NCBI RefSeq assembly: GCF_000688455.1
Contig: NZ_JIAL01000001.1
Span: forward strand, 1,953,001 to 2,017,000
Direction: 5' to 3'
Length of the DNA stretch: 64,000 bases
Source of the DNA: Pseudacidobacterium ailaaui
GTDB lineage: Bacteria; Acidobacteriota; Terriglobia; Terriglobales; Acidobacteriaceae
The notes beneath the pieces were generated by a model. The model was not told the DNA's origin and did not search any database. It saw only the letters and a list, made by a program, of their open reading frames with translations. Made by a program: the position numbers and the translations under genes. Below are positions 1-64,000 of the stretch, in pieces (position 1 is the first letter of the stretch; each line of letters starts with the position of its first letter).

Positions 1-1225
1 TAAGAAAGACGGCCGCGGCAGGCGCTCCATATTGAGGGTAAGGATACCAGGCCATCAGCGCCAGCACAGTCAGAAAGCCTGCAAAGGAGAATGCAAGCGA
101 GGCGAAGGGCGAGTGCTTACGGACCGCGGCAACAAGGCCCAGCAGCAGCAGGAGACCATTTCCGGCAAAGAAAACGCGGTAATAGGCCTTTACTTTTAAC
201 CGCAGAAACTGCATCGGATGGCGGGTGACCATGCGATAGGTGCTCATCTCCCAATGGGTGTAGAAATTTCGCATGGAGTCATGGTGATAGACAGGAACGG
301 GCCGTGGGCGCGAGAAAATGAAGGGTCCTGTGATGTGGTACTGCTCATAGTTCACTACGTAAGGAAAAAGCAGAGGGTGGCCAGTCCCGCGCCAGTTGTA
401 GTAACAGAGCCAGCCAAAGGTGAACAGGAGCATGAGCAATGGTGTTGCGACAAGCCTGATGAGGGCCTTCCATCCTGTGCGGCGGAGCATCCACAGCAGC
501 GGCAGCAAAGCCGGAAGCGAGACCATGCAACCCTCATACGGCCGGGTCAGGAGGAAGGTGCACAGCCCGATGCCGAGCGGAAGCGTAGAAGCAGCCGTGC
601 GGTGGTGATAGATTCGGGGGATACTGCCGATGACGAGCGCCCCGGCAGCCGCCGTCAGTCCGAGGCAAAAATAATTGTCAAACCAGTGGTTCCAGTCCAG
701 GCAAACACTCATTGCGATGAGCGCAGCTGCCAGCCCGTACTGTCGAGGCAGCCATCCGGAGACGGCCCAATCCACTAGAGCGCAAAAAAGCGCAGAGGTG
801 AGCAGCACTGCGATCCATGGGGACCCCAGGAGCTGCCCTACGGCAAGCGCCAGGCCTGTTCCAGGTAGATACATGGACTGATAGGAGGGCCAGACGTTTA
901 CATGGAAGGTCTCAAATGCCGCGGGCACCGGCGGTGGAGGATTGGTGAGGCGTCCATGCGCGAAGGTGTCCGCTGCGAGAAGGTAGCTGAATTCATCATG
1001 CAGCAAAGGTGTCGGGAGAGGCTCAACCGGCAGCAGTGCCAGACGGACCAGGATGGCTGCGGCAAAAATCATCCAGAAGCAAAGTGCAGGACGCCGGCTG
1101 ATAGATTTCAGAGCAGTTTCCATTCGGCTGGCAAGACAAAGCCAGGCCTTCCAGCGGGATGCGACCAACGCCATGCCGACGACAAAGGCCTCAAGCAGGA
1201 GATAATGCAGGGACGACTGAAACAT
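1..1225 (-). CDS. GT-C fold membrane glycosyltransferase (partial, 3' end outside window)
   Basis: The reverse strand is open from the ATG at 1225 to the window edge, at least 408 codons with no stop. The translation is a polytopic membrane protein: hydrophobic helices recur from residue 10 to the end. An acidic HDEFSY motif lies at residues 76-81, just after the first clear transmembrane segment. That arrangement (first outer loop with adjacent acidic residues) is typical of GT-C enzymes of the ArnT/PMT/GT39 kind, which use polyprenyl-phosphate sugars at the outer face of the inner membrane. An RBS-like GGAG lies 11 bases before the ATG. It follows dusB on the same strand after a 173-base gap in which I see no gene. 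Donor and acceptor are unknown. Family call is fairly sure, substrate unassigned. Confidence 0.75.
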   Translation of the reverse strand, partial: MFQSSLHYLLLEAFVVGMALVASRWKAWLCLASRMETALKSISRRPALCFWMIFAAAILVRLALLPVEPLPTPLLHDEFSYLLAADTFAHGRLTNPPPPVPAAFETFHVNVWPSYQSMYLPGTGLALAVGQLLGSPWIAVLLTSALFCALVDWAVSGWLPRQYGLAAALIAMSVCLDWNHWFDNYFCLGLTAAAGALVIGSIPRIYHHRTAASTLPLGIGLCTFLLTRPYEGCMVSLPALLPLLWMLRRTGWKALIRLVATPLLMLLFTFGWLCYYNWRGTGHPLLFPYVVNYEQYHITGPFIFSRPRPVPVYHHDSMRNFYTHWEMSTYRMVTRHPMQFLRLKVKAYYRVFFAGNGLLLLLGLVAAVRKHSPFASLAFSFAGFLTVLALMAWYPYPQYGAPAAAVFL

Positions 1226-1398
1226 TAAACAAACATCTCCGGCAAACAGTTCTTGAGGGAGCGAGGAAAATCGCCCTTCCGTGCGCCAGAGCACATGCGT
1301 TCGGATGCCGGATGCGCACTTAGAAAAGACGCAAAGACTGCCTGTAGCGTTTAGATGCAGAGAGGTTGCGAAGCACGAAGGGGGAAAAAGAATCGCTG

Positions 1399-2508
1399 TC
1401 AGGAAGCGAGCGCGGTCATCTGAGGCTCGAAAAAGCGCTCGACGGCGGAAAGAATGGCTTCGCCGCTCCGTGACTCGTAGATCGATTTGCGCAGGGAGGC
1501 CCCACCTGGAACTCCATGAGTAAACCAGGAGGCGAATTGCTTCATCTTGCCCACTGTTTCCGGATGGCTTTCCTCAAGTAGCATCTGGAAGTAGGTGCGA
1601 ATCATCCGATAGCGATCAAAGACGGTAGGTACATCGTAGTGCCCGGTTGCTGTGTACTGGGCAATCTGGCGGAAAATCCAGGGGTTGGATGGGGCCGCAC
1701 GGCCAATCATGACTGCATTGCACCCGGTTTGGGCCACCAGGGCGCAGGCATCTTCCGGAGTGCGGACATCTCCATTGCCAATCACAGGAATACGGACGGC
1801 ATCCTTGACTTGGGCGATGTATTCCCAGCGGGCCTGTCCGGAGTACCCCTGTTCACGCGTGCGCGCATGGAGGGCCACGGCCTGGAGACCGCATCCTTCG
1901 GCCATACGGGCCAGTTCCACGCAAATGATGTTGGAGTCGTTCCATCCCAGGCGGAATTTCACCGTAAATGGGATGGACACAGCGGCGCGAACTGCCGTGA
2001 AGATCCTTTCAATCAGGGGAAGATCGCGCAGAAGTCCACTGCCGCCATTGCAGGAAACCACGCGCTTGGCAGGACAGCCCAGGTTCAGATCGACCATGTC
2101 AAAACCAGTGTCCTGTACGATACGGGCTGCGTCGGCCAAGGTCTCCGGATTTGAGCCGAACAACTGCGCAGAAATAGGATGTTCGTCCTCGTAAAAAGTC
2201 AGATAGCGCTTGCGTTTGGACTCACGCATCCGAGTAAGACCGTCCGCCGAGGTGAACTCGGTCATGATCAGTCCACAGCCTGATTGCTGATTGGTGATCT
2301 CGGATTCTACGGACGTCCCCGGGGCGGCCTGAGAGGAAAAGACGCTGGCATTGCGGATGAAGCGGCGAAATACAGTGTCTGTGACGCCAGCCATGGGGGC
2401 AAGAACGGTAGCCGGGGCCACCGTAATCGCGCCTATCTGTACAGACGCAGGAACCCGCACGCCTGGCGGCATGGTGTGTTCGCGCGGATTGTCCCAGTGT
2501 TTCTGCAT
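1399..2508 (-). CDS. dusB: tRNA-dihydrouridine synthase, DusB type
   Basis: FMN- and NADPH-dependent enzyme that reduces uridines in the tRNA D-loop; cytosolic. Residues 35-46 hold LAPMAGVTD, the FMN-binding start of the TIM barrel. NLGCPAKRV (142-150) contains the catalytic Cys145, and HARTREQGYSG plus the GNGDV segment further on are family hallmarks. Length 369 is somewhat longer than the usual 320-350, mostly because of about 20 extra residues (about 56-77) between the first helix and the GLIMTE strand, and a short N-terminal extension. The start at 2508 is backed by a GGAGG seven bases upstream; an internal ATG at 2472 is the alternative. That GGAGG sits in the arm of a perfect hairpin (2513-2535). 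Downstream of rpmE on the same strand. Confidence 0.93.
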   Translation of the reverse strand: MQKHWDNPREHTMPPGVRVPASVQIGAITVAPATVLAPMAGVTDTVFRRFIRNASVFSSQAAPGTSVESEITNQQSGCGLIMTEFTSADGLTRMRESKRKRYLTFYEDEHPISAQLFGSNPETLADAARIVQDTGFDMVDLNLGCPAKRVVSCNGGSGLLRDLPLIERIFTAVRAAVSIPFTVKFRLGWNDSNIICVELARMAEGCGLQAVALHARTREQGYSGQARWEYIAQVKDAVRIPVIGNGDVRTPEDACALVAQTGCNAVMIGRAAPSNPWIFRQIAQYTATGHYDVPTVFDRYRMIRTYFQMLLEESHPETVGKMKQFASWFTHGVPGGASLRKSIYESRSGEAILSAVERFFEPQMTALAS

Positions 2509-2512
2509 AGCA

Positions 2513-2535
2513 AAGCCTCCGGCAAGCGGAGGCTT
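2513..2535 (-). promoter_or_regulatory. Perfect hairpin between rpmE and dusB that contains the dusB Shine-Dalgarno
   Basis: Positions 2513-2521 (AAGCCTCCG) and 2527-2535 (CGGAGGCTT) are exact reverse complements with a 5-base loop. On the reverse-strand transcript this follows the rpmE stop by about 28 bases and is followed by only three U residues, so it is a weak intrinsic terminator at best. The 3' arm carries GGAGG (2520-2516), at ideal spacing from the dusB ATG (2508). The hairpin could thus end rpmE transcripts, hide the dusB ribosome binding site, or both. The structure is seen directly; the role is inferred. Confidence 0.6.
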
Positions 2536-2562
2536 TTGTGTCTTGTAAACTCTTCGTTTTGT

Positions 2563-2784
2563 TTACTTTGCTGAAGTCTCCGCTTTGGCGTACTTGCGGC
2601 GGAAGCGCTCCACGCGACCGGCTGTATCCACCAGCTTCTGTTTGCCTGTAAAGAAAGGATGGCAATTGGAGCAGATTTCGAGGTGGATATCTCCCTTATG
2701 GGTCGAGCGCGTGGTAAAGCTGTGCCCACAGGCACAAACTACACGGATTTCCTGATAATTTGGATGAATTCCTGGCTTTGGCAT
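2563..2784 (-). CDS. rpmE: 50S ribosomal protein L31 (zinc-binding form)
   Basis: Seventy-three residue ribosomal protein of the large subunit, located at the central protuberance in known structures. The start [11 protein letters not shown] at 2784 matches the family N-terminus, so the eight codons upstream are not used. CACGHSF followed by [14 protein letters not shown] gives the CxC...CxxC zinc-binding set of the C+ form; under zinc starvation many bacteria swap this form for a Cys-free paralogue, none of which is seen here. [10 protein letters not shown] is the conserved C-terminus. Followed on the same strand by dusB and preceded by a small zinc-ribbon protein gene. Confidence 0.96.
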
Positions 2785-2906
2785 GATTCGAAAAACCTTT
2801 CCCTGCAAACTCTTATTTTACGGGGAGAACATAAATTCCGCAAATAGGCAAGATCCACACCCCGAGGCGTGGAATCTCTGCCAAAGCCGGGAGTAAAACC
2901 ATAAGT

Positions 2907-3158
2907 TCAGGATGCCAGGGCGATCACCTCGGGCTCTTGGGCAGCCATTCGTCCCGCCCGTCGAGGCACAAGATGGATTCCGGTACCCGAGTCTTTTTGA
3001 ATCACGAAGTGCTCCGAGCAGGTCCCGCAAAGCCAGTAATGTTCCAGGCGCCGCGGTGCATCCGGGGTTTCTTCGGTAACATCAAAAACGAAAATCCGCC
3101 CCTCCCGCAGGTAATGAAGCGGCTTTGCGCACTCAGGATTTGCGCAATTGTTGACCAT
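2907..3158 (-). CDS. Small zinc-ribbon protein of unknown function
   Basis: Eighty-three residues starting at ATG 3158, chosen because GGGGAG stands just upstream (about eight bases); the longer reading frame to 3248 lacks protein-like sequence. Cys5 and Cys10 (CANPEC) pair with Cys44 and Cys47 (CGTC) to make a likely CX4C...CX2C zinc site. REGRIFVFDV between them looks like a short beta hairpin. No signal peptide or membrane helix, so probably cytosolic. I recognise no named family. It lies upstream of rpmE on the same strand with a 122-base gap. Confidence 0.75.
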   Translation of the reverse strand: MVNNCANPECAKPLHYLREGRIFVFDVTEETPDAPRRLEHYWLCGTCSEHFVIQKDSGTGIHLVPRRAGRMAAQEPEVIALAS

Positions 3159-3424
3159 GATTTCATCTCCCCAAACATTCCTGCGCGTCACCGTGCTTGC
3201 GCGGGAGCAATTGAGCCTTTGGACTGGCTGGAGAGGTCTTTTCTCCAACGGACTGCAGACTTCTTACAAAAAGTGTGATGCCCGCAGGTTACAGGCGGGT
3301 TTGTTCATGGATAAAAATCTGAGAAAATCCGTCCCGGTCCTTCAAAGACAAAGCCCGGAAGCTGGCGCAGGGCCAATTGGATGGCTGTGAGAGAATAGAA
3401 AGTTCGTCTGAACGCCAGAAAGAT

Positions 3425-4351
3425 ATGCCGATTCTTCGTTCTGCTTTTATTGCTCTTTCCCAGAATGCCTCTCTCAGAAAGTTCGCCGAGCAGTCAGAAA
3501 TGGGTCGCCGGATGTCCTCGCGTTTTGTTGCAGGCATGGAGATCCAGGACGTTGTGCGTGCCGCCAAGGAATTGGCGGACCTGGGGATCGCTTCCACATT
3601 GGACAGCCTGGGGGAAAACGTAACGACCCCGGGGGAGGCGCGGCGCTCGGGTGAGGTGTACCACCGGCTGCTGGACGCCATCGAGAGCCAGAAGCTGAAT
3701 GCCAATGTGAGCCTGAAACTCACGCAGATGGGAATGGACCTTGATCCCGGGCTGGCGGAAGAAATTGTGGCTGAGCTGGTACAACATGCGGTCGCTGCCA
3801 ATACCTTTGTCCGGGTGGATATGGAAGGCAGCCAGTACACGCAGGCAACCATCGACATGGTCCGCAGGATCCATGCCCTCCCGGGCAATCGAGGCCATGT
3901 GGGAGTCGTGATTCAGGCTTATCTTTACCGCAGCGCGCAGGACATTCGGACGCTGACCGGGGAGGGCATCCGCATCCGCCTTTGTAAAGGGGCCTACAAG
4001 GAGCCTGCGAGCCTTGCTTTTCCGGAAAAGAAGGACGTGGATGCAAACTTTGTAAAGCTGATGCAGCTTTTGCTGACCAGCGGGCTGTATCACGGGATCG
4101 CCACGCATGATGAGCAGATGATTGCCGCTACAAAGCAGTTTGTCCGCGAGCACGGGCTGGACCCCAGGTCTTTCGAGTTCCAGATGCTGTATGGCATCCG
4201 CCGGGACCTGCAGCGGTCGCTGGTGAAGGAAGGCTTTCCGATGCGGGTATACGTTCCTTTCGGTACCGAGTGGTATCCCTATTTCATGCGCCGACTGGCG
4301 GAACGTCCTGCAAATGCGCTGTTTATCGCCAAAAATCTGTTCAAGAAATAA
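3425..4351 (+). CDS. Proline dehydrogenase (monofunctional)
   Basis: FAD enzyme oxidising L-proline to delta-1-pyrroline-5-carboxylate, feeding electrons to quinone, usually at the inner face of the membrane. 308 residues, the usual size of the stand-alone PutA proline dehydrogenase domain. VSLKLTQMG (about 95-103), RLCKGAYKEP (185-194, FAD and substrate binding) and YFMRRLAERPAN (286-297, substrate-carboxylate arginines) are the family motifs. ATG 3425 fits the family N-terminus better than the in-frame codon 48 bases upstream. No P5C dehydrogenase gene lies in the window, so the second step must be encoded elsewhere. It converges on marR with only six bases between stops. Confidence 0.92.
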   Translation: MPILRSAFIALSQNASLRKFAEQSEMGRRMSSRFVAGMEIQDVVRAAKELADLGIASTLDSLGENVTTPGEARRSGEVYHRLLDAIESQKLNANVSLKLTQMGMDLDPGLAEEIVAELVQHAVAANTFVRVDMEGSQYTQATIDMVRRIHALPGNRGHVGVVIQAYLYRSAQDIRTLTGEGIRIRLCKGAYKEPASLAFPEKKDVDANFVKLMQLLLTSGLYHGIATHDEQMIAATKQFVREHGLDPRSFEFQMLYGIRRDLQRSLVKEGFPMRVYVPFGTEWYPYFMRRLAERPANALFIAKNLFKK

Positions 4352-4357
4352 AAAGGA

Positions 4358-4849
4358 TCAGGCCTGAACGGAGTCCTTTGCGGAAAGTGGAGCGCGAATC
4401 TCTTCCAGCATAGAGATCAGCTCTCCAAGTTTTTCTTTGTTCAAGCCCTGCAGGACCTCTTTCGCATGGTTGCATACCACGGGGTCTAACTCTTCCAGCA
4501 GGTCCATCCCCCGCGGCGAGATGCGTGTGTAAATGACCCGACGGTCTTTGGGGTCCCGCTTTCGGCGCACGAGCCGCATTTTCTGCAGGCGAGTCAGCAA
4601 CCGGGTGATGTCGGGGTCACTGCTAATCAGACGTTCCCCGATGTCTGAACATCGCAGGCCTCCATTTCCGGCACCACGCAGAATACGCAGTACGTTGTAT
4701 TGCGTAGGAGTAATGCCTAAGGGTTTCAGCGTCTGCTGAAGGTGATACTGGATCCGGTCGGCCGTCCTGAGAATGTTGAGCACCGCTTCTTCTTCCTGGC
4801 TGGCGAAGGGGCGGGACTGCTTGATTTCTGCCTGAAGAGTGCTGCCCAT
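4358..4849 (-). CDS. MarR family transcriptional regulator
   Basis: 163-residue winged-helix DNA-binding protein, expected to act as a dimer. The core runs from about residue 20 to 140: ITPTQYNVLRIL leads into the recognition helix region and DITRLLTRLQKMRLV plus DRRVIYTRISPRG make the wing, as in MarR/SlyA proteins. No cysteine-based redox site is obvious, so the ligand is unknown. It lies just downstream of treY on the same strand, 49 bases away. That gap holds a 12-base palindrome within a longer inverted repeat that could be its own operator. The AAGG only one base before the ATG is an oddly short ribosome site. Confidence 0.88.
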   Translation of the reverse strand: MGSTLQAEIKQSRPFASQEEEAVLNILRTADRIQYHLQQTLKPLGITPTQYNVLRILRGAGNGGLRCSDIGERLISSDPDITRLLTRLQKMRLVRRKRDPKDRRVIYTRISPRGMDLLEELDPVVCNHAKEVLQGLNKEKLGELISMLEEIRAPLSAKDSVQA

Positions 4850-4860
4850 ACATGCCTTTA

Positions 4861-4901
4861 TAAATCAATGAAGACCAGGGGCGCCCCTAAACCGTGATTT
4901 A
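4861..4901 (-). promoter_or_regulatory. Nested inverted repeat between treY and the marR gene
   Basis: TAAATCA (4861-4867) is the exact reverse complement of TGATTTA (4895-4901), and between them AGGGGCGCCCCT (4877-4888) is a perfect 12-base palindrome. The outer arm includes the treY stop codon. There is no U-tract, so an intrinsic terminator is unlikely. A MarR operator or an intercistronic RNA structure would fit. Symmetry is seen; function is inferred. Confidence 0.4.
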
Positions 4902-7880
4902 CAGTCCTTGCGCCGACCTGCTGCGGAGTACGACTACCGGAAACTGCGTGAAGATCTCGCGTAAACGCAAGATGTTTTCCTCAGTGTGGACCTCTTCACC
5001 GGTAAACACATTGATAAATGCAGCAGGTGTATGATCGGGCAGCCTGATTTGCGCTTTCCCCCACGCATCCTTCAGCGGCAGGCTGCTTCGCATCTGCATC
5101 ATGGAGCAGGCAAAGCGAGGAACAACAGCAAGAACCGCCTGCTGCGTACTCCTGTCCAGTCGGAGAAAGGCAATCGCATTTTCCTGCCGGTCCAGTTCAA
5201 TCTCCAGAGGGAGATAGTCTCCACGGCGGAAAAGGGAATGGAGTTCGTTCCTGACAGAGAGGGCGCGGTGCATGGTCCACAGCTTGATACGGCCATCCGG
5301 CAAGTTCCGCAATACGTCGGCGCAAACAGCGGCAGGGCCTTCGCTTTCCGCCTGCTGAAGCAATTGCTCCAATGCCTTCATGCGCTGGGCAAAATCGACG
5401 GGACGCCGGTTGTCGGGGTCCACAAGAGTAAGGTCCCACAATTCAGAACCCTGGTAGAAGTCCGGAACTCCGGGCGAGCATACTTTCAGGACCACTTGTG
5501 CAAGGGAATTCAGTGCGCCAAAGAACTGCACGGGAGGCAGGAAAGACAGGAGCGTGTGAACAAACCGTGTCTCCTGCATACGGCCCTGAGGCAGCAGAAT
5601 GGTTTCAAGAAACTTATGCACAGCATCCAGATACTCGGGGTCCGGGTTGGTCCAACTGACATTGACCTTGGCTTCGCTGAGGGCCTTGGTGCAGTATTCC
5701 TTGATGCGGTCAAGAAATTGCTTTCTGTCCTCGGTGGTTTCCATACGCCAGGGCCATGCACCCACGATCGTCTGGTAAATCAGATACTCTTCGTTTGTGT
5801 CGGGAGCCACGCGGCCATCCGGAAGCTTTTGTTTGTGCGCAGCGTTCATGCGCATCCAGCGCCGCACCATCGAGGCCCACTGCGAGGGCATTTCTGACAA
5901 GACATTCAGACGGTTGCGCACATCTTCGCTTCGCTTGGTGTCATGCGTAGATGTGGTCAGCATGGAATCAGGGGACTTTTGCAGCCGTTCCAGGTTGGCG
6001 GCGTGAAAAAGCTCAGGACTGAGGCCAAAGGCTTTGATGGAGCTGCCAACTTCATTCGAGGAAACAAAGCGCGTATAAACATAAAATGCGGTATCCTCTA
6101 CTCCTTTGGCCATGACAGGTCCGGTGAGCTGCTGGAACTTCAAAGCAAAGTGCAGCCGCGCCGGATATTTTTCATCTTCATGGTCGCCCAGCCGGAGCGT
6201 GCTTTCCAGAAAATCAAAGGCCGACTCTGCCACATCAGGGTTGCGATGTTTGGCGCGTTCGATGGCCTGATGAATGAAGGCGAGGTCGCGCTCTGTATAC
6301 TGGCCGCGGTCGTCAATGTATGTGCGGTATACCGGGAAACAGGCAATGGTTTCGCGAATGACGCGCTCCAGAATGCTCTCCGTATAATCTCTGGCGCGGC
6401 GGTCGCTCGCAGCCAGATGGTCCAGCAGGTTGGTCAGGACATAAATCTCGCTGGAAAGGGAGGTCTGCATGACCTTGAGCTTGCAGCGGTAGATCAGCTC
6501 GTCAGGGTCGATTTCTTTGCCCACAATCCTGGCGTAGAGCGTCGTGAATTTGGCTGCGTTGCGCGGTTCGATAAAAACCTGATTGGCAAGGTGGAGAAAG
6601 TCGTAACCGGTCGTGCCTCGCACCGGCCATTCCTGCGGGAGGACTTCGCGCGGTTCCAGGATTTTTTCAACGACGGTATAGAGAGGGCCTTGACTGCGCG
6701 TCCAGTCATAGCCGCGCAGGGCCTCTCGCAGTTCTACCTCCAGGCCGCTGGCAGTAAGCTCGCCCTGAGGTTCGGGACCGAAACACTGACCGGCAATGCA
6801 AAGCAGTTGCAGGCGGATCAGGTACTGACGGGGATTGAACATACCATCGCAATGATCAATCCGCAGGCCCGTGACTTCTCCAGTAGCGATCATGCGTCTC
6901 ACCAGACGGTGGGTCGCCGCAAAACAGGAGGGGTCTTCCTGGCGAAGACCAACCAGGTCATTGACATCAAAAAAACGGCGGTAATTGATTTCTTCCGACG
7001 AGACACGCCAGTAGGCAAGTCGATAGGGCTGCATCTCCAGCAGGGCATGGAGGTGGTCAAAGCTGCGTGGGTCTCCCTCCACGCCATTCACCCGCTCGAT
7101 GGCGCGCAGGATGACAGGCCGGATTTCATCCGAACCCAGGGCCTTCAAAAGACGGGGCTTGAGCTCGCGTAGCTGCTGCTGCCGCTGTGCGATCAATCCT
7201 GCATCTGAGGAGTCATTTGGAGGGATGTGCGCTAGTTCCTGCAAAAGATCGCGAAACCATCCGGGCACGCCGTCCCTTTGGTCTTCCTCTTCAGGAAAAA
7301 GTATGGGGATCGAACGTGGAGCAAGAGGAAAAGAATGGTCATAGTAGGTGACCTTGAGGAGTCCATCCTGCATGGCGACCTGTATTTTTTTACTCTCCAG
7401 CTCTTCTCCATACTGGTTGCCTAAAACAGGGATCAGAAGCTTTCCGCGCATGTCAGGACGGATGGGGTCCCAGTCAATATCGAAAAAAGTGGCATATTCA
7501 GAGGTGCGGCCGTTTTCCAGCACGTCCTGCCACCATGCCGACTCGTTTCCTACGCCCATGTGGTTCGGCACGATGTCCAGCAGCAGCCCCATCCCATACT
7601 CCCGCAGAAGGGCGCTCATGCGATGGAAGCCTTCTTCCCCTCCCAGCATCTGGTTGATGCGGTCATGCCGGGTCACATCATAGCCGTGGGTGCTTCCGCT
7701 GCGGGCTTCAAAGATGGGTGACGAATACAGATCACTGATGCCCAGATTTTTGAGATAGGGCAGAATGCCTTCGACGTCCTTAAATTGAAAGCCGGAGTGC
7801 ATCTGGACGCGGTAGGTGGATTTCGGCACGCGCGCGTCCCGATGCACCATATCAAAAATGCAATCCTGTACTTTCGACAT
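4899..7880 (-). CDS. treY: Maltooligosyl trehalose synthase
   Basis: GH13 enzyme that isomerises the reducing-end alpha-1,4 bond of maltooligosaccharides to an alpha,alpha-1,1 bond, the first step of the TreY-TreZ trehalose route; cytosolic. 993 residues, within the family range though long. STYRVQ (21-26) and GSTHGYDV (62-69) at the N-terminus are the TreY signature. VPNHMGVG is GH13 region I, GLRIDHCDGM (about 338-347) carries the nucleophile Asp, GTTGYDF follows, and STHDTKRSEDVR is the region IV equivalent. No treZ or treX neighbour is present in the window. The MarR gene lies immediately downstream and may be co-transcribed. The opposite strand has a 409-codon open frame that I regard as a shadow. 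Confidence 0.95.
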   Translation of the reverse strand: MSKVQDCIFDMVHRDARVPKSTYRVQMHSGFQFKDVEGILPYLKNLGISDLYSSPIFEARSGSTHGYDVTRHDRINQMLGGEEGFHRMSALLREYGMGLLLDIVPNHMGVGNESAWWQDVLENGRTSEYATFFDIDWDPIRPDMRGKLLIPVLGNQYGEELESKKIQVAMQDGLLKVTYYDHSFPLAPRSIPILFPEEEDQRDGVPGWFRDLLQELAHIPPNDSSDAGLIAQRQQQLRELKPRLLKALGSDEIRPVILRAIERVNGVEGDPRSFDHLHALLEMQPYRLAYWRVSSEEINYRRFFDVNDLVGLRQEDPSCFAATHRLVRRMIATGEVTGLRIDHCDGMFNPRQYLIRLQLLCIAGQCFGPEPQGELTASGLEVELREALRGYDWTRSQGPLYTVVEKILEPREVLPQEWPVRGTTGYDFLHLANQVFIEPRNAAKFTTLYARIVGKEIDPDELIYRCKLKVMQTSLSSEIYVLTNLLDHLAASDRRARDYTESILERVIRETIACFPVYRTYIDDRGQYTERDLAFIHQAIERAKHRNPDVAESAFDFLESTLRLGDHEDEKYPARLHFALKFQQLTGPVMAKGVEDTAFYVYTRFVSSNEVGSSIKAFGLSPELFHAANLERLQKSPDSMLTTSTHDTKRSEDVRNRLNVLSEMPSQWASMVRRWMRMNAAHKQKLPDGRVAPDTNEEYLIYQTIVGAWPWRMETTEDRKQFLDRIKEYCTKALSEAKVNVSWTNPDPEYLDAVHKFLETILLPQGRMQETRFVHTLLSFLPPVQFFGALNSLAQVVLKVCSPGVPDFYQGSELWDLTLVDPDNRRPVDFAQRMKALEQLLQQAESEGPAAVCADVLRNLPDGRIKLWTMHRALSVRNELHSLFRRGDYLPLEIELDRQENAIAFLRLDRSTQQAVLAVVPRFACSMMQMRSSLPLKDAWGKAQIRLPDHTPAAFINVFTGEEVHTEENILRLREIFTQFPVVVLRSRSAQGL

Positions 7881-8030
7881 AAGTTTTTCTGGGTGTAGCG
7901 ATGAATACTGCCGTTAGGATGCAGAAAGAGGAAGATGAGTTGATTGATGTTCTCTGATTGCGGCGCACTTTACGAAACTTGTACACTCCGCTCACAATAG
8001 AAAGGAAGACTTAAGAAATGAGGAACACCG

Positions 8031-8213
8031 ATGCCCCTTTCCGGAGAAGCCATCCGATTGATGAACTACATTGATGATGTAACGGTTACGCTGCGGCGAC
8101 TGCTGTCTCTGGCCCAGACGCTTCCTCCGGAGGAGCGCAAACGCGTCGGTGAATACCTGAAAAATGCCCAGCCCAATATCAATACGGTGATTCAGGCCCT
8201 GGAAGGAAAGTAG
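8031..8213 (+). CDS. Small protein of unknown function (60 aa)
   Basis: Short gene with an AGGA eight bases before the ATG at 8031; a second ATG 30 bases in (MNYIDD) is an alternative start. The product is largely helical by composition (TVTLRRLLSLAQTLPPEERKR), slightly basic, with no signal peptide or transmembrane helix. It is transcribed away from treY, with a 150-base intergenic region between them. I do not recognise a family. Support is a sensible ribosome site, protein-like composition and an isolated position between two oppositely oriented transcripts. Confidence 0.55.
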   Translation: MPLSGEAIRLMNYIDDVTVTLRRLLSLAQTLPPEERKRVGEYLKNAQPNINTVIQALEGK

Positions 8214-8218
8214 ATTTC

Positions 8219-8235
8219 CCTCGCTTCAAGCGAGG
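8219..8235. terminator. Short inverted repeat between convergent genes
   Basis: CCTCGC and GCGAGG (8219-8224 and 8230-8235) pair perfectly around a 5-base loop, directly after the 60-aa gene and before the 3' end of the HMA-like gene. There is no good T-run on either side, so it may only be a weak bidirectional stop or a Rho-linked structure. Confidence 0.35.
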
Positions 8236-8258
8236 CGAAGATGTTCTCCATAAGACTT

Positions 8259-8531
8259 TTATTGTGCGGCCGCGGCAGGTTGTGCTTCTACAGCCGGTTG
8301 CGGCGGCAGCAGGGAAACTTCTTCTGAGATGCTCATGCCAGCGCGGCGCAATAACTGCGCGACAACGGCCTTGTTCAGGCGTGTAGCATCGTACTCCACA
8401 CGGATGGTCTTCTGGTCTTCTTTTAACTGGATGCGGCGGATGCCATAGACTTCGCTCATGTTGCCAAGAGCGAACATTGCGGCCTCGGAAGGATGCTGTT
8501 CGTAGCGAAAGAGAACGTCAACCGTGGTCAT
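8259..8531 (-). CDS. Heavy-metal-associated-fold-like small protein, no metal CxxC
   Basis: Ninety residues from ATG 8531. Predicted pattern is beta-alpha-beta-beta-alpha-beta (VDVLFRYE, a helix, IRRIQLKE, TIRVEYD, a helix), reminiscent of HMA/copper chaperone domains, but the metal-binding CxxC is absent. The C-terminal 20 residues are a Pro/Ala/Gln-rich tail. It starts 16 bases after the anti-sigma gene on the same strand, so it probably belongs to the sigma/anti-sigma transcript. The function is unknown: it could be a fold relic or a protein-interaction module. The longer reading frame upstream overlaps anti-sigma coding sequence and is not used. Confidence 0.65.
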   Translation of the reverse strand: MTTVDVLFRYEQHPSEAAMFALGNMSEVYGIRRIQLKEDQKTIRVEYDATRLNKAVVAQLLRRAGMSISEEVSLLPPQPAVEAQPAAAAQ

Positions 8532-8547
8532 ACACTCATGATAGCAG

Positions 8548-8781
8548 TTAGCACTTTTTGCATTTGGCCAGAATGGCCTTCTGTAAGCGCTGGCGCAGAT
8601 CGTTGGGGAGCTCGTAGAGTTCGTGGCTGCGGTAGATTTCAATGGTCTTGCGCGTCGTGTTCAGGGTGACCACACAGTGTTCACAACCGCGCAGATGTTC
8701 TTCCAGTTCAGCGCGCAACGAAGCCGAGACCCGGTCTTCGATCAGGTCATCCAACATCGCAATAAACTCTGTGCAGGTCAC
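8548..8781 (-). CDS. Soluble zinc-finger anti-sigma factor (zf-HC2 / ZAS type)
   Basis: Seventy-seven residues with His29-x3-Cys33-x2-Cys36 and an N-terminal Cys3, the signature of zinc-binding anti-sigma domains that hold ECF sigma factors. No transmembrane helix follows, so the protein is cytosolic. It ends in CKKC (Cys74, Cys77), an additional CxxC that could be a thiol switch. The start is GTG at 8781, overlapping the sigma stop by four bases (GTGA), which argues for translational coupling. By family precedent it should release the sigma factor when the zinc/thiol site is oxidised or otherwise disturbed; that is inferred. Confidence 0.85.
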   Translation of the reverse strand: MTCTEFIAMLDDLIEDRVSASLRAELEEHLRGCEHCVVTLNTTRKTIEIYRSHELYELPNDLRQRLQKAILAKCKKC

Positions 8782-9404
8782 TTTGCACCATCCCTTTTGT
8801 TTTTGCGGAAATAACGGCTCAGCCGTTCCCGCAACTGCAACCGCGCCCGCAACAAGCGCGATTTTACCGCCGGGACACTCAGTCCCAGCGTTTCTGCGGT
8901 CTCTTCTGTCGAGAGGCCTTCAACGTCTCGTAGCACAAACACCACTCTGAATCCCGGAGGAAGTCCCTGAATGGTCTTGCGCAGAATCTCAGCCAGCTCC
9001 GATTGGCTGTATTGCTGCTCCGGGTCTGGTCCCCAGTCGGCCAGATCGCGGGGCATGGACCCTTCGTCTGTTTCTACATCCTCGTCAATGGAAACCATAC
9101 GTCCGGTGCGCCGCTTGCGCAGACGCATCAGGGCTTCGTTTACAGCAATGCGTACCAGCCACGTATAAAACTTCGAGTTTCCCTGGAACTGGTCCAGTTT
9201 CTCGTAGGCCTTTAAAAAGGCGTCCTGCACTACATCTTCGGCGTCCTCGCGGTTCTGGGTGATGTGCTGGGCAATCCGGAAGACCTGGCGGTCATATTGT
9301 TTCACCAGCTTCTCGAACGCCTCGACATCTCCTTCCCGCGCCCGGTTGACGAGCAGAACGTCCGGGTGGACCTCTTCGGTCCCTTGTGTTTGGATGTCTG
9401 GCAT
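8778..9404 (-). CDS. ECF-type RNA polymerase sigma factor (RpoE/SigW-like)
   Basis: 208-residue extracytoplasmic-function sigma factor. Region 2 spans about residues 25-95 with YDRQVFRIAQHI and DAEDVVQDAFLKAY (binding to core and -10 element); region 4 spans about 145-200 with LPPGFRVVFVLRDVEGLSTEETAE and a helix-turn-helix that reads the -35 element. The linker carries an acidic stretch (DEDVETDEGS). The stop codon overlaps the GTG of the anti-sigma gene by four bases. I could not find a convincing self-type promoter in the 227 bases upstream, so the regulon and signal are open. Confidence 0.93.
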   Translation of the reverse strand: MPDIQTQGTEEVHPDVLLVNRAREGDVEAFEKLVKQYDRQVFRIAQHITQNREDAEDVVQDAFLKAYEKLDQFQGNSKFYTWLVRIAVNEALMRLRKRRTGRMVSIDEDVETDEGSMPRDLADWGPDPEQQYSQSELAEILRKTIQGLPPGFRVVFVLRDVEGLSTEETAETLGLSVPAVKSRLLRARLQLRERLSRYFRKNKRDGAK

Positions 9405-9631
9405 GACAGATGGCTTCAGGAACTTCGACCTTTCCTAACCGGAGCGTTGCGGCAAAGAAGAATGCACAGGCCCCAAGACTCCTTTTCTATAGTAAATGCG
9501 TGGAAAGAAAAGGGCCAAAAGCACGGCAGCAAAGCAGCATCATTTGCGAATAAGGAACGCCTTGAATCTCCTTCGATAACACTGCGCAACATTTGCCTCC
9601 ATTTCGTCTTAGCATGAATACAGGCGGAAGA

Positions 9632-12013
9632 ATGCAGAGGTTCGTGAAAGAGGGAGTTGCAGGCTGGTTGCGGATTGGGATGCTGATGGTCCTTGCTGTT
9701 CTGGTGTCCGGAACATGCTGGCCCCAGACGGCTTCATCCTCCACCCATAAGAAACATAAGGCCACGGCAACCGCCCCGCGGTCTGGCAAACACGGTGCGA
9801 GCCATGTGGTGCGCAAGACAACAAGCCCCGCGCGGAGCAAACACACTCCACACCGAAGACGGCGGCCTCTCTCTGCGCGGGCCAGGGCCAAGAGCCACAA
9901 GCTGCAACAGGCGTTCGTGGCTTCGTCCCAGCTTCGGCCCATGGCACAGCAACTGGCGGTGATGCGCACTCCTGCGGCATATGCTGGTGTAACGGCCTAT
10001 GCGCGTGCGCACACCGGTGAAGCATCGGCTGCGGCATACATTGCGCTGGGCCATGCTTATCTGCTCGACCACAGATATCCGGAAGCAGTGCAGGCCTTCC
10101 GTCAGGCCAATCTCCAGGGCAATGCACTGGATGATTACGCCGATTACCTTGAAGCGCAGGCCGACCTGCAATCCAACAATTTGCCCCAGGCGGAAACGAT
10201 CCTGAGCGGCTTTGCGCAGAAGCACCCAGACAGTATCTTTGTTCCCAGCATTCCGGTACTTCAAGCGAACCTTTTCCTGCAGGAGGGGGACCCTCAGGCA
10301 GCGCTGCGGGTCCTGAACGCTCACCAGAGTGAGGCGATTGCCAATCATGCTGACTATCAACTGGCCCTGGCGAAGGCGTATCAGATGGCGGGCCGGTCTA
10401 CGGAAGCGGCCCAGATGTTTCGCAGGGTCTTTCTGGGCTTTCCTCTGAGTAACGAAGCAGCCATTGCCAAGACGCAGCTTTCCGCGATGGGTGCGACCTC
10501 CTCACTTACGGTGGAGGAGCGCAGCCGCCACGCCGATGCTCTCTACAAGGCTGGCCGCTTCAGCGATGCGGCGGAAGAATATCGCGCCCTGGCCCAGGAC
10601 CCCGCAGTGACCGACGGCCTGAAGGACGCCCTGCTGGTTGCGGCCGCGCACTGCGACTACAAACTCAAGCGTCTGAATAAGGAAGAGCTGGACCACATAC
10701 CGGACAGTCAAGACGAAACGGGAGCGCGCCGCATGTATCTGCTGGTGGAGTATGCTCGCGACAAAGACGACGGGGAGACGCAGCGCAACCTCGTTTTGCA
10801 GATGGAGCAGCGCTTTCCGCAAAGCCCGTGGCTGGCAGAAGCCCTCTATTCCAGCGGCAATATGTATCTGCTGCGCAAGGACTATCCCACGGCCATTGCA
10901 TACTATGGCGAGCTGGCACGGCGCTTCCCACGCCATCCTTATGCTCCCAGCGCACACTGGCGTGCGGCCTGGCTCAACTATCGTATCCGACAATATTCTG
11001 AAGCTGCGCGGCTGATGGACGAGCAGATTGCGGTCTATCACGGGGGAAAAGAGATTCCTTCGGCCCTTTACTGGCGCGGCCGCATCTACCAAGACCAGGA
11101 GCGCCGGCCAGAGATGGCTGCGGCCTATTATCGGACGGTGGCGCGCGTCTATCGCCATTACTATTATGCGACCCTGGCCCAGCAGCGGCTTGAGGAGCTG
11201 GGCAGCGTAAAGTCCGCCTCGCTGGCATTTCTGGATGAGATGCACCCGGAGGCCATCCCCGAACTTTCCGATGACGTCCCCGAGGACGATCCGCATGTGG
11301 TGCGCGCGCGTCTGCTGGCCAATGCCGGATTGAACGAATATATTGCGCCGGAAATCCAGGCCGCCGATGGTAGCCAAGCATGGGGAGCTTTGGCCGAGGC
11401 CAAAATCTACGCCTCCTATGGAGAGACGTGGCGCGCCATGCGGGCGATGAAGCGGGCCGTGCCCTTTTATGCTTCCGCACCCCTGGACGCGCTGCCCATG
11501 GAATACTGGCGCATTCTCTTCCCTCAGGCCTACTGGTCTACCATCAAGGCAGAATCAGAGAAGAATGGCCTGGACCCGTATATGGTGGCATCGCTGATCC
11601 GGCAAGAGTCAGAGTTCAATCCCAATGCCATCTCGCGCGCCAATGCTTATGGGTTGATGCAGCTTCTGCCTTCGGTGGGTAGAAGCATGGCGAAGGAGGA
11701 GGGTATCCGGCATTTCACTGCCAATGATCTGCTGGACCCGGTCCTGAATATCCGCCTGGGGACCCGCTATTTACGGCAGGTACTGGACAAGTTCCATGAC
11801 CAGCCGGAATACACCTTTGCTGCCTACAACGCCGGGGAAAATCGCGTGACCGACTGGCAGAGCATGGGCAGCTATAGCGGAATGGATGAATTTGTCGAAT
11901 CCATTCCCTTCACAGAAACACGCGAATATGTGCAGGCCATTCTGCGTAATGAGGAAATCTACCGCGAACTGGACCATGCTATGGCCGCGCAGGCTAAATC
12001 CATTTCCAGATAG
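9632..12013 (+). CDS. Soluble lytic murein transglycosylase with TPR-like repeats (Slt70-like)
   Basis: Periplasmic enzyme cleaving the glycan strand of peptidoglycan with formation of 1,6-anhydro ends. About 793 residues: N-terminal signal sequence (IGMLMVLAVLVSGTCWPQ), a basic His/Lys-rich linker, a long superhelical region of TPR-like helices (about 90-590), and a C-terminal GH23 domain. In that domain SLIRQESEF holds catalytic Glu659, followed by AYGLMQLLP and FAAYNAGENRV, all typical Slt motifs. ATG 9632 follows a purine-rich AGGCGG/GGAAG; ATG 9614 or TTG 9593 are possible starts. A 6-base inverted repeat covers the stop. It stands alone, divergent from the sigma operon. Confidence 0.9.
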   Translation: MQRFVKEGVAGWLRIGMLMVLAVLVSGTCWPQTASSSTHKKHKATATAPRSGKHGASHVVRKTTSPARSKHTPHRRRRPLSARARAKSHKLQQAFVASSQLRPMAQQLAVMRTPAAYAGVTAYARAHTGEASAAAYIALGHAYLLDHRYPEAVQAFRQANLQGNALDDYADYLEAQADLQSNNLPQAETILSGFAQKHPDSIFVPSIPVLQANLFLQEGDPQAALRVLNAHQSEAIANHADYQLALAKAYQMAGRSTEAAQMFRRVFLGFPLSNEAAIAKTQLSAMGATSSLTVEERSRHADALYKAGRFSDAAEEYRALAQDPAVTDGLKDALLVAAAHCDYKLKRLNKEELDHIPDSQDETGARRMYLLVEYARDKDDGETQRNLVLQMEQRFPQSPWLAEALYSSGNMYLLRKDYPTAIAYYGELARRFPRHPYAPSAHWRAAWLNYRIRQYSEAARLMDEQIAVYHGGKEIPSALYWRGRIYQDQERRPEMAAAYYRTVARVYRHYYYATLAQQRLEELGSVKSASLAFLDEMHPEAIPELSDDVPEDDPHVVRARLLANAGLNEYIAPEIQAADGSQAWGALAEAKIYASYGETWRAMRAMKRAVPFYASAPLDALPMEYWRILFPQAYWSTIKAESEKNGLDPYMVASLIRQESEFNPNAISRANAYGLMQLLPSVGRSMAKEEGIRHFTANDLLDPVLNIRLGTRYLRQVLDKFHDQPEYTFAAYNAGENRVTDWQSMGSYSGMDEFVESIPFTETREYVQAILRNEEIYRELDHAMAAQAKSISR

Positions 12014-12030
12014 AAGAGCAGCGCCTCTTC
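12013..12030 (+). terminator. Weak hairpin at the 3' end of the lytic transglycosylase gene
   Basis: GAAGAG (12013-12018) and CTCTTC (12025-12030) pair around a 6-base loop beginning at the last base of the stop codon. No T-run follows, so termination is uncertain. Confidence 0.3.
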
Positions 12031-12067
12031 GCCAGAACGGGATATAAGGGAGTGTAGTTGTCATCTG

Positions 12068-13753
12068 ATGTCCATGGCCAAGACGATTCGAACCAAACTC
12101 TCAGGGTTCAACCTGCTGAATAATCCGCGCCTGAACAAAGGTACGGCTTTTACGGAACAGGAGCGGGATATCTTCAGCCTCCACGGGTTGCTGCCGCCAC
12201 ACGTCGGCTCGCTGGAAGACCAGATGCAGCGCCGCAAGCAGGTACTGGACGGACTGGCCACAAATTTTGAAAAGTACAGTTACATGCGCGACCTTCAGGA
12301 CACGAATGAGACCCTTTTCTATGCCCTCCTGTCGCGTTACATTGAAGAGCTGCTGCCGATTGTTTATACACCAACGGTAGGGGAAGGCTGCCAGCGTTTT
12401 AGTGAGATCTGGCGCAAGCCGCGCGGACTCTTCCTGAGCTATCCAAACCGGCACCGCATCGAACAGATCCTCTCCCACCCGCGCTATGACTGCATTCGCT
12501 GCATCGTTGTGAGTGATGGCGAACGTATCCTTGGCCTCGGCGACCAGGGGGCCGGAGGCATGGGCATTCCTATCGGCAAAATGGCGCTGTACACGGCCCT
12601 CGGCGGGATCCATCCTGAGCACTGCCTGCCGGTCCTGCTCGACGTGGGGACTGACAACGAAGAGCGTCTGAAGAATCCGATCTATATCGGCTGGCGCCAC
12701 CAGCGTATTCGCGGGCAGGAATACGACGATTTTGTGGACGCTTTTGTGTCGGTGGTCCAAAAGCGCTGGCCCCATATCCTGTTGCAGTGGGAAGATTTTG
12801 CCGGGGCGAATGCTGCCCGTCTTCTTGCGCGCTATCGCGACCAGATCTGCACCTTCAATGACGATATTCAGGGAACGGCAGCCGTTGCTGCGGCGACGCT
12901 TCTTTCTGCAGTGAACGTCACAGGTGTTCCGCTGAAAGACCAGCGGATTGTGATTTTCGGGTTCGGTACTGCGGGGATTGGCATCGCCACTCTGCTGATT
13001 GCAGAAATGCGGCAGCAAGGCCTGAGCGCAGAAGAGGCCCTTCAGCATTTGTATGCGATTGATCGAGGAGGCCTGCTGGTGGAAGGTGGCAAGGACATCC
13101 GGACCGAGCAGCTTCCCTTTGTACGCAAAAGAGAAGAGGTGCTGGGATGGCGACTGTCCCATGCCAGCGAGATTCGGCTTACAGATGTCATCCGAAATGC
13201 AAAGCCCACGGTGTTGATTGGGGTCTCTGGTCAGCAAGGGGCCTTTAGTGAGGATGCGGTCCGCGCCATGGCGAAACATGCAGCACGGCCCATCATCTTT
13301 CCTCTGTCAAACCCGACTTCGCGAAGTGAAGCCACTCCGCAGCAATTGTTGGAATGGACCGAGGGCCGCGCCATCGTAGGCACCGGAAGTCCATTTCCTC
13401 CTGTGGAATGGAATGGCAGGCGCATCCAGATTGACCAGACGAACAACTCATATATTTTCCCAGGGTTGGCGCTGGGGATCATTGCCTGCGGAGCGCAGCG
13501 GGTTTCTGACGGAATGATTATGGCTGCTTCCGCTGCGCTTGCCGGCCTGTCACCTACTCTGCAGGACAAGAACGGAAGATTACTGCCGCCCCTTGCAGAG
13601 TCGCGCAGGGTAAGCCGCGTGGTCGCCGAGGCCGTGGGCAGGCAGGCCCTGGCAGAGGGACTGGCGGGCGTAAAAGACGAAGCTGCCTTTCTTACAGCGC
13701 TGGAAGCCGAGATCTGGGAGCCCGCTTATCTGCCCTATGAGCGGGAGGTTTGA
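12068..13753 (+). CDS. maeA: NAD-dependent malic enzyme (malate dehydrogenase, decarboxylating)
   Basis: Cytosolic enzyme converting malate to pyruvate and CO2 with NAD reduction. 561 residues, the length of the large SfcA/MaeA class rather than the short MaeB class. YTPTVGEGCQ (about 100-109) begins the malic domain, GERILGLGDQG and ILLQWEDFA follow with the metal ligands, FNDDIQGTAAV opens the NAD domain, and IVIFGFGTAGIG is the nucleotide-binding loop. PLSNPTSRSEA and TGSPFPPV are conserved late motifs. ATG 12068 or 12074 could start it; no strong ribosome site separates them. It converges on moaC with 12 bases between stops. Confidence 0.95.
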   Translation: MSMAKTIRTKLSGFNLLNNPRLNKGTAFTEQERDIFSLHGLLPPHVGSLEDQMQRRKQVLDGLATNFEKYSYMRDLQDTNETLFYALLSRYIEELLPIVYTPTVGEGCQRFSEIWRKPRGLFLSYPNRHRIEQILSHPRYDCIRCIVVSDGERILGLGDQGAGGMGIPIGKMALYTALGGIHPEHCLPVLLDVGTDNEERLKNPIYIGWRHQRIRGQEYDDFVDAFVSVVQKRWPHILLQWEDFAGANAARLLARYRDQICTFNDDIQGTAAVAAATLLSAVNVTGVPLKDQRIVIFGFGTAGIGIATLLIAEMRQQGLSAEEALQHLYAIDRGGLLVEGGKDIRTEQLPFVRKREEVLGWRLSHASEIRLTDVIRNAKPTVLIGVSGQQGAFSEDAVRAMAKHAARPIIFPLSNPTSRSEATPQQLLEWTEGRAIVGTGSPFPPVEWNGRRIQIDQTNNSYIFPGLALGIIACGAQRVSDGMIMAASAALAGLSPTLQDKNGRLLPPLAESRRVSRVVAEAVGRQALAEGLAGVKDEAAFLTALEAEIWEPAYLPYEREV

Positions 13754-13765
13754 CCCCTGCGAAAG

Positions 13766-14239
13766 TCAGGACCGTTCCGGGCGCTGAAAGTCTCCGCTTT
13801 TGCCGCCGGTTTTCTTTTCCAGCCGGATGTTTTGAATGACGATGCCTTTGTCCAGCGCTTTGCACATATCGTAGATGGTGAGCGCAGCAACGGATGCAGC
13901 CGTGAGTGCCTCCATCTCCACCCCGGTCGGCGCTGTTGTGGCAACGCTGCTGCGGATGGAAATTCCATCTGCGGTAGTCTCTGTCTGTACGTCAACAAAA
14001 GTCAGCGGCAGCGGATGGCACATGGGGACGAGATCAGCTGTCTTTTTTGCTGCCTGGATACCGGCAAAGCGCGCAACCTCAAGCGGATTCCCCTTGGGAT
14101 TGTCCGGAAGGGCTGCCAGGACCTTTGGTGAAAGCGCAACAAATGCCGACGCAACGGCCTCACGGCGCGAGGCAGATTTGCTGCTCACGTCCACCATTCG
14201 GGCGCTGCCGGAGGAGTCAAAGTGCGAGAGTTTGGCCAC
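13766..14239 (-). CDS. moaC: Cyclic pyranopterin monophosphate synthase
   Basis: Second step of molybdenum cofactor synthesis, turning the MoaA product into cyclic pyranopterin monophosphate. 157 residues, the family norm. MVDVSSKSASRREAVA at the N-terminus, MCHPLPLT with the conserved Cys-His, and GVEMEALTAASVAALTIYDMCK are diagnostic. No other moa or mog gene is in the window, so it is detached from the rest of the pathway. It is downstream of a lipoprotein gene on the same strand, but a strong hairpin (14273-14313) lies between them, so independent transcription is likely. Confidence 0.95.
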   Translation of the reverse strand: MAKLSHFDSSGSARMVDVSSKSASRREAVASAFVALSPKVLAALPDNPKGNPLEVARFAGIQAAKKTADLVPMCHPLPLTFVDVQTETTADGISIRSSVATTAPTGVEMEALTAASVAALTIYDMCKALDKGIVIQNIRLEKKTGGKSGDFQRPERS

Positions 14240-14272
14240 GGAAAGATTGTAAATTCCCAGAGAAAGAAGCGC

Positions 14273-14313
14273 GGCCCTCTGCCTCGCACTTTGCAGAAGT
14301 GCCTGGAGGGCCT
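14273..14313 (-). terminator. Strong nested hairpin between the lipoprotein gene and moaC
   Basis: Outer arms GGCCCTC/GAGGGCC (14273-14279, 14307-14313) and inner arms GCACTT/AAGTGC (14287-14292, 14298-14303) are all perfect, with a 5-base loop. On the reverse strand it lies 13 bases after the lipoprotein stop and is followed by a U/C-rich stretch (GCGCTTCTTTCT). It probably ends the upstream transcript, although the U-run is imperfect. Confidence 0.5.
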
Positions 14314-14325
14314 GCTACCACCGCT

Positions 14326-14643
14326 CTACTGGCGCTCGAACGGGTCCTTTTTCTGGCGGTTGTAAGGAATGGGTTTGCCTGCTTCCACGCCAGGGCTGGG
14401 CCGGGCTTCGCTGTCCTGCTCCGGCTGCAGGCCGTCCGGCCCTGCAGCGGTGGGAGAACCCGGTACCGGAGGCTGCCCGGTAGCGGGAGCAGTGCTGGCC
14501 ATCTGCGGCTTTCCTGTGGTCGTCTCGTCTGACACGTGCTGCCAGGTAGCATGCAGTTTATTGGTGCGTCCGGTTTCGCAGCCGGAGGCGAGGAGAAGCG
14601 TTGCGCCGGCCAGCATGGTTGCGTGAACGAGAGAGAACTTCAT
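14326..14643 (-). CDS. Small proline-rich lipoprotein
   Basis: 105 residues from ATG 14643, with AAAGGA upstream. The N-terminus is a lipoprotein signal: a hydrophobic run ending LLLASGC, so Cys22 would be lipidated and the protein anchored in the envelope. The rest is rich in Pro, Ala, Gly, Gln and charged residues and is probably disordered (TAPATGQPPVPGSP). No catalytic motif seen. It follows fadM/ybgC on the same strand; the gap holds a 6-base inverted repeat (CGCAAC at 14676, GTTGCG at 14692). The lipoprotein call is sure; the role is unknown. Confidence 0.75.
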   Translation of the reverse strand: MKFSLVHATMLAGATLLLASGCETGRTNKLHATWQHVSDETTTGKPQMASTAPATGQPPVPGSPTAAGPDGLQPEQDSEARPSPGVEAGKPIPYNRQKKDPFERQ

Positions 14644-14736
14644 CCAGAATGTCCTTTCAGGCAGGGAATTTCGGGCGCAACCAGTGTAATCGTTGCGAGG
14701 GACTTCTGGGGAGGTCATGGTTTCGGTCCGGAAAAA

Positions 14737-15156
14737 TCAGGCCAGGGCCGAACGCAGAGGGGCGGCATATTTTTCCGGCAATGGCCGCGTCTCCATCTTT
14801 CCATTCACTGCTACATGCGTGGTCTCCGCTTCGGCCAGCAATTGCGGACCTTCTTCTGTTGGCCTGAGGAGGCGATAGGCAAACCGGACCACAGTAGAAC
14901 GCAGTGCAGAAAGACGTGTTTCCACGGTAAGCAGCTCGTCATAGCGGGCCGGGGACTTGTAGCGGCAGGTCGCCTCCACGACTGGCAGATGACAGTCGTC
15001 CACAACTTCCATCTGCTTGTACTCAAACCCTAACTGGCGGAGAAATTCGACGCGGCCCATTTCAAACCAGACGAAATAATTGGCATGATAGACAACGCCC
15101 ATCTGGTCCGTCTCGGCATAGCGCACCCGAAAAGTCGTGCTGGAGGTATGTGGCAT
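14737..15156 (-). CDS. Acyl-CoA thioesterase, YbgC/FadM (4HBT hotdog) family
   Basis: 139 residues forming one hotdog domain. RVRYAETDQMGVVYHANYFVWFE (about 11-33) is the 4HBT signature: Asp17 is the catalytic acid and His24 lies near the substrate. Such enzymes hydrolyse acyl-CoA thioesters; some members act with the Tol-Pal system or in fatty acid breakdown. No tol-pal genes are nearby. It starts five bases after the glgA stop on the same strand, so the two are probably co-transcribed, an arrangement with no obvious metabolic logic. Confidence 0.88.
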   Translation of the reverse strand: MPHTSSTTFRVRYAETDQMGVVYHANYFVWFEMGRVEFLRQLGFEYKQMEVVDDCHLPVVEATCRYKSPARYDELLTVETRLSALRSTVVRFAYRLLRPTEEGPQLLAEAETTHVAVNGKMETRPLPEKYAAPLRSALA

Positions 15157-15161
15157 CCGGT

Positions 15162-16616
15162 CTAACTGCGCCTCCGCGCCACTTCCTGATAGACTTCGAT
15201 GTACTCACTGCTGGGTTTTGCCCAGGAATAGTCCTGCTTCATACCGTTGCGCATCAGCGTTCGCCAGGCCGTCTTGTCTTTGAAGACGGTCAGAGCACGC
15301 TGGACGGCCTGAAGGTAATCATCGGCCGCATAGTTGGCAAATTTAAAGCCGGTCCCGGTGTGCGTCTGTGGGTCCCATTCTTCAATGGTGTCGTCCAGTC
15401 CTCCGGTGGCGCGTACCACGGGGACGGTTCCGTACTTCAGGCTGTAAATCTGGTTCAGGCCGCAGGGTTCATACCGCGATGGCATGAGGTAAATATCAGC
15501 GCCGGCTTCAATTTTATGGGCCAGCGTTTCATCGTAGGTAATACGAACAGAAATTTTCTCCGGAAAGCGTTCGTGCAGGGAGCGGAAGAGGTTTTCATAA
15601 TATGGTTCGCCTGTACCCAACACAACCAGAAAGATGTTTTCAAAAGTAAGCCGCTCGATGATCTGGGCGGTAAGGTCAAAACCTTTCTGCGTGGCCAGGC
15701 GGGAAACAATCCCCAGCACCGCCGTATCTTCTGACAGGTGGGGCGCGCCAAAGGCATGGAGCAGATCGCGTTTACACTCGGCCTTTCCTTCCAGGTCCTC
15801 GATGGAGTAGTGTGCGGCAATCCTGCCATCCGTGGCCGGGTCCCATTTGCTGTAATCCACACCATTGAGAATGCCGCGGAGGTCAGAAGCGCGCTTGTGC
15901 AGCACCCCTTCCAGTCCATGGCCAAACTCTGGCGTCTGGATCTCTTCCGCATATTTGTGGCTCACAGTGGTCAGCATGTCTGCATAAACAATGCCGCCCT
16001 TGAGGAAATTAAAGGAGTCGTAAAACTCGACTTTTTCCGGGGTAAAGATGTCCCACGGCAAAAGCAGACGTTCCACCGTGACCGGAGGGAAGAGGCCATG
16101 GTATCCGGCATTGTGGATGGTAAGCACCGTGCCGACGTTGCGCAGTAGAGGATCGAAGTAATAGACAGTCCGCAGATAGACGGGCAGCAGGGAAGTCTGC
16201 CAGTCATGCACGTGAAAGATGTCTGGTATGCCAAGCTGCTTACTGGCTTCGAGTACCGCTCGGCAAAAGAGGCCAAAGCGTTCCCAATTGTCAGGGTAAT
16301 CGCCCGCTGGAGTAGCATAAGGAGACTCGCGGTCGAAAAGCTCCGGACAATCGATAAAGAAATACTGCACGCCATCGCGCTTTCCGCCATCCACAACGGC
16401 CGCAAAGCGGTTGTAATACTGGAAGGGAATTGTGAGGCTGGGCAGGGCAATCTTTTTTTCAGGAAAATGCTCGCGGACCTGACGGTAAAAAGGAAGATAG
16501 ACGGTGACCTGATGGCCTTTCCGCGCGATTTCGCGTGGCAGAGAGCCGATCACGTCGGCAAGTCCCCCGGTCTTGATAAAAGGCAGGCATTCTGACGCGG
16601 CAAAGACAATATGCAT
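15162..16616 (-). CDS. glgA: Glycogen synthase (ADP-glucose type)
   Basis: GT5 enzyme that extends alpha-1,4-glucan from ADP-glucose; cytosolic. 484 residues. The N-terminal KTGGLADV (Lys15) binds ADP-glucose, VHDWQTSLLP is conserved, and EPCGLNQIYSLKYGTVPVV near residue 385 is the C-terminal GT-B motif with the E-x7-E-like pair. Oriented away from rsmA; an 81-base AT-rich gap separates the two starts. Other glycogen genes (glgB, glgC, glgP) are not in this window, but treY and a glucoamylase elsewhere in it act on the same polymer. Confident call. Confidence 0.95.
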   Translation of the reverse strand: MHIVFAASECLPFIKTGGLADVIGSLPREIARKGHQVTVYLPFYRQVREHFPEKKIALPSLTIPFQYYNRFAAVVDGGKRDGVQYFFIDCPELFDRESPYATPAGDYPDNWERFGLFCRAVLEASKQLGIPDIFHVHDWQTSLLPVYLRTVYYFDPLLRNVGTVLTIHNAGYHGLFPPVTVERLLLPWDIFTPEKVEFYDSFNFLKGGIVYADMLTTVSHKYAEEIQTPEFGHGLEGVLHKRASDLRGILNGVDYSKWDPATDGRIAAHYSIEDLEGKAECKRDLLHAFGAPHLSEDTAVLGIVSRLATQKGFDLTAQIIERLTFENIFLVVLGTGEPYYENLFRSLHERFPEKISVRITYDETLAHKIEAGADIYLMPSRYEPCGLNQIYSLKYGTVPVVRATGGLDDTIEEWDPQTHTGTGFKFANYAADDYLQAVQRALTVFKDKTAWRTLMRNGMKQDYSWAKPSSEYIEVYQEVARRRS

Positions 16617-16697
16617 GTGTGCGGCGGTCTCCTGTTCGTAGGATCGTTTACATGCCTGATAGCAGTCTAAACTTTTCTAAACAACAACTTTGATAAG

Positions 16698-17498
16698 ATG
16701 CCGCAGAAAGCAAAATTAGGGCAGAATTTTCTTACGGACCGCAGCGCGTGCCGGCGCATCGTGGAGGCCTTGGGCGATATTTCCAATGCCACCGTGGTCG
16801 AGATCGGTCCTGGTAAGGCTGCCATCACTGAACTGCTTGCGCAGACTGCCGGGGAACTGTTGGCTGTGGAGCTGGATCGCGATCTGGCAGCGAGACTGCG
16901 CGGGCAGTTTGCTCAACTGCATCATGTCCAGATCATCGAACAAGACATCCTGGCAGTAGATCTTGCCACTCTGCGACGAGGCGAGGGAAAGCTGGTCGTG
17001 GTCGGAAACCTGCCTTATTACATTACATCGGACATTCTGCTGCATCTGTTTCGCCATCATACGACCATTTCACGAGCTGTTGTGATGATGCAGCGCGAGG
17101 TAGCAGACCGGGTCGCAGCTGCGCCGGGGTCGCGCGACTATGGGCTGTTATCAGCCACGGCACAGATGTATGGGCAGGTTGAGAGAGTGATGACGCTGCC
17201 TCCGGGTGCATTTTCGCCACCTCCGCAGGTCTATTCAAGCGTGCTGCGGTTGACGTTTGCACCGCGTTTTACGGCACTGAATGTAGATGCTGAAGGGTTT
17301 CTCCTATTCCTGAGAATGGCCTTTGCACAGAAGCGCAAGACCCTGCTCAATAATCTCCGCGCAGCCGGGTATGAGCAGGCGGAGCTGAGGGGAGCGGCCG
17401 AAAAGGCCCGGGTATCGTTGCAGGCACGGGCCGAGGCGGTCGGCCTTAAGGAAATGGCAGAGCTTTATCGCGCATTGCGGCCTTATCAAGCACCTTAG
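16698..17498 (+). CDS. rsmA: 16S rRNA dimethyladenosine transferase
   Basis: SAM-dependent enzyme dimethylating two adjacent adenines in the 3' hairpin of 16S rRNA during small-subunit assembly (KsgA). 266 residues. LGQNFLTD at the N-terminus, VEIGPGKAAITELLA (SAM loop), and VVGNLPYYITSDIL, whose NLPY is the N6-adenine methylase catalytic motif. The C-terminal FAQKRKTLLNNL helix is typical. It converges with engB, stops four bases apart. Confidence 0.95.
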   Translation: MPQKAKLGQNFLTDRSACRRIVEALGDISNATVVEIGPGKAAITELLAQTAGELLAVELDRDLAARLRGQFAQLHHVQIIEQDILAVDLATLRRGEGKLVVVGNLPYYITSDILLHLFRHHTTISRAVVMMQREVADRVAAAPGSRDYGLLSATAQMYGQVERVMTLPPGAFSPPPQVYSSVLRLTFAPRFTALNVDAEGFLLFLRMAFAQKRKTLLNNLRAAGYEQAELRGAAEKARVSLQARAEAVGLKEMAELYRALRPYQAP

Positions 17499-17502
17499 CA
17501 TC

Positions 17503-18099
17503 TCATTCTTCCGCGGCTGAATGAATGGCGGTCCACAATTCTTTGATTCCTGCTCCGGTCTTGGCCGAGCACAGCAGCAGATCGTCGATCTGCAGGCCTT
17601 CGCGCAAAACAGATTTTGCCTTCGCGCGCCCGTTCCCTGAGAGCCGATCGGCCTTGGTCCCGACGACCAGAAAGCGACGACCCACGTTTCTGAGGAATGC
17701 AATCAGTTGTGCATCGCTGTTTTGCGGAGGGACATTGCTGTCCACCAGACACAGACAAAGCGCAAGTGCCGGTCGTGCGGTGAGGTAGGGCTCAATGAAT
17801 TTCGGCCATCCGGCGGCTATGGATTTTGAAATTCTGGCATAGCCATATCCGGGAAGGTCAGAAAAATACAATTGCGGCTGCTGACGCTGGGGCGAATCGG
17901 TGATGGAAAAAAAGTTGATCGCGCGTGTACGTCCCGGGGTGGAGGAGACATGAGCAAGCTTTGTTCCCAGCAGCGCATTCAGCAGGCTGGACTTTCCTAC
18001 GTTGGAGCGGCCCAGGAAGGCGATTTCCGGCACCGTAGGAGCCGGAAATTGCTCTGGCGAGGTGGCCGAGAGCAGAAATTTTGCGTAAATGCGCTTCAT
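17503..18099 (-). CDS. engB: Ribosome biogenesis GTP-binding protein EngB (YihA/YsxC)
   Basis: P-loop GTPase needed for 50S subunit maturation. 198 residues from ATG 18099; the 28 codons further upstream are not protein-like. GRSNVGKSS (30-38) is G1, the TPGRT region is G2, DLPGYG is G3, TKADR is G4 and SAKTG is G5, all in order. Size agrees with the family. It converges with rsmA and diverges from the Xaa-Pro peptidase gene; the 124-base divergent gap has a TATAAG but no matching -35 box that I can defend. Confidence 0.95.
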   Translation of the reverse strand: MKRIYAKFLLSATSPEQFPAPTVPEIAFLGRSNVGKSSLLNALLGTKLAHVSSTPGRTRAINFFSITDSPQRQQPQLYFSDLPGYGYARISKSIAAGWPKFIEPYLTARPALALCLCLVDSNVPPQNSDAQLIAFLRNVGRRFLVVGTKADRLSGNGRAKAKSVLREGLQIDDLLLCSAKTGAGIKELWTAIHSAAEE

Positions 18100-18223
18100 G
18101 CAAAGAAAAGTATAAGGGCCCGGCCCGCAGCGTGCAGGACTGAGGACTTCTGGACGGACAGTGTCTCGGGGCTTGCTGGCCAATCCAGCCTTGTCTGTTG
18201 AGTCCCTGATATCTTGAGAAAGG

Positions 18224-19312
18224 ATGGACCACCAAAGACGTTTGCGCGCCTTGCGTAAGAAAATGCGGGAACAGAAACTGGACTCTGTTCTGATTACCCA
18301 CCTTCCGGATGTTCGCTATCTTTGCGGCTTTACAGGGTCCAATGCGGCCCTTGCCGTGACGCAGGAACGGGCCGTGCTGTTCACTGATGGACGCTACACT
18401 GCACAGGCAAAGCTTGAAACCACTGGCGCGCGCGTAGTGATTGCGGCAAAATCTGCACTTGGCGAAGCATGCTCCTGGATAGAAAAATCCGGGGCCCGGC
18501 GGGCCTTTTATGATCCGCAGAACACAACGGTGGCCGCGCTCGGACTGATGCGCGAAGCAGTCAGCAGGCGCAGGCAGCAGACATTTTTCCAGCCACTCGA
18601 AAGACCGCTGACCATGGACTTACGCATGGTCAAGGATGCCGAGGAGCTGCTCGTCATGGAAAAAGCGGCGCTGCTCGGCTGCCATCTTTTTGAAGCCGTA
18701 TTGCCGCATCTGCAGCCCGGCGTGCCGGAAATCGAAGTTGCCGCGACGCTGGAGTTTTTTGCCCGGAGTCTGGGAGCGGAGGGAATGTCTTTTGAAACAA
18801 TCGTGGCCTCAGGAAAACGGTCGGCTTTTCCCCACGGCCGGGCGACGGAAAAGAGACTTCCACGCAGAGGATTTGTGACGCTCGATTTCGGTGTTATCCT
18901 CAATGGTTATTGCTCAGACATGACGCGGACGGTCTATCTGGGCAGGCCCTCAAAGGCCGAGCAAGACGCCTATGATGCCGTACTTGCGGCACAGGAGGCG
19001 GCAGTATCGGCGGTGGGTCCCGGTATTGCCTGCGGCGAAGTGGATGAGGCCGCACGCCAAGTGCTTCGTAATGCGGGCCTGGACCAATACTTTACGCACT
19101 CCACCGGACACGGAGTAGGCATAGAAATCCATGAGCTTCCTCGTGTGGCTGCAAAGCAGGACCAGGTGCTGATGCCGGGGATGGTGGTTACAATTGAGCC
19201 TGGTATTTATATTGAAGGAAAATTTGGTATCCGTATCGAAGACATGGTGGCGGTAACAAAATCGGGTGCCAGGGTCCTGACTCCTGCACCCAAGGCCATG
19301 ATCCAATTATGA
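18224..19312 (+). CDS. Xaa-Pro aminopeptidase / dipeptidase (M24B)
   Basis: Metallopeptidase cleaving the bond before proline. 362 residues: an N-terminal creatinase-like domain (about 1-130; YLCGFTGSNAAL) and a C-terminal pita-bread domain. Metal ligands are visible in order: LDFGVILNGYCSDMTRT (two Asp), STGHGVGIEIHE (His), VVTIEPGIY (Glu) and FGIRIEDMV (Glu). This matches PepP/PepQ/YqhT-type enzymes that in many bacteria sit directly before efp or accB. Here accB follows after 27 bases, suggesting one operon with accB and accC. Exact substrate (dipeptide or longer) cannot be told. Confidence 0.92.
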   Translation: MDHQRRLRALRKKMREQKLDSVLITHLPDVRYLCGFTGSNAALAVTQERAVLFTDGRYTAQAKLETTGARVVIAAKSALGEACSWIEKSGARRAFYDPQNTTVAALGLMREAVSRRRQQTFFQPLERPLTMDLRMVKDAEELLVMEKAALLGCHLFEAVLPHLQPGVPEIEVAATLEFFARSLGAEGMSFETIVASGKRSAFPHGRATEKRLPRRGFVTLDFGVILNGYCSDMTRTVYLGRPSKAEQDAYDAVLAAQEAAVSAVGPGIACGEVDEAARQVLRNAGLDQYFTHSTGHGVGIEIHELPRVAAKQDQVLMPGMVVTIEPGIYIEGKFGIRIEDMVAVTKSGARVLTPAPKAMIQL

Positions 19313-19339
19313 TGCGGTAAAGCTAGCGAGACAGACAAA

Positions 19340-19858
19340 ATGAATGCTGATGAAATGAAGCAACTGAAGGAACTGATTGAGTTCCTGAGAGAGAACAAGA
19401 TTGGCGAATTTGACATGGAGCGGGGCGACCTGAAGGTGCGCGTGAAGTTCGCACAGGAAGGGGCGCCTGCCAGCCTGGCCAGTCTGGCGCCTTTTTTGGC
19501 GGCTGCTCCGGCCACTGCGCCTGTTCCGGCCTCTCTGCCGGCGGTCCAAGCCAGCACTCCGGCGGCACCGGCCCCTGCGGCTGCACCAGCTTCGGTAGCG
19601 CAAAGCGAGGATGCTTCGCTGCACGTGGTGAAGTCGCCCATTGTAGGCACGTTCTATGAGTCTCCTTCCCCGGGTGCCTCTGCTTTCGTAAAAATTGGCG
19701 ACCAGGTAGAGCAGGGGCAGGTCCTATGCATTATTGAAGCCATGAAGTTGATGAACGAAATTGAATCGGATGCAGCGGGCGAAGTGGTAAAGCGATTTGT
19801 AGAGAATGGCCAGCCCGTTGAGTATGGTCAGCCGTTGTTTGCGCTGAAGCCAAGATAG
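19340..19858 (+). CDS. accB: Biotin carboxyl carrier protein of acetyl-CoA carboxylase
   Basis: Carries the biotin that shuttles CO2 between AccC and AccAD in the first step of fatty acid synthesis. 172 residues: an N-terminal helical segment (1-40) that contacts AccC, a long Ala/Pro-rich flexible linker (about 42-92), and the C-terminal biotinyl domain with EAMKLMNE, where Lys136 is biotinylated. [15 protein letters not shown] opens that domain, including the thumb common to bacterial AccB. Between the peptidase gene and accC. The accA and accD genes are not in the window. Confidence 0.96.
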
Positions 19859-19924
19859 GTCCGGATGGTCCGCCAGACTACTACAAAAACAAGCACTTCA
19901 ACACCACGTTTGAATTGACCTTTT

Positions 19925-21286
19925 ATGTTTCGGAAAGTATTGATCGCCAATCGAGGCGAAATTGCACTGCGCGTCATCTGTGCCTGCAAAGAGATGGGCA
20001 TTCGCACCGTGGCCGTCTACAGCGAGGCCGACCGCAATTCATTGCACGTGCGTTTTGCTGATGAGGCCATCTGTATCGGCCCCCCGCGCTCTGCAGAAAG
20101 CTATCTCAATGTTCCGGCGGTCATCAGCGCTGCGGAGATCGCCGATGTGGATGCGATCCATCCCGGCTATGGGCTGCTGAGCGAAAACGCAAACTTTGCG
20201 GAAGTATGCCGCGCGTCGAACATCAAGTTTATCGGCCCTCCGCCGGAAGTGACGCGCCTGATGGGTGAGAAGGAAAAGGCGCGGCAGGCCATGAAAAAGG
20301 CCAAAGTGCCCATTCTTCCCGGTTCCGACGGCGTCATCCAGAGCGAGCAGGAGGCCCTGGAGTGGGCCAAGTCGGTCGGGTTTCCCGTGATCTTAAAGGC
20401 CTCTGCCGGCGGCGGAGGACGCGGGATGCGTGTTGTGCGCTCGGCCGAGGAGCTGCCCGGTCTCTTTCATGCCGCCCAGACCGAAGCGGCCAATGCCTTT
20501 GGCAACGGCGACCTCTACATGGAGAAATTTATTGAGCGCCCGCGTCATATCGAATTTCAGGTCCTGGCCGATGAGCATGGGAATGTAATGTCTCTGGGGG
20601 AACGGGAGTGCTCCATCCAACGCCGCCATCAGAAGCTGATTGAAGAGGCGCCCTCCCTTCAAGTCAGCCAGAAACTGCGCGACGAAATTGGCAAAACACT
20701 CAAGCGCTCCCTGGAAGCTGTGGGCTACCAGAACGCAGGAACAGTCGAGTTCCTGATGGATGAAGGTGGCAAGTTGTACTTCATTGAGATGAACACGCGC
20801 ATCCAGGTCGAGCATCCGGTGACGGAAATGATTACCGGTATCGATCTGGTCAAAGCGCAGTTGCGCATCGCTGCCGGGGAGAAGCTGTCCAGTATCGTTC
20901 CGGACCCGGTTACCATTCGCGGACACGCGATTGAATGCCGCATTAACGCCGAGCATCCGGAGAAATTTACACCCTCCGCGGGGAAGATTACTGCCTTCAA
21001 TCTTCCGGGAGGTAACGGTGTTCGCGTCGACACGGCGCAGTATGCCGAAGGCTATGTGCCTCCATACTACGATTCGTTGATTGCCAAACTGATTACCTAC
21101 GGCAAGGACCGCGAAGAGGCCATGGCGCGGATGCGGCGTGCTCTGGACATGTTTGTGGTCGAGGGGATCCACACGACGGTCCCCTTGCATCGCGGTATCT
21201 TTCAGGACCAGGACTTCCGCGAAGGGAAATTTGATACCAAGTTTATGGAGCGGTATTTCGAGCGGAAGAAACAGAGTGGCCATTAA
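19925..21286 (+). CDS. accC: Biotin carboxylase subunit of acetyl-CoA carboxylase
   Basis: ATP-grasp enzyme that carboxylates AccB-bound biotin with bicarbonate. 453 residues, standard length. [16 protein letters not shown] at the N-terminus, [24 protein letters not shown] (ATP loop), GECS-type [12 protein letters not shown], and [16 protein letters not shown] with catalytic Glu and Arg residues are all present. It follows accB after 66 bases with no visible terminator and forms the standard accBC pair. The next gene, a GT4 glycosyltransferase, starts 51 bases later and may read through from it. Confidence 0.97.
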
Positions 21287-21336
21287 GCATGGACAATCGA
21301 TCAAGGATTCCACACGGCTGATGGCCGAAGATACGT

Positions 21337-22458
21337 ATGAGTCCTGAGTATACCGTGCTCCATGTGGGTAAGTTCTATCCGCCCCATAACGGGGGCATAG
21401 AGACGCATGTGCGGGACCTGGCTGTACGGCAGGCGGGCAGGTTTCGGGTGCGCGTCCTGGTTTCCAACGACGTCCGGCGCACGGAACACGCAGTGCTCGA
21501 AGGTGTTTCCGTGACCCGGCTGGCGCGCTGGGGGACCATAGCTTCCATGCCGGTTTGTCCGGGCATGATTCAGGCGATTCGACGTTCCCCGGCAGATCTG
21601 GTGCACATCCATGTACCCAATCCTGGCGCGGCGTTCGCCTATCTGCAGAGCGGCCATCGTGGCAAGCTCATCCTGACGCACCATGCAGATACGTTGGGAC
21701 GCAAATTCCTGCGTAAACTAAGTGACCGCTTTGTACGGACTGCAATGGACCGTGCCGCAGTGATTATCGCTACGTCGCAAAGATATCTGCAGTCTTCTCC
21801 GGAATTGGCCCCATACCGGGACAAATGCCGGGTGATTCCCTTAGGAATTGACTTCCGGCAGGTGACTGTCCCCCCGGAACCGGGGACCAAGCCGGAGCCC
21901 ACGCTGGAAGGTCCGCTGGTTCTGGCGATCGGCCGCCTTGTTCCCTACAAAGGCTTTGATGTTCTCATTCGCGCGATGCAGTCCGTGGATGCGCAATTGA
22001 TTTTGATCGGAACAGGACCACAGGGGCCCCAGCTGCAATCTCTGATTGACAGCAGGAATCTTGGGCATAAGGTGAAGATGCTGGGGCGCGTCAGCGATTT
22101 GAGGCCCTACATGCAGGCTGCCTCCATATTTGTCATGCCATCGGTCACGCGGGCCGAAGCCTTTGGCCTCGTCCAACTGGAGGCGATGGCGGCCGGACTT
22201 CCGGTCATCAATACAGAGATTGATTCAGGAGTGCCAGAGGTTTCGCTTCATGGCGAGACCGGACTCACCGTGCCTCCTGGCGACGAATCCTCTCTGGCCG
22301 AAGCGATGCAATTGCTATTACACCGGCCGGACCTTCGCGAGCAATACGGCAAGGCCGCAAAGGAGCGCGTTCTTAAGGAGTACTCCGTGGAGAAAATGGC
22401 GGAGCGAACGCTCGCGGTTTACGAAGAGGTCCTGGGTCTGCATGCATCAGCCCGATAA
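21337..22458 (+). CDS. GT4 family glycosyltransferase
   Basis: GT-B enzyme, 373 residues, expected to act at the cytosolic face of the membrane on lipid-linked glycans. HVGKFYPPHNGGIETHVRDL (about 7-26) is the acceptor-domain glycine-rich loop; VLAIGRLVPYKGFDVLI starts the nucleotide-sugar domain; EAFGLVQLEAMAAGLPVI holds the E-x7-E motif of retaining GT4 enzymes. Same strand as accC, but by function it opens the polysaccharide island. It converges with the next GT4 gene across a 102-base gap with a small hairpin. Sugar specificity is unknown. Confidence 0.9.
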   Translation: MSPEYTVLHVGKFYPPHNGGIETHVRDLAVRQAGRFRVRVLVSNDVRRTEHAVLEGVSVTRLARWGTIASMPVCPGMIQAIRRSPADLVHIHVPNPGAAFAYLQSGHRGKLILTHHADTLGRKFLRKLSDRFVRTAMDRAAVIIATSQRYLQSSPELAPYRDKCRVIPLGIDFRQVTVPPEPGTKPEPTLEGPLVLAIGRLVPYKGFDVLIRAMQSVDAQLILIGTGPQGPQLQSLIDSRNLGHKVKMLGRVSDLRPYMQAASIFVMPSVTRAEAFGLVQLEAMAAGLPVINTEIDSGVPEVSLHGETGLTVPPGDESSLAEAMQLLLHRPDLREQYGKAAKERVLKEYSVEKMAERTLAVYEEVLGLHASAR

Positions 22459-22465
22459 GGCCTGC

Positions 22466-22484
22466 GCCACAGACTCATTGTGGC
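22466..22484. terminator. Short inverted repeat between convergent glycosyltransferase genes
   Basis: GCCACA (22466-22471) and TGTGGC (22479-22484) pair around 7 bases, just after the plus-strand glycosyltransferase stop. No T-run follows closely, so it is only a possible terminator. Confidence 0.3.
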
Positions 22485-22560
22485 CCGGTCCAGCCCCTCC
22501 GATTTTTTCTCGCAGGAGCCGAAACGACATGGCCAGATCGCACCCAGGCAGACGTGGGGC

Positions 22561-23628
22561 CTAGCTTAGCTGCTGCAAAAGATCCAGGGTCTTGTTGGCA
22601 CAACTCCGCCAATTGTACTTGAGCGCCCGTTGCCGAATTTCCTCCCGGTCCAGCGTCCCCCCGGTCAAAGCCTTACGGATCTGGTGGGCGATACTGTGCG
22701 GGTCAAGCGGGTCTACGAACAGCGAAATGCCCTCGAAAATCTCTCTGAGAGAACCTTGTCCGGAAACAATCGTGGGACAACGCAGATAGGCAGCCTCCAA
22801 AGGAGGAAGGCCGAAGCCCTCGTATTTTGAGGGAAAAACGAAGCAGGCCGCAGAGTGATACAAGGCCTTCAGCTCTTCGTCCTTGACATACCCGATTCTC
22901 TTGATATTCCCTTCGACATCGGCCACCTCACCAAACACACCATCTGTGCGGCCTCCAGCCAGGACCAGTGGATAGCGCATGTCTCTCAGGTCCTTCATTG
23001 CACTTGCCAGTGCAGACAGGTTTTTATTGGGATTTTGAGAACCTACAGCAAGAACATATCGGTGACGATCGATTCCGTGCCGTGAAAACACGGTTTCATC
23101 TGCCTGTAGTCGATCTACATGTTCGCCGCCGAGATAGGTAACGGTAATCTTTTCCGGAGGCACATGGGTCCAGTGGACCAGCTCTGCTTTGGAAAACTCC
23201 GATACCGTTAGAATATGTTTCGCCTTTTTTGCGAGCAGTCCGTGCAGGATCCGGTACCAACTTCGGTATGCCAGGGAATAGCCTTCAGGAGCTGCCCATA
23301 CGGCCGCGTCATGGATCGTGATCACGTGGCGAGGATAGCTGAGCGGGGCGCCTCCGCAAGGAGTGAAGAGCAGATCTCCCTCGCAGAAGCGCGGCAAATC
23401 AAGCTGCTCCCACGCATGTCCCCGACGTTGCCCGACTTTACGCATGCGAATGCATTGATAAGGGGGCAAATCTGCGGCATCAGGCGGTACCAGCAGTTCC
23501 AAGACGACAGGGGGCTTCGTGCTCTCTGAAAGAATCAGGTCCATTTCTCTCAGTAGTTCACGGGCGTAACGCTGTACTCCAGTTACAGGCGCGGCCAGGA
23601 AGCGGCCATTAATTTTGATGGCATTCAT
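22561..23628 (-). CDS. GT4 family glycosyltransferase
   Basis: 355-residue GT-B enzyme. The N-terminus has INGRFLAAPVTGVQRYARELL, the short form typical of mannosyl/rhamnosyl-transferases of the WbaZ/MtfB kind. TVSEFSKAEL, VLAVGSQNPNKNL and FPSKYEGFGLPPLEAA (E-x7-E) follow in order. Its ATG overlaps the stop of the Wzy-like gene by four bases (ATGA), showing translational coupling within the island. It is the last gene of the reverse-strand block that begins with the flippase or, after an internal terminator, with the GT2 gene. Donor sugar is not predictable from sequence alone. Confidence 0.9.
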   Translation of the reverse strand: MNAIKINGRFLAAPVTGVQRYARELLREMDLILSESTKPPVVLELLVPPDAADLPPYQCIRMRKVGQRRGHAWEQLDLPRFCEGDLLFTPCGGAPLSYPRHVITIHDAAVWAAPEGYSLAYRSWYRILHGLLAKKAKHILTVSEFSKAELVHWTHVPPEKITVTYLGGEHVDRLQADETVFSRHGIDRHRYVLAVGSQNPNKNLSALASAMKDLRDMRYPLVLAGGRTDGVFGEVADVEGNIKRIGYVKDEELKALYHSAACFVFPSKYEGFGLPPLEAAYLRCPTIVSGQGSLREIFEGISLFVDPLDPHSIAHQIRKALTGGTLDREEIRQRALKYNWRSCANKTLDLLQQLS

Positions 23629-25058
23629 GAAGCAGGCCCGCCATTTTCGAGGGAGCTATTCCCGAGGTCAGAATGTCCGGAGGCGAGGCAGAGAGCAGGG
23701 CCAGCTTGAATGGATTTACTTGCAAGGTCTCCAGACGGACGTGATGGGTATACGCAAAGAACCAGACCGGCCCACATGACAGGAAATGTGCAATCCGGAA
23801 CGCCAAAGATCATGGCCAGAATGACTCCAACAACGGACCACCTGGCCCATTGCTTGGACATGGGCGTATTTTTCAGCAGACGGGCAATCATGAAGAAAAA
23901 CAGCGTAGATCCCACGACGCCGACATTACTAAGAAGCATCGTGAGCAGACTGGATGGCCGGTTACTGCCAAGGCCAACACCCAAACCATGAGTCATGCCT
24001 GTCAATTGCAGAGCATAAAGATCAGAGGCAGCCCGAGACACAAACGAAACCGATGCACCCTTATCAACCGTAAAGTGCAGAATTTCCTCGCGAATGGTTG
24101 GTACACCGAAGACGGTCAGTACAACCAAAACCACAGGGGCTAGGACGATCAAGACCCTCTTCAGAACGGTCAAGTTAAGATGCCAAGGGAGGCGATAAGG
24201 GGGGCGTGCCAAGAGGAGGCACGGAACAACAAGCGCCATAGCGGCCAGCGAACCAGAGGACAAGACAATCATGGTGCCCATGAGACTGACAAAGAACTTC
24301 ATGTACGAGCGCCCATTCAAAAGTATGTCCGCGAGATACCCCACGGCAAACATGCAAAGAGAAGCGCCAGCCATGGATGGTTCTGAAAACGTCCCTGGGA
24401 CCCGCAGCGGCCCCGGGGTCATATCGAGGTCTGTCACGTAATAACCAGGATTGTTCCGAATCAGCTTATCAACAAAAAAGTCCACCCCCGCGGATTTAAA
24501 GACCGCCTGAACAAAGACATAACTGACCAGGAGATAAAAAGCCAAGTCAAAGGATTGTTCCAATGTGCGATCAGAGCTTTCCTTTGCGGTAACGGCGATA
24601 TAGACCACGGCCAAGTCAATGATTAAAAAAAACGACTGGACAACATTACTGAACTTGAATGAGAGTGGGGGCCTGACAAAGAGGCCTGCATCAATCCCCT
24701 GGGAAGGATCGTAGACTGGGACCCCCGCAAAAAGGTGCGGGAGAATGATTGCGCCCAAGATCGCAACCGCTGCAAACAATGTCATTGTCAATCTGCCTTG
24801 AAAGCCCCTTCGTGTTCGGGAGGTCTGGACCCAAGAGAGGAACCTTTGGGCCATGAGCAGGATTCCAATCAAATAGAACGGCTGAAGCCCCCGTTTTCCA
24901 AAATTGACCACGGAGCCGGCCCCGAAAATACTTGAAACAATCAGCAGACCGGAAAGCTTCTCTGGTTTCTTCTTGAAGAAGTACAAACCGAGAAAGAGAA
25001 AGATGATTCCAAGCAATGTAGGCATCTCATGCCACCTGCCCACAATAGTCGAAAGCAC
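23625..25058 (-). CDS. O-antigen polymerase-like (Wzy) membrane protein
   Basis: 477-residue polytopic inner-membrane protein with about ten or more hydrophobic segments and a large loop around residues 195-245. The overall pattern, and GLGVGLGSNRPSS late in the chain (the conserved GxGxG-type loop of Wzy/O-antigen ligase proteins), support a polymerase of polysaccharide repeat units in the periplasm. The last 50 residues form a non-hydrophobic tail. Start is uncertain: GTG 25058, ATG 25025, or an earlier alternative codon, because hydrophobic coding continues slightly upstream. Stop overlaps the next glycosyltransferase. Wzy proteins are poorly conserved, so the call rests on topology and context. 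Confidence 0.75.
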   Translation of the reverse strand: MLSTIVGRWHEMPTLLGIIFLFLGLYFFKKKPEKLSGLLIVSSIFGAGSVVNFGKRGLQPFYLIGILLMAQRFLSWVQTSRTRRGFQGRLTMTLFAAVAILGAIILPHLFAGVPVYDPSQGIDAGLFVRPPLSFKFSNVVQSFFLIIDLAVVYIAVTAKESSDRTLEQSFDLAFYLLVSYVFVQAVFKSAGVDFFVDKLIRNNPGYYVTDLDMTPGPLRVPGTFSEPSMAGASLCMFAVGYLADILLNGRSYMKFFVSLMGTMIVLSSGSLAAMALVVPCLLLARPPYRLPWHLNLTVLKRVLIVLAPVVLVVLTVFGVPTIREEILHFTVDKGASVSFVSRAASDLYALQLTGMTHGLGVGLGSNRPSSLLTMLLSNVGVVGSTLFFFMIARLLKNTPMSKQWARWSVVGVILAMIFGVPDCTFPVMWAGLVLCVYPSRPSGDLASKSIQAGPALCLASGHSDLGNSSLENGGPAS

Positions 25059-25130
25059 ACAGAAGAAATAGCGGATCGAAGCCGGACCGCATGTGCTGCG
25101 GGGTCTTTCTAAGGAAGCACAAGCCCGTCA

Positions 25131-25970
25131 TCATCTCCCCCAGTATCCTTCCAGGCGCCCCTTTAGCGTCGCCCAATAGAGAGCGGCTCCCGGGCTACGA
25201 CGGGCGAGAGCGAGCAGCCATCCGCCAGCGGGACGCGCACACGTATAGAGTGAATAGCTCAAGGGGAGTTTATGCTTGCGCAACAGATGTCCCAATCCTA
25301 TGCCGTAGCTCCGTGCGCGGCTCCGGGCCGATTCCGAGAAGTCCTGGGTTTTATCGGGGTGATAGATGGTCAACTCCTGTGCAAACCATCCTCTGCTTCC
25401 TGCCGCCAGCAATCGAAAGACGCAATCGGACTCCTCGCCTGATCCGAATCGCGTTCCCGCCCCAAGGCCAAGCGACTCGTCAAATCCGTGCACTGCACGC
25501 AGGGCATGCGCCCGGAAAAACAGCGTAAAAGAGATGCCGGTACGGAGAACATTCCTTGGCTTGATTTCACAGGAGGCCGGCATCCAGCGGTTCGAGGTGG
25601 GTCTTAACTCTTCAGTCCTGGCACACCCAGACAGGAAATCATACTCTGGATGCGACGCGAACCAGATTTTTACTTTGTGCAGCGTATCACTCGGATACCA
25701 GCAGTCGTCATCAGGAAAAGCAATCAGCTCCCCCCTGGCAACGGTCAATCCCTTGTTCCGTGCACGAGACAGGCCCGGTTCCGAGCGAAGGTGTTGGATC
25801 TCGAAATGCGATTGCCATGTCTCCACAATGGGAGCCAGCCGGTCATCCAGGTTCTGGTCCACAAGGACCACTTCAAAATCCCGGTATGACTGTTCCTTCA
25901 GTGTGGCAAAAAGACGGGCCAATTCCTCGGTCCGGTCCTTGGTGGCGACAATCAATGAGAAGTCCGGCAT
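25131..25970 (-). CDS. GT2 family glycosyltransferase
   Basis: GT-A enzyme, 279 residues from ATG 25970; codons upstream to 26045 look non-coding. FSLIVATKDRTEELARL (4-20) opens the nucleotide-binding fold, VLVDQNLDD follows, EPGLSRARNKG is the usual conserved helix, and FPDDDCWYP with Asp87-89 is the metal-binding DxD. GSGEESDCVFRLL is the ED-type catalytic base region. Soluble with no membrane helix. It starts the second reverse-strand unit of the island, after a probable terminator, followed by the Wzy-like and GT4 genes. Confidence 0.9.
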   Translation of the reverse strand: MPDFSLIVATKDRTEELARLFATLKEQSYRDFEVVLVDQNLDDRLAPIVETWQSHFEIQHLRSEPGLSRARNKGLTVARGELIAFPDDDCWYPSDTLHKVKIWFASHPEYDFLSGCARTEELRPTSNRWMPASCEIKPRNVLRTGISFTLFFRAHALRAVHGFDESLGLGAGTRFGSGEESDCVFRLLAAGSRGWFAQELTIYHPDKTQDFSESARSRARSYGIGLGHLLRKHKLPLSYSLYTCARPAGGWLLALARRSPGAALYWATLKGRLEGYWGR

Positions 25971-26051
25971 ATCCACCTCAGGACAGTGGCACATGGAGGC
26001 CGTCCAGCAGCTTCTCCCACAATATTTTCTGGCGCGAATCTGCAATCAAAC

Positions 26052-26078
26052 AAAAAAACCTCACTTGGGTCCAGGTGA
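26052..26078 (-). terminator. Probable intrinsic terminator after the HAD gene
   Basis: On the reverse strand the HAD stop (26088) is followed by TCAC...GTGA arms (26075-26078 and 26061-26064), GG and then seven T residues (26058-26052). The stem is short and has a mismatch, but the U-run is the best in the region. It would separate the wzx-HAD transcript from the GT2-wzy-GT4 transcript. Confidence 0.45.
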
Positions 26079-26087
26079 AAGCAAAGT

Positions 26088-26669
26088 CTACCTTCCAAGA
26101 TAATGGAACACCTTCGCCACCTGCTTCAGATCGGTATCTTCGGGATTATCGGTATAGACAGTGATTTCCGCTGAACGGATCTCGGGAAATGTTCGGCACA
26201 GCGTCCGCCACTTGTTTGCCGTCACATCGTTCAGAATTTTACCGGTACAGCGTCCGGAACGATCAAATTCCAGTGTGGTTGCGATGTATCCATCCAGGGC
26301 CAGCATCTGCACCACAGCTTCAGCAATGGGTTGCAGGCTGGATGTAGCCAGGTAAATTCTGGATCCGTTTCTTCGCGCTTCCAACAATGCGTCACGGACC
26401 GGCACTGAGATCCTCTCGGCCATCGCAGCCTGCACATAAGACTGGGCAGACTTTGTCAACTCTTCGATGGACCAGCCGCGCAAGGATCGGACCAGCTGTT
26501 CCCGGGCAAAATCGCGGCCAGCGAGGCGATTCGCCATCTGACCCAGGCGACTGCGTAAAAGTCGGTTGCGGGCGACAAGGTAAGGAGAAAACGGAAGTGA
26601 CGCGAGATAGCCGTGGGTCGTGTTTTCAAGAATGAGTGTTCCGCACAGATCTGCAATCACAACTTTCAT
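26088..26669 (-). CDS. HAD-superfamily protein with altered catalytic motif
   Basis: 193 residues with the HAD subfamily IB layout: motif I VVIADLCGTL (Asp7 nucleophile), a helical cap (about 25-95), motif II LATSS, motif III NKW with Lys, and motif IV YTDNPEDTDL. The residue two after the nucleophile, normally the Asp general acid/base, is Cys9. That may abolish phosphatase activity or shift it to another phosphoryl transfer. It lies eight bases after the flippase stop on the same strand, so the two are co-transcribed. HAD-IB domains fused to or paired with UbiA-type transferases are known from polysaccharide loci; a UbiA-like gene lies on the other side of the flippase here. Confidence 0.75.
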   Translation of the reverse strand: MKVVIADLCGTLILENTTHGYLASLPFSPYLVARNRLLRSRLGQMANRLAGRDFAREQLVRSLRGWSIEELTKSAQSYVQAAMAERISVPVRDALLEARRNGSRIYLATSSLQPIAEAVVQMLALDGYIATTLEFDRSGRCTGKILNDVTANKWRTLCRTFPEIRSAEITVYTDNPEDTDLKQVAKVFHYLGR

Positions 26670-26677
26670 GGAGCGCC

Positions 26678-27961
26678 CTAGCTCTCTATTTTAACGACAG
26701 CAGAAGGCCGGGACGCTGGAGTCTGCCACGGCAACATGGCCAGCATGATGACCAGCAGTACCATGTAGGAAATCAAGGTGGCCCAGCTTGCTCCTAACCC
26801 TCCATATCGCGGAATCAGATAGAAATTTGCTCCGATGTTCACCGCTGCAGCGGAGGCGGTGGCAATCAACACACGCCTGGACATACCCCATGCCACCAGG
26901 GTCACTCCGCAGAAGGAGGTCACAAAATCCAGAGGCAGGGCCAGAATCAGGATTGCAACCATCGGCGCGCCCTGCGCAAAATTTTGACCATAGATTCCGA
27001 CGATGATTTTTCGGCTGAAATGCATTACAAGCAAAGCAGGCAGAGTCCCAGCCAAAAAGAGGCCCACCAGGTAGGACCTTAGCTTTTTGCCACTTCGATT
27101 TTCCGGAGAGACCTCTGCGATGCGTGGATAGAGGCTCGTGGTCAGCAGATAGTAGACCCCTAGCAATGCTGTGAGCAGGCGGTAGGCGCTGTTGTATAGG
27201 CCCACCTGCTGCAGATTGGTCAGCGCGCCCAGCAACAGGGAATCAATATTATTAAAGGCCTGGTTGCATGCGAGCGCTGCACCCAGCACCAGGACCGCTT
27301 TCCAGCGAGTATCTGTGACGATGTCCGGGGGCAAAGCTGTTGCCCTGTCAGGACCCTGTTGGAACGTGCGGCCGGTTTGCCATCTGGAGTAGGCAGCACT
27401 GCCGGCATATCCGATCCCCGCCGCCACAGGGATGGCCCAGCGGGGGTCGGCCCCAAAGAAGACCGCAAGGACCAGGGCCGCCAGCGACAAGACGCTGATC
27501 AGTGCTCTTGACATCGACAAGGATCCATACCGCTTGGCGCCCCAGAGCACCCAATCCAGGGAAAGACAGTACGGGGCCACGGCAAGCGCATAAAGGGACA
27601 CCATCAGCCGCGCATCCTGCGGTATGGGCCCAGCGATCGCGTAGATCAGTCCGAGAGGGACGGCGATCAGGGCAAGGAGCTTTCGCTTGGCCTGCATCCG
27701 TTGCCGGACCGGGGTCACCTTATCCGGCCAGGCTGCAATGAGTCTGGCCCCGATATGACGGGCCCCAGCGTCTATACCCAGCGCAATGTAGATGGCCATG
27801 GTTTGCGCAAGGGCCAGACTGCCAAGCGTGGAGACACCAAACTTTCTGCTCACCAGAATCAGCGTGAGCATCGTGCAAATCCGGGCGGACCCTTCGCCGA
27901 TTGCGAGCAGCGCACTTCCGGCGGCCACACCCATGAGATTTCTGAGTTTCTCTTTCAGCAT
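26678..27961 (-). CDS. Polysaccharide flippase (Wzx/MATE-like)
   Basis: About 427 residues from ATG 27961, with a dozen or more hydrophobic helices. Members of this MOP superfamily move undecaprenyl-linked repeat units to the periplasmic face. The N-terminal EGSARICTMLTLILVSRKFGVSTLG, the middle ALACNQAFNNIDSLLLGAL, and VGLYNSAYRLL are typical of the family. A longer frame reaches 28102 but its first 47 residues lack membrane-protein character. It heads the wzx-HAD transcript and diverges from the UbiA-like gene. Substrate unknown. Confidence 0.85.
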   Translation of the reverse strand: MLKEKLRNLMGVAAGSALLAIGEGSARICTMLTLILVSRKFGVSTLGSLALAQTMAIYIALGIDAGARHIGARLIAAWPDKVTPVRQRMQAKRKLLALIAVPLGLIYAIAGPIPQDARLMVSLYALAVAPYCLSLDWVLWGAKRYGSLSMSRALISVLSLAALVLAVFFGADPRWAIPVAAGIGYAGSAAYSRWQTGRTFQQGPDRATALPPDIVTDTRWKAVLVLGAALACNQAFNNIDSLLLGALTNLQQVGLYNSAYRLLTALLGVYYLLTTSLYPRIAEVSPENRSGKKLRSYLVGLFLAGTLPALLVMHFSRKIIVGIYGQNFAQGAPMVAILILALPLDFVTSFCGVTLVAWGMSRRVLIATASAAAVNIGANFYLIPRYGGLGASWATLISYMVLLVIMLAMLPWQTPASRPSAVVKIES

Positions 27962-28244
27962 TCGGAATCTGTATCCACAGGGAACAAGAGGCCTGCATGC
28001 GCTGCCGGATTGAAGAAGACAGGCAAAGCCAGCGACTTGAGCCACAGATGAAAGCTGTCGGCCTCTCGCCACGAAATGGCCAACGCAGGAATCAGATATC
28101 ATTCTAAAATGAGGCCGGCATGGTCACGCCGGGCGCAGCAGTCTGAAGGTCCCATCTTGGAAAAAGAATATGGGTCCTGATGCTTGCCTTGCTGATGGCC
28201 CATTCCAACAGAAATGCTTTCTGAAAATCACCGACCGAAACCAA

Positions 28245-29033
28245 ATGAATCTGAATGTTCCGCTTCTTTATACCTACAAAACACGAATGAACAATTATCG
28301 CGGACTATTGGGTTACCTGTCGCTGGACCTTGTCCCTCTTCTGCTTGTGGTTGGCATCACATCTTTGCAGGACGTGAGCAACATATTGCTGCTCTTCCTA
28401 CTTTGGCTGACTCTGTATGAGATTGGTTATCTGTTCAACGACCTGAAAGACCGTCATCGGGCAGGAGAACTGGACCGTACTCCAGGTCCGGTTTCGGGGA
28501 ACTGGTATTTGCCCGCAATTCCCCGACTCGTCCTGGCTGCGGTGATTGTCTGGGGCGTAGCCCTGAGGATGGGCTGGACAAAGGCGGTTATGGCGGTGGG
28601 GCTGAATCTCTTTGTGCTTGCTCTCCTGTTCTGCCATTCCTCCGATTTTGTCAGACGGCATTTTCCGGGCAGGCTGATTACCTTTTTGGCCCTGGCCTTG
28701 TTCAAATATTCTCCAGCTTTGGTTCCTGTTACAGGTGCGATCAAAGGCGCGAGCGCGCTTCTGATGATCTTTTTGTTTTATGGAATGGCCCGTGTGCTGA
28801 ACTACACTCTGCGAAAGTTTGGCAATGAAAATGTGGGGCTGTCACCGCGAGCTCAAACCAAAATGCAGTTAGGGATCCTGACCATCTTTTCTCCATTGGC
28901 CTTTTTCCCGTATGCTTCAGCGGATCGTGCCATTCTGCTCCAGGCCAGGGTCCTTTGGATTTACTTTTTCGCCATCACTCTCCTTTCTCTGATGGCTTTT
29001 TTCCTGAGGCGTCAACTTGCCGGCAGAAGTTAG
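28245..29033 (+). CDS. UbiA-like prenyltransferase-related membrane protein
   Basis: 262 residues from ATG 28245 (ATG 28170 gives 25 more residues of poor quality; ATG 28287 is also possible). Seven or eight hydrophobic helices. YLFNDLKDRHRAGELDRTPGP resembles the first Asp-rich motif of UbiA enzymes, NDxxDxxxD followed by RP, which binds the prenyl diphosphate through magnesium. I do not see a clear second Asp-rich motif, so this is either divergent or a non-catalytic relative. In some envelope loci UbiA proteins make lipid-linked pentoses (decaprenyl-phosphate phosphoribosyltransferase), which would suit a Wzx/Wzy island. Moderate certainty on the family, low on activity. Confidence 0.55.
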   Translation: MNLNVPLLYTYKTRMNNYRGLLGYLSLDLVPLLLVVGITSLQDVSNILLLFLLWLTLYEIGYLFNDLKDRHRAGELDRTPGPVSGNWYLPAIPRLVLAAVIVWGVALRMGWTKAVMAVGLNLFVLALLFCHSSDFVRRHFPGRLITFLALALFKYSPALVPVTGAIKGASALLMIFLFYGMARVLNYTLRKFGNENVGLSPRAQTKMQLGILTIFSPLAFFPYASADRAILLQARVLWIYFFAITLLSLMAFFLRRQLAGRS

Positions 29034-29209
29034 CTGACGTGTCCTGAACGAGGCTTTGGTCTGCGCTGATCGTGGCCGCCTTTCCAATTCCACCGGGCGA
29101 CGAGAGGTGTCCTTTCCAAATGTGGTTTGCGCTGGGTCCGGGGCCGCAGCAAGTCCATTGGGCCAAAGCGGGGACTTGGGCATCGAGACCAATGCAACCA
29201 GCGCGCGCT

Positions 29210-30781
29210 TCACACATTGCCCTGGCGCATCTGTTCGGCCAGATATTCTGAGGCGCGCATGGCCAGGGCCAAGATCGTTAGAGTAGGGTTTTGCCATCCT
29301 CCGCTGACGAAGCATCCGCCGTCCACTACGAACAGATTTTTGATGTCATGGCTCTGGTTCCATTTGTTCAGGACGCTGGTTTTCGGATCATCGCCCATAC
29401 GGCAGGTGCCCAGTTCATGAATGCTGTAGCCGGGCGGGTTGGGCTCATAGTTCTTGGTCAGGACTTCAAAACCTGCGGCCTCGGCCATGGCAACACTGGT
29501 GTTCACGGCATCGCGCGCCATGTTGAATTCATTATCGGTATATTTTGTGTCGATATGAAGTGCCGGAATGCCCCAGGCATCGACAACGTGAGGATCGATA
29601 CTGACGTGGTTCTCATAGCGGGCCAGAACTTCGCCCATGATGGAGGTGGCGAAGCCGCTGCCATGGTAACTCTCCAGCTTTTGCTCCAGCTCTTCTCCAT
29701 ACGCAGCAAAATTGCGGGGATCCATCGGTCCCAGGCTGCTGTAAACGTTCAACGCATAGCCACGAAGAAAATCTGGGGCCTTTGTATCGAGATTCCGGAA
29801 GCGCGGGACCAGTGCTGCGCCGCCGATCATTTCCGGAGTGGCCTTCCCATCGCGGGCTTCCGGCACGGAGCAGACAATTCCCGGTCCATATACCTGATCA
29901 ATCAGGTAATGTCCAAGGACCCCGCTTGAATTGGCCAGTTTTGAATTCAACAGCAGACGGGTGCTCTCCAGTGTTCCCGCGGCCAGCACCACGACGTGTG
30001 CCTTTACCGACATCTCCCTCCGTGAATGCCGCTCTACGAAATGGACCTCATTGACCAGGCCGGTGTTTTTGTCTACTCCTAGCTCACGCACCACAACGTT
30101 GGGTATGGCTTTTAATTTCCCCGTGGCAAAGGCGTCTGGCAGTAGCAGATTTACAGAACTGGCGAGTCCGTTGACTCCCAGGGACCGCCTTCCCTTGCAG
30201 ACCGGAACGCCAAGTTTTTTCCCCGCAGCGATGAAACGCTTCATGCACTCCGTCCAGGGAGAATCGTCAGGAACAAAATTACCGTCAGGATACTGAGGCA
30301 GACCGTCTTTGGCCCCTGTTACGCGAAAGATCTGCTCGACCCGGGAATAGTATGGGTCCACGTCCGCCAGGCTGATCGGCCAGTCGTCGCCATAGCCGTC
30401 ATGGGACTTCGCTTTGAATTCGTAATCGCTCAGGCGGAAAGACTGCCGCGACCAGAAGAGCGAGCGTCCTCCAAACAACCGCACGCGGACCCAGTTATAA
30501 GGATGCTGAGGGTTGTAGGTGTAGGGCACCTCCTGCTCATCGACCCAGGTATTGGCGTTAAATTCATTCGCCTGAAAGATATGCGGCACTTTGCCAGGCT
30601 CTTTAAAGCCGCGATAAGGCAGAGCATAGGCGGGCTTCCATTCAGTATCTTTGGTGGGGTCAGGAATCGGTCCGGCATTGAGCATCAGGCAGGAGATGCC
30701 CTTTTCCGTGAGCACCTTCGCCGCCATCCCACCCGAGTGGCCAGAGCCAATAATCAACACATCTACCTTTTCTTCCGCCAT
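29210..30781 (-). CDS. GMC family oxidoreductase (large subunit of a membrane dehydrogenase)
   Basis: 523-residue flavoprotein. [19 protein letters not shown] (about 6-24) is the FAD Rossmann loop, [15 protein letters not shown] the second GMC signature, and [12 protein letters not shown] plus [12 protein letters not shown] near the C-terminus the catalytic His and Asn regions. Closest in type to the gluconate 2-dehydrogenase / fructose dehydrogenase large subunits, which oxidise sugars or polyols in the periplasm and pass electrons to cytochrome c. No Tat or Sec signal is seen on this chain; it probably rides out with the Tat-marked small subunit encoded just upstream. No cytochrome gene is adjacent. 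Confidence 0.9.
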
Positions 30782-30823
30782 TCCATCCTCTCGTGGTTTT
30801 CCGGGTACTTCGTGTGCGTATCT

Positions 30824-31525
30824 TCAGGCATGGTGCCTGGGAGCGGTGTTCTGACAGGCCTTTTCTCCCTCGCGTTTCATGTCCGGATCCACGGGATACC
30901 AGTAAACACCCTGGTCGGGAGGCTGTTGGCCCATTGCCTTGGCCGCGGCGGCCCATGCCTGGGAGTTGATAGTGGCCGTGCGGATGTCACTATGGGCCAC
31001 ATTGATAAACCGCTCATAGGGTTCCCTGGGCGGATGGTCGGTCATCCAGGTCCTGAGCCAGGGACGGATCAACTGGTCTGCCTCCTCGGCCGAAGCGGAA
31101 GCAAATGGCTTTCCGAAACGGTGACGCGACTCGGTGTCGAGCCTGTCAAGACCGGACTGGTAGATCGACTGCTGCTCACGGGGTGATGCGCCAATCAGAA
31201 AATCCAGAAACTCCGGGGCCCCGGCTTCTATGGCGCCGGGATAGCCTTTGCGGGCGGGCATCAGGACCTCACTCAGCCGTCGCAACGTAGCAAATTGAGT
31301 GTTTGTGAAAAAACGGGTACTGGTTCCAGCAACAGCGTCGGGAGCAATCTGTCGGATGGCATCAGGCTTAATTTCGGACAGGCCGCGCATCCACGGTACG
31401 GGCCCCGGCGCGGTCGGATTCGGCGGTGGAGTGGAAGGCGCTACTGCATTGGTCTGTTGCGCGAGCATGGCCTTTGCGCCCACGGAGGCCGCCATCAGTC
31501 CCTTCATGAAATCACGCCGTTGCAT
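30824..31525 (-). CDS. Gluconate 2-dehydrogenase subunit 3 family protein (Tat-exported)
   Basis: 233 residues. The N-terminus MQRRDFMKGLMAASVGAKAMLAQ has the twin-arginine motif RRDFMK and a moderate hydrophobic stretch, so folded export through Tat is expected. TQFATLRRLSEVLMPA and AIEAGAPEFLDFLI are typical of the small subunit that pairs with GMC dehydrogenases and assists export and assembly. It ends 42 bases before the GMC gene, the usual small-large order, and both are on the reverse strand. The upstream 321-base region is shared with a divergent secreted-protein gene. Confidence 0.88.
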   Translation of the reverse strand: MQRRDFMKGLMAASVGAKAMLAQQTNAVAPSTPPPNPTAPGPVPWMRGLSEIKPDAIRQIAPDAVAGTSTRFFTNTQFATLRRLSEVLMPARKGYPGAIEAGAPEFLDFLIGASPREQQSIYQSGLDRLDTESRHRFGKPFASASAEEADQLIRPWLRTWMTDHPPREPYERFINVAHSDIRTATINSQAWAAAAKAMGQQPPDQGVYWYPVDPDMKREGEKACQNTAPRHHA

Positions 31526-31846
31526 TGAGGGTCCTGCTCCTTCTACATGAGTAGTGAAGGTCCGGTCTGCCGGAAAATGTCAGAAAGCTACCTCATGAAA
31601 TGGAAACCTTACCATTTCTAAACATTTTCCTGTTGATTTCACCTTCGGTTGATGAGGTTATAGCCATTTTGCAGGATTTGCAAGCCATGGGTGTCTGCTT
31701 CTTCCGCTGATGATGCGTCTCCCTTGCCTGCGCCTGGAGGATTCCCCCGCTAAACCTCTGCAATTGTCGGGATGTGGGCAGAAATGAGAAACTACAGTAC
31801 CCGGCTCTACGTCTTTATCTGAAGCTCCTTATTAGATTGGAAATGC
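31526..31846. other. 321-base divergent intergenic region
   Basis: No convincing gene; the longest frame here lacks a ribosome site and runs into the next gene in another frame. It holds a perfect 7-base inverted repeat, GAAATGG and CCATTTC (31597-31603, 31612-31618), about 70 bases before the Tat-subunit ATG, inside an AT-rich stretch suited to a promoter. Promoters for both divergent genes must lie here, but I cannot place -35/-10 boxes with confidence. Confidence 0.4.
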
Positions 31847-32689
31847 ATGTCTTTTTTCTCTTCCCGCCGATGGTCTACGCCAGCGGTCTTTCTTTGGATA
31901 CTCGGAAGCTGCTTCACGTGGGCGGCAGCACAGGACGTTTCGAAAGCTTCCCCATTGCCTGATGCTCCGAGTGTTGTTCCGCAAACAGCCCCGGTGCCAG
32001 CGCAGAAATCGCAGCAGGACCAAGCTGCCGATGATCTGAAGCGGGAAGAGAAACAGCGGATTCTGGGTATCATGCCTGAATTCAACATGATGGACAATGC
32101 GCAGGCCCCACCGCTGAGCGCCCGGCAGAAGTTCCACCTCTTTTGGAAAAGCTCCACCGATCCCTTCGTATTTCTGATTACGGGGATGGATGCGGGAATC
32201 AGCCAGGCCGAAGACGACTTTCCGGAATACGGACAGGGGGCAGAAGGGTATTTCAAGCGCTTTGGGGCATCTTATGCCGATAGTTTCGACGGAAACCTCT
32301 GGGGAAATGCCATTCTTCCTGTTTTGCTCCATGAAGACCCGAGGTATTTTCGCATGGGAAGTGGTCCGGTAGGGCGGCGTATTCTGCACGCAGCGCTTTC
32401 GACGGTATGGTGCCGCCGGGACAATGGCACCTGGGGGCCGAACTATGCCAATGTTGGAGGGAACATCATCGGCGGGGCCATTGCCAATACCTACTATCCG
32501 GAATCGGACCGCGGCCTGGGCCTGACCTTTGGCAGGGCGCTGACGGTGACCGCAGAAGGCGCCATCGGCGCGCAGCTGATCGAGTTCTGGCCTGATATTT
32601 CGCGAAAGTATTTTCACAAGCGGAGCCATGCGGACAGCACGGTTGCATCGCAGGACCGGGCTTCTCCACCAGGAAAGAGCAATCCCTGA
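31847..32689 (+). CDS. Secreted protein of unknown function
   Basis: 280 residues with a Sec signal peptide (hydrophobic run to about residue 28, AAAQ cleavage region) and a Pro/Gln-rich segment (35-65). The rest shows alternating Gly/aromatic stretches such as ALLHEDPRYFRMG-type sequence and GGNIIGGAIANTYYP, suggesting a periplasmic or outer-membrane protein. I recall similar sequences as a recurrent, unnamed secreted family in Acidobacteria, but cannot name a domain. The start ATG 31847 follows a GGAAA. It precedes the glycoside hydrolase gene on the same strand, but that gene has its own operator-like site. Confidence 0.75.
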   Translation: MSFFSSRRWSTPAVFLWILGSCFTWAAAQDVSKASPLPDAPSVVPQTAPVPAQKSQQDQAADDLKREEKQRILGIMPEFNMMDNAQAPPLSARQKFHLFWKSSTDPFVFLITGMDAGISQAEDDFPEYGQGAEGYFKRFGASYADSFDGNLWGNAILPVLLHEDPRYFRMGSGPVGRRILHAALSTVWCRRDNGTWGPNYANVGGNIIGGAIANTYYPESDRGLGLTFGRALTVTAEGAIGAQLIEFWPDISRKYFHKRSHADSTVASQDRASPPGKSNP

Positions 32690-32743
32690 AGCTCCCTTTC
32701 TCGACAGCAGCTCGTCGGGCACGGGCAGAGATTGAGCCGGGTA

Positions 32744-32757
32744 TGATAGCGTTATCA
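32744..32757 (+). promoter_or_regulatory. LacI/GalR-type operator candidate upstream of the glycoside hydrolase gene
   Basis: TGATAGCGTTATCA is a near-perfect 14-base palindrome (5-base arms exact) with the central CG that LacI-family repressors recognise. It overlaps a TATGAT hexamer (32742-32747) that could serve as -10 element and ends 16 bases before the ATG. Binding here would block transcription of the hydrolase gene. No lacI-type gene is within the window, so the regulator would be encoded elsewhere. Confidence 0.5.
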
Positions 32758-32773
32758 TCAGGTCCGAAAACCC

Positions 32774-35700
32774 ATGAAGCTGCGTATCGCGAACTGTGTC
32801 TGCTCTCTGTTCTTTTTCATTCTTCCCCTGACTGTCCAAGCGGCGTCCCATACCGTGGTTTTTTATGAAAACGGCTTCCCCGTGGCGGACTCGCCGACGG
32901 TCAGCGCATCTGTGCTGCACACTGCTTTCGTCCATGCCGAGTTTGCATCTGCCGCGCAGCTGGATGAGGCCCTGGAAAATCCTGAGACGGACCTTCTTGT
33001 GTTGCCTTATGGGTCCGCTTATCCAGAAGCCGCGTGGCCTGCAATTCTGCGATATCTGGACCGCGGCGGAAATCTGCTAGTGCTGGGAGGAAAGCCGTTT
33101 ACGCAAGCAGCATATTCCACCGCTACAGGATGGAAGCTCCGGGCACCGAGTGTTGCGGCCTCGCTGGAACTCTTGATTCACGATTATCAGGAGACGCCCG
33201 GATCGGAGGGACTGCACTTTGAGGCAAATCATGATGTCCAGCCTGAAATCACAGCCTTTGCGTGGAAGCACGCCTTTAGTCCTGTGGTCCGGCTTTCCGT
33301 CATCAACAAATACAGCGATGGTGGGACGACAGGGGACAATGATGCCGAGATTACGACACTCGCCTGGGGGGTAAAAGACGGCCACAAACTGGCGGCCCCG
33401 GTCTTTGAAGTCGACCACAACCGTTACCGGTTTGCTGGCGGACGCTGGATCTTTGTGGCCTGTGATCCGGATGCTTCCTTCTTTACCGGGACACAGGACC
33501 TGCAAATCCTGGCCAAGCTTGCCACGCGTCAGAATGACCGCTTCACGTTGCGTCCGAGGCTGCCATTGTTTTTGCCTGGAGAAGCCTTGGAATTGCAATA
33601 CGACGGGCCCTCGGCTGGTGACCAGCTACAGATTAAAGTCACAGCGGAGGAAGGCGGCAAACCTGTCATGGTGATCGTGCCTGCCGAAGCTTCGCATCCC
33701 ATTGTTTTGCCCCCGGATGCGGCTTCAGGCACTGGACTGCATGTGATCGAAGCGACGCTGCTGCGCAATGGCACGCCATTGCGCACCTATCACAGCGGGT
33801 TCTGGATGCGCGACTGGAATTATCTGCTTTCGGGTCCGAAGCTGGGTGTGGGCCCCGATTACTTCACGCTCGATGGCAGACCTTTGCCTGTCGTGGGCAC
33901 AACCTACATGTCCAGCGATGTGCAACGCATGTATCTCATCAAGCCGAATGCGTATGTCTGGGACCGCGATATGGCCCAGATCCACGGCGATGGCCTGAAC
34001 ATGATTCGCACTGGTCTGTGGACCGCCTGGGAGCCGCTGCTGAATTCCAATGGAGAAGTAAGCGAAGCGGCACTGCGGACGATTGAGGCGTTTTTGATGT
34101 GCGCACGCCACAATCATCTTCCGGTGCAGTTCAATCTTTTCTCCTTTTATCCGGGAAATTTTGGCGGCCAGAATGGGTATCTGGACCCTGTCGGACTCCA
34201 CGCGCAGGAGGTCTTCGTGCGATCGCTGGCCGACCGTTTTCATGCCGTCCCGTTTTTGGCCTGGGACTTGATCAACGAGCCGAGCGCGAACGGGAACTTG
34301 TGGCGCGAGCTTCCGCAGGGCGATGTTTTTGAACAAAAGGCATGGCGTGAGTGGCTGGCGAAGCGTTATCCCGACCAGGCAGTGTTGCTGGATGATTGGG
34401 CCGAGCCCGCGCTGGGCATAGGACGCGACTTGCAGTTGCAGCCGACGACCGCTTCTCCTGAGGTTGCCGCGCAGGACCCGCTGGCGCTGCCGAAGGCCGG
34501 AGCCTGGAGCTTTGACCCGGTACGTTCGGGCTATAATCCGCTGAAGGTCTACGACTACTCTCTGTTTACCCAGGATGTGTTTGCGGACTGGGTCAAGCGG
34601 ATCAGAAAAACCATTCGTGAGAGCGGATCCCAGCAGTTAATCACAGTCGGGCAGGAAGAGAATGGCGTTGCTGGCCGGCTTTCTCCGGCTTTCTACTCAT
34701 CGCTGATTGACTTCACGTCCGACCACACCTGGTGGGACTTCGATGCGATTCTGTGGGCATCCTTGGCGGCAAAGTTTCCTGGCAAGCCGATGCTGATTCA
34801 GGAGACAGGCGAGCAGCGCCGTCTGACGCAGCGGGACCACTTGCGCTTCAGCGCCCAGATTGAGGGCTGGCAACTGGAGCGCAAGATTGCCACGGCCTTT
34901 GCCCAGGGCGCGGGAGCACTCGAATGGGTATGGAACGTGAACGCCTACATGGCCAATGACAATGAGATCCCGATTGGTGCCATACGTCCGGATGGGACGG
35001 AAAAACCCGAGGCGCGTGTACTGGAAGATTATGCTGCGTTCGTTGCAAAAAGTCCGCAAAGTTTTACGCGTATTGAGCCTCCAGCGGTGACCATTGTGAC
35101 CTCACAGGCATTGCAGTATAGCGGGCAGGATGAATTGGCGCTCTCCGTACAGACCCATGCCCTGCGCGCTCTCTGTTATTACAACCATACCCCGGCACGG
35201 ATGCTTCCGGAGGGCCGTCTGGCGGAACTTGGACAGCCGAAGCTGGTCATCCTGCCGGCATCGCAGGTGCTTGCCGATGCTGCGTGGCAGCAATTGCTGG
35301 ATTATGTCAGCAAAGGTGGTATGCTTCTGGTCTCCGGTCCGGTCTTAAGGAATGAACACTGGCAAAAGGTGGACCGGCTCGGTGCTCTGGGCTTAAAGGC
35401 AGATCTCGTGCCGCTTTCCGTGCGCCAGTCTGAATTGCAATTGCCGGGGCAGTCGCCCCTCATCGTGTCTTATCCAGGCCGCGTGCAGCAATCGCCGGTG
35501 GAGGTGCTGCGCTTTGCCGATGGGCACTCGGTGCAGATCATTTCCCATGGCCGGGGACAAATTCTTTGGGCCTCAGATCCGGTGGAGATGGGCGAAGGGT
35601 ATCAGCCGACGGCCGCACTCTATGCATACGCATTGAAGCAGGCCGAAATTCCACCTTCCTTCCGCGGAACGCTTTCGCCCGGAGTGCTGGCCTTTCCTAC

Positions 35701-35893
35701 CGTGTTGGAAGATGCCGTCCTCTATAGTTTTTCCAACGAATCCCTGGAAGACCAGAGCGTCGACATTCAGGACACGGTGAGCGGAGGGCGGTTGAAATTC
35801 ACATTGGCGGCGCAACGTGGCGGATTAGTGTTGTTAAGCAAGAAGGGAGGCAAAGTGCTCGCTGCTTCCGGAGCGGTCCAGGACCTGAAATAG
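32774..35893 (+). CDS. Secreted clan A glycoside hydrolase (cellulase / beta-galactosidase-like)
   Basis: 1039 residues with a Sec signal peptide (to about residue 24). A TIM-barrel catalytic region spans about 345-740: WDLINEPS places the acid/base at Glu502 and MLIQETGEQ places the nucleophile at Glu677, the arrangement of retaining clan GH-A enzymes. Two similar glutamine-amidotransferase-like segments flank it, at about 73-111 (LLVLPYGSAYPEAAW) and about 822-857 (LVILPASQVLADAAW), the kind seen as trimerisation domains in GH42-like enzymes. Probably acts on plant or microbial beta-glycans in the periplasm or outside. Family number and substrate cannot be fixed by eye. Controlled, I infer, by the LacI-type site just upstream. 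Confidence 0.82.
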   Translation: MKLRIANCVCSLFFFILPLTVQAASHTVVFYENGFPVADSPTVSASVLHTAFVHAEFASAAQLDEALENPETDLLVLPYGSAYPEAAWPAILRYLDRGGNLLVLGGKPFTQAAYSTATGWKLRAPSVAASLELLIHDYQETPGSEGLHFEANHDVQPEITAFAWKHAFSPVVRLSVINKYSDGGTTGDNDAEITTLAWGVKDGHKLAAPVFEVDHNRYRFAGGRWIFVACDPDASFFTGTQDLQILAKLATRQNDRFTLRPRLPLFLPGEALELQYDGPSAGDQLQIKVTAEEGGKPVMVIVPAEASHPIVLPPDAASGTGLHVIEATLLRNGTPLRTYHSGFWMRDWNYLLSGPKLGVGPDYFTLDGRPLPVVGTTYMSSDVQRMYLIKPNAYVWDRDMAQIHGDGLNMIRTGLWTAWEPLLNSNGEVSEAALRTIEAFLMCARHNHLPVQFNLFSFYPGNFGGQNGYLDPVGLHAQEVFVRSLADRFHAVPFLAWDLINEPSANGNLWRELPQGDVFEQKAWREWLAKRYPDQAVLLDDWAEPALGIGRDLQLQPTTASPEVAAQDPLALPKAGAWSFDPVRSGYNPLKVYDYSLFTQDVFADWVKRIRKTIRESGSQQLITVGQEENGVAGRLSPAFYSSLIDFTSDHTWWDFDAILWASLAAKFPGKPMLIQETGEQRRLTQRDHLRFSAQIEGWQLERKIATAFAQGAGALEWVWNVNAYMANDNEIPIGAIRPDGTEKPEARVLEDYAAFVAKSPQSFTRIEPPAVTIVTSQALQYSGQDELALSVQTHALRALCYYNHTPARMLPEGRLAELGQPKLVILPASQVLADAAWQQLLDYVSKGGMLLVSGPVLRNEHWQKVDRLGALGLKADLVPLSVRQSELQLPGQSPLIVSYPGRVQQSPVEVLRFADGHSVQIISHGRGQILWASDPVEMGEGYQPTAALYAYALKQAEIPPSFRGTLSPGVLAFPTVLEDAVLYSFSNESLEDQSVDIQDTVSGGRLKFTLAAQRGGLVLLSKKGGKVLAASGAVQDLK

Positions 35894-35936
35894 CCCGTGA
35901 TTTCATTCCCATGGTCCGCGGTCCTCGCTGCGGTGC

Positions 35937-37160
35937 TCAGGGGCCAGAGGTTTCATGCGCCGGCCCCGAATTACGCTGGCTGGCTTTGATTTGCTTATAG
36001 ATGGCCAGCTCACGGTTGGCATCATCTGTGCGGCCAGAGCGCCGATAGGCGGACTGCAATTGGTAATGAATATAGTCAGCCGAAGGATCGAGCTTTTCAG
36101 CAGCTTCCAGATGCTCGATTGCTTCAGGAACGCGATTGTTTTCAAGCAGGGTCTTGCCGAGTTCATATTGGGCCTGAAAGTAGTCTGGTTTTTGGGCCAC
36201 TACTTTTTCGAGCAAGGTAAGTGCTTCGTCGCGTTGGGCAGTTTCAAGAAGCGCATAAGCCAGGTCGTATTCGGTGTCTGGGTCGTTCGGGTTGATTTTT
36301 AACTCTTCCCGCAATTCCGGAATCGCATCGGAGGGGTGGCCCAGCCGAATGAGCGTTGCTCCTGTTTCATAGTGGACGCGGGGCATGGCAGGGTTTTCAG
36401 CTGAAATTCTGCGGAAACAAGGGACGGCCTGGGCATAGTTCTCTGCTGTTGTGTAGAGCTGGCAGACCAGAAAGCGGATACCGGGCTCCAGATCGCGGGC
36501 CGAAAGCGTATCGGCAATCTGGCTGGCGCGGGACTGCTGGCCGGTCCGGGCCAGAGAAAAGGCCCACGCATATGCAGTCCGTGTGTCCTGCAGCGTCAGG
36601 TCAGGAATGAGAGAGAACTGTGAGGCTGCATCTGAGAATTTTTCCAAAGAAAACAAAGACATGGCCAGCATGAGGCGGGCCGTCTGGTCGCCGGGGTCGG
36701 TCTTCGTGACCTGAGTCAGCGCGCTCATGGCCTTCGAGTAATTTTCAAGGCGAAAGGCAGCAACGCCCAGGTTCCGTAGCAGTCCAGGGACTGCCGGGTC
36801 CCATGTTTCTGCTTCTTCAAAGTGCTGGAGTGCCTCTTGGTACCGTTGCTGGCGGGCCTCGGCCGTGCCCCAATCATTGAATCCAGTACTGATTACTTCG
36901 CGGAGCTGTTGTTCTCTGGTGCCAAGCTGCTTGTGCTGTGTAGGCGTGAGGTGAGGGTCTTTCAGAGCAGAATGGACCTCCTGCATCTCGCGGAGGGCCT
37001 CGTCGGTAAGCCTCTGGGCTGCAACCCCTACCTTGGTCGGGTCTCCTGAGTTTTTCGCCATTTCTTCTGTGCGGAGAAGCTGTTGCAGGTCCGCAGCCTG
37101 ATACGCGGGCAGGGGAAGCCCGACAAGCAAAAAACCGGTTGCCATGCAGAGAAGCCTCAT
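35937..37160 (-). CDS. Secreted TPR-repeat protein
   Basis: About 407 residues from ATG 37160, beginning with a signal peptide (MRLLCMATGFLLVGLPLPAYQ); ATG 37214 would add 18 residues. From about residue 90 to the end it is built of TPR units: ALQHFEEAETWDP, GLLRNLGVAAFRLENYSKAM, TEYDLAYALLETAQRDEAL, AQYELGKTLLENNRVPEAIEHL. Such proteins are periplasmic scaffolds; no enzymatic domain is present. It converges with the glycoside hydrolase, 43 bases between stops, and diverges from the RND adaptor. Partners unknown. Confidence 0.82.
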   Translation of the reverse strand: MRLLCMATGFLLVGLPLPAYQAADLQQLLRTEEMAKNSGDPTKVGVAAQRLTDEALREMQEVHSALKDPHLTPTQHKQLGTREQQLREVISTGFNDWGTAEARQQRYQEALQHFEEAETWDPAVPGLLRNLGVAAFRLENYSKAMSALTQVTKTDPGDQTARLMLAMSLFSLEKFSDAASQFSLIPDLTLQDTRTAYAWAFSLARTGQQSRASQIADTLSARDLEPGIRFLVCQLYTTAENYAQAVPCFRRISAENPAMPRVHYETGATLIRLGHPSDAIPELREELKINPNDPDTEYDLAYALLETAQRDEALTLLEKVVAQKPDYFQAQYELGKTLLENNRVPEAIEHLEAAEKLDPSADYIHYQLQSAYRRSGRTDDANRELAIYKQIKASQRNSGPAHETSGP

Positions 37161-37318
37161 CGGCTTGCTTCGTACTGTGTAATCCGCAGGTAAGAGCTGT
37201 GGCATGGAATTCATTCCGGGCGGCTGGGACAAACCGGGCCCTGTCCGGAAGCTGTCTTCTATTCTGCAATAGCGAGCCTTGGATTGCGATGGTCCATAAA
37301 AAATCAATCACTTACGAA

Positions 37319-37336
37319 ACTTTTTTCCAAAAAAGT
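37319..37336. promoter_or_regulatory. 18-base palindrome in the RND control region
   Basis: ACTTTTTT and AAAAAAGT are exact reverse complements separated by CC; flanking ACG (37314-37316) and CGT (37337-37339) extend the symmetry after a two-base bulge. A second related word, ACGAAAAACTTT, follows at about 37351. This is a plausible operator for a TetR- or MarR-type repressor; the repressor gene is not adjacent. Confidence 0.35.
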
Positions 37337-37448
37337 CGTATCCAACGGGTACGAAAAACTTTGAAGCCCCGAAGAATGAGCACTCATCAAAGAACCAAAT
37401 CAGGCCAAAGCGCCTGGCAGCCAGCAGAGGTTACAGGTTTTTCGTTAC

Positions 37449-37463
37449 TACATAAGTGATGTA
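37449..37463. promoter_or_regulatory. Inverted repeat TACAT-n5-ATGTA upstream of the RND adaptor
   Basis: TACAT (37449-37453) and ATGTA (37459-37463) pair exactly. It lies 18-32 bases before the candidate -10 element TATATT and so could overlap the -35 zone. It is short enough to occur by chance. Confidence 0.25.
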
Positions 37464-37528
37464 CGGATGTCGTGCGGAGTTATATTTGAGTAACCCTGCC
37501 GATGTAAATTTTCATTCGAGGATAAGGT

Positions 37529-38632
37529 TTGAGGCCCGTCGTGGAAAGTAAAAGCACAATCGTTCTTGCAACATTATTTATGGCTTCCCTTCTGACTGCA
37601 TGCGGCAAGCCTGCCCAGTCCGCCAGTGCGGCAGCACAAGGCGGAGGTCCGCAGGCCCTTCCCGTGCAGACGGAAGTGGTCACGCTCCAGCCGGTGCCGC
37701 GTATGGATGAATATGTTTCCACCATCAAATCGCGTCGTTCCGCGACCATCAATCCGCGTGTTTCCGGGAACCTGGTCAGCATCAGCGTGCGTTCTGGCGA
37801 CCACGTGAAGACCGGGCAGGTGATGATGGTGATTGATCCTGTGCAGCAGGAGGCCACGGTACAGTCGCTGAAGGCCACCGAACAGCAGAAGCTTGCTGTT
37901 TACCAGTACAACCAGGTGGAGGTGGAACGCCAGCGCAAGCTTTTTCAGGAAGGCGTGACCAGCCGGGACGCGCTGGACCAGGCAGAGCAGGCATACCGCA
38001 ATTCCAAGGCCGATTATGAGGCGGCGGTCAATTCGCGTCAGGCCGGGGAGAAGGAACTGGGTTTCTATACCATCCGCGCGCCCTTTGATGGGGTCGTGGG
38101 AGACATTCCGGTCCACGTGGGTGATTACGTTTCATCCTCCACGCTCCTCACTACCGTCGATGAAAACCGCGATCTGGAAGCGTATATCTACATTCCCACG
38201 GAACGTGCGCATGAGGTACACACAGGGCTGCCTGTAGTGATTGCCGACAACAGCGGAAGAGAAATTGAGCGCACTGCCATTGACTTTGTCTCGCCGCAGG
38301 TCGATGACCAGCTTCAGGGAATCCTGGCAAAGGCGCCCGTGCATTCCCCACAGTTGCGTACCGAGCAGCTGGTCAAGGCCCGGGTCATCTGGTCGACTGC
38401 GCCTGCTCCGGTCGTGCCGGTGCTTGCGGTGACTCGCATCGGCGGCCAGGCCTTTGTCTATGTGGTTGCCGACCAGGGCGGAAAATATTTCGCCAGGCAG
38501 CGTGCCGTAAAACTTGGCGACACTGTCGGCAACAGCTATGCCGTAGAGGGCGGCCTGAACCAGGGGGACAAGGTCATCATCTCAGGAACGCAGTTCCTGG
38601 TGGATGGGGCGCCGGTCCAACCCTTGGGATAA
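37529..38632 (+). CDS. RND efflux periplasmic adaptor (HlyD/MFP family)
   Basis: 367 residues from a TTG start at 37529 preceded by GAGGATAAGG. Lipoprotein: hydrophobic run ending LLTACG with lipidated Cys25, so anchored in the inner membrane facing the periplasm. Beta-barrel, lipoyl (GDHVKTGQVMMVIDP, about 90-104; FYTIRAPFDGVVGDI, about 187-201) and alpha-hairpin (about 110-180) regions follow in MexA/AcrA order. It joins pump and outer-membrane channel. The pump gene follows after 140 bases; no tolC/oprM-type gene is next to them. Confidence 0.93.
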   Translation: MRPVVESKSTIVLATLFMASLLTACGKPAQSASAAAQGGGPQALPVQTEVVTLQPVPRMDEYVSTIKSRRSATINPRVSGNLVSISVRSGDHVKTGQVMMVIDPVQQEATVQSLKATEQQKLAVYQYNQVEVERQRKLFQEGVTSRDALDQAEQAYRNSKADYEAAVNSRQAGEKELGFYTIRAPFDGVVGDIPVHVGDYVSSSTLLTTVDENRDLEAYIYIPTERAHEVHTGLPVVIADNSGREIERTAIDFVSPQVDDQLQGILAKAPVHSPQLRTEQLVKARVIWSTAPAPVVPVLAVTRIGGQAFVYVVADQGGKYFARQRAVKLGDTVGNSYAVEGGLNQGDKVIISGTQFLVDGAPVQPLG

Positions 38633-38772
38633 GCGGTCCGGTTTCTTCCTGGTATCGTGAGGCGGCTGCAAGGCTGAAGCACGGAGAAATGATGGATATC
38701 GTGCGTCACGGCCCCGGGCACGACGTCCGCCCAGCATGACTGGTTTCAAGTGGGGTTTGCGAGGGTTTTCGC

Positions 38773-41700
38773 GTGGTAGATTTTTTTATTCATCGTCCGG
38801 TATTTGCGACCGTTTGCGCGCTGCTGATTATTCTGGCCGGCGCTGCTGTCATTCCGACGTTACCGATTTCCTTGTATCCACAGCTGGCTCCGCCCCAGGT
38901 GACGGTAACGAGCAACTATGTAGGTGCCAATGCGCAGGTCGTGGAGTCGGCCGTTACGATTCCACTGGAGCAGCAGATCAATGGCGTCGAGGGGATGCAC
39001 TATATGACCTCGACCAGCTCCAATGACGGCACCAGCAGTATCAACGTTACGTTTAACACCGGCTACGATCTGAACATCGCTGCGGTGGACGTCCAGAACC
39101 GCGTAAACACTGCGCAGGGGCGTTTGCCTCAGGAAATTAAAAATACTGGCATCACCATTACCAAGGCAAATCCTAACTTTGTGTTTGCCGCCGGTTTTTA
39201 TTCCCCCGATGGGAGCCTTTCGAATCAATACATTTCGAACTATCTGGATGTTTACGTCAAAGATCCGCTGAAGCGCATCAAGGGCGTGGGCGACGTGGTG
39301 ATTTTCGGTGAGCGCAAATATGCAATGCGCATCTGGCTGGACCCCTCCAAGCTGGCAGCACGCGGGCTCACGGCCACCGATGTCATCAATGCCATCCAGG
39401 AGCAGAACATTGAAATACCCTCAGGCCAATTAGGACGTCCGCCTGCTCCCAAGGACCAGGACTTCCAGATTACGCTGCGCGTCGTCGGACGGCTCAGTGA
39501 TCCTAAGGAATTTGAGCAGATCATTCTGAAGAGCACACCGAATGGACTGGTCCAGCTGAAAGATGTCGGCCATGCCGAGCTGGGAGCGGAGACCTATGAC
39601 AGCAATCTGGAATATAGCGGACACCAGGCCATCGGTATCGGTGTACAGCAGCTCTCCGATGCGAATGCGCTCGATGTGGACAAGGCAGCCAAGGCCGCCC
39701 TGGCAGAGCTGGCCAAGTCCTTCCCTCCGGGAATGAAATACGTCATCGCCTTTGATACGACGACGGTCATCGGCGATTCGATCAAGGAGGTCATCTCGAC
39801 ACTGGAAGAGGCGATTGTCATCGTGATCGCCGTGATCTTCCTCTTCCTTCTGGACTGGCGAGCCACGGTCATCCCTGCCATTACCATCCCTGTCTCTCTG
39901 GTAGGGACCTTCGCCTTTATCAAGGCCTTCGGCTTTTCGATCAACTCTCTCACCATGTTTGGCATCATTCTGGCAACCGGCCTGGTGGTCGATGATGCCA
40001 TCGTCGTGATCGAAAACGTACAGCGGCACATCTCCCTGGAGCATTGCGATCCGCACAAGGCCACCTCCGAGGCCATGGCCGAGGTCACCAGCGCTGTGAT
40101 TGCCACCTCGCTGGTGCTGATTTCGGTCTTTGTTCCGGTATCGTTCTTCCCCGGCACCACAGGCATTCTTTATAAGCAGTTCGCGATGACGATTGCATTT
40201 TCCATCGCGATTTCAGCCTTCAACGCGCTGACACTTTCCCCGGCCCTGGCCGCGCTGTTTTTACGGGGCGAAGAGGAAAAGTACAAAATGCTGGACTGGA
40301 CCCGCGTTCGTTTTCTTGCAAATGGCTATGCGGCCTTTGTGCGCGGAGTGGAAGGGTTCATCCTGTGGTTGGGCCGGACGTATGCCCGGGTCATTCACGT
40401 AACGCTGAAGCTGCGCTACATTGTGCTTCTGCTCTTCTTTGCGGGCATTGCGGCCACGGTCTACATGTATCGAACGGTCCCGACCGGGTTCATTCCGCAG
40501 GAAGACCAGAATTATCTGATTTGCGTGGTGCAGACGCCTCCGGGGGCCTCGCTGAACTATACAACGGAGCTTTCACATCGCGCAGAGCAGGTGATTTTGC
40601 AGGACCCAGACGTATTCGGAACCTTTGCCGTGCCCGGCTTCAGCTTGTCGGGCGGAAGTGCACCCAACTATGGGCTAATTTTTGTCCCCCTCAAGCCGAT
40701 TGATGAGCGCCGCGGGAGTTCGCACAGTGCCTCAGCAGTGGCGCAAAGACTTTCGCCGAAACTTTTCGGGGTCCCCGGTGGCATTATCGCGGTCTTTGAG
40801 CCTCCTGCAGTGCAGGGCATTGGCAGCTTCGGCGGGTTTGAGTTTCAGCTACAGGACACCGGACGCAACACCCTCCAGGACCTGGACATGGTTGCCCATA
40901 AGATTGTGGCTGCAAGCCGCCAGCGCAAAGACCTGACCGGCCTGTTTACCAGCTATACCGCAAACGATCCGCAGCTTTTGCTGCAAATTGATCGTGAAAA
41001 GGCCAAGGCCATCGGTGTACCAATCAGCGAGGTCACCAATGCGCTGAACGTTTATATGGGGTCGGAGTACATCAATGACTTTGACTTCAATAACCGGTCC
41101 TATCGCGTCTATATTCAGGCCGACCAGCCGTTCCGCATGAAGCCGAGCGATTTGCGGCAGTTTTATGTGCGAGCAAGCAACGGCAGTATGGTGCCTCTGG
41201 ATAACATCGTCCGTATTTCGCAGACTTCTGGCCCGCAGGTGATTTATCACTTCAACATGTTCCGCTCGGCGGAGATTGATGGTTCTGCGGCCCCCGGCTA
41301 CAGTTCCAGCCAGGGACTGAAAGCCATGCAGGAGCTGTTTGAGCAAAACAAACTGCAGGGCATGACGTATTCCTGGAGCGGTCTGGCACTCGAAGAAGTC
41401 GAATCCCAGGGCAAAGCCATCATTATCTTCGGGCTGGGGATCATCGTCGTATATCTCACACTGGCGGCGCAGTATGAAAGCTTCGCGCTGCCTTTCATCA
41501 TCATGCTCTCCGTGCCAATGGCCGTGCTCGGCGCTCTGGGCCTGATTTCTTTCCGCGGGTTCCCGAACGATGTCTATGTGCAGATTGGACTTCTGATGCT
41601 GGTGGGACTTGCGGCCAAGAACGCCATCCTGATCGTGGAGTTTGCCGAGCAGTTGCGCGAGCACGGACGCTCCATTATGGATGCGGCGATTGAGGCGGCA

Positions 41701-41979
41701 GAACTGCGACTGCGGCCCATTCTGATGACTTCCATTGCGTTCATTCTCGGGGTACTTCCTCTTTACTTTGCGACCGGTGCAGGCGCCAAAGGAAGAAATT
41801 CGGTGGGAACCGTCATCGTGGGTGGCATGGTCGTCTCAACCTTTCTGAATCTGATCTTCATTCCGGTTTTGTATGTCCTGCTCAGCACGCTGCTTAGCAA
41901 GATGAAACGTCAGAGGCGGAGACCGGAAGGCTGCGAGGAAGAGACGATCGGCGAGGAGAGCGCCGCCGTATCTTCTTAA
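38773..41979 (+). CDS. RND multidrug efflux pump, HAE1 family (AcrB/MexB-like)
   Basis: 1068-residue inner-membrane proton antiporter; GTG start. FFIHRPVFATVCALLIILAG opens TM1, two large periplasmic loops (about 35-340 and 570-890) and twelve TM helices follow. LVVDDAIVVIENV in TM4 has the paired Asp residues of the proton relay and LVGLAAKNAILIVEFAEQLRE is the conserved TM10 region. It belongs with the adaptor upstream. Substrates are not predictable. The 140-base gap carries a possible 16-codon leader peptide with a GGAGAA ribosome site (38689-38739). Confidence 0.96.
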   Translation: MVDFFIHRPVFATVCALLIILAGAAVIPTLPISLYPQLAPPQVTVTSNYVGANAQVVESAVTIPLEQQINGVEGMHYMTSTSSNDGTSSINVTFNTGYDLNIAAVDVQNRVNTAQGRLPQEIKNTGITITKANPNFVFAAGFYSPDGSLSNQYISNYLDVYVKDPLKRIKGVGDVVIFGERKYAMRIWLDPSKLAARGLTATDVINAIQEQNIEIPSGQLGRPPAPKDQDFQITLRVVGRLSDPKEFEQIILKSTPNGLVQLKDVGHAELGAETYDSNLEYSGHQAIGIGVQQLSDANALDVDKAAKAALAELAKSFPPGMKYVIAFDTTTVIGDSIKEVISTLEEAIVIVIAVIFLFLLDWRATVIPAITIPVSLVGTFAFIKAFGFSINSLTMFGIILATGLVVDDAIVVIENVQRHISLEHCDPHKATSEAMAEVTSAVIATSLVLISVFVPVSFFPGTTGILYKQFAMTIAFSIAISAFNALTLSPALAALFLRGEEEKYKMLDWTRVRFLANGYAAFVRGVEGFILWLGRTYARVIHVTLKLRYIVLLLFFAGIAATVYMYRTVPTGFIPQEDQNYLICVVQTPPGASLNYTTELSHRAEQVILQDPDVFGTFAVPGFSLSGGSAPNYGLIFVPLKPIDERRGSSHSASAVAQRLSPKLFGVPGGIIAVFEPPAVQGIGSFGGFEFQLQDTGRNTLQDLDMVAHKIVAASRQRKDLTGLFTSYTANDPQLLLQIDREKAKAIGVPISEVTNALNVYMGSEYINDFDFNNRSYRVYIQADQPFRMKPSDLRQFYVRASNGSMVPLDNIVRISQTSGPQVIYHFNMFRSAEIDGSAAPGYSSSQGLKAMQELFEQNKLQGMTYSWSGLALEEVESQGKAIIIFGLGIIVVYLTLAAQYESFALPFIIMLSVPMAVLGALGLISFRGFPNDVYVQIGLLMLVGLAAKNAILIVEFAEQLREHGRSIMDAAIEAAELRLRPILMTSIAFILGVLPLYFATGAGAKGRNSVGTVIVGGMVVSTFLNLIFIPVLYVLLSTLLSKMKRQRRRPEGCEEETIGEESAAVSS

Positions 41980-41998
41980 AACTTAAAGCCGGGGGAGT

Positions 41999-42038
41999 GG
42001 CGTCTTTTCTGGTCTGCGCCTTGTCTAAGGCGGACGCC
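41999..42038 (+). terminator. Nested inverted repeat after the RND pump gene
   Basis: CGCCTT and AAGGCG (42017-42022, 42027-42032) form a 4-base-loop hairpin, and GGCGTC (41999-42004) pairs with GACGCC (42033-42038) immediately outside it. It starts about 20 bases after the pump stop. No U-run follows, so the structure is clear but termination is inferred. Confidence 0.4.
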
Positions 42039-42186
42039 CTCCCTGCCTCCACGCAAGAAGTCGCTGCCTGTCCGGGGACGGATTAAGATATACTAGATTC
42101 TTGGGAATTCTATCCAGAACGCGCATTGGCGTTCCTTTAAGGCATTTCCCCAAAAAGCAGAACAGGATTGAAAGGAAATTGTACCC

Positions 42187-42423
42187 GTGCTGATGATTCG
42201 TTTAGCGCGATTTGGCGCTCGCAAGCAGCCCTATTATCGTGTAGTCGTGATTGAGAAGGACCGTGCCCGTAATGGGCGTTCGGTGGAAGTCGTGGGGACC
42301 TACAACCCACGGACCAACCCTGCAACCGTGGACCTGAAACGCGAGCGGATTGATTACTGGACCAGCAAAGGCGCACAGCTCTCAGAAACCGTTGAGAAGC
42401 TTTTGAAGACCGCCGCAGCCTAA
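42187..42423 (+). CDS. rpsP: 30S ribosomal protein S16
   Basis: Small-subunit protein needed early in 30S assembly. 78 residues from GTG 42187, or 76 from ATG 42193; AAAGGA upstream is better spaced for the GTG. IRLARFGARKQPYYRVVV and the VGTYNPRTNP motif are characteristic. First gene of the rpsP-khpA-rimM set. A TATACT (42089-42094) about 95 bases upstream could be the -10 box of its promoter, but the -35 match is poor. A small bulged inverted repeat (GGTA...TACC) follows the stop. Confidence 0.96.
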   Translation: MLMIRLARFGARKQPYYRVVVIEKDRARNGRSVEVVGTYNPRTNPATVDLKRERIDYWTSKGAQLSETVEKLLKTAAA

Positions 42424-42545
42424 AGGTAACTTACTAAAGTAATACCTAAAAGGATGCACCAGAAAGCGCTATCCTCCCCCGCCGCAAACTGTTACTATGA
42501 GCCAGCTTAAGACATTGAAAAACATGCACTAAGCGGGGGCAAGGA

Positions 42546-42860
42546 ATGACGCAGGCACAAAAACCAGACAATATGCAGGAATTGGTCACAGAGATCGCGA
42601 AGGCTCTGGTGGACGACCCGGGTGCGGTTGTTGTTGAGGCTGTGGAAAAGGAAGAAGGCACGGTGTTGAAGCTCCGTGTTGCTCCTTCCGATGTTGGAAA
42701 GGTGATTGGGAAGCAGGGACGCACGGCCCGTTCGATGCGTACGATCCTTGGTGCTGTCAGTATGAAGCACCACCACCGCTACACGCTGGACATCCTTGAA
42801 GAGCACAAGCAGCAGGCTGGTCCTGGAGATCGTTCTCAGAATGGCAGCCAGGCCGAGTAG
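42546..42860 (+). CDS. khpA: KH-domain RNA-binding protein KhpA
   Basis: 104-residue single-KH protein. VGKVIGKQGRTARSMRTIL (about 56-74) contains the GxxG loop (GKQG) that grips RNA. Homologues pair with KhpB/Jag and affect cell-wall synthesis and small-RNA biology in Gram-positive bacteria; role in Acidobacteria is unproven. The last 20 residues are polar and probably disordered. Located between rpsP and rimM, the conserved position for this gene. Confidence 0.92.
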   Translation: MTQAQKPDNMQELVTEIAKALVDDPGAVVVEAVEKEEGTVLKLRVAPSDVGKVIGKQGRTARSMRTILGAVSMKHHHRYTLDILEEHKQQAGPGDRSQNGSQAE

Positions 42861-42887
42861 TTCTCTCTGATTTCCCCTTTCAGAGTC

Positions 42888-43511
42888 ATGGACCACCGTC
42901 CATCATGGATTGTAGTCGCACACATTGTCCGTCCCCAGGGGCGGCGTGGCGAGGTCCTTGCCGATGTGCATACGGACTTTCCGGAGCGCTTTGGTGAGCG
43001 GCAGACGCTGACGCTGGTGAACGCGAAGAATGAAGCGGTGCGTCAGGTGATGTTGACAGCGTTTTGGCTTCATAAGGGGCGGGTGGTCCTGAAGTTTTCG
43101 GGAATTGAATCCATCTCTGACGCTGAGGCGTTGCGCGGCCTCGACGTGGCGATTTCCTTTGAGCAGCGCGCTCCTCTGGAAGAGGGTTCTTACTACATTT
43201 CTGATCTGATTGGTTGTGAGGTTTGGCACGAGGGCCGGAGCATCGGCAAGATTGTGGCTGTGGACCGTGAAACTACGGATGCGCCATTGCTGGTCCTGAA
43301 GCCTGAGAGATCGTTGTCCTCAATGCCGTCGAGGAGCGACGAAGAGCTGCTGGTTCCATTCGCAAAAGCCTATTTGCGCAACGTGGACATCGAAGGCAAG
43401 TCCATTGAGATGAAATTGCCAGAAGGTCTGTTGGAGATCAACGCAGAAAACAGGAAATCAGATGGACGGTCTGACCGCGCAGACTCATTTACAAAAATTG
43501 ATTCAAGATAA
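42888..43511 (+). CDS. rimM: 16S rRNA processing protein RimM
   Basis: Assembly factor for the 30S head that binds S19. 207 residues: an N-terminal RimM barrel (about 8-95; VAHIVRPQGRRGEVLADVHTDFPERF) and a C-terminal PRC-barrel (about 98-185; YYISDLIGCEVWHEG, LLVPFAKAYLRNVDIEGKSIEM). A polar tail of about 20 residues extends beyond the usual PEGLLE end. trmD and rplS, which often follow rimM, are absent; a glucoamylase gene comes next instead. Confidence 0.94.
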   Translation: MDHRPSWIVVAHIVRPQGRRGEVLADVHTDFPERFGERQTLTLVNAKNEAVRQVMLTAFWLHKGRVVLKFSGIESISDAEALRGLDVAISFEQRAPLEEGSYYISDLIGCEVWHEGRSIGKIVAVDRETTDAPLLVLKPERSLSSMPSRSDEELLVPFAKAYLRNVDIEGKSIEMKLPEGLLEINAENRKSDGRSDRADSFTKIDSR

Positions 43512-43656
43512 ACCCATGGAGGTGAAGGCCAGTCGTAAAGTTGATGATGGACGCTCACCTGCCCGGAGAGCGGTCTTCAGAATCGTTTTCCTCTGCGGTC
43601 CAGTCTAAATTTCCAGATGCAGTCCCTTTTATTCTGCTTTGAGAGGACCCTACACG

Positions 43657-46116
43657 ATGGCCGAAACGGCGCCGCAATACCGCTGGATCGAAGGACAAGG
43701 AAACGCATTTGGAGCGCCGGGGCTGGAGCCTCGATGGACTTCCAGTGCAAAGGACGCGGTGGGGACAGCGTATTCCTCATCCAGCCGCGCCTGGTACACC
43801 GTTTCCCATGGCATTCTGAACGAAGTCTATTACCCCACCATTGACCGTCCGCAAATCCGGGACATGCAGTTGCTGGTGACGGACGGGGAGACCTTTTTCC
43901 ACGAAGAGCGGCGGGACCTTCATCACGAATTTGAATATATAGACGCGGATTCGCTGGCGGTACGTGTTCGGAACCGCGACATCGAAGGGCGTTACTCCAT
44001 CACGAAAGAAATCATCAACGACCCCCACTACCCCGTAGTATTGACGCGCGTGCGCATGGAAGGCGACGCCAGCCTGTTACGGCGACTCAAGGTGTATGCA
44101 TTGCTTTCGCCGCATATTGAAGGCGGTGGGATGGGGAACAGTGCCCGCGTGGCTGATGTTGCGGGGAGCCGCGTTCTGATTGCCTGGAAGAACCACACTT
44201 CTCTGGTCCTGGCTGCCGATTGCGGGTTTTCGCGCGCCAGTTGTGGCTATGTGGGCGCGAGTGACGGATGGCAGGACCTGAAGCAGAACTTCCGGATGGA
44301 CTGGGAATTCGGCTCAGCGTTGGATGGGAATGTGGCCGTGATGGGGGAAGTCCACTGCGCTGCGGATGGTCTTAGGGAAGGGGAGCTTGCTTTCACCCTT
44401 GCGCTGGGGTTTGGTGATGGGCACCATGCGGCGCTGGCTGTCACGATGGCGGCTTTGGCCAAGCCGTTTGAGGACCACCTGAGGCGCTTTATTGAACAGT
44501 GGCACCGGGCAGCCAGTCCCCGCGAATTGGCCGCCAGTGCTGGGGATGGCGGCCGGCTGATGCAGATTAGCCACAATATCATCCTTGCCCATGAAGACAA
44601 GACCTATGGCGGAGCATTTATTGCCTCTGCTTCCATTCCCTGGGGATACGCCAAGGGCGATGATGACCTGGGAGGATACCATCTGGTCTGGACGCGGGAC
44701 ATGGTGCAGAGCGCTACGGCGCTGCTGGCCTGCGGCCGCATAGAAACGGCCCGGCGCGCACTGGTTTATCTGGCCTGCACCCAGAAGCCGGATGGCGGCT
44801 TTGCGCAAAATTTCTGGATCGACGGCACGCCTTACTGGACGGGTATCCAGCTCGATGAAGTGGCCTTCCCGATCATTCTGGCGTGGCGCTTGTGGAAGCT
44901 GGATGGCCTGGGAAAGTTTGACGTGGTTCCGTTTGTGGAGCGTGCAGCGGGTTTTCTGGTGCGATACGCTCCGGTGACCCAGCAGGAGCGATGGGAAGAG
45001 GCAGCAGGATATTCGCCTTCAACCCTCGCCGCTGTCATTTCTGCGTTGGTATGCGCGGCAGAGATCGCACGCGCGCACGGTTCCGTGGAACTTGCGCAAT
45101 TCCTTGAAGAGCACGCGGACTGGCTTGAAAGCCATCTGGAAGACTGGACGGTGACCAACAACGGTGTGCTGCATCCGGAAGTGAAGCGGCATTACATGCG
45201 AATTCGTCCGCCGGAATGCGGAGAACCCTATGCGCATGAAGAGTGCGGTACCGAGATGGTCCGCATCGCCAATGGCAAGCCAGGGGAGAATAACGAGTAC
45301 CAGGCGCGCGAAATTATCGATGCCGGCTTTCTTGAGCTTGTGCGCTATGGCGTCCGCCGGGCCGATGATCCTCTGGTCGTGGATTCATTAAAGGTTGTGG
45401 ATCATGTGCTAAAAGTAGAGACGCCGAAGGGGCCATGCTGGTACCGCTACAACCATGATGGATATGGCCAGCGTGAAGATGGCGGGCCATTCCTGGGCTT
45501 TGGCAAAGGGCGTCCTTGGCCCCTGCTGGTTGGTGAGCGGGCGCATTATGAGCTGGCTGCGGGGGGAGACTTTAAGTCCCTGATTGCCACCATGGAACGC
45601 TTTGCTTCTGAAGGAGGCATGCTGCCCGAACAGATATGGGAGGAACCGGACAGATATGGCCTGATTTGCGGAGGACCAGCAGGTTCAGCCATGCCTCTGG
45701 TATGGGCCCATGCCGAGTACTTGAAGTTATTGCGTTCGGTCACCGACGGAAGGGTCTTCGACCGCATCTCTATAGTAGAGGCGCGCTACCGGGAAAGGCG
45801 CAAAAGCCAGATTGAGGTCTTCAAGCTGCGTCGGCCTCTGCGAAGGATTGCGGCAGGAAAGACGCTGAGGATCACGGCGCAGGAGCGATTTCAGGTGGTG
45901 TGGAGTACAGATGGGTGGAAGACGCGGCAGTCCATCCTTAGTTCAACCGTAGGCTATGCCGGATCGTATGCAGACATCCCGACCGCCCAAAAACAGAACG
46001 GGACCATTTCATTTACCCTGTTCTGGACAGAGAGGCAGCAGTGGGAAGGCCGGAACTTTGATGTGCAGCTGGAGGAGGGGGCCTGGCCGGCGGGCACGCC
46101 TTCTGCTACACGGTAG
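43657..46116 (+). CDS. Glucoamylase-type glycoside hydrolase family 15 protein
   Basis: 819 residues from ATG 43657 (GAGAGGA upstream; the TTG at 43639 is not needed). N-terminal super-beta-sandwich (about 15-290), then an (alpha/alpha)6 barrel with YHLVWTRDM (341-349), a PEQIWEEP segment with candidate catalytic Glu658, and PLVWAHAEYL (680-689) with Glu687, the expected catalytic base. Releases glucose from the non-reducing ends of alpha-glucans. No signal peptide, so cytosolic, implying turnover of internal glycogen or imported maltodextrin. It stands just upstream of the pentose phosphate cluster, which ends in glucokinase. Confidence 0.92.
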   Translation: MAETAPQYRWIEGQGNAFGAPGLEPRWTSSAKDAVGTAYSSSSRAWYTVSHGILNEVYYPTIDRPQIRDMQLLVTDGETFFHEERRDLHHEFEYIDADSLAVRVRNRDIEGRYSITKEIINDPHYPVVLTRVRMEGDASLLRRLKVYALLSPHIEGGGMGNSARVADVAGSRVLIAWKNHTSLVLAADCGFSRASCGYVGASDGWQDLKQNFRMDWEFGSALDGNVAVMGEVHCAADGLREGELAFTLALGFGDGHHAALAVTMAALAKPFEDHLRRFIEQWHRAASPRELAASAGDGGRLMQISHNIILAHEDKTYGGAFIASASIPWGYAKGDDDLGGYHLVWTRDMVQSATALLACGRIETARRALVYLACTQKPDGGFAQNFWIDGTPYWTGIQLDEVAFPIILAWRLWKLDGLGKFDVVPFVERAAGFLVRYAPVTQQERWEEAAGYSPSTLAAVISALVCAAEIARAHGSVELAQFLEEHADWLESHLEDWTVTNNGVLHPEVKRHYMRIRPPECGEPYAHEECGTEMVRIANGKPGENNEYQAREIIDAGFLELVRYGVRRADDPLVVDSLKVVDHVLKVETPKGPCWYRYNHDGYGQREDGGPFLGFGKGRPWPLLVGERAHYELAAGGDFKSLIATMERFASEGGMLPEQIWEEPDRYGLICGGPAGSAMPLVWAHAEYLKLLRSVTDGRVFDRISIVEARYRERRKSQIEVFKLRRPLRRIAAGKTLRITAQERFQVVWSTDGWKTRQSILSSTVGYAGSYADIPTAQKQNGTISFTLFWTERQQWEGRNFDVQLEEGAWPAGTPSATR

Positions 46117-46274
46117 CCAGCCATCATCAGCGCTAATATGGCGAATAAAAAGCAGTGATTTTCTGTTTTGCGCGGCATGGGTAACAATGGATAAAGAAAA
46201 GCGAATTTCCTGTAGCAACAAATCGGGCCGTCATCCTGACATAAGAGAAATTTTTGGGAGCGTGAACAAAGGTC

Positions 46275-48293
46275 ATGAGCGAAATTGATCAACTTTCTAT
46301 CAATACACTTCGTTTTTTAGCTGTAGATGCCGTAGAAAAGGCGAAAAGCGGGCACCCTGGCGCCCCTCTGGGCGATGCTCCGATGGCATACCTGCTCTTT
46401 CACAAGTACATGCGGCACAACCCCGCGAATTCGCACTGGTCCAATCGCGACCGCTTTGTGCTTTCCAACGGACACGCTTCCGCGCTGCTTTATGGCCTGT
46501 TGCATCTTTCCGGATACAAGGTCAGTCTGGAGGACCTGCAGCAGTTTCGCCAGTGGGGGTCAAACACCCCGGGGCACCCGGAGAGGGGAGATACAGACGG
46601 GGTGGAGGTGACCACCGGTCCCCTGGGACAAGGCTTTGCCATGGGTGTAGGCCTGGCTGCTGCAGAAAAACATCTGGCTGCTGTTTACAACCGTCCCGGA
46701 TTTGACATCGTCGACCATTACACCTATGGAATCTGTTCCGATGGGGACCTGATGGAGGGGATCTCGCATGAGGCGGCCTCTCTGGCCGGGACTCTGGGGC
46801 TGGGCAAGCTGATTTATCTCTATGATGACAACCTGATCTCCCTGGACGGCCCAACCGATCTTTCCTATACAGAGGACGTTTTGAAGCGCTTTGAAGCCTA
46901 TCACTGGCACGTGCAGATGGTGCAGGATGGCAATGATCTGGAAGCGCTGGGCAAGGCCATAGAAGCGGCGAAGGCGGTGAAGGACAAGCCGTCGTTGATT
47001 GCCGTGCGCACCATTATCGGTTACGGAAGCCCCCTGGCCGGAACAAACAAGGTCCACGGCGAAGCGATGGGCGCTGAAAATGTCAAAAAGACCAAAGAGG
47101 CGCTGGGCTGGCCTGCGGACAAGACCTTCTATGTGCCGGAAGAGGCCAGGAAGAACTGGCTGACGATTGTCGATCGCGGCAAGAAGGCCGAAGCAGAATG
47201 GAATGCGCTCTTTGCTGAGTATAAGAAGCAGTATCCGGAGCTGGCGGCCGAGTTTGAGCGCACACAGGCGGGCAAGCTTCGGGAGGGTTGGGAGAAGACC
47301 ATTCCCGTGTTTCCTTCCGACAAGCCTGTGGCCACACGCAACGCCGGCAACGTCGTGATGAATGCCATCGCCAAGCAGGTGCCGGAGCTGATTGGTGGCG
47401 CGGCCGACCTGACGGCCTCAACCAAGACCATCGTGAAGGACGGCGGAAATTTCCATCTGGATGCGAAGGGTGTGAACATCTGGTATGGTGTGCGCGAGTT
47501 CGGAATGTGCGCCATTGTGAACGGAATGGCGGCACACGGCGGCGTCATTCCTTACGGGTCCACTTTCTTTGTCTTTACTGATTACGCCAAACCTGCGCTG
47601 CGCATGGCGGCCATCATGCACGTGCACTCGCTTTTCATCTTTACGCATGATTCGATTGCGCTCGGTGAGGACGGACCGACGCACCAGCCCATCGAACACT
47701 TGATGGCCTTGCGCGCTGTGCCGCACTTGACGGACTTTCGTCCGGCAGATGCAAATGAGACGGCTGCTGCATGGCGGCTGGCGCTGGAGCGCAACAGCCC
47801 GTCCTTTATGGCGCTTTCGCGGCAGGACCTTCCAGTGCTCGATGCCGCGACACACAACATCTATGACGGCGTCAAGCATGGCGCTTATATCGTGGAAAAG
47901 GGCGGCGATTCCCCAGATTTGCTGATTGTGGCCACCGGGTCAGAGTTGTGGCCTGCGCTTGAGGCCGCGACTGCGCTGAAAAAGGACGGGATTACCGCGC
48001 GTGTTGTGTCCATGCCGAGCTGGAAGCTCTTTGAAGAGCAGAGCGAGGAGTACAAGTCGTCGATCTTCCCCGATCATTTGCCCAAGCTTGCCGTGGAGGC
48101 GGGCAGCCCGATTGGCTGGTGGAAGTATGTAGGCCGCCATGGTGACGTGATTGGCCTGGAACGGTTCGGCGCTTCGGCCCCCGGCAAAGTGGTCCTGGAA
48201 AAACTTGGGTTCAGCGCGACGAACATTGCTGCTCGCGGCAAGGCCCTGCTGGATCGTGTCCGTAAAACGGAAGCCGCCATGGCAGGAAAGTAA
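46275..48293 (+). CDS. tkt: Transketolase
   Basis: Thiamine-diphosphate enzyme moving two-carbon units between sugar phosphates in the non-oxidative pentose phosphate pathway. 672 residues. [13 protein letters not shown] and [13 protein letters not shown] at the N-terminus, [14 protein letters not shown] (TPP motif, about 152-165) and [19 protein letters not shown] (about 458-476) are diagnostic. AAAGG precedes the ATG. First gene of a same-strand run with rpiB (four bases later), a HAD gene, gnd, zwf, pgl and glk. Confidence 0.97.
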
Positions 48294-48297
48294 ATCT

Positions 48298-48786
48298 ATG
48301 AAACTGGTGATTGCAGCCGACCACGCGGGCTTTCCCCTCAAAGAGGAGGTCCGCGGCTATCTGGAGCGCCTGGGGCATGAGGTTGTTGATCTGGGCGCTT
48401 ACAATACAGAGCCATCGGATTATCCCGATTTTGCTGAGGCCGTGGGCAAGGCGCTGGCAGCAGGACGGGCCGAGCGCGGCATCCTGATCTGCGGTAGCGG
48501 TGTTGGTGTCTGTGTCGCGGCCAACAAGATGCCGGGCATCCGTGCGGCGATGTGCCATGATACCTATTCGGCGCATCAGGGAGTAGAGCACGATGATATG
48601 AATGTCCTGGTGCTGGGGGCGAGAATTATCGGCCCGGCCCTGGCGTTTGATCTGGTTTCGTCTTACCTGAATGCGCGTTTTCAAAAACAGGAAGAGCGTT
48701 TTGTGCGCCGCTTGAACAAGGTCAAGGCCATAGAGGCGCGCTACATGCCGGAGGCGGCGAAGCTGGAGAGTCACGCCGCAAAATAA
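48298..48786 (+). CDS. rpiB: Ribose-5-phosphate isomerase B
   Basis: Interconverts ribose-5-phosphate and ribulose-5-phosphate. 162 residues from ATG 48298, four bases after tkt; the longer frame beginning inside tkt is not used. [12 protein letters not shown] (1-12) and [13 protein letters not shown] with the catalytic Cys, then [21 protein letters not shown] are RpiB/LacA signatures. The C-terminal 20 residues are a basic extension ([10 protein letters not shown]). Operon partner of tkt. RpiB can act on allose-6-phosphate in some species, but this context argues for the pentose phosphate role. Confidence 0.95.
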
Positions 48787-48931
48787 GTGTTTTTGTCTTC
48801 TGGGCGCGGTCAGAACATGAAGTCCTGGCATTCCGTTGTTGGGGTTTGTTGGCCGCTATGCTCCTTAGAGTGAGAAGGCAGAAATACGAGGCCAAAACGA
48901 AAGGCAACGCATCACTACGCCGGGAGTGGGG

Positions 48932-49552
48932 ATGGCAACCATCAGCACAATTTTGTGGGATGTGGGCGGGGTCCTGCTGACGAATGGCTGGGACCATCAC
49001 GAGCGTGCGGCAGTGCTGTCTCATTTTGGAGTGGACCGCGAGGCGTTTGAGCAGCGTCATCCAGAAGCCAACGATGCATGGGAAAAGGGCCTCATTTCGG
49101 TTGAGGAGTATTTGAGCCGGACGGTCTTTGATGGTCCGCGTCAGTTCACGCCCGGGGACTTTGTGGAAGCGATGAAGGCGCAGTCGAAGCGGCTTGACGA
49201 CAGCGCACTCGGAATCCTCGCGGACCTGGCAGCATCAGACACTGTAACGCTGGGAATGCTGAACAATGAGGCGCGCGAGCTGAATGATTTCCGGATCCAG
49301 AAGTTTCATTTAACAGATTACTTTGATCTGTTTCTCAGCTCGTGCTACGTAGGTCTTCGCAAGCCGGATGCGCGGATCTTCCGGCTGGCCTGTGACGTAT
49401 TGCAGCGAAAACCGGAAGAGATGGCTTTTGTCGATGATCGGCCTGCAAATGTGCAGGCAGCAAAAGATATCGGGATGCACGGGATTGTGTATGAAGGCGC
49501 AGAGAAATTGAAGTTGGAACTGATGGACCTGGGCCTGTTGCAGTGGGCGTAG
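48932..49552 (+). CDS. HAD-superfamily hydrolase, subfamily IA
   Basis: 206 residues from ATG 48932, with GGGAG upstream. Motif I is ILWDVGGVLL (Asp10), with Gly where the usual second Asp stands, as in the YihX glucose-1-phosphatase branch; motif IV is MAFVDDRPANVQAAKDIGM. LSSCYVGLRKPDARIF gives the motif III Lys. Cytosolic phosphatase acting on a small phosphorylated compound, possibly a sugar phosphate given that it lies between rpiB and gnd. Substrate is inferred only from position. Confidence 0.85.
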   Translation: MATISTILWDVGGVLLTNGWDHHERAAVLSHFGVDREAFEQRHPEANDAWEKGLISVEEYLSRTVFDGPRQFTPGDFVEAMKAQSKRLDDSALGILADLAASDTVTLGMLNNEARELNDFRIQKFHLTDYFDLFLSSCYVGLRKPDARIFRLACDVLQRKPEEMAFVDDRPANVQAAKDIGMHGIVYEGAEKLKLELMDLGLLQWA

Positions 49553-49578
49553 GGAAAGGACGCTTGAGGTTTTCGCGT

Positions 49579-49624
49579 AGAACGGGGAAGTGAAGGTTTT
49601 TCTCACTCCGCTGTGCTCCGTTCT
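49579..49624 (+). repeat. Long imperfect hairpin in the gnd leader
   Basis: AGAACGGGG (49579-49587) pairs with 49616-49624 (nine pairs, one G-U), and inside it AGTGA (49589-49593) pairs with TCACT (49603-49607). It lies 44 bases before the gnd ATG. The C/T-rich, GATGACA-ended style resembles dispersed intergenic repeats that I recall from Acidobacteria genomes, but only one copy is in this window. It could equally be a leader structure that affects gnd expression. Confidence 0.4.
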
Positions 49625-49667
49625 GGATGACAAACGTTTCGCTGATTCTGAAGATTGGGAGGATTTT

Positions 49668-50576
49668 ATGGAGCTGGGCATCATTGGTCTGGGAAAAATG
49701 GGTGGCAATATGGCAGAGCGTCTGCGTCTGGCTGGCCATAAGGTAGTTGGGTTTGACTTTAACGCCGATGCAGTGAAGAAGCTGACAGATGCTGGCTCCC
49801 TGGGGGTTTCGTCTCTGGAAGACCTGGTGAAGAACCTCTCTGCGCCGCGCGCCATCTGGATCATGGTGCCCTCAGGCGACCCGGTAGACCAGACCATTGC
49901 CAAGCTTGAGCCGCTGATGCAGAAGGGCGACACGTTCATTGATGGCGGCAATTCCAATTACAAGGATTCCCAGCGTCGTTACGCTGCGCTGAAGGCCAAA
50001 GGCTTCAACTTCGTGGATGTCGGCACGTCCGGAGGCGTGTGGGGCCTGAAAGAGGGCTACAGCATGATGATTGGCGGTGACAAGGAGCCAGTCGAGCGGC
50101 TGCGTCCGATCTTTGAAGCCCTGGCTCCGGCAAAAGACAAGGGCTGGGGTCATGTTGGTCCCGCCGGCGCCGGCCACTTTGTCAAGATGGTCCACAACGG
50201 CATTGAATACGGAATGATGCAGGCCTATGCAGAAGGTTTTTCCATCATGGGCCACAAGAAGGAGCTGAACCTTGATCTGCCGCAAATCGCAGAAATATGG
50301 CGCTATGGCAGCGTCGTGCGTTCATGGCTGCTTGATTTGACGGCCGAAGCGCTGGCCAAAAATCCGACCCTCGATGGTCTGGAAGCGTATGTGGCCGATT
50401 CGGGTGAGGGACGCTGGACGGTCTTTGAGGCCATTGATCTGAATGTTTCAGCCCCTGTGATCACCGAATCACTCATCCGGCGCATCCGTTCGCGCGAAGA
50501 GAACAATTTCACCGACCGTATGCTGGCAATCATGCGCAATGCCTTTGGTGGACACGCGGTCAAGACCGAGAAATAG
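49668..50576 (+). CDS. gnd: 6-phosphogluconate dehydrogenase (decarboxylating), short form
   Basis: Oxidises and decarboxylates 6-phosphogluconate to ribulose-5-phosphate. 302 residues from ATG 49668, chosen because GGGAGG stands six bases upstream and MELGIIGLGKMGGN is the NAD(P) loop. GGNSNYKDSQRRY is the substrate signature and GHFVKMVHNGIEYGMMQ holds the catalytic Lys. At about 300 residues it is the short tetrameric YqeC/GndA-like class, often NAD-linked, rather than the 470-residue dimeric type. Placed directly before zwf (nine bases). Confidence 0.95.
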   Translation: MELGIIGLGKMGGNMAERLRLAGHKVVGFDFNADAVKKLTDAGSLGVSSLEDLVKNLSAPRAIWIMVPSGDPVDQTIAKLEPLMQKGDTFIDGGNSNYKDSQRRYAALKAKGFNFVDVGTSGGVWGLKEGYSMMIGGDKEPVERLRPIFEALAPAKDKGWGHVGPAGAGHFVKMVHNGIEYGMMQAYAEGFSIMGHKKELNLDLPQIAEIWRYGSVVRSWLLDLTAEALAKNPTLDGLEAYVADSGEGRWTVFEAIDLNVSAPVITESLIRRIRSREENNFTDRMLAIMRNAFGGHAVKTEK

Positions 50577-50585
50577 GAGCAAGTC

Positions 50586-52130
<1,545 letters not shown>

Positions 52131-52157
52131 GCATCCCGCACAAACAGTGACGAAAAA

Positions 52158-52955
52158 ATGCCGAGAAAAATCCTAGTTGAATATCGTGTTTCTGATGGAC
52201 CAGACCTTCTGGCCCGTGCTGCGGCGGAACATTTTTTGAAAACGGTCCAGGAGGCCGTTGCCGCGCAAGGGAAGGCCCGCATCGCCATCTCCGGCGGCAG
52301 CACGCCGAAGCGCACGTTTGAACTGCTGGCAAATCCTGAGGAAAGATTTCTGCAGGCCATGCCGTGGGACAGGCTGGAGCTTTACTGGGTAGATGAGCGT
52401 ACGGTCCCGCCTACCGATCAAGACAGCAATTACCGCATGACGCGCGAGGCGCTGCTTGAAAAGGTCCCCCTGAAACCAGAGCAGGTCTTTCGCATGGAAG
52501 GGGAACTCGATCCGGAAGAAGCCGCGGCGCGATATGAGTCGCTGATCCGTAACAACTTCCGGCTGGAAGGTGCAGAAGTGCCACGGTTTGACCTTGTCCA
52601 GCTTGGCATGGGCGATGATGGCCACACCGCATCGCTCTTTCCTCACACGCAGGCGATCCATGAATTGGGGCGGATTGTGGTGGCGAACCACGTTCCGCAA
52701 AAAGACACCTGGCGCATTACGCTGACCTGGCCCGTGCTGATTGAAGCAAGCGAAGTCTTCTTCCTGATCGGTGGCAAGGACAAGGCGGAGCCGCTGCACC
52801 GTGTGCTGCAGGGGCCTTATGATCCGGAAACATTGCCGTCGCAGCTGGTTCGTCCGAAGAGCGGCAAGCTGCTTCTGCTTCTCGACAAGGATGCGGCAGC
52901 GCTGTTGCCCGCGCCCGGCCCAGATGGGCGAGGAACACTGGAGATAGAACGATGA
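52158..52955 (+). CDS. pgl: 6-phosphogluconolactonase (DevB type)
   Basis: Hydrolyses 6-phosphogluconolactone to 6-phosphogluconate. 265 residues. ISGGSTPKRTFELL (about 41-54), LYWVDERTVPP, and LGMGDDGHTASLFPHT (about 151-166) are the sugar-phosphate-binding motifs of the DevB/SOL family. Sits between zwf and glk, overlapping glk by four bases (ATGA), so translation is probably coupled. Confidence 0.96.
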   Translation: MPRKILVEYRVSDGPDLLARAAAEHFLKTVQEAVAAQGKARIAISGGSTPKRTFELLANPEERFLQAMPWDRLELYWVDERTVPPTDQDSNYRMTREALLEKVPLKPEQVFRMEGELDPEEAAARYESLIRNNFRLEGAEVPRFDLVQLGMGDDGHTASLFPHTQAIHELGRIVVANHVPQKDTWRITLTWPVLIEASEVFFLIGGKDKAEPLHRVLQGPYDPETLPSQLVRPKSGKLLLLLDKDAAALLPAPGPDGRGTLEIER

Positions 52956-53983
52956 TTCTGGCCGGAGACGTGGGCGGGACAAAAGTCCACCTGGCACTTT
53001 TTGGTTTTGAAAAGGGTGAGCTGACGCACGTTCGAGACGAAAAATTTCCTGCCCAGGAGTATTCAGGACTCGAAGTCATTGTGCGCCGGTTTCTTGAAGA
53101 GAGCAATCATCCTGAAGTCACGGCAGCATGTTTCGGTGTTCCGGGCCCGGTGCGTCAGGGAAGGCTGAAGCTGACCAATCTGCCCTGGGTGCTGGACAGC
53201 CGTGAATTATCAAAAGACCTCGATATTCAGCATCTGTTTCTTATCAATGATCTTGAAGCGAACGGCTATGGGATTCCGGAGCTGCATCCGGAGCAGATTT
53301 ATGTTTTGAGTGAAGGAGACCCATCCGCAGTAGGGAACCGGGGGCTGGTCTCTGCCGGTACCGGACTGGGTGAGGCGATCCTGGTTTGGAATGGGCGGAC
53401 ACACGTGCCGATGGCTTCAGAAGGCGGGCACTGCGATTTTGCTCCGCGCAACGAAATCGAGATTGATCTGTTGCGCTATTTGCAGCGCAAGCTCAAAGGC
53501 CGCGTCAGTTATGAGCGGGTTGTTTCCGGCATTGGATTGCAGAACATCTATGCCTTTTTGCGCGACGAAAAGAAGATGGACGAGCCGGCGTGGCTGCGCG
53601 AGCGCATGGAACAGGAAGACCCGAATGCAGTGATTGGCGAGCTCGGCGAAAGCGGCGAAAATGAGCTGTGCGCCAGGACACTGGACATTTTTGTTGCTGC
53701 ATACGGCGCCGAAGCCGGAAACCTGGCGCTGAAGGCCCTGACCATCGGTGGAGTTTATCTCGGTGGCGGCATTGCACCGAAGATTCTGAAGAAAATGAAA
53801 GAAGGGGCCTTCCTGAAGGCATTTACGGACAAAGGCCGTCTCAGCGATCTGCTGGTACATACTCCGGTCCGCATCATTCTGGAAAGCCGCGCTGCGCTGA
53901 TGGGCGCTGCAGCTTATGCCGAAGCCAGGGCTGCTGAGATCAGCGGACAGTCTGTACGAGCTGCCTCTGTTCAGTTTTCCTGA
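52952..53983 (+). CDS. glk: Glucokinase (Glk/ROK-like hexokinase fold)
   Basis: Phosphorylates glucose at carbon 6 with ATP. 343 residues. LAGDVGGTKVHLALF (3-17) is the phosphate loop, FGVPGPVRQGRLKLTNLPW the substrate strand, LINDLEANGYG the catalytic Asp segment, and LVSAGTGLGEAIL the second phosphate loop. Without the zinc motif of ROK kinases, it belongs to the bacterial Glk family. Last gene of the sugar block; it would supply glucose-6-phosphate for zwf, including glucose freed by the GH15 enzyme upstream. Confidence 0.95.
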   Translation: MILAGDVGGTKVHLALFGFEKGELTHVRDEKFPAQEYSGLEVIVRRFLEESNHPEVTAACFGVPGPVRQGRLKLTNLPWVLDSRELSKDLDIQHLFLINDLEANGYGIPELHPEQIYVLSEGDPSAVGNRGLVSAGTGLGEAILVWNGRTHVPMASEGGHCDFAPRNEIEIDLLRYLQRKLKGRVSYERVVSGIGLQNIYAFLRDEKKMDEPAWLRERMEQEDPNAVIGELGESGENELCARTLDIFVAAYGAEAGNLALKALTIGGVYLGGGIAPKILKKMKEGAFLKAFTDKGRLSDLLVHTPVRIILESRAALMGAAAYAEARAAEISGQSVRAASVQFS

Positions 53984-54025
53984 ATCCATCCGGGGCGCAG
54001 TGCGTCTCTTTATGTGTAGTGAGTT

Positions 54026-54400
54026 ATGAAGACTGGCCACTTTGTTTCGAGACTCGGGATCTTTGCAGCAGTCTTTGCCTCCCTGTTGTTGCTCCCCGGA
54101 CGTGCTCTGGCCCATGCAGTGCTGGTGTCTTCCTCGCCGTCCGCTCATGCTTCAGTCAAAGGACCCGAGATTGCAATCCATCTCAAATTCAATTCACGCA
54201 TTGATGGCGCGCACTCGCGTCTGTATCTGGTGGGACCGGATGGCAAGGTGAAGACGCTGGTGCTAGAAGTGCAGTCCGCTCCCGACGCGCTTTCTGCACA
54301 GAGCATCAAACTGGGCGCAGGAGAGTACATCATCCGCTGGCAGGCGCTGGCTTCTGACGGTCATATTACGCGCGGGGAAATCCCGTTCACTGTCCAATAG
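54026..54400 (+). CDS. copC: CopC-domain periplasmic copper-resistance protein
   Basis: 124 residues with a Sec signal peptide (to about residue 29, PGRALA) leaving a mature N-terminal His (HAVLVSSSPSA), the copper(II) ligand in CopC proteins. The rest is one beta-sandwich: HLKFNSRIDGAHSRLYLVGPDGK and YIIRWQALASDGHITRGEIPFTV, where the internal His residues complete the copper site. Stop is five bases from the CopD start, so the pair is co-transcribed. Roles proposed for the family include periplasmic copper storage and delivery to CopD for uptake. Confidence 0.9.
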   Translation: MKTGHFVSRLGIFAAVFASLLLLPGRALAHAVLVSSSPSAHASVKGPEIAIHLKFNSRIDGAHSRLYLVGPDGKVKTLVLEVQSAPDALSAQSIKLGAGEYIIRWQALASDGHITRGEIPFTVQ

Positions 54401-54404
54401 AATT

Positions 54405-56003
54405 TTGATCTGGCTACTCCGAGACTTCGACCTGCTGTCAGTTCTGTTGCGCGCGGCAACGCTGGCATTGGAATCGCTGACTCTCGGCGGATTTGCGTTT
54501 CTGGTTTTTGTCGGCCGGCCATCCGGAATGGACCGTGAACATCTGCGCAGATTGCGGAGGGCAACGGCCTGGTCTGCTTTTGCTCTGGCCTTTGCTGAAA
54601 TCCTTTCCCTTGCCACCAGCGCGGCCATTCTGACTGGGGGCTCTGGTTTCAGCTTTCGCGATGTTCTGTCAGCAGATTTTTTTCTGCTGGGATTGGTCCT
54701 GACGCTCAGCGCTGTGGCGCTGTTCTTTCTGCTGCGGTTGCAATCGGAAAAGGCCCTGTTTGTCGGTGCTGTGCCCGCATTCTTGGTACTGATGGCCTCT
54801 GTGGGAATGAGTCACGCGGCAGCGCGGCTGGAGCATCGCGGGCCCCTGCTTGTCCTGACGGCCCTGCACCATGTCGGCACTGCGGCGTGGATTGGCGCGA
54901 TGCCATATCTGCTTCTCGCGCTGCGAAGGCAAGGCTGCGATCTGGTGGCTGCGCGTTGTACCCGGCGATTTTCAGCCATGGCAATTGTGAGTGTGGCGTT
55001 GCTTCTGCTGGGGGGTACCGGCATGGCATGGTTGTATGTTGGTTCGTTGCAGGGCCTGTATGGTACCAGCTACGGCGTCATGCTGATGGCAAAGGTTTAT
55101 CTACTGTTGGTCATTCTTGGTCTTGGGGCCGGAAATTTCTTTCTGGCGCGTCAGATGGAACGCAGCCCTGCTCCGCTGCTGGTGCGGTTACGGCGCTTCA
55201 GTGAGGCAGAGATTGGCCTGGGATTCACGGCGATTCTGACCGCGGCCTCGATGACCTCGCAGCCTCCGGCGGTGGACCTTACGCAGGACCGGCTTACCAG
55301 GCACGAGATTGTGGAGCGCATGCGATGGGAGTGGCCGCGTCTGACCAGCCCTCCCCTGAAGGCGCTTGCACCGCCTACGCCGCTGAGTGTCGCAGTGCGG
55401 GAATCTACGTTTACTGGCGGCAGCGAGAGCGATGCGAATGATCGCGCATGGAGCGAGTACAACCATCACTGGGCCGGATTGATTGTGCTCGCGGCGGGAT
55501 TGTTAGCATTCCTGGCGCGATGGCGTCTTCCCGGCGCGCGGCACTGGCCGCTTCTGTTTCTGGGACTGTCGGTTTTTATTCTGCTGCGCGCCGATCCGGA
55601 GAACTGGCCGTTGGGGCCGCGTCCGTTCTGGGCCAGCTTTACCGGGCCGGATGTGCTGGAGCACCGCATCTATGCGGTGCTGATTGCAGCCTTTGCCTTT
55701 TTTGAGTGGGCGGTGGAGACGGGCAGGCTGAAATCGCAATGGGCCACGTATATTTTCCCTTTGCTCTGCGCTGCGGGAGGCGCCCTTTTACTGACGCACC
55801 AGCACGCTCTGGGAAACATCAAGGAAGAGATGCTGGCCGAAATGAGTCATACTCCAATCGCCCTGCTGGGGGCGACGGCTGGGTGGGGGCGCTGGCTGGA
55901 ATTGCGCCTTCCGGACCGGCGTCAATCCCGCATTGCTTCTTTCGTGTGGCCTATCTGTCTGGTATTGGTGGGGCTGGTCTTGCTTGACTATCGCGAATCC
56001 TGA
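54405..56003 (+). CDS. copD: CopD family copper-resistance membrane protein
   Basis: 532-residue polytopic membrane protein from a TTG at 54405; nine or more hydrophobic helices in two groups. VLTALHHVGTAAWIGAMPYLLLAL (about 153-176) matches the CopD domain, whose conserved His is proposed to bind copper. The C-terminal half (about 345-530) has further helices beyond the core domain, including LLTHQHALGNIKEEMLAEMSHTP with several His and Met residues that could also bind copper. Follows copC directly. Confidence 0.85.
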   Translation: MIWLLRDFDLLSVLLRAATLALESLTLGGFAFLVFVGRPSGMDREHLRRLRRATAWSAFALAFAEILSLATSAAILTGGSGFSFRDVLSADFFLLGLVLTLSAVALFFLLRLQSEKALFVGAVPAFLVLMASVGMSHAAARLEHRGPLLVLTALHHVGTAAWIGAMPYLLLALRRQGCDLVAARCTRRFSAMAIVSVALLLLGGTGMAWLYVGSLQGLYGTSYGVMLMAKVYLLLVILGLGAGNFFLARQMERSPAPLLVRLRRFSEAEIGLGFTAILTAASMTSQPPAVDLTQDRLTRHEIVERMRWEWPRLTSPPLKALAPPTPLSVAVRESTFTGGSESDANDRAWSEYNHHWAGLIVLAAGLLAFLARWRLPGARHWPLLFLGLSVFILLRADPENWPLGPRPFWASFTGPDVLEHRIYAVLIAAFAFFEWAVETGRLKSQWATYIFPLLCAAGGALLLTHQHALGNIKEEMLAEMSHTPIALLGATAGWGRWLELRLPDRRQSRIASFVWPICLVLVGLVLLDYRES

Positions 56004-56096
56004 ACGGACAATCTTCTGTTGTGTTTGCGATATCGTAAAGAACAGGGCTTTCACGCACTCCGCAAAAGTACAGCTTTGTCTCTAGAAGGAGATCCT

Positions 56097-58696
56097 ATGC
56101 CGCGATGTTTTCGTCCGTTTTTTGCCACTGCCTGTCTTGTCTTTGGCACACTCTTTATCCAGACCGCGCATGCGCAGCGTCTTCCTCAAACCGTCCGTCC
56201 GGAACACTACAGTCTCACGCTGACTCCTGATCTGAAAAACGCTACATTTACGGGAAAGGAAAAGATCGACGTTGTGATTTCCCAGCCCGTGGATGCAATT
56301 ACGCTGAATGCGGCTGAGATCAAGTTCCAGAGCGTCAAAACAACACTGAACGGAAAGGTGCTGGAGGCCGCAGTTTCCCAAGATGCTGCAAAGGAGCAGG
56401 CGACCTTTGATTTTCACCAGAAGCTGCCCGCGGGCCATCTCACGCTCGACATTGAATACTCCGGCATCCTGAACAACGAGCTGCGCGGTTTTTATCTTTC
56501 CAAAACAGCAAAACGCAATTACGCTGTGACGCAGTTTGAGCCTACGGATGCACGCCGCGCCTTTCCATCCTTCGATGAGCCGGCCTTCAAGGCCAAGTTT
56601 GACGTAGCGCTGGTTGTCGATAAAGGCGATACGGCAATTTCGAACACCAACATCGTTTCCGATACGCCGGGTCCCGGCGAGGAGAAGCACACTCTCAAAT
56701 TTGCGACCACGCCCAAGATGTCCACCTACCTGGTGGCCTTTCTTGTCGGCGACTTTCAGTGCACCTCCGGCGAGAGCGATGGCGTACCGATCCGAGGTTG
56801 CGCCACTCCGGACAAAGTGGAGCTGACGAAATATGCGGTGAAGGCCGCTGAGTTTGTGCTGCACTATTACGACAACTATTTTGGCATCAAGTATCCCATG
56901 CCCAAGCTGGACATGATTGCGCTGCCCGATTTTGAAGCGGGTGCCATGGAAAACTTCGGCGCGATCACCTATCGCGAAACCGACCTGCTGCTGGATGAAA
57001 AAAATGCATCGGTTGGCGCGAAAAAGAATGTGGCAGCCGTGGTTGCGCACGAAATGGCCCACCAGTGGTTTGGCGATATGGTCACCATGCAGTGGTGGAA
57101 CAACCTTTGGCTGAATGAAGGTTTCGCCACGTGGATGGAAAACAAGCCCGTAGCAGCCTGGCACCCGGAGTGGCACATCCCGCAGGACGTGGCCCAGCAG
57201 TTGAACAGCACGCTGAACCTGGATGCGCAGCGTACGACACGCACGATTCGGGCCAAGGCTGATACACCGGATGAGATCAACCAGATGTTTGACGGCATTA
57301 CTTACGGAAAGGCCGGAGCGGTGTTGCTGATGGTCGAGAATTATCTCGGCGAAGAGACCTTTCGTAAAGGCGTGCACAATTATCTGGCAGCACACATGTA
57401 TGGCAATGCTACGGCAGAGGATTTCTGGAACGCGCAGACCGCGACAAGCCATAAACCTGTGGACAAAATCATGGAAAGCTTTGTCGTCCAGCCCGGTGAG
57501 CCGATCCTGACTTTCGGCGCCCCCCAGGGCGGTCAGGTGTCCGTGCAGCAGCAGCGCTTCTTCCTGAATCCCAGCGTGAAAGCAGATCAGGCCCAGTCCT
57601 GGACAGTACCGGTCTGCATGAAAACAGAAAGCGGAGAAGGAAGCTGTGAGGTGATTTCCTCTGCCCAGCAGACGCTCAAGGCCCGCAGGCAAAGTTTTTC
57701 TTCGCCAATGCTGCAGGAAAGGGATACTACCGCAGCACATATCCCTCGGATGTATACGAAAAGATCGTTTCCAACGTAGAAACGGGACTTACGCCGGAGG
57801 AACGCATCACACTGCTGGGCGATGTATGGGCACAGGTGCGCGCCAACAAAATGGCTGTGGGTGACTATCTGAATCTGGCCGCTGCGGTGAAAAACGACAG
57901 CAGCGCTTCCGTAGTGGAAACAGCGTTGAGTGCTGTGGGCACGATTGATGACCAGATCGCCTCTACGGAAGAAGAGCACAAGGCGCTGGCTGCTTGGGTG
58001 CGGAAGGAGTTTAAGCCGGCCTATGAGAAGCTGGGTGCTGCTTCCGACGCAGACGAGCCGGAAAAGAAAGAGCTGCGTGCGGCGTTGTTTGGGGCGCTTG
58101 GCACGATTGGAGAAGATCCTGAAATTATCTCTGAAGCAAAGCAGATTGCTCAGAGGTATCTGACAGATCCTGCTTCCGTTGAGCCGACCCTGGCACAGAC
58201 GGCAACTGGGATTGCCGCTGAACATGGAGACCAGGCGTTCTTCGACCAGTTGCAGAAAATCTACGAGACCTCCTCAAATCCGCAGGTGCAGGAACATGCG
58301 CTGCGTATGCTGGCCATCTTCAAGGACCCTTCTCTTGAGCGGCGGACCCTGGATTACACCGTGTCAGACAAAGTACGGAACCAGGACGCAGCGATTGAGT
58401 TTTTGATTATGCTTCACGGACAGCAAACACGCGATGAGGCCTGGCAGTACATCCAGCAGAACTGGGACAAGGTCAAGGCGCAGCTTACAACTTCCATGGG
58501 GGCCTATCTGGTGGGAGCCACTGGGAGCTTTTGCAGTGCCCAGGCGCGTGACCAAGTAGTGGATTTCTTCTCCACACATAAGGTCCCCGCGTCGGACAGG
58601 TCATTGGCGCGCGCAAAAGACCAGATCAATGACTGCATTGAATTGCGTAGCGAGCAGGGGCCAAAACTGAAAGAGTGGATCGCGGCGCAGAAGTAA
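56097..58696 (+). pseudogene. M1 family aminopeptidase interrupted by a frameshift
   Basis: Starts at ATG 56097 after AGAAGGAGAT and a Sec signal peptide (ending about residue 25). GAMEN (282-286), HEMAH (318-322) and Glu341 form the zinc aminopeptidase site, so the catalytic domain is complete. The frame then ends at 57779, but the matching C-terminal half continues in another frame from about 57685 to 58696 (FFANAAGKGYYRS, then helical ERAP1-like repeats). Adding one base in the CCC near 57681 restores a single protein of about 866 residues. Either a real one-base deletion or a sequencing error. An intrinsic terminator follows at 58745-58775. Confidence 0.85.
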
Positions 58697-58734
58697 GGAT
58701 GAGCAGCGACCACAATACGTATTGCTTCCCAATG

Positions 58735-59991
58735 TTAGAAAGCGGGCCGGAGCGCGTCTCCGGCCTCTTCTTTTTGGGTTGCGGTAAAAACGCGGGAAAT
58801 TCCACGCAGAATCTGCTTTTTGGGGAACTGGCTATCCTCCAGGGCGAAAAAGATCTCGCCTGCGCGTTGTGTTTGTGGACGGTAATACCAACGCTTCAAT
58901 AGACACAGGTGATCGGAAACGGTCTCACTGGACAACTTGGTTTTGTTGTTTTCCGATTCAAGCAGTGCAATGGCATGGTCCAGGCGTTCCTGTAATCCAT
59001 CGTGTGAAGTCAATTGCACAGGGGCCGCAAGCGGCACTGCTTCTACAGCTACCGGCGCCAGATAGAGCGATGTAGATCTTGAGCGCTCATGATGCAGCCG
59101 CATTCCTGTTACAGGGTAGCGCGCTGGACCGGTGAGCACTCCATTTGAGAGCAGAAAGAGTGCAACACTTTCCGGCTCAGCAGAAGGCTGCAGGATCAAT
59201 GCCCGCATGTTTGATAATTGCTGCACCGCAGGGGAGACCAGGGATACAACGGCCTCGACTTTTTGCAGCTTTGCATGAAGCTGAGCGGCCCTTTCAAATT
59301 CCAGCGCGGCCGATGCGCCATCGCGTTCTGCTAAAAGTTTCTCAATCAGGTTTGCCCCCCGCGTCTTGAGAAAGGCATGGATCCTGGCCGCCTCTTCACC
59401 GTACCGTTCGTCTGTACAGCCCTTAAAGCAGGGAGCAAGGCACATCTTCATTTCCGAATAAATGCAGCCAGGAAAGGCGGGGTCGGGGTGCAGGTCTTCA
59501 TGGCAGCGGCGTAGCAGGAAGAGGTTCAGGGTCTCGTCCATAAATTTCTCCGCGGCCGCGCGAGAGGGAAACGGGCCGAAGAGATTGTCTCTTCCCGCTT
59601 TTGTAATTCGATTGGTTACATATAACCGAGGATAAGCGTTTTCCATTGCCATGCGCAGAAAGTATGGCGCCCGCAGGTGCATGCGTTTGCGCACAGTTGC
59701 ACCAAAGACCTGTGCGGAAACGCGATAGAGCAGCAGCAGAGACTCGAAGTCCGACCCCGTGACCGAGTATTCGATACGCGCAATTTTTTCTGTCAGCCGC
59801 AGGCGTTTTGATTGCGTTGGACGCGCATCAAGAAAGCGCGCCAATCGACGGCGCAGGTTAGGCGTGCGGCTTACGTAGGGTTCAGCTCGTTCATCGTCGG
59901 CAAAAAGGGCAAAGACTCCGCCCTGAGACGGGACCTGTGCCAGGGCGGACTTCGGTTCTGCCGGATTGAAAGCTATGGAGTTCGCAAACAT
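58735..59991 (-). CDS. UvrC-like GIY-YIG nuclease homologue, N-terminal half only
   Basis: 418 residues from ATG 59991 (upstream codons look non-coding). A weak GIY-YIG pattern is visible: GGVFALF (24-30), PYVS (38-41), NLRRRL (45-50). Downstream Cys176, Cys184, Cys188 and Cys192 form the cysteine cluster found in UvrC, followed by a UVR-like segment (ALEFERAAQLHAKLQKVEAV). The RNase H-like C-terminal nuclease and HhH domains of full UvrC are missing, as in Cho. It could make the 3' incision in repair, but YIG is replaced by YVS, so activity is uncertain. Its 3' end overlaps a terminator serving the opposite gene. Confidence 0.75.
   Translation of the reverse strand: MFANSIAFNPAEPKSALAQVPSQGGVFALFADDERAEPYVSRTPNLRRRLARFLDARPTQSKRLRLTEKIARIEYSVTGSDFESLLLLYRVSAQVFGATVRKRMHLRAPYFLRMAMENAYPRLYVTNRITKAGRDNLFGPFPSRAAAEKFMDETLNLFLLRRCHEDLHPDPAFPGCIYSEMKMCLAPCFKGCTDERYGEEAARIHAFLKTRGANLIEKLLAERDGASAALEFERAAQLHAKLQKVEAVVSLVSPAVQQLSNMRALILQPSAEPESVALFLLSNGVLTGPARYPVTGMRLHHERSRSTSLYLAPVAVEAVPLAAPVQLTSHDGLQERLDHAIALLESENNKTKLSSETVSDHLCLLKRWYYRPQTQRAGEIFFALEDSQFPKKQILRGISRVFTATQKEEAGDALRPAF
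58745..58775 (+). terminator. Intrinsic terminator after the M1 aminopeptidase gene
   Basis: GGCCGGAG (58745-58752) and CTCCGGCC (58758-58765) form a perfect 8-base stem with a 5-base loop, followed on the plus strand by TCTTCTTTTT. It lies about 50 bases after the peptidase stop and within the last codons of the convergent UvrC-like gene. Confidence 0.75.
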
Positions 59992-60142
59992 CGGGTCTGG
60001 TTTGATTATTCTCTGGTTGCAATGGCGCCGTCTACAAAGCCTCGTGCAACCAGAGGCGAGGCTGCCCGAGGGTTGGCGGGTTTGGTTCCTCTTCATCATT
60101 TCCACAAACTGCCTGGCTTCTGTTTCCTGCTACCATCGCGGC

Positions 60143-60259
60143 ATGAAGAAGCTGATCCTTTTGTCTTTGGTTTTGTTGGTTTCATCCTCGGCCTTTGCGA
60201 AAACCCATCACCGGCACCATCGCCATCGGGCGCATCATTCTTATCATCAGGCACAATAG
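60143..60259 (+). CDS. Tiny secreted histidine-rich peptide
   Basis: 38 codons: a textbook Sec signal (MKKLILLSLVLLVSSSAFA) followed by a mature part of only 19 residues, of which eight are His and three Arg (KTHHRHHRHRAHHSYHQAQ). Metal binding, perhaps nickel, copper or zinc buffering in the periplasm, is the obvious possibility. The longer frame upstream to 59966 lacks protein character. No strong ribosome site precedes the ATG, which is the main weakness. Lies between the UvrC-like and the DinB-like genes. Confidence 0.55.
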   Translation: MKKLILLSLVLLVSSSAFAKTHHRHHRHRAHHSYHQAQ

Positions 60260-60292
60260 TCCGTAGCACGTCTTCTGTGGTACTGTTCGGCT

Positions 60293-60820
60293 ATGAGTGA
60301 AGACATCCGCTACCCCATAGGGGGATTTTCCGGCCCCGTGCAGCAGACACCGGAGCAACGTCGTGCTTCCATTGCGGTGCTGGCAGCATTGCCGGAGAAC
60401 CTGCGCTCTGCCGTGAGTGGTCTGACTGATGCGCAACTGGATACGCCATATCGCGAAGGGGGCTGGACCGTTCGGCAGCTCGTCCATCATGTGGCGGACA
60501 GTCACGTGAACGCCTATGTGCGTATCCGGTTGGCCCTCACAGAGGATTGGCCCGCCATAAAAGTCTATGACCAAAAGCTTTGGGCGAACCTGCCTGATGC
60601 CAGGTCGCTTCCGGTCGAGGTCTCTCTGGACCTTCTGGACGCGCTGCACAGGCGCTGGACAACATTGCTGGAATCTTTGACGGACCCGCAATGGGAGCGC
60701 GGGTATGTCCATCCCGAGAATGGCCGCCAAAGGATTGCTGAGGTGGTTCAAATGTACGACTGGCACTCGCGCCACCACGTCGCGCACATTACTGAATTAC
60801 GCAAACGTAACGGCTGGTAA
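60293..60820 (+). CDS. DinB/YfiT-like putative metal-dependent hydrolase or transferase
   Basis: 175 residues forming a four-helix DinB bundle. RYPIGGF (6-12), YREGGWTVRQLVHHVADSH (53-71) and MYDWHSRHHVAHI (154-166) match the YfiT/BstA group. His66 with His158 and His162 is the likely metal triad. Characterised relatives (BstA) transfer bacillithiol to xenobiotics; no bacillithiol pathway gene is seen here, so the thiol cofactor, if any, is open. Its 33-base gap from the His-rich peptide gene suggests possible co-transcription. Confidence 0.88.
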   Translation: MSEDIRYPIGGFSGPVQQTPEQRRASIAVLAALPENLRSAVSGLTDAQLDTPYREGGWTVRQLVHHVADSHVNAYVRIRLALTEDWPAIKVYDQKLWANLPDARSLPVEVSLDLLDALHRRWTTLLESLTDPQWERGYVHPENGRQRIAEVVQMYDWHSRHHVAHITELRKRNGW

Positions 60821-60867
60821 TAGAAAAGTGCTTGCCCGGGCCAGGGTGGGGAAGCATAGTGTTGCTC

Positions 60868-62439
60868 ATGCCGACTGCCACAAACCAGATTTCACCGGCG
60901 GAGCTCGCCTGCGCAATGGAAGCCTTTCTGGCCGCACATCCATCATCCTCAGTCCTGGAAGAGGGTCGCGTCCTGTTTGACATGCAAACAGCGCGCTACT
61001 CGGTTTCTGCAGTCCACGGGCGCTGTGTCATCCAGTTCTGGTCAGAAGAACGCAACATCGTCCGCACGGTGACAGGAATCAGCACACGTAAGGAGATGCT
61101 GCGTCTGGAGACCCGGCGTTTCGGCCAGACCCGGTCCCAGATGCTGGAACTGGTTTCCACCTCCGATCGGCGCACGCCAACGGTTCGCGAGACCACGCGC
61201 AAACGCTATGTGCGCCTGTTGGAGCGGGTGCTGGTCCGGTCCTTTCCTGACGCCAAGATCGGTGAGATGCGCACTGCGATGGACCTGGAGCACAGCTTTG
61301 GCCCAGCCTATGCCCGTGCAACCCTTCTTCTGGGGCAGAAGGCGTGGGCCATCATAGCGGTGAACGGTGAGGAGCCGGAGTCTACCATCGACGGCATCCT
61401 CACGGTGGGTATTTTATGGCTTGACTACTGCCGCAGGCATAGCGGAAGCCGTCGCATCTTTCAGGGATTGAAGGTCATTGTTCCTCCGGGCGCGGAACAG
61501 GCCACACGCGCGCGCATGGCCTGGATGAATCCAGCACTGGCAACCTGGGAGTTATACACGCTGCAAGAGCATTCAGAGGAGCTTCAGAGCGTCCCTCTGG
61601 AGGAAGGCAATCTTGAAACAAGGCTGGTGCAGGCCTTCGATCCGGCGCGCGTGAAAGAGCGGATGCAGGGCGCCATTGATTCTGTGCTAGCTCTGCTGCC
61701 ATCCTCGATGCGCCAGCGAACGGAAGTATGCGCCATCAGCACTTCTGAGATTAGCTTTCGGCTTCATGGCCTGGAATTTGCCCGGGCCCGCCGCACTCTG
61801 GCGGCTGGTTCCTTTCATCATCAGGATGCCATTTCCTTCGGAGCGGGAAGAAATGAGACACCTCTGACTCCGGAATCAGAGGTCCTGTTTGGTGAGCTTA
61901 TGCAGCGCCTCTGTGAGGGACGCAGTGCAAATGGCAGCGTACTGCATCCACTTTATCGCCTGCAGCCGGAACGTTGGCTGGAGTCTGAATTGAGAAAGAG
62001 CATCGGTGAAGTGGAACCTTCTTTACGGGAAGAGGTTGTCTATTCGCAGGTACCTGCGTTTTCCGCCGGTGACCGGGGCATGATTGATCTGTTGGGGATC
62101 ACCCGGTCTGGCCGCCTGGCCGTGCTTGAGGTCAAGGCCGATGAAGATCTGCACCTGCCCTTGCAGGCTCTCGATTACTGGATACGAGTGCGGAGTGTCC
62201 ATGCCGATGGAGAGCTGCGCAGGCATGGGTATTTCCCGCAGCTTGAGATTGCGGACCGGCCGCCACTGCTGATCCTTGTCGCCCCGGCCTTGCGGATTCA
62301 CCCCGCAAATGAAACGGTTTTGCGTTCTCTGAAACCCGAAGTCGAGTGGACTTTGGCGGCCCTGGATGAACACTGGCGGCAGCGACTGAAGGTCATTTTT
62401 AGGAGGAAGAGCCATCCGCAGCCATTTCCGGATTGCTGA
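60868..62439 (+). CDS. Uncharacterised protein with a C-terminal PD-(D/E)XK nuclease-like domain
   Basis: 523 residues from ATG 60868; a GTG at 60859 with GGGGAAG upstream is an alternative start. The first 370 residues are mixed alpha/beta with no family I recognise; residues about 140-220 (TTLLLGQKAW, FQGLKVIVPPG) look like a compact domain. Residues about 385-441 show the PD-(D/E)XK pattern: Asp407, then Glu421-x-Lys423 (LEVK), and Gln433 before an aromatic helix (LDYW), as in NucS- or HJR-like nucleases. No signal or membrane helix. Whether it cuts DNA, RNA or nothing is unknown. Confidence 0.7.
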   Translation: MPTATNQISPAELACAMEAFLAAHPSSSVLEEGRVLFDMQTARYSVSAVHGRCVIQFWSEERNIVRTVTGISTRKEMLRLETRRFGQTRSQMLELVSTSDRRTPTVRETTRKRYVRLLERVLVRSFPDAKIGEMRTAMDLEHSFGPAYARATLLLGQKAWAIIAVNGEEPESTIDGILTVGILWLDYCRRHSGSRRIFQGLKVIVPPGAEQATRARMAWMNPALATWELYTLQEHSEELQSVPLEEGNLETRLVQAFDPARVKERMQGAIDSVLALLPSSMRQRTEVCAISTSEISFRLHGLEFARARRTLAAGSFHHQDAISFGAGRNETPLTPESEVLFGELMQRLCEGRSANGSVLHPLYRLQPERWLESELRKSIGEVEPSLREEVVYSQVPAFSAGDRGMIDLLGITRSGRLAVLEVKADEDLHLPLQALDYWIRVRSVHADGELRRHGYFPQLEIADRPPLLILVAPALRIHPANETVLRSLKPEVEWTLAALDEHWRQRLKVIFRRKSHPQPFPDC

Positions 62440-62590
62440 AAACGGATGAAATTGGACAGAATTTCGATGTATACTCTTGCCAACAGCGGCAAACCGTTGT
62501 GAGAGGTGCGTCTTCAGCAGTCGGCGTGTAGCACATCGGCTATCCGGGACTTCGGCGTGGAGAGCAATTGTACGCGTCCTGCGAAGTCCG

Positions 62591-63415
62591 ATGGACGACC
62601 TGTGCTGCGCCTTGTTTCCCGCCTCCTGCCGCCTCTGTGGTGATCCTCTTACGCAATTTTCCCGCCTGCCTGTTTGTCATTCCTGTTGGAACCAGCTCCC
62701 GCAACAATATGGAAACCTTTGTGCTGTCTGTGGTGAGGCCCTTGGTGCCCAGGGATTTGACTCCTCTGCCAGGGACCTTTTGTGCCGGCTGTGCCGAATG
62801 GAGCAGCCCGCCTTTGTAAAGGCAGTGGCGCATGGTCTGTATCAAGGGCGGTTGCGGGAATTGATCCATCTCTTGAAGTATGAGGGGATGCGTCCGGTGG
62901 CCGAGAGGCTGGGCGCTTTGATTGCCTTGCAGGTAATGCTTTTGGAAAATCTGCCCCAGCAGATGACGGTCGTGCCCGTGCCGCTTTTCGCAGCCAAGCG
63001 CAGACAACGGCGTTTTAATCAGGCCGAGCTGCTGGCCCATTCCGCTGTAAGGGTTTTAAAGCAACAACGTTCTGACGTGCACTGGACCATAGCTGCCGGC
63101 TTGCTGGAAAGGCGGCGAGCCACAGAAAGCCAGGCGGGGCTGACCCCGCACCAGCGTCGTGCCAACGTGCGCGGCGCTTTTTTTGTTGCGCAACCGGAAA
63201 AAGTAAAGGAGAAAGACGTTCTTCTGCTGGACGACATTTACACCACCGGGGCCACGGCACGGGCCTGTGCTCAGACTTTACGCCGTGCTGGGGCACGAAG
63301 TGTCTGGGTGGCCACAGTGGCCCGCGCACAGCGGCAAGAGATGGTGGAAGTCCCCATGCAGCAAGATGTGGCGTTCTGGAGTTCAGGTTTTGTTCCTGCG
63401 GCCCGCAGTGCCTAG
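62591..63415 (+). CDS. ComF family phosphoribosyltransferase-like protein
   Basis: 274 residues from ATG 62591; a TTG at 62477 would add 38. The N-terminal zinc region has four CxxC pairs (Cys13/16, 29/32, 44/47, 65/68). The C-terminal half is a phosphoribosyltransferase fold: VVPVPLFAAKRRQRRFNQAELL, then LLLDDIYTTGATA, the PRPP loop. ComF proteins are needed for DNA uptake in naturally competent bacteria; their enzymatic activity is unproven. No other com genes are in the window. The HNH nuclease gene follows on the same strand. Confidence 0.9.
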   Translation: MDDLCCALFPASCRLCGDPLTQFSRLPVCHSCWNQLPQQYGNLCAVCGEALGAQGFDSSARDLLCRLCRMEQPAFVKAVAHGLYQGRLRELIHLLKYEGMRPVAERLGALIALQVMLLENLPQQMTVVPVPLFAAKRRQRRFNQAELLAHSAVRVLKQQRSDVHWTIAAGLLERRRATESQAGLTPHQRRANVRGAFFVAQPEKVKEKDVLLLDDIYTTGATARACAQTLRRAGARSVWVATVARAQRQEMVEVPMQQDVAFWSSGFVPAARSA

Positions 63416-63462
63416 CACATCGGGCTGTCCTCATTTCATCTCTGGATTGACGGAGGAGAGAA

Positions 63463-64000
63463 ATGTCTTTGGGAAAGGCCATGATTCACGCGCGTAAACA
63501 GAAGCACGTCACTGTTCCACGTGAGGAGGTGCGGGTCCATGCCAGCAAGGTGATGCAGTCACCGGTACTGGTGCTGAACGCATCCTATGAGCCCATTAAC
63601 ATTTGCGGCGCGCGCCGGGCGCTGGTACTGGTCCTCAAGGGCGTTGCCAAAACGGAAGAAGAGCAGGGTGCCACGCTTCATGCAGCGCGTGTGCGTATGC
63701 CTCTGCCTTCGGTCATCCGTCTGCTCGAATACCGTCGCATTCCGCACCAGACCAGAGCGCTGTCGCGAAAAAATATTCTTCTGCGTGACCGGAACACCTG
63801 CCAGTATTGCGGCATTGTGCTGCCTGCCTCTGAGCTTACGCTGGACCATGTCATTCCGCGTTCGCGCGGCGGAACATCTACCTGGGAAAACCTGGTTGCA
63901 TGCTGCCATGCCTGTAACCGCAAAAAGGGAAATCTGCTGCTGCATGAGCTAGACGATATGAAGCTGCTGCGCGAGCCGCGCCCATTTACCTTGCACACAA
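63463..64000 (+). CDS. HNH endonuclease family protein (partial, 3' end outside window)
   Basis: At least 179 residues, open to the window edge; ATG 63463 with GGAGGAGA just upstream. An N-terminal segment ([19 protein letters not shown]) is the common lead-in of this bacterial HNH group. The HNH module follows: CQYC (113-116), [11 protein letters not shown] with Asp128-His129, Asn143 and CHAC-N (148-152), giving two zinc CxxC pairs around the beta-beta-alpha metal fold. Such proteins are widespread and mostly uncharacterised, with possible roles in repair or restriction. Follows comF after 47 bases. Confidence 0.9.

Follow-up and report, generated by a model that had tools for sequence, protein, structure and literature searches.

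In Pseudacidobacterium ailaaui, a HAD protein with Cys at its acid/base position and a UbiA-like membrane protein, encoded on either side of a Wzx-type flippase gene, make up a rare, unannotated two-protein module that occurs in distant bacteria. Analysis of a 64,000-nucleotide stretch of DNA (the window) and of relatives in other genomes suggests that the pair probably makes a lipid-linked sugar for a cell-surface polysaccharide. A literature search that left most subscription papers outside its reach found no description of a Cys-type HAD beside a UbiA-like gene.

The window cassette and its HAD and membrane genes

The cassette occupies 21.3-29.0 kb of the window, is flanked on both sides by housekeeping or unrelated genes, and contains two GT4 and one GT2 glycosyltransferase, a polytopic membrane protein, the HAD protein, the flippase and the UbiA-like protein. 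Its features are as follows.

21337-22458, plus strand: GT4 glycosyltransferase (PF00534, E=1e-39)
22561-23628, minus strand: GT4 glycosyltransferase (PF00534, E=2e-23)
23625-25058, minus strand: polytopic membrane protein, possible polymerase or ligase (without a confident Pfam family; role suggested by its place)
25131-26045, minus strand: family 2 glycosyltransferase (PF00535, E=8e-20)
26088-26669, minus strand: HAD-IB protein of 193 aa (PF12710, E=9e-13; motif I D7-L8-C9-G10-T11)
26643-26651, minus strand: D7-L8-C9 codons of HAD motif I, GAT CTG TGC (read from the sequence)
26678-28102, minus strand: Wzx-type flippase, between the HAD and membrane genes (PF01943, E=7e-16)
28170-29033, plus strand: UbiA-like polytopic membrane protein (profile-level UbiA kinship; homologues adjoin or are fused to a HAD)
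28416-28454, plus strand: UbiA-like motif YEIGYLFNDLKDR (alignment and motif table)

The HAD gene starts 8 bp 3' of the flippase gene on the same strand, and co-transcription of the two is thus plausible. The N-terminus of the HAD protein is MKVVIADLCGTL, in which the codon TGC places Cys at residue 9, where the general acid/base Asp, the second Asp of the DxD motif, would be expected. By its core motifs (nucleophilic Asp, S/T, Lys and the Mg-binding Asp pair) the protein is HAD superfamily IB-like, with the motif II T/S, K153, D174 and D178 all present, and its AlphaFold model (pLDDT 80) found its best PDB matches among HAD-IB and phosphoserine phosphatases, 3fvv at the top. The fold and motifs II-IV are those of HAD-IB phosphatases (TIGR01490, SerB; PDB 3fvv, 3p96), but these normally have DxD, whereas the window HAD has DxC.

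The membrane gene is divergent from the flippase and carries the motif YEIGYLFND-LKD; homology of the open reading frame begins near an internal ATG at 28245. Just downstream, on the opposite strand, lies a GMC oxidoreductase with gluconate-2-dehydrogenase subunit 3 (29210-31525). The original prediction, made from the DNA letters, had described a HAD-IB protein with an Asp-to-Cys9 change and, divergently beyond the flippase, a UbiA-like membrane protein having an NDxxD-type motif and no visible second UbiA Asp motif. These descriptions were upheld: motif I reads D7-L-C9-G-T, with the Cys invariant in the split form of the pair described below, and the protein at 28170-29033 (plus strand) has the NDxxD-type motif and contains no DxxxD.

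A canonical HAD(DLDGT)-UbiA(NDLLDLEAD) fusion, of the NCBIfam NF006088/PRK08238 kind by architecture, is also encoded in this genome (L053, equal to L065:4073-5884, plus strand; G000:C1, at about 2.083 Mb), with an ATP-pyrophosphatase-like gene on one side and an RND efflux pump on the other, both assigned by eye. The HAD plus UbiA architecture is common to the two systems; the canonical copy matches PF01040, whereas the window pair is separate and divergent. Assignment of the window membrane protein as the genome's canonical HAD-UbiA partner was rejected, since the canonical fusion sits elsewhere in the genome, and for the same reason the window pair is an additional system.

Split pairs, fusions and the invariant Cys

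In the window itself, the opposite strands of the two genes and the flippase in between count against a single enzyme system; in other genomes the two proteins recur as a unit. Relatives of the membrane protein were not found in 199 other genomes of its own family (200 drawn), and the viral contigs and plasmids searched had no relatives of the pair. HAD matches in the window's family (L004-L013), where read, mostly belong to a large fatty-acyl-reductase-like protein (by eye) that carries the HAD-IB domain as a fusion, and are unrelated to the pair. Two relatives of the membrane protein came from a scan of genome contigs, one in a Chitinophagaceae MAG (L014) and one in Methylobacter sp. BlB1 (L015), and in both the gene directly upstream encodes a HAD with D-x-C. 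Profile searches added three further split pairs, G259 (L018), G1378 (L027) and G1419 (L029), again with a D-x-C HAD followed by the membrane gene. In all five the HAD gene comes directly before the membrane gene, with a gap of 31 bp or 3 bp or an overlap.

Proteins in which the HAD and membrane parts are fused in the same order were found in seven genomes (L020/L022, L023, L024, L025, L028, L030 and L031), while two weak matches with internal stops (L019 and L026) were left out. The L031 fusion adjoins ubiA and an rsmE-like gene, which was taken as chance. A HAD phosphatase and a UbiA-type protein thus occur as one unit in five adjacent pairs and seven fusions, and as the same pair recurs in 12 other genomes, chance pairing is ruled out. 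At least two phyla, Bacteroidota and Pseudomonadota, are represented among the relatives. Both the partnership of the two proteins that had been proposed and the search for HAD-UbiA fusions that had been recommended were borne out by these adjacent genes and fusions.

The two forms differ in the HAD motif, with D-x-C in all six split HADs and D-x-D in 7/7 fusions, whose motif I reads DLDETL, DADETL or DFDYAL. Trees separate the split from the fused forms with support of 100, in unrooted trees of 12 very divergent sequences, and between the two groups the membrane parts are 13-24% identical. The second Asp is retained in the fusions found, so the change of motif is a trait of the split lineage, not one shared by HAD/UbiA-like proteins in general.

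When 209 Pseudomonadota genomes were searched with a profile built from the six split HADs, the two linked HADs scored 288-305 bits and all others 65 or less. The 28 nearest unlinked HADs that were read have Asp (26) or Asn (2) at the position and never Cys, and no membrane-family gene was seen in the roughly 1.5 kb on either side of any of them. In this sample, therefore, Cys marks the split pair. The original prediction had named, as a finding that would refute it, close homologues that keep the second Asp and lack any link to UbiA genes. This did not come about: among the close homologues, absence of the second Asp coincided fully with linkage to the membrane gene. Standalone HAD-IB proteins with D-I-N-G-T, and so Asn at the acid/base place, were seen at L077:1456-2151 and in L085, the former beside an adenylation-domain-like gene.

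Alignment of the six split HADs showed D7, T11, K153, D174 and D178 to be invariant together with the Cys, which from these sequences looks fixed, not decayed. Decay of the HAD was rejected on the same grounds, the Cys being invariant while the catalytic residues are intact, and the invariance of the motif I nucleophile and of the motif III and IV residues argues for an active protein. A different reading, considered unlikely, is that the HAD is no longer a phosphatase and holds a phosphoaspartate or only binds a phosphosugar, as a subunit that regulates or scaffolds the membrane enzyme. Other HADs with an altered second residue, phosphonatase (Ala) and the P-type ATPases (Thr), are nonetheless still enzymes, and a mere scaffold would not need the nucleophile, the Lys and the Mg-binding Asp residues that are all invariant here. 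What speaks for this reading is that the second Asp, which activates water in ordinary HAD hydrolysis (PMC8069645), is replaced in every one of the six split HADs.

Genomic setting and UbiA kinship of the membrane protein

Examination of gene neighbours, which had been recommended in the form of co-occurrence across flippase and polymerase loci, placed five of the six split pairs, among them that of the window, in polysaccharide loci. In L014, L015, L060 (G1378) and L061 (G1419), glycosyltransferase genes are followed by the HAD and UbiA-like genes, then by a polymerase-like gene just downstream (EpsG confirmed in three of the four) and a GT4 gene beyond. An AsnB-like amidotransferase adjoins the pair or lies within two genes of it at L014:12217-14076, L015:12204-14159 and L060:7767-9749. 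The sixth pair, that of G259 (L059:9411-10843), lies outside any polysaccharide cluster, with ubiA-yqgF-def on one side and GNAT-ubiX on the other (by eye, except for the UbiA match), and this setting counts against a glycan role.

UbiA proteins are mostly prenyltransferases, and the G259 pair is flanked by ubiA and ubiX; both points favor a membrane protein that transfers a prenyl or other lipid group instead of a sugar phosphate, in which case the pair would make a modified lipid carrier or a quinone-like lipid. The window pair and four others nevertheless lie among glycosyltransferase genes, and a known example of a HAD phosphatase partner belongs to the sugar-phosphate branch of the family (PMC11127046), so that lipid transfer is judged distinctly improbable.

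The kinship of the membrane protein with UbiA is absent from single-sequence searches and appears only by profile. Searches of Pfam, NCBIfam and PDB sequences with the membrane-family members scanned gave no match, including to PF01040 at its curated cut-off. The A3 profile, however, matched a true UbiA protein (L032) with E=9e-5 in one genome of 339; L032 is a PF01040 protein, DPPRS-like, that matches mycobacterial DPPR synthase (PDB 8j8j) with E=7e-39. Comparison of the membrane family with 25 UbiA proteins by hhalign gave scores of 37-38 at a probability of 43-52%, whereas control scores reached at most 25 for 40 block-shuffles, 19 for reversed profiles and 26 for Wzx, acyltransferase and Wzy sets. 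In the alignment, the family's ND coincides with that of UbiA motif I. Together this profile evidence is positive but modest for a family distantly related to UbiA. The HMM check proposed at the outset accordingly came out mixed: the HAD exceeded the PF12710 cut-off and fell below the curated NCBIfam cut-offs for TIGR01490 and TIGR01488, and the membrane protein did not match PF01040 but was related to UbiA by profile. A match to some other family, which would have spoken against the assignment, was not seen.

The N and D of UbiA motif I are invariant in all 12 membrane-family members aligned and follow the second hydrophobic region, as in UbiA. The full NDxxDxxxD motif I was not found in the family; its middle Asp is lost in 11/12 and kept (D at +4) only in the window copy. 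The family pattern is instead NDxxxxxx[DE], again in 11 of 12, the window protein being the exception with NDxxD and no acidic residue at +8. Neither a second Asp motif (DxxxD) nor a loop like the KRxxEL of DPPRS could be recognised in the alignment; the place of the second Asp motif is taken, in the second loop, by an invariant Tyr and a Lys or Arg. Just after the ND loop, five of the six split members have R-x-R, which resembles the KRFRP of DPPRS. The AlphaFold model of the membrane protein (three sequences: window, L014 and L015) has nine helices and a pLDDT of 44, too low for a judgement of the fold.

That the protein is instead an unrelated membrane enzyme or flippase, whose YExGYxxND resembles UbiA motif I by convergence, would agree with the lack of a Pfam, NCBIfam or PDB sequence match, the low pLDDT and the low hhalign probability, but is rendered quite unlikely by hhalign scores far above all the controls (shuffled, reversed and other membrane proteins) in alignments where the ND pairs match up, by the A3 match and the position of ND, and by the HAD partnership itself.

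Proposed reaction and significance

The closest described system is ORF15 of Citrobacter youngae O1, in which a HAD phosphoribose phosphatase and a UbiA polyprenyl phosphoribose synthase form one protein (PMC11127046). Like window-type pairs, it joins a HAD phosphatase to a UbiA-type membrane protein, with the HAD first, in a polysaccharide locus, and keeps the N and D of motif I. In contrast, the Cys clade is split into two genes with DxC in the HAD, motif I of the window family is ND with a usually acidic +8, single sequences of the family show no recognisable similarity to PF01040, and no GT-C or SMR-like flippase is recognised near the pairs. Mutants of ORF15 at N247, D248 and D255 were barely active, whereas D251A was still somewhat active in vivo and the R366A/E369A changes were tolerated (PMC11127046). 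In the membrane family, residues equivalent to N247 and D248 are present, as mostly is one equivalent to D255, while the equivalents of D251 and the R/E loop are lost; this pattern is compatible with a working phosphosugar transferase.

Mycobacterial DPPR synthase Rv3806c (PDB 8j8j) and phosphatase Rv3807c offer a second comparison, as a UbiA-type transferase with a separate phosphatase gene, like the split pairs. The N-D loop is shared with Rv3806c and so, in most split members, is the R-x-R after it. Rv3807c, however, is not a HAD, and DPPRS keeps NDxxDxxxD, whereas the window family lacks the full motif. In the known three-component pentofuranose system (PPPRS/PRP, flippase, GT-C), a GT-C and a small EmrE/ArnE-like flippase are required as well. 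The neighbours of the pairs included no recognisable GT-C transferase, SMR-type flippase, DprE-type epimerase or other pentose gene, and Pfam recognised no GT-C glycosyltransferase in the window locus, where the membrane protein at 23625-25058 has no confident Pfam family.

From these comparisons we infer the reaction, its donor and acceptor, and the role of the Cys. The N-D(-acidic) loop of the UbiA-like protein would bind Mg, and the protein would move a phosphosugar, most likely 5-phosphoribosyl from PRPP, to a lipid phosphate or lipid-linked glycan at the inner membrane face. Dephosphorylation by the HAD would then allow the product to be flipped and used in the polysaccharide, presumably by the same two-step logic as ORF15. 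The DxC motif may tune the HAD for a special substrate or for slower, partner-gated hydrolysis. Because the GT-C and the small EmrE/ArnE-like flippase are not recognised here, the substrate of the pair might be the undecaprenyl-linked repeat unit itself, which Wzx would flip.

Confidence differs between the parts of this proposal. It is very likely that the two proteins form a functional HAD/UbiA-like unit acting in surface-glycan synthesis. The chances are about even that they are the two parts of a single enzyme system, related to but divergent from HAD-UbiA polyprenyl-phosphate phosphoribose synthases like ORF15, and the analysis leans slightly away from the phosphopentose reaction, so that this part is tentative. 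There is a small chance that the Cys-HAD and the minimal-motif UbiA-like protein make a lipid- or glycan-linked sugar by chemistry unlike that of known phosphoribose synthases, such as phosphotransfer via a long-lived phosphoaspartate handed between subunits.

In summary, a DxC HAD together with a YExGYxxND membrane protein is diagnostic of the module, which would add to the HAD-UbiA route for lipid-linked pentoses a branch whose active site is pared down. A Cys naturally fixed at the HAD acid/base position would allow a direct test of the tolerance of HAD chemistry, and the module could be used to seek unusual sugars in the polysaccharides of the strains that carry it.
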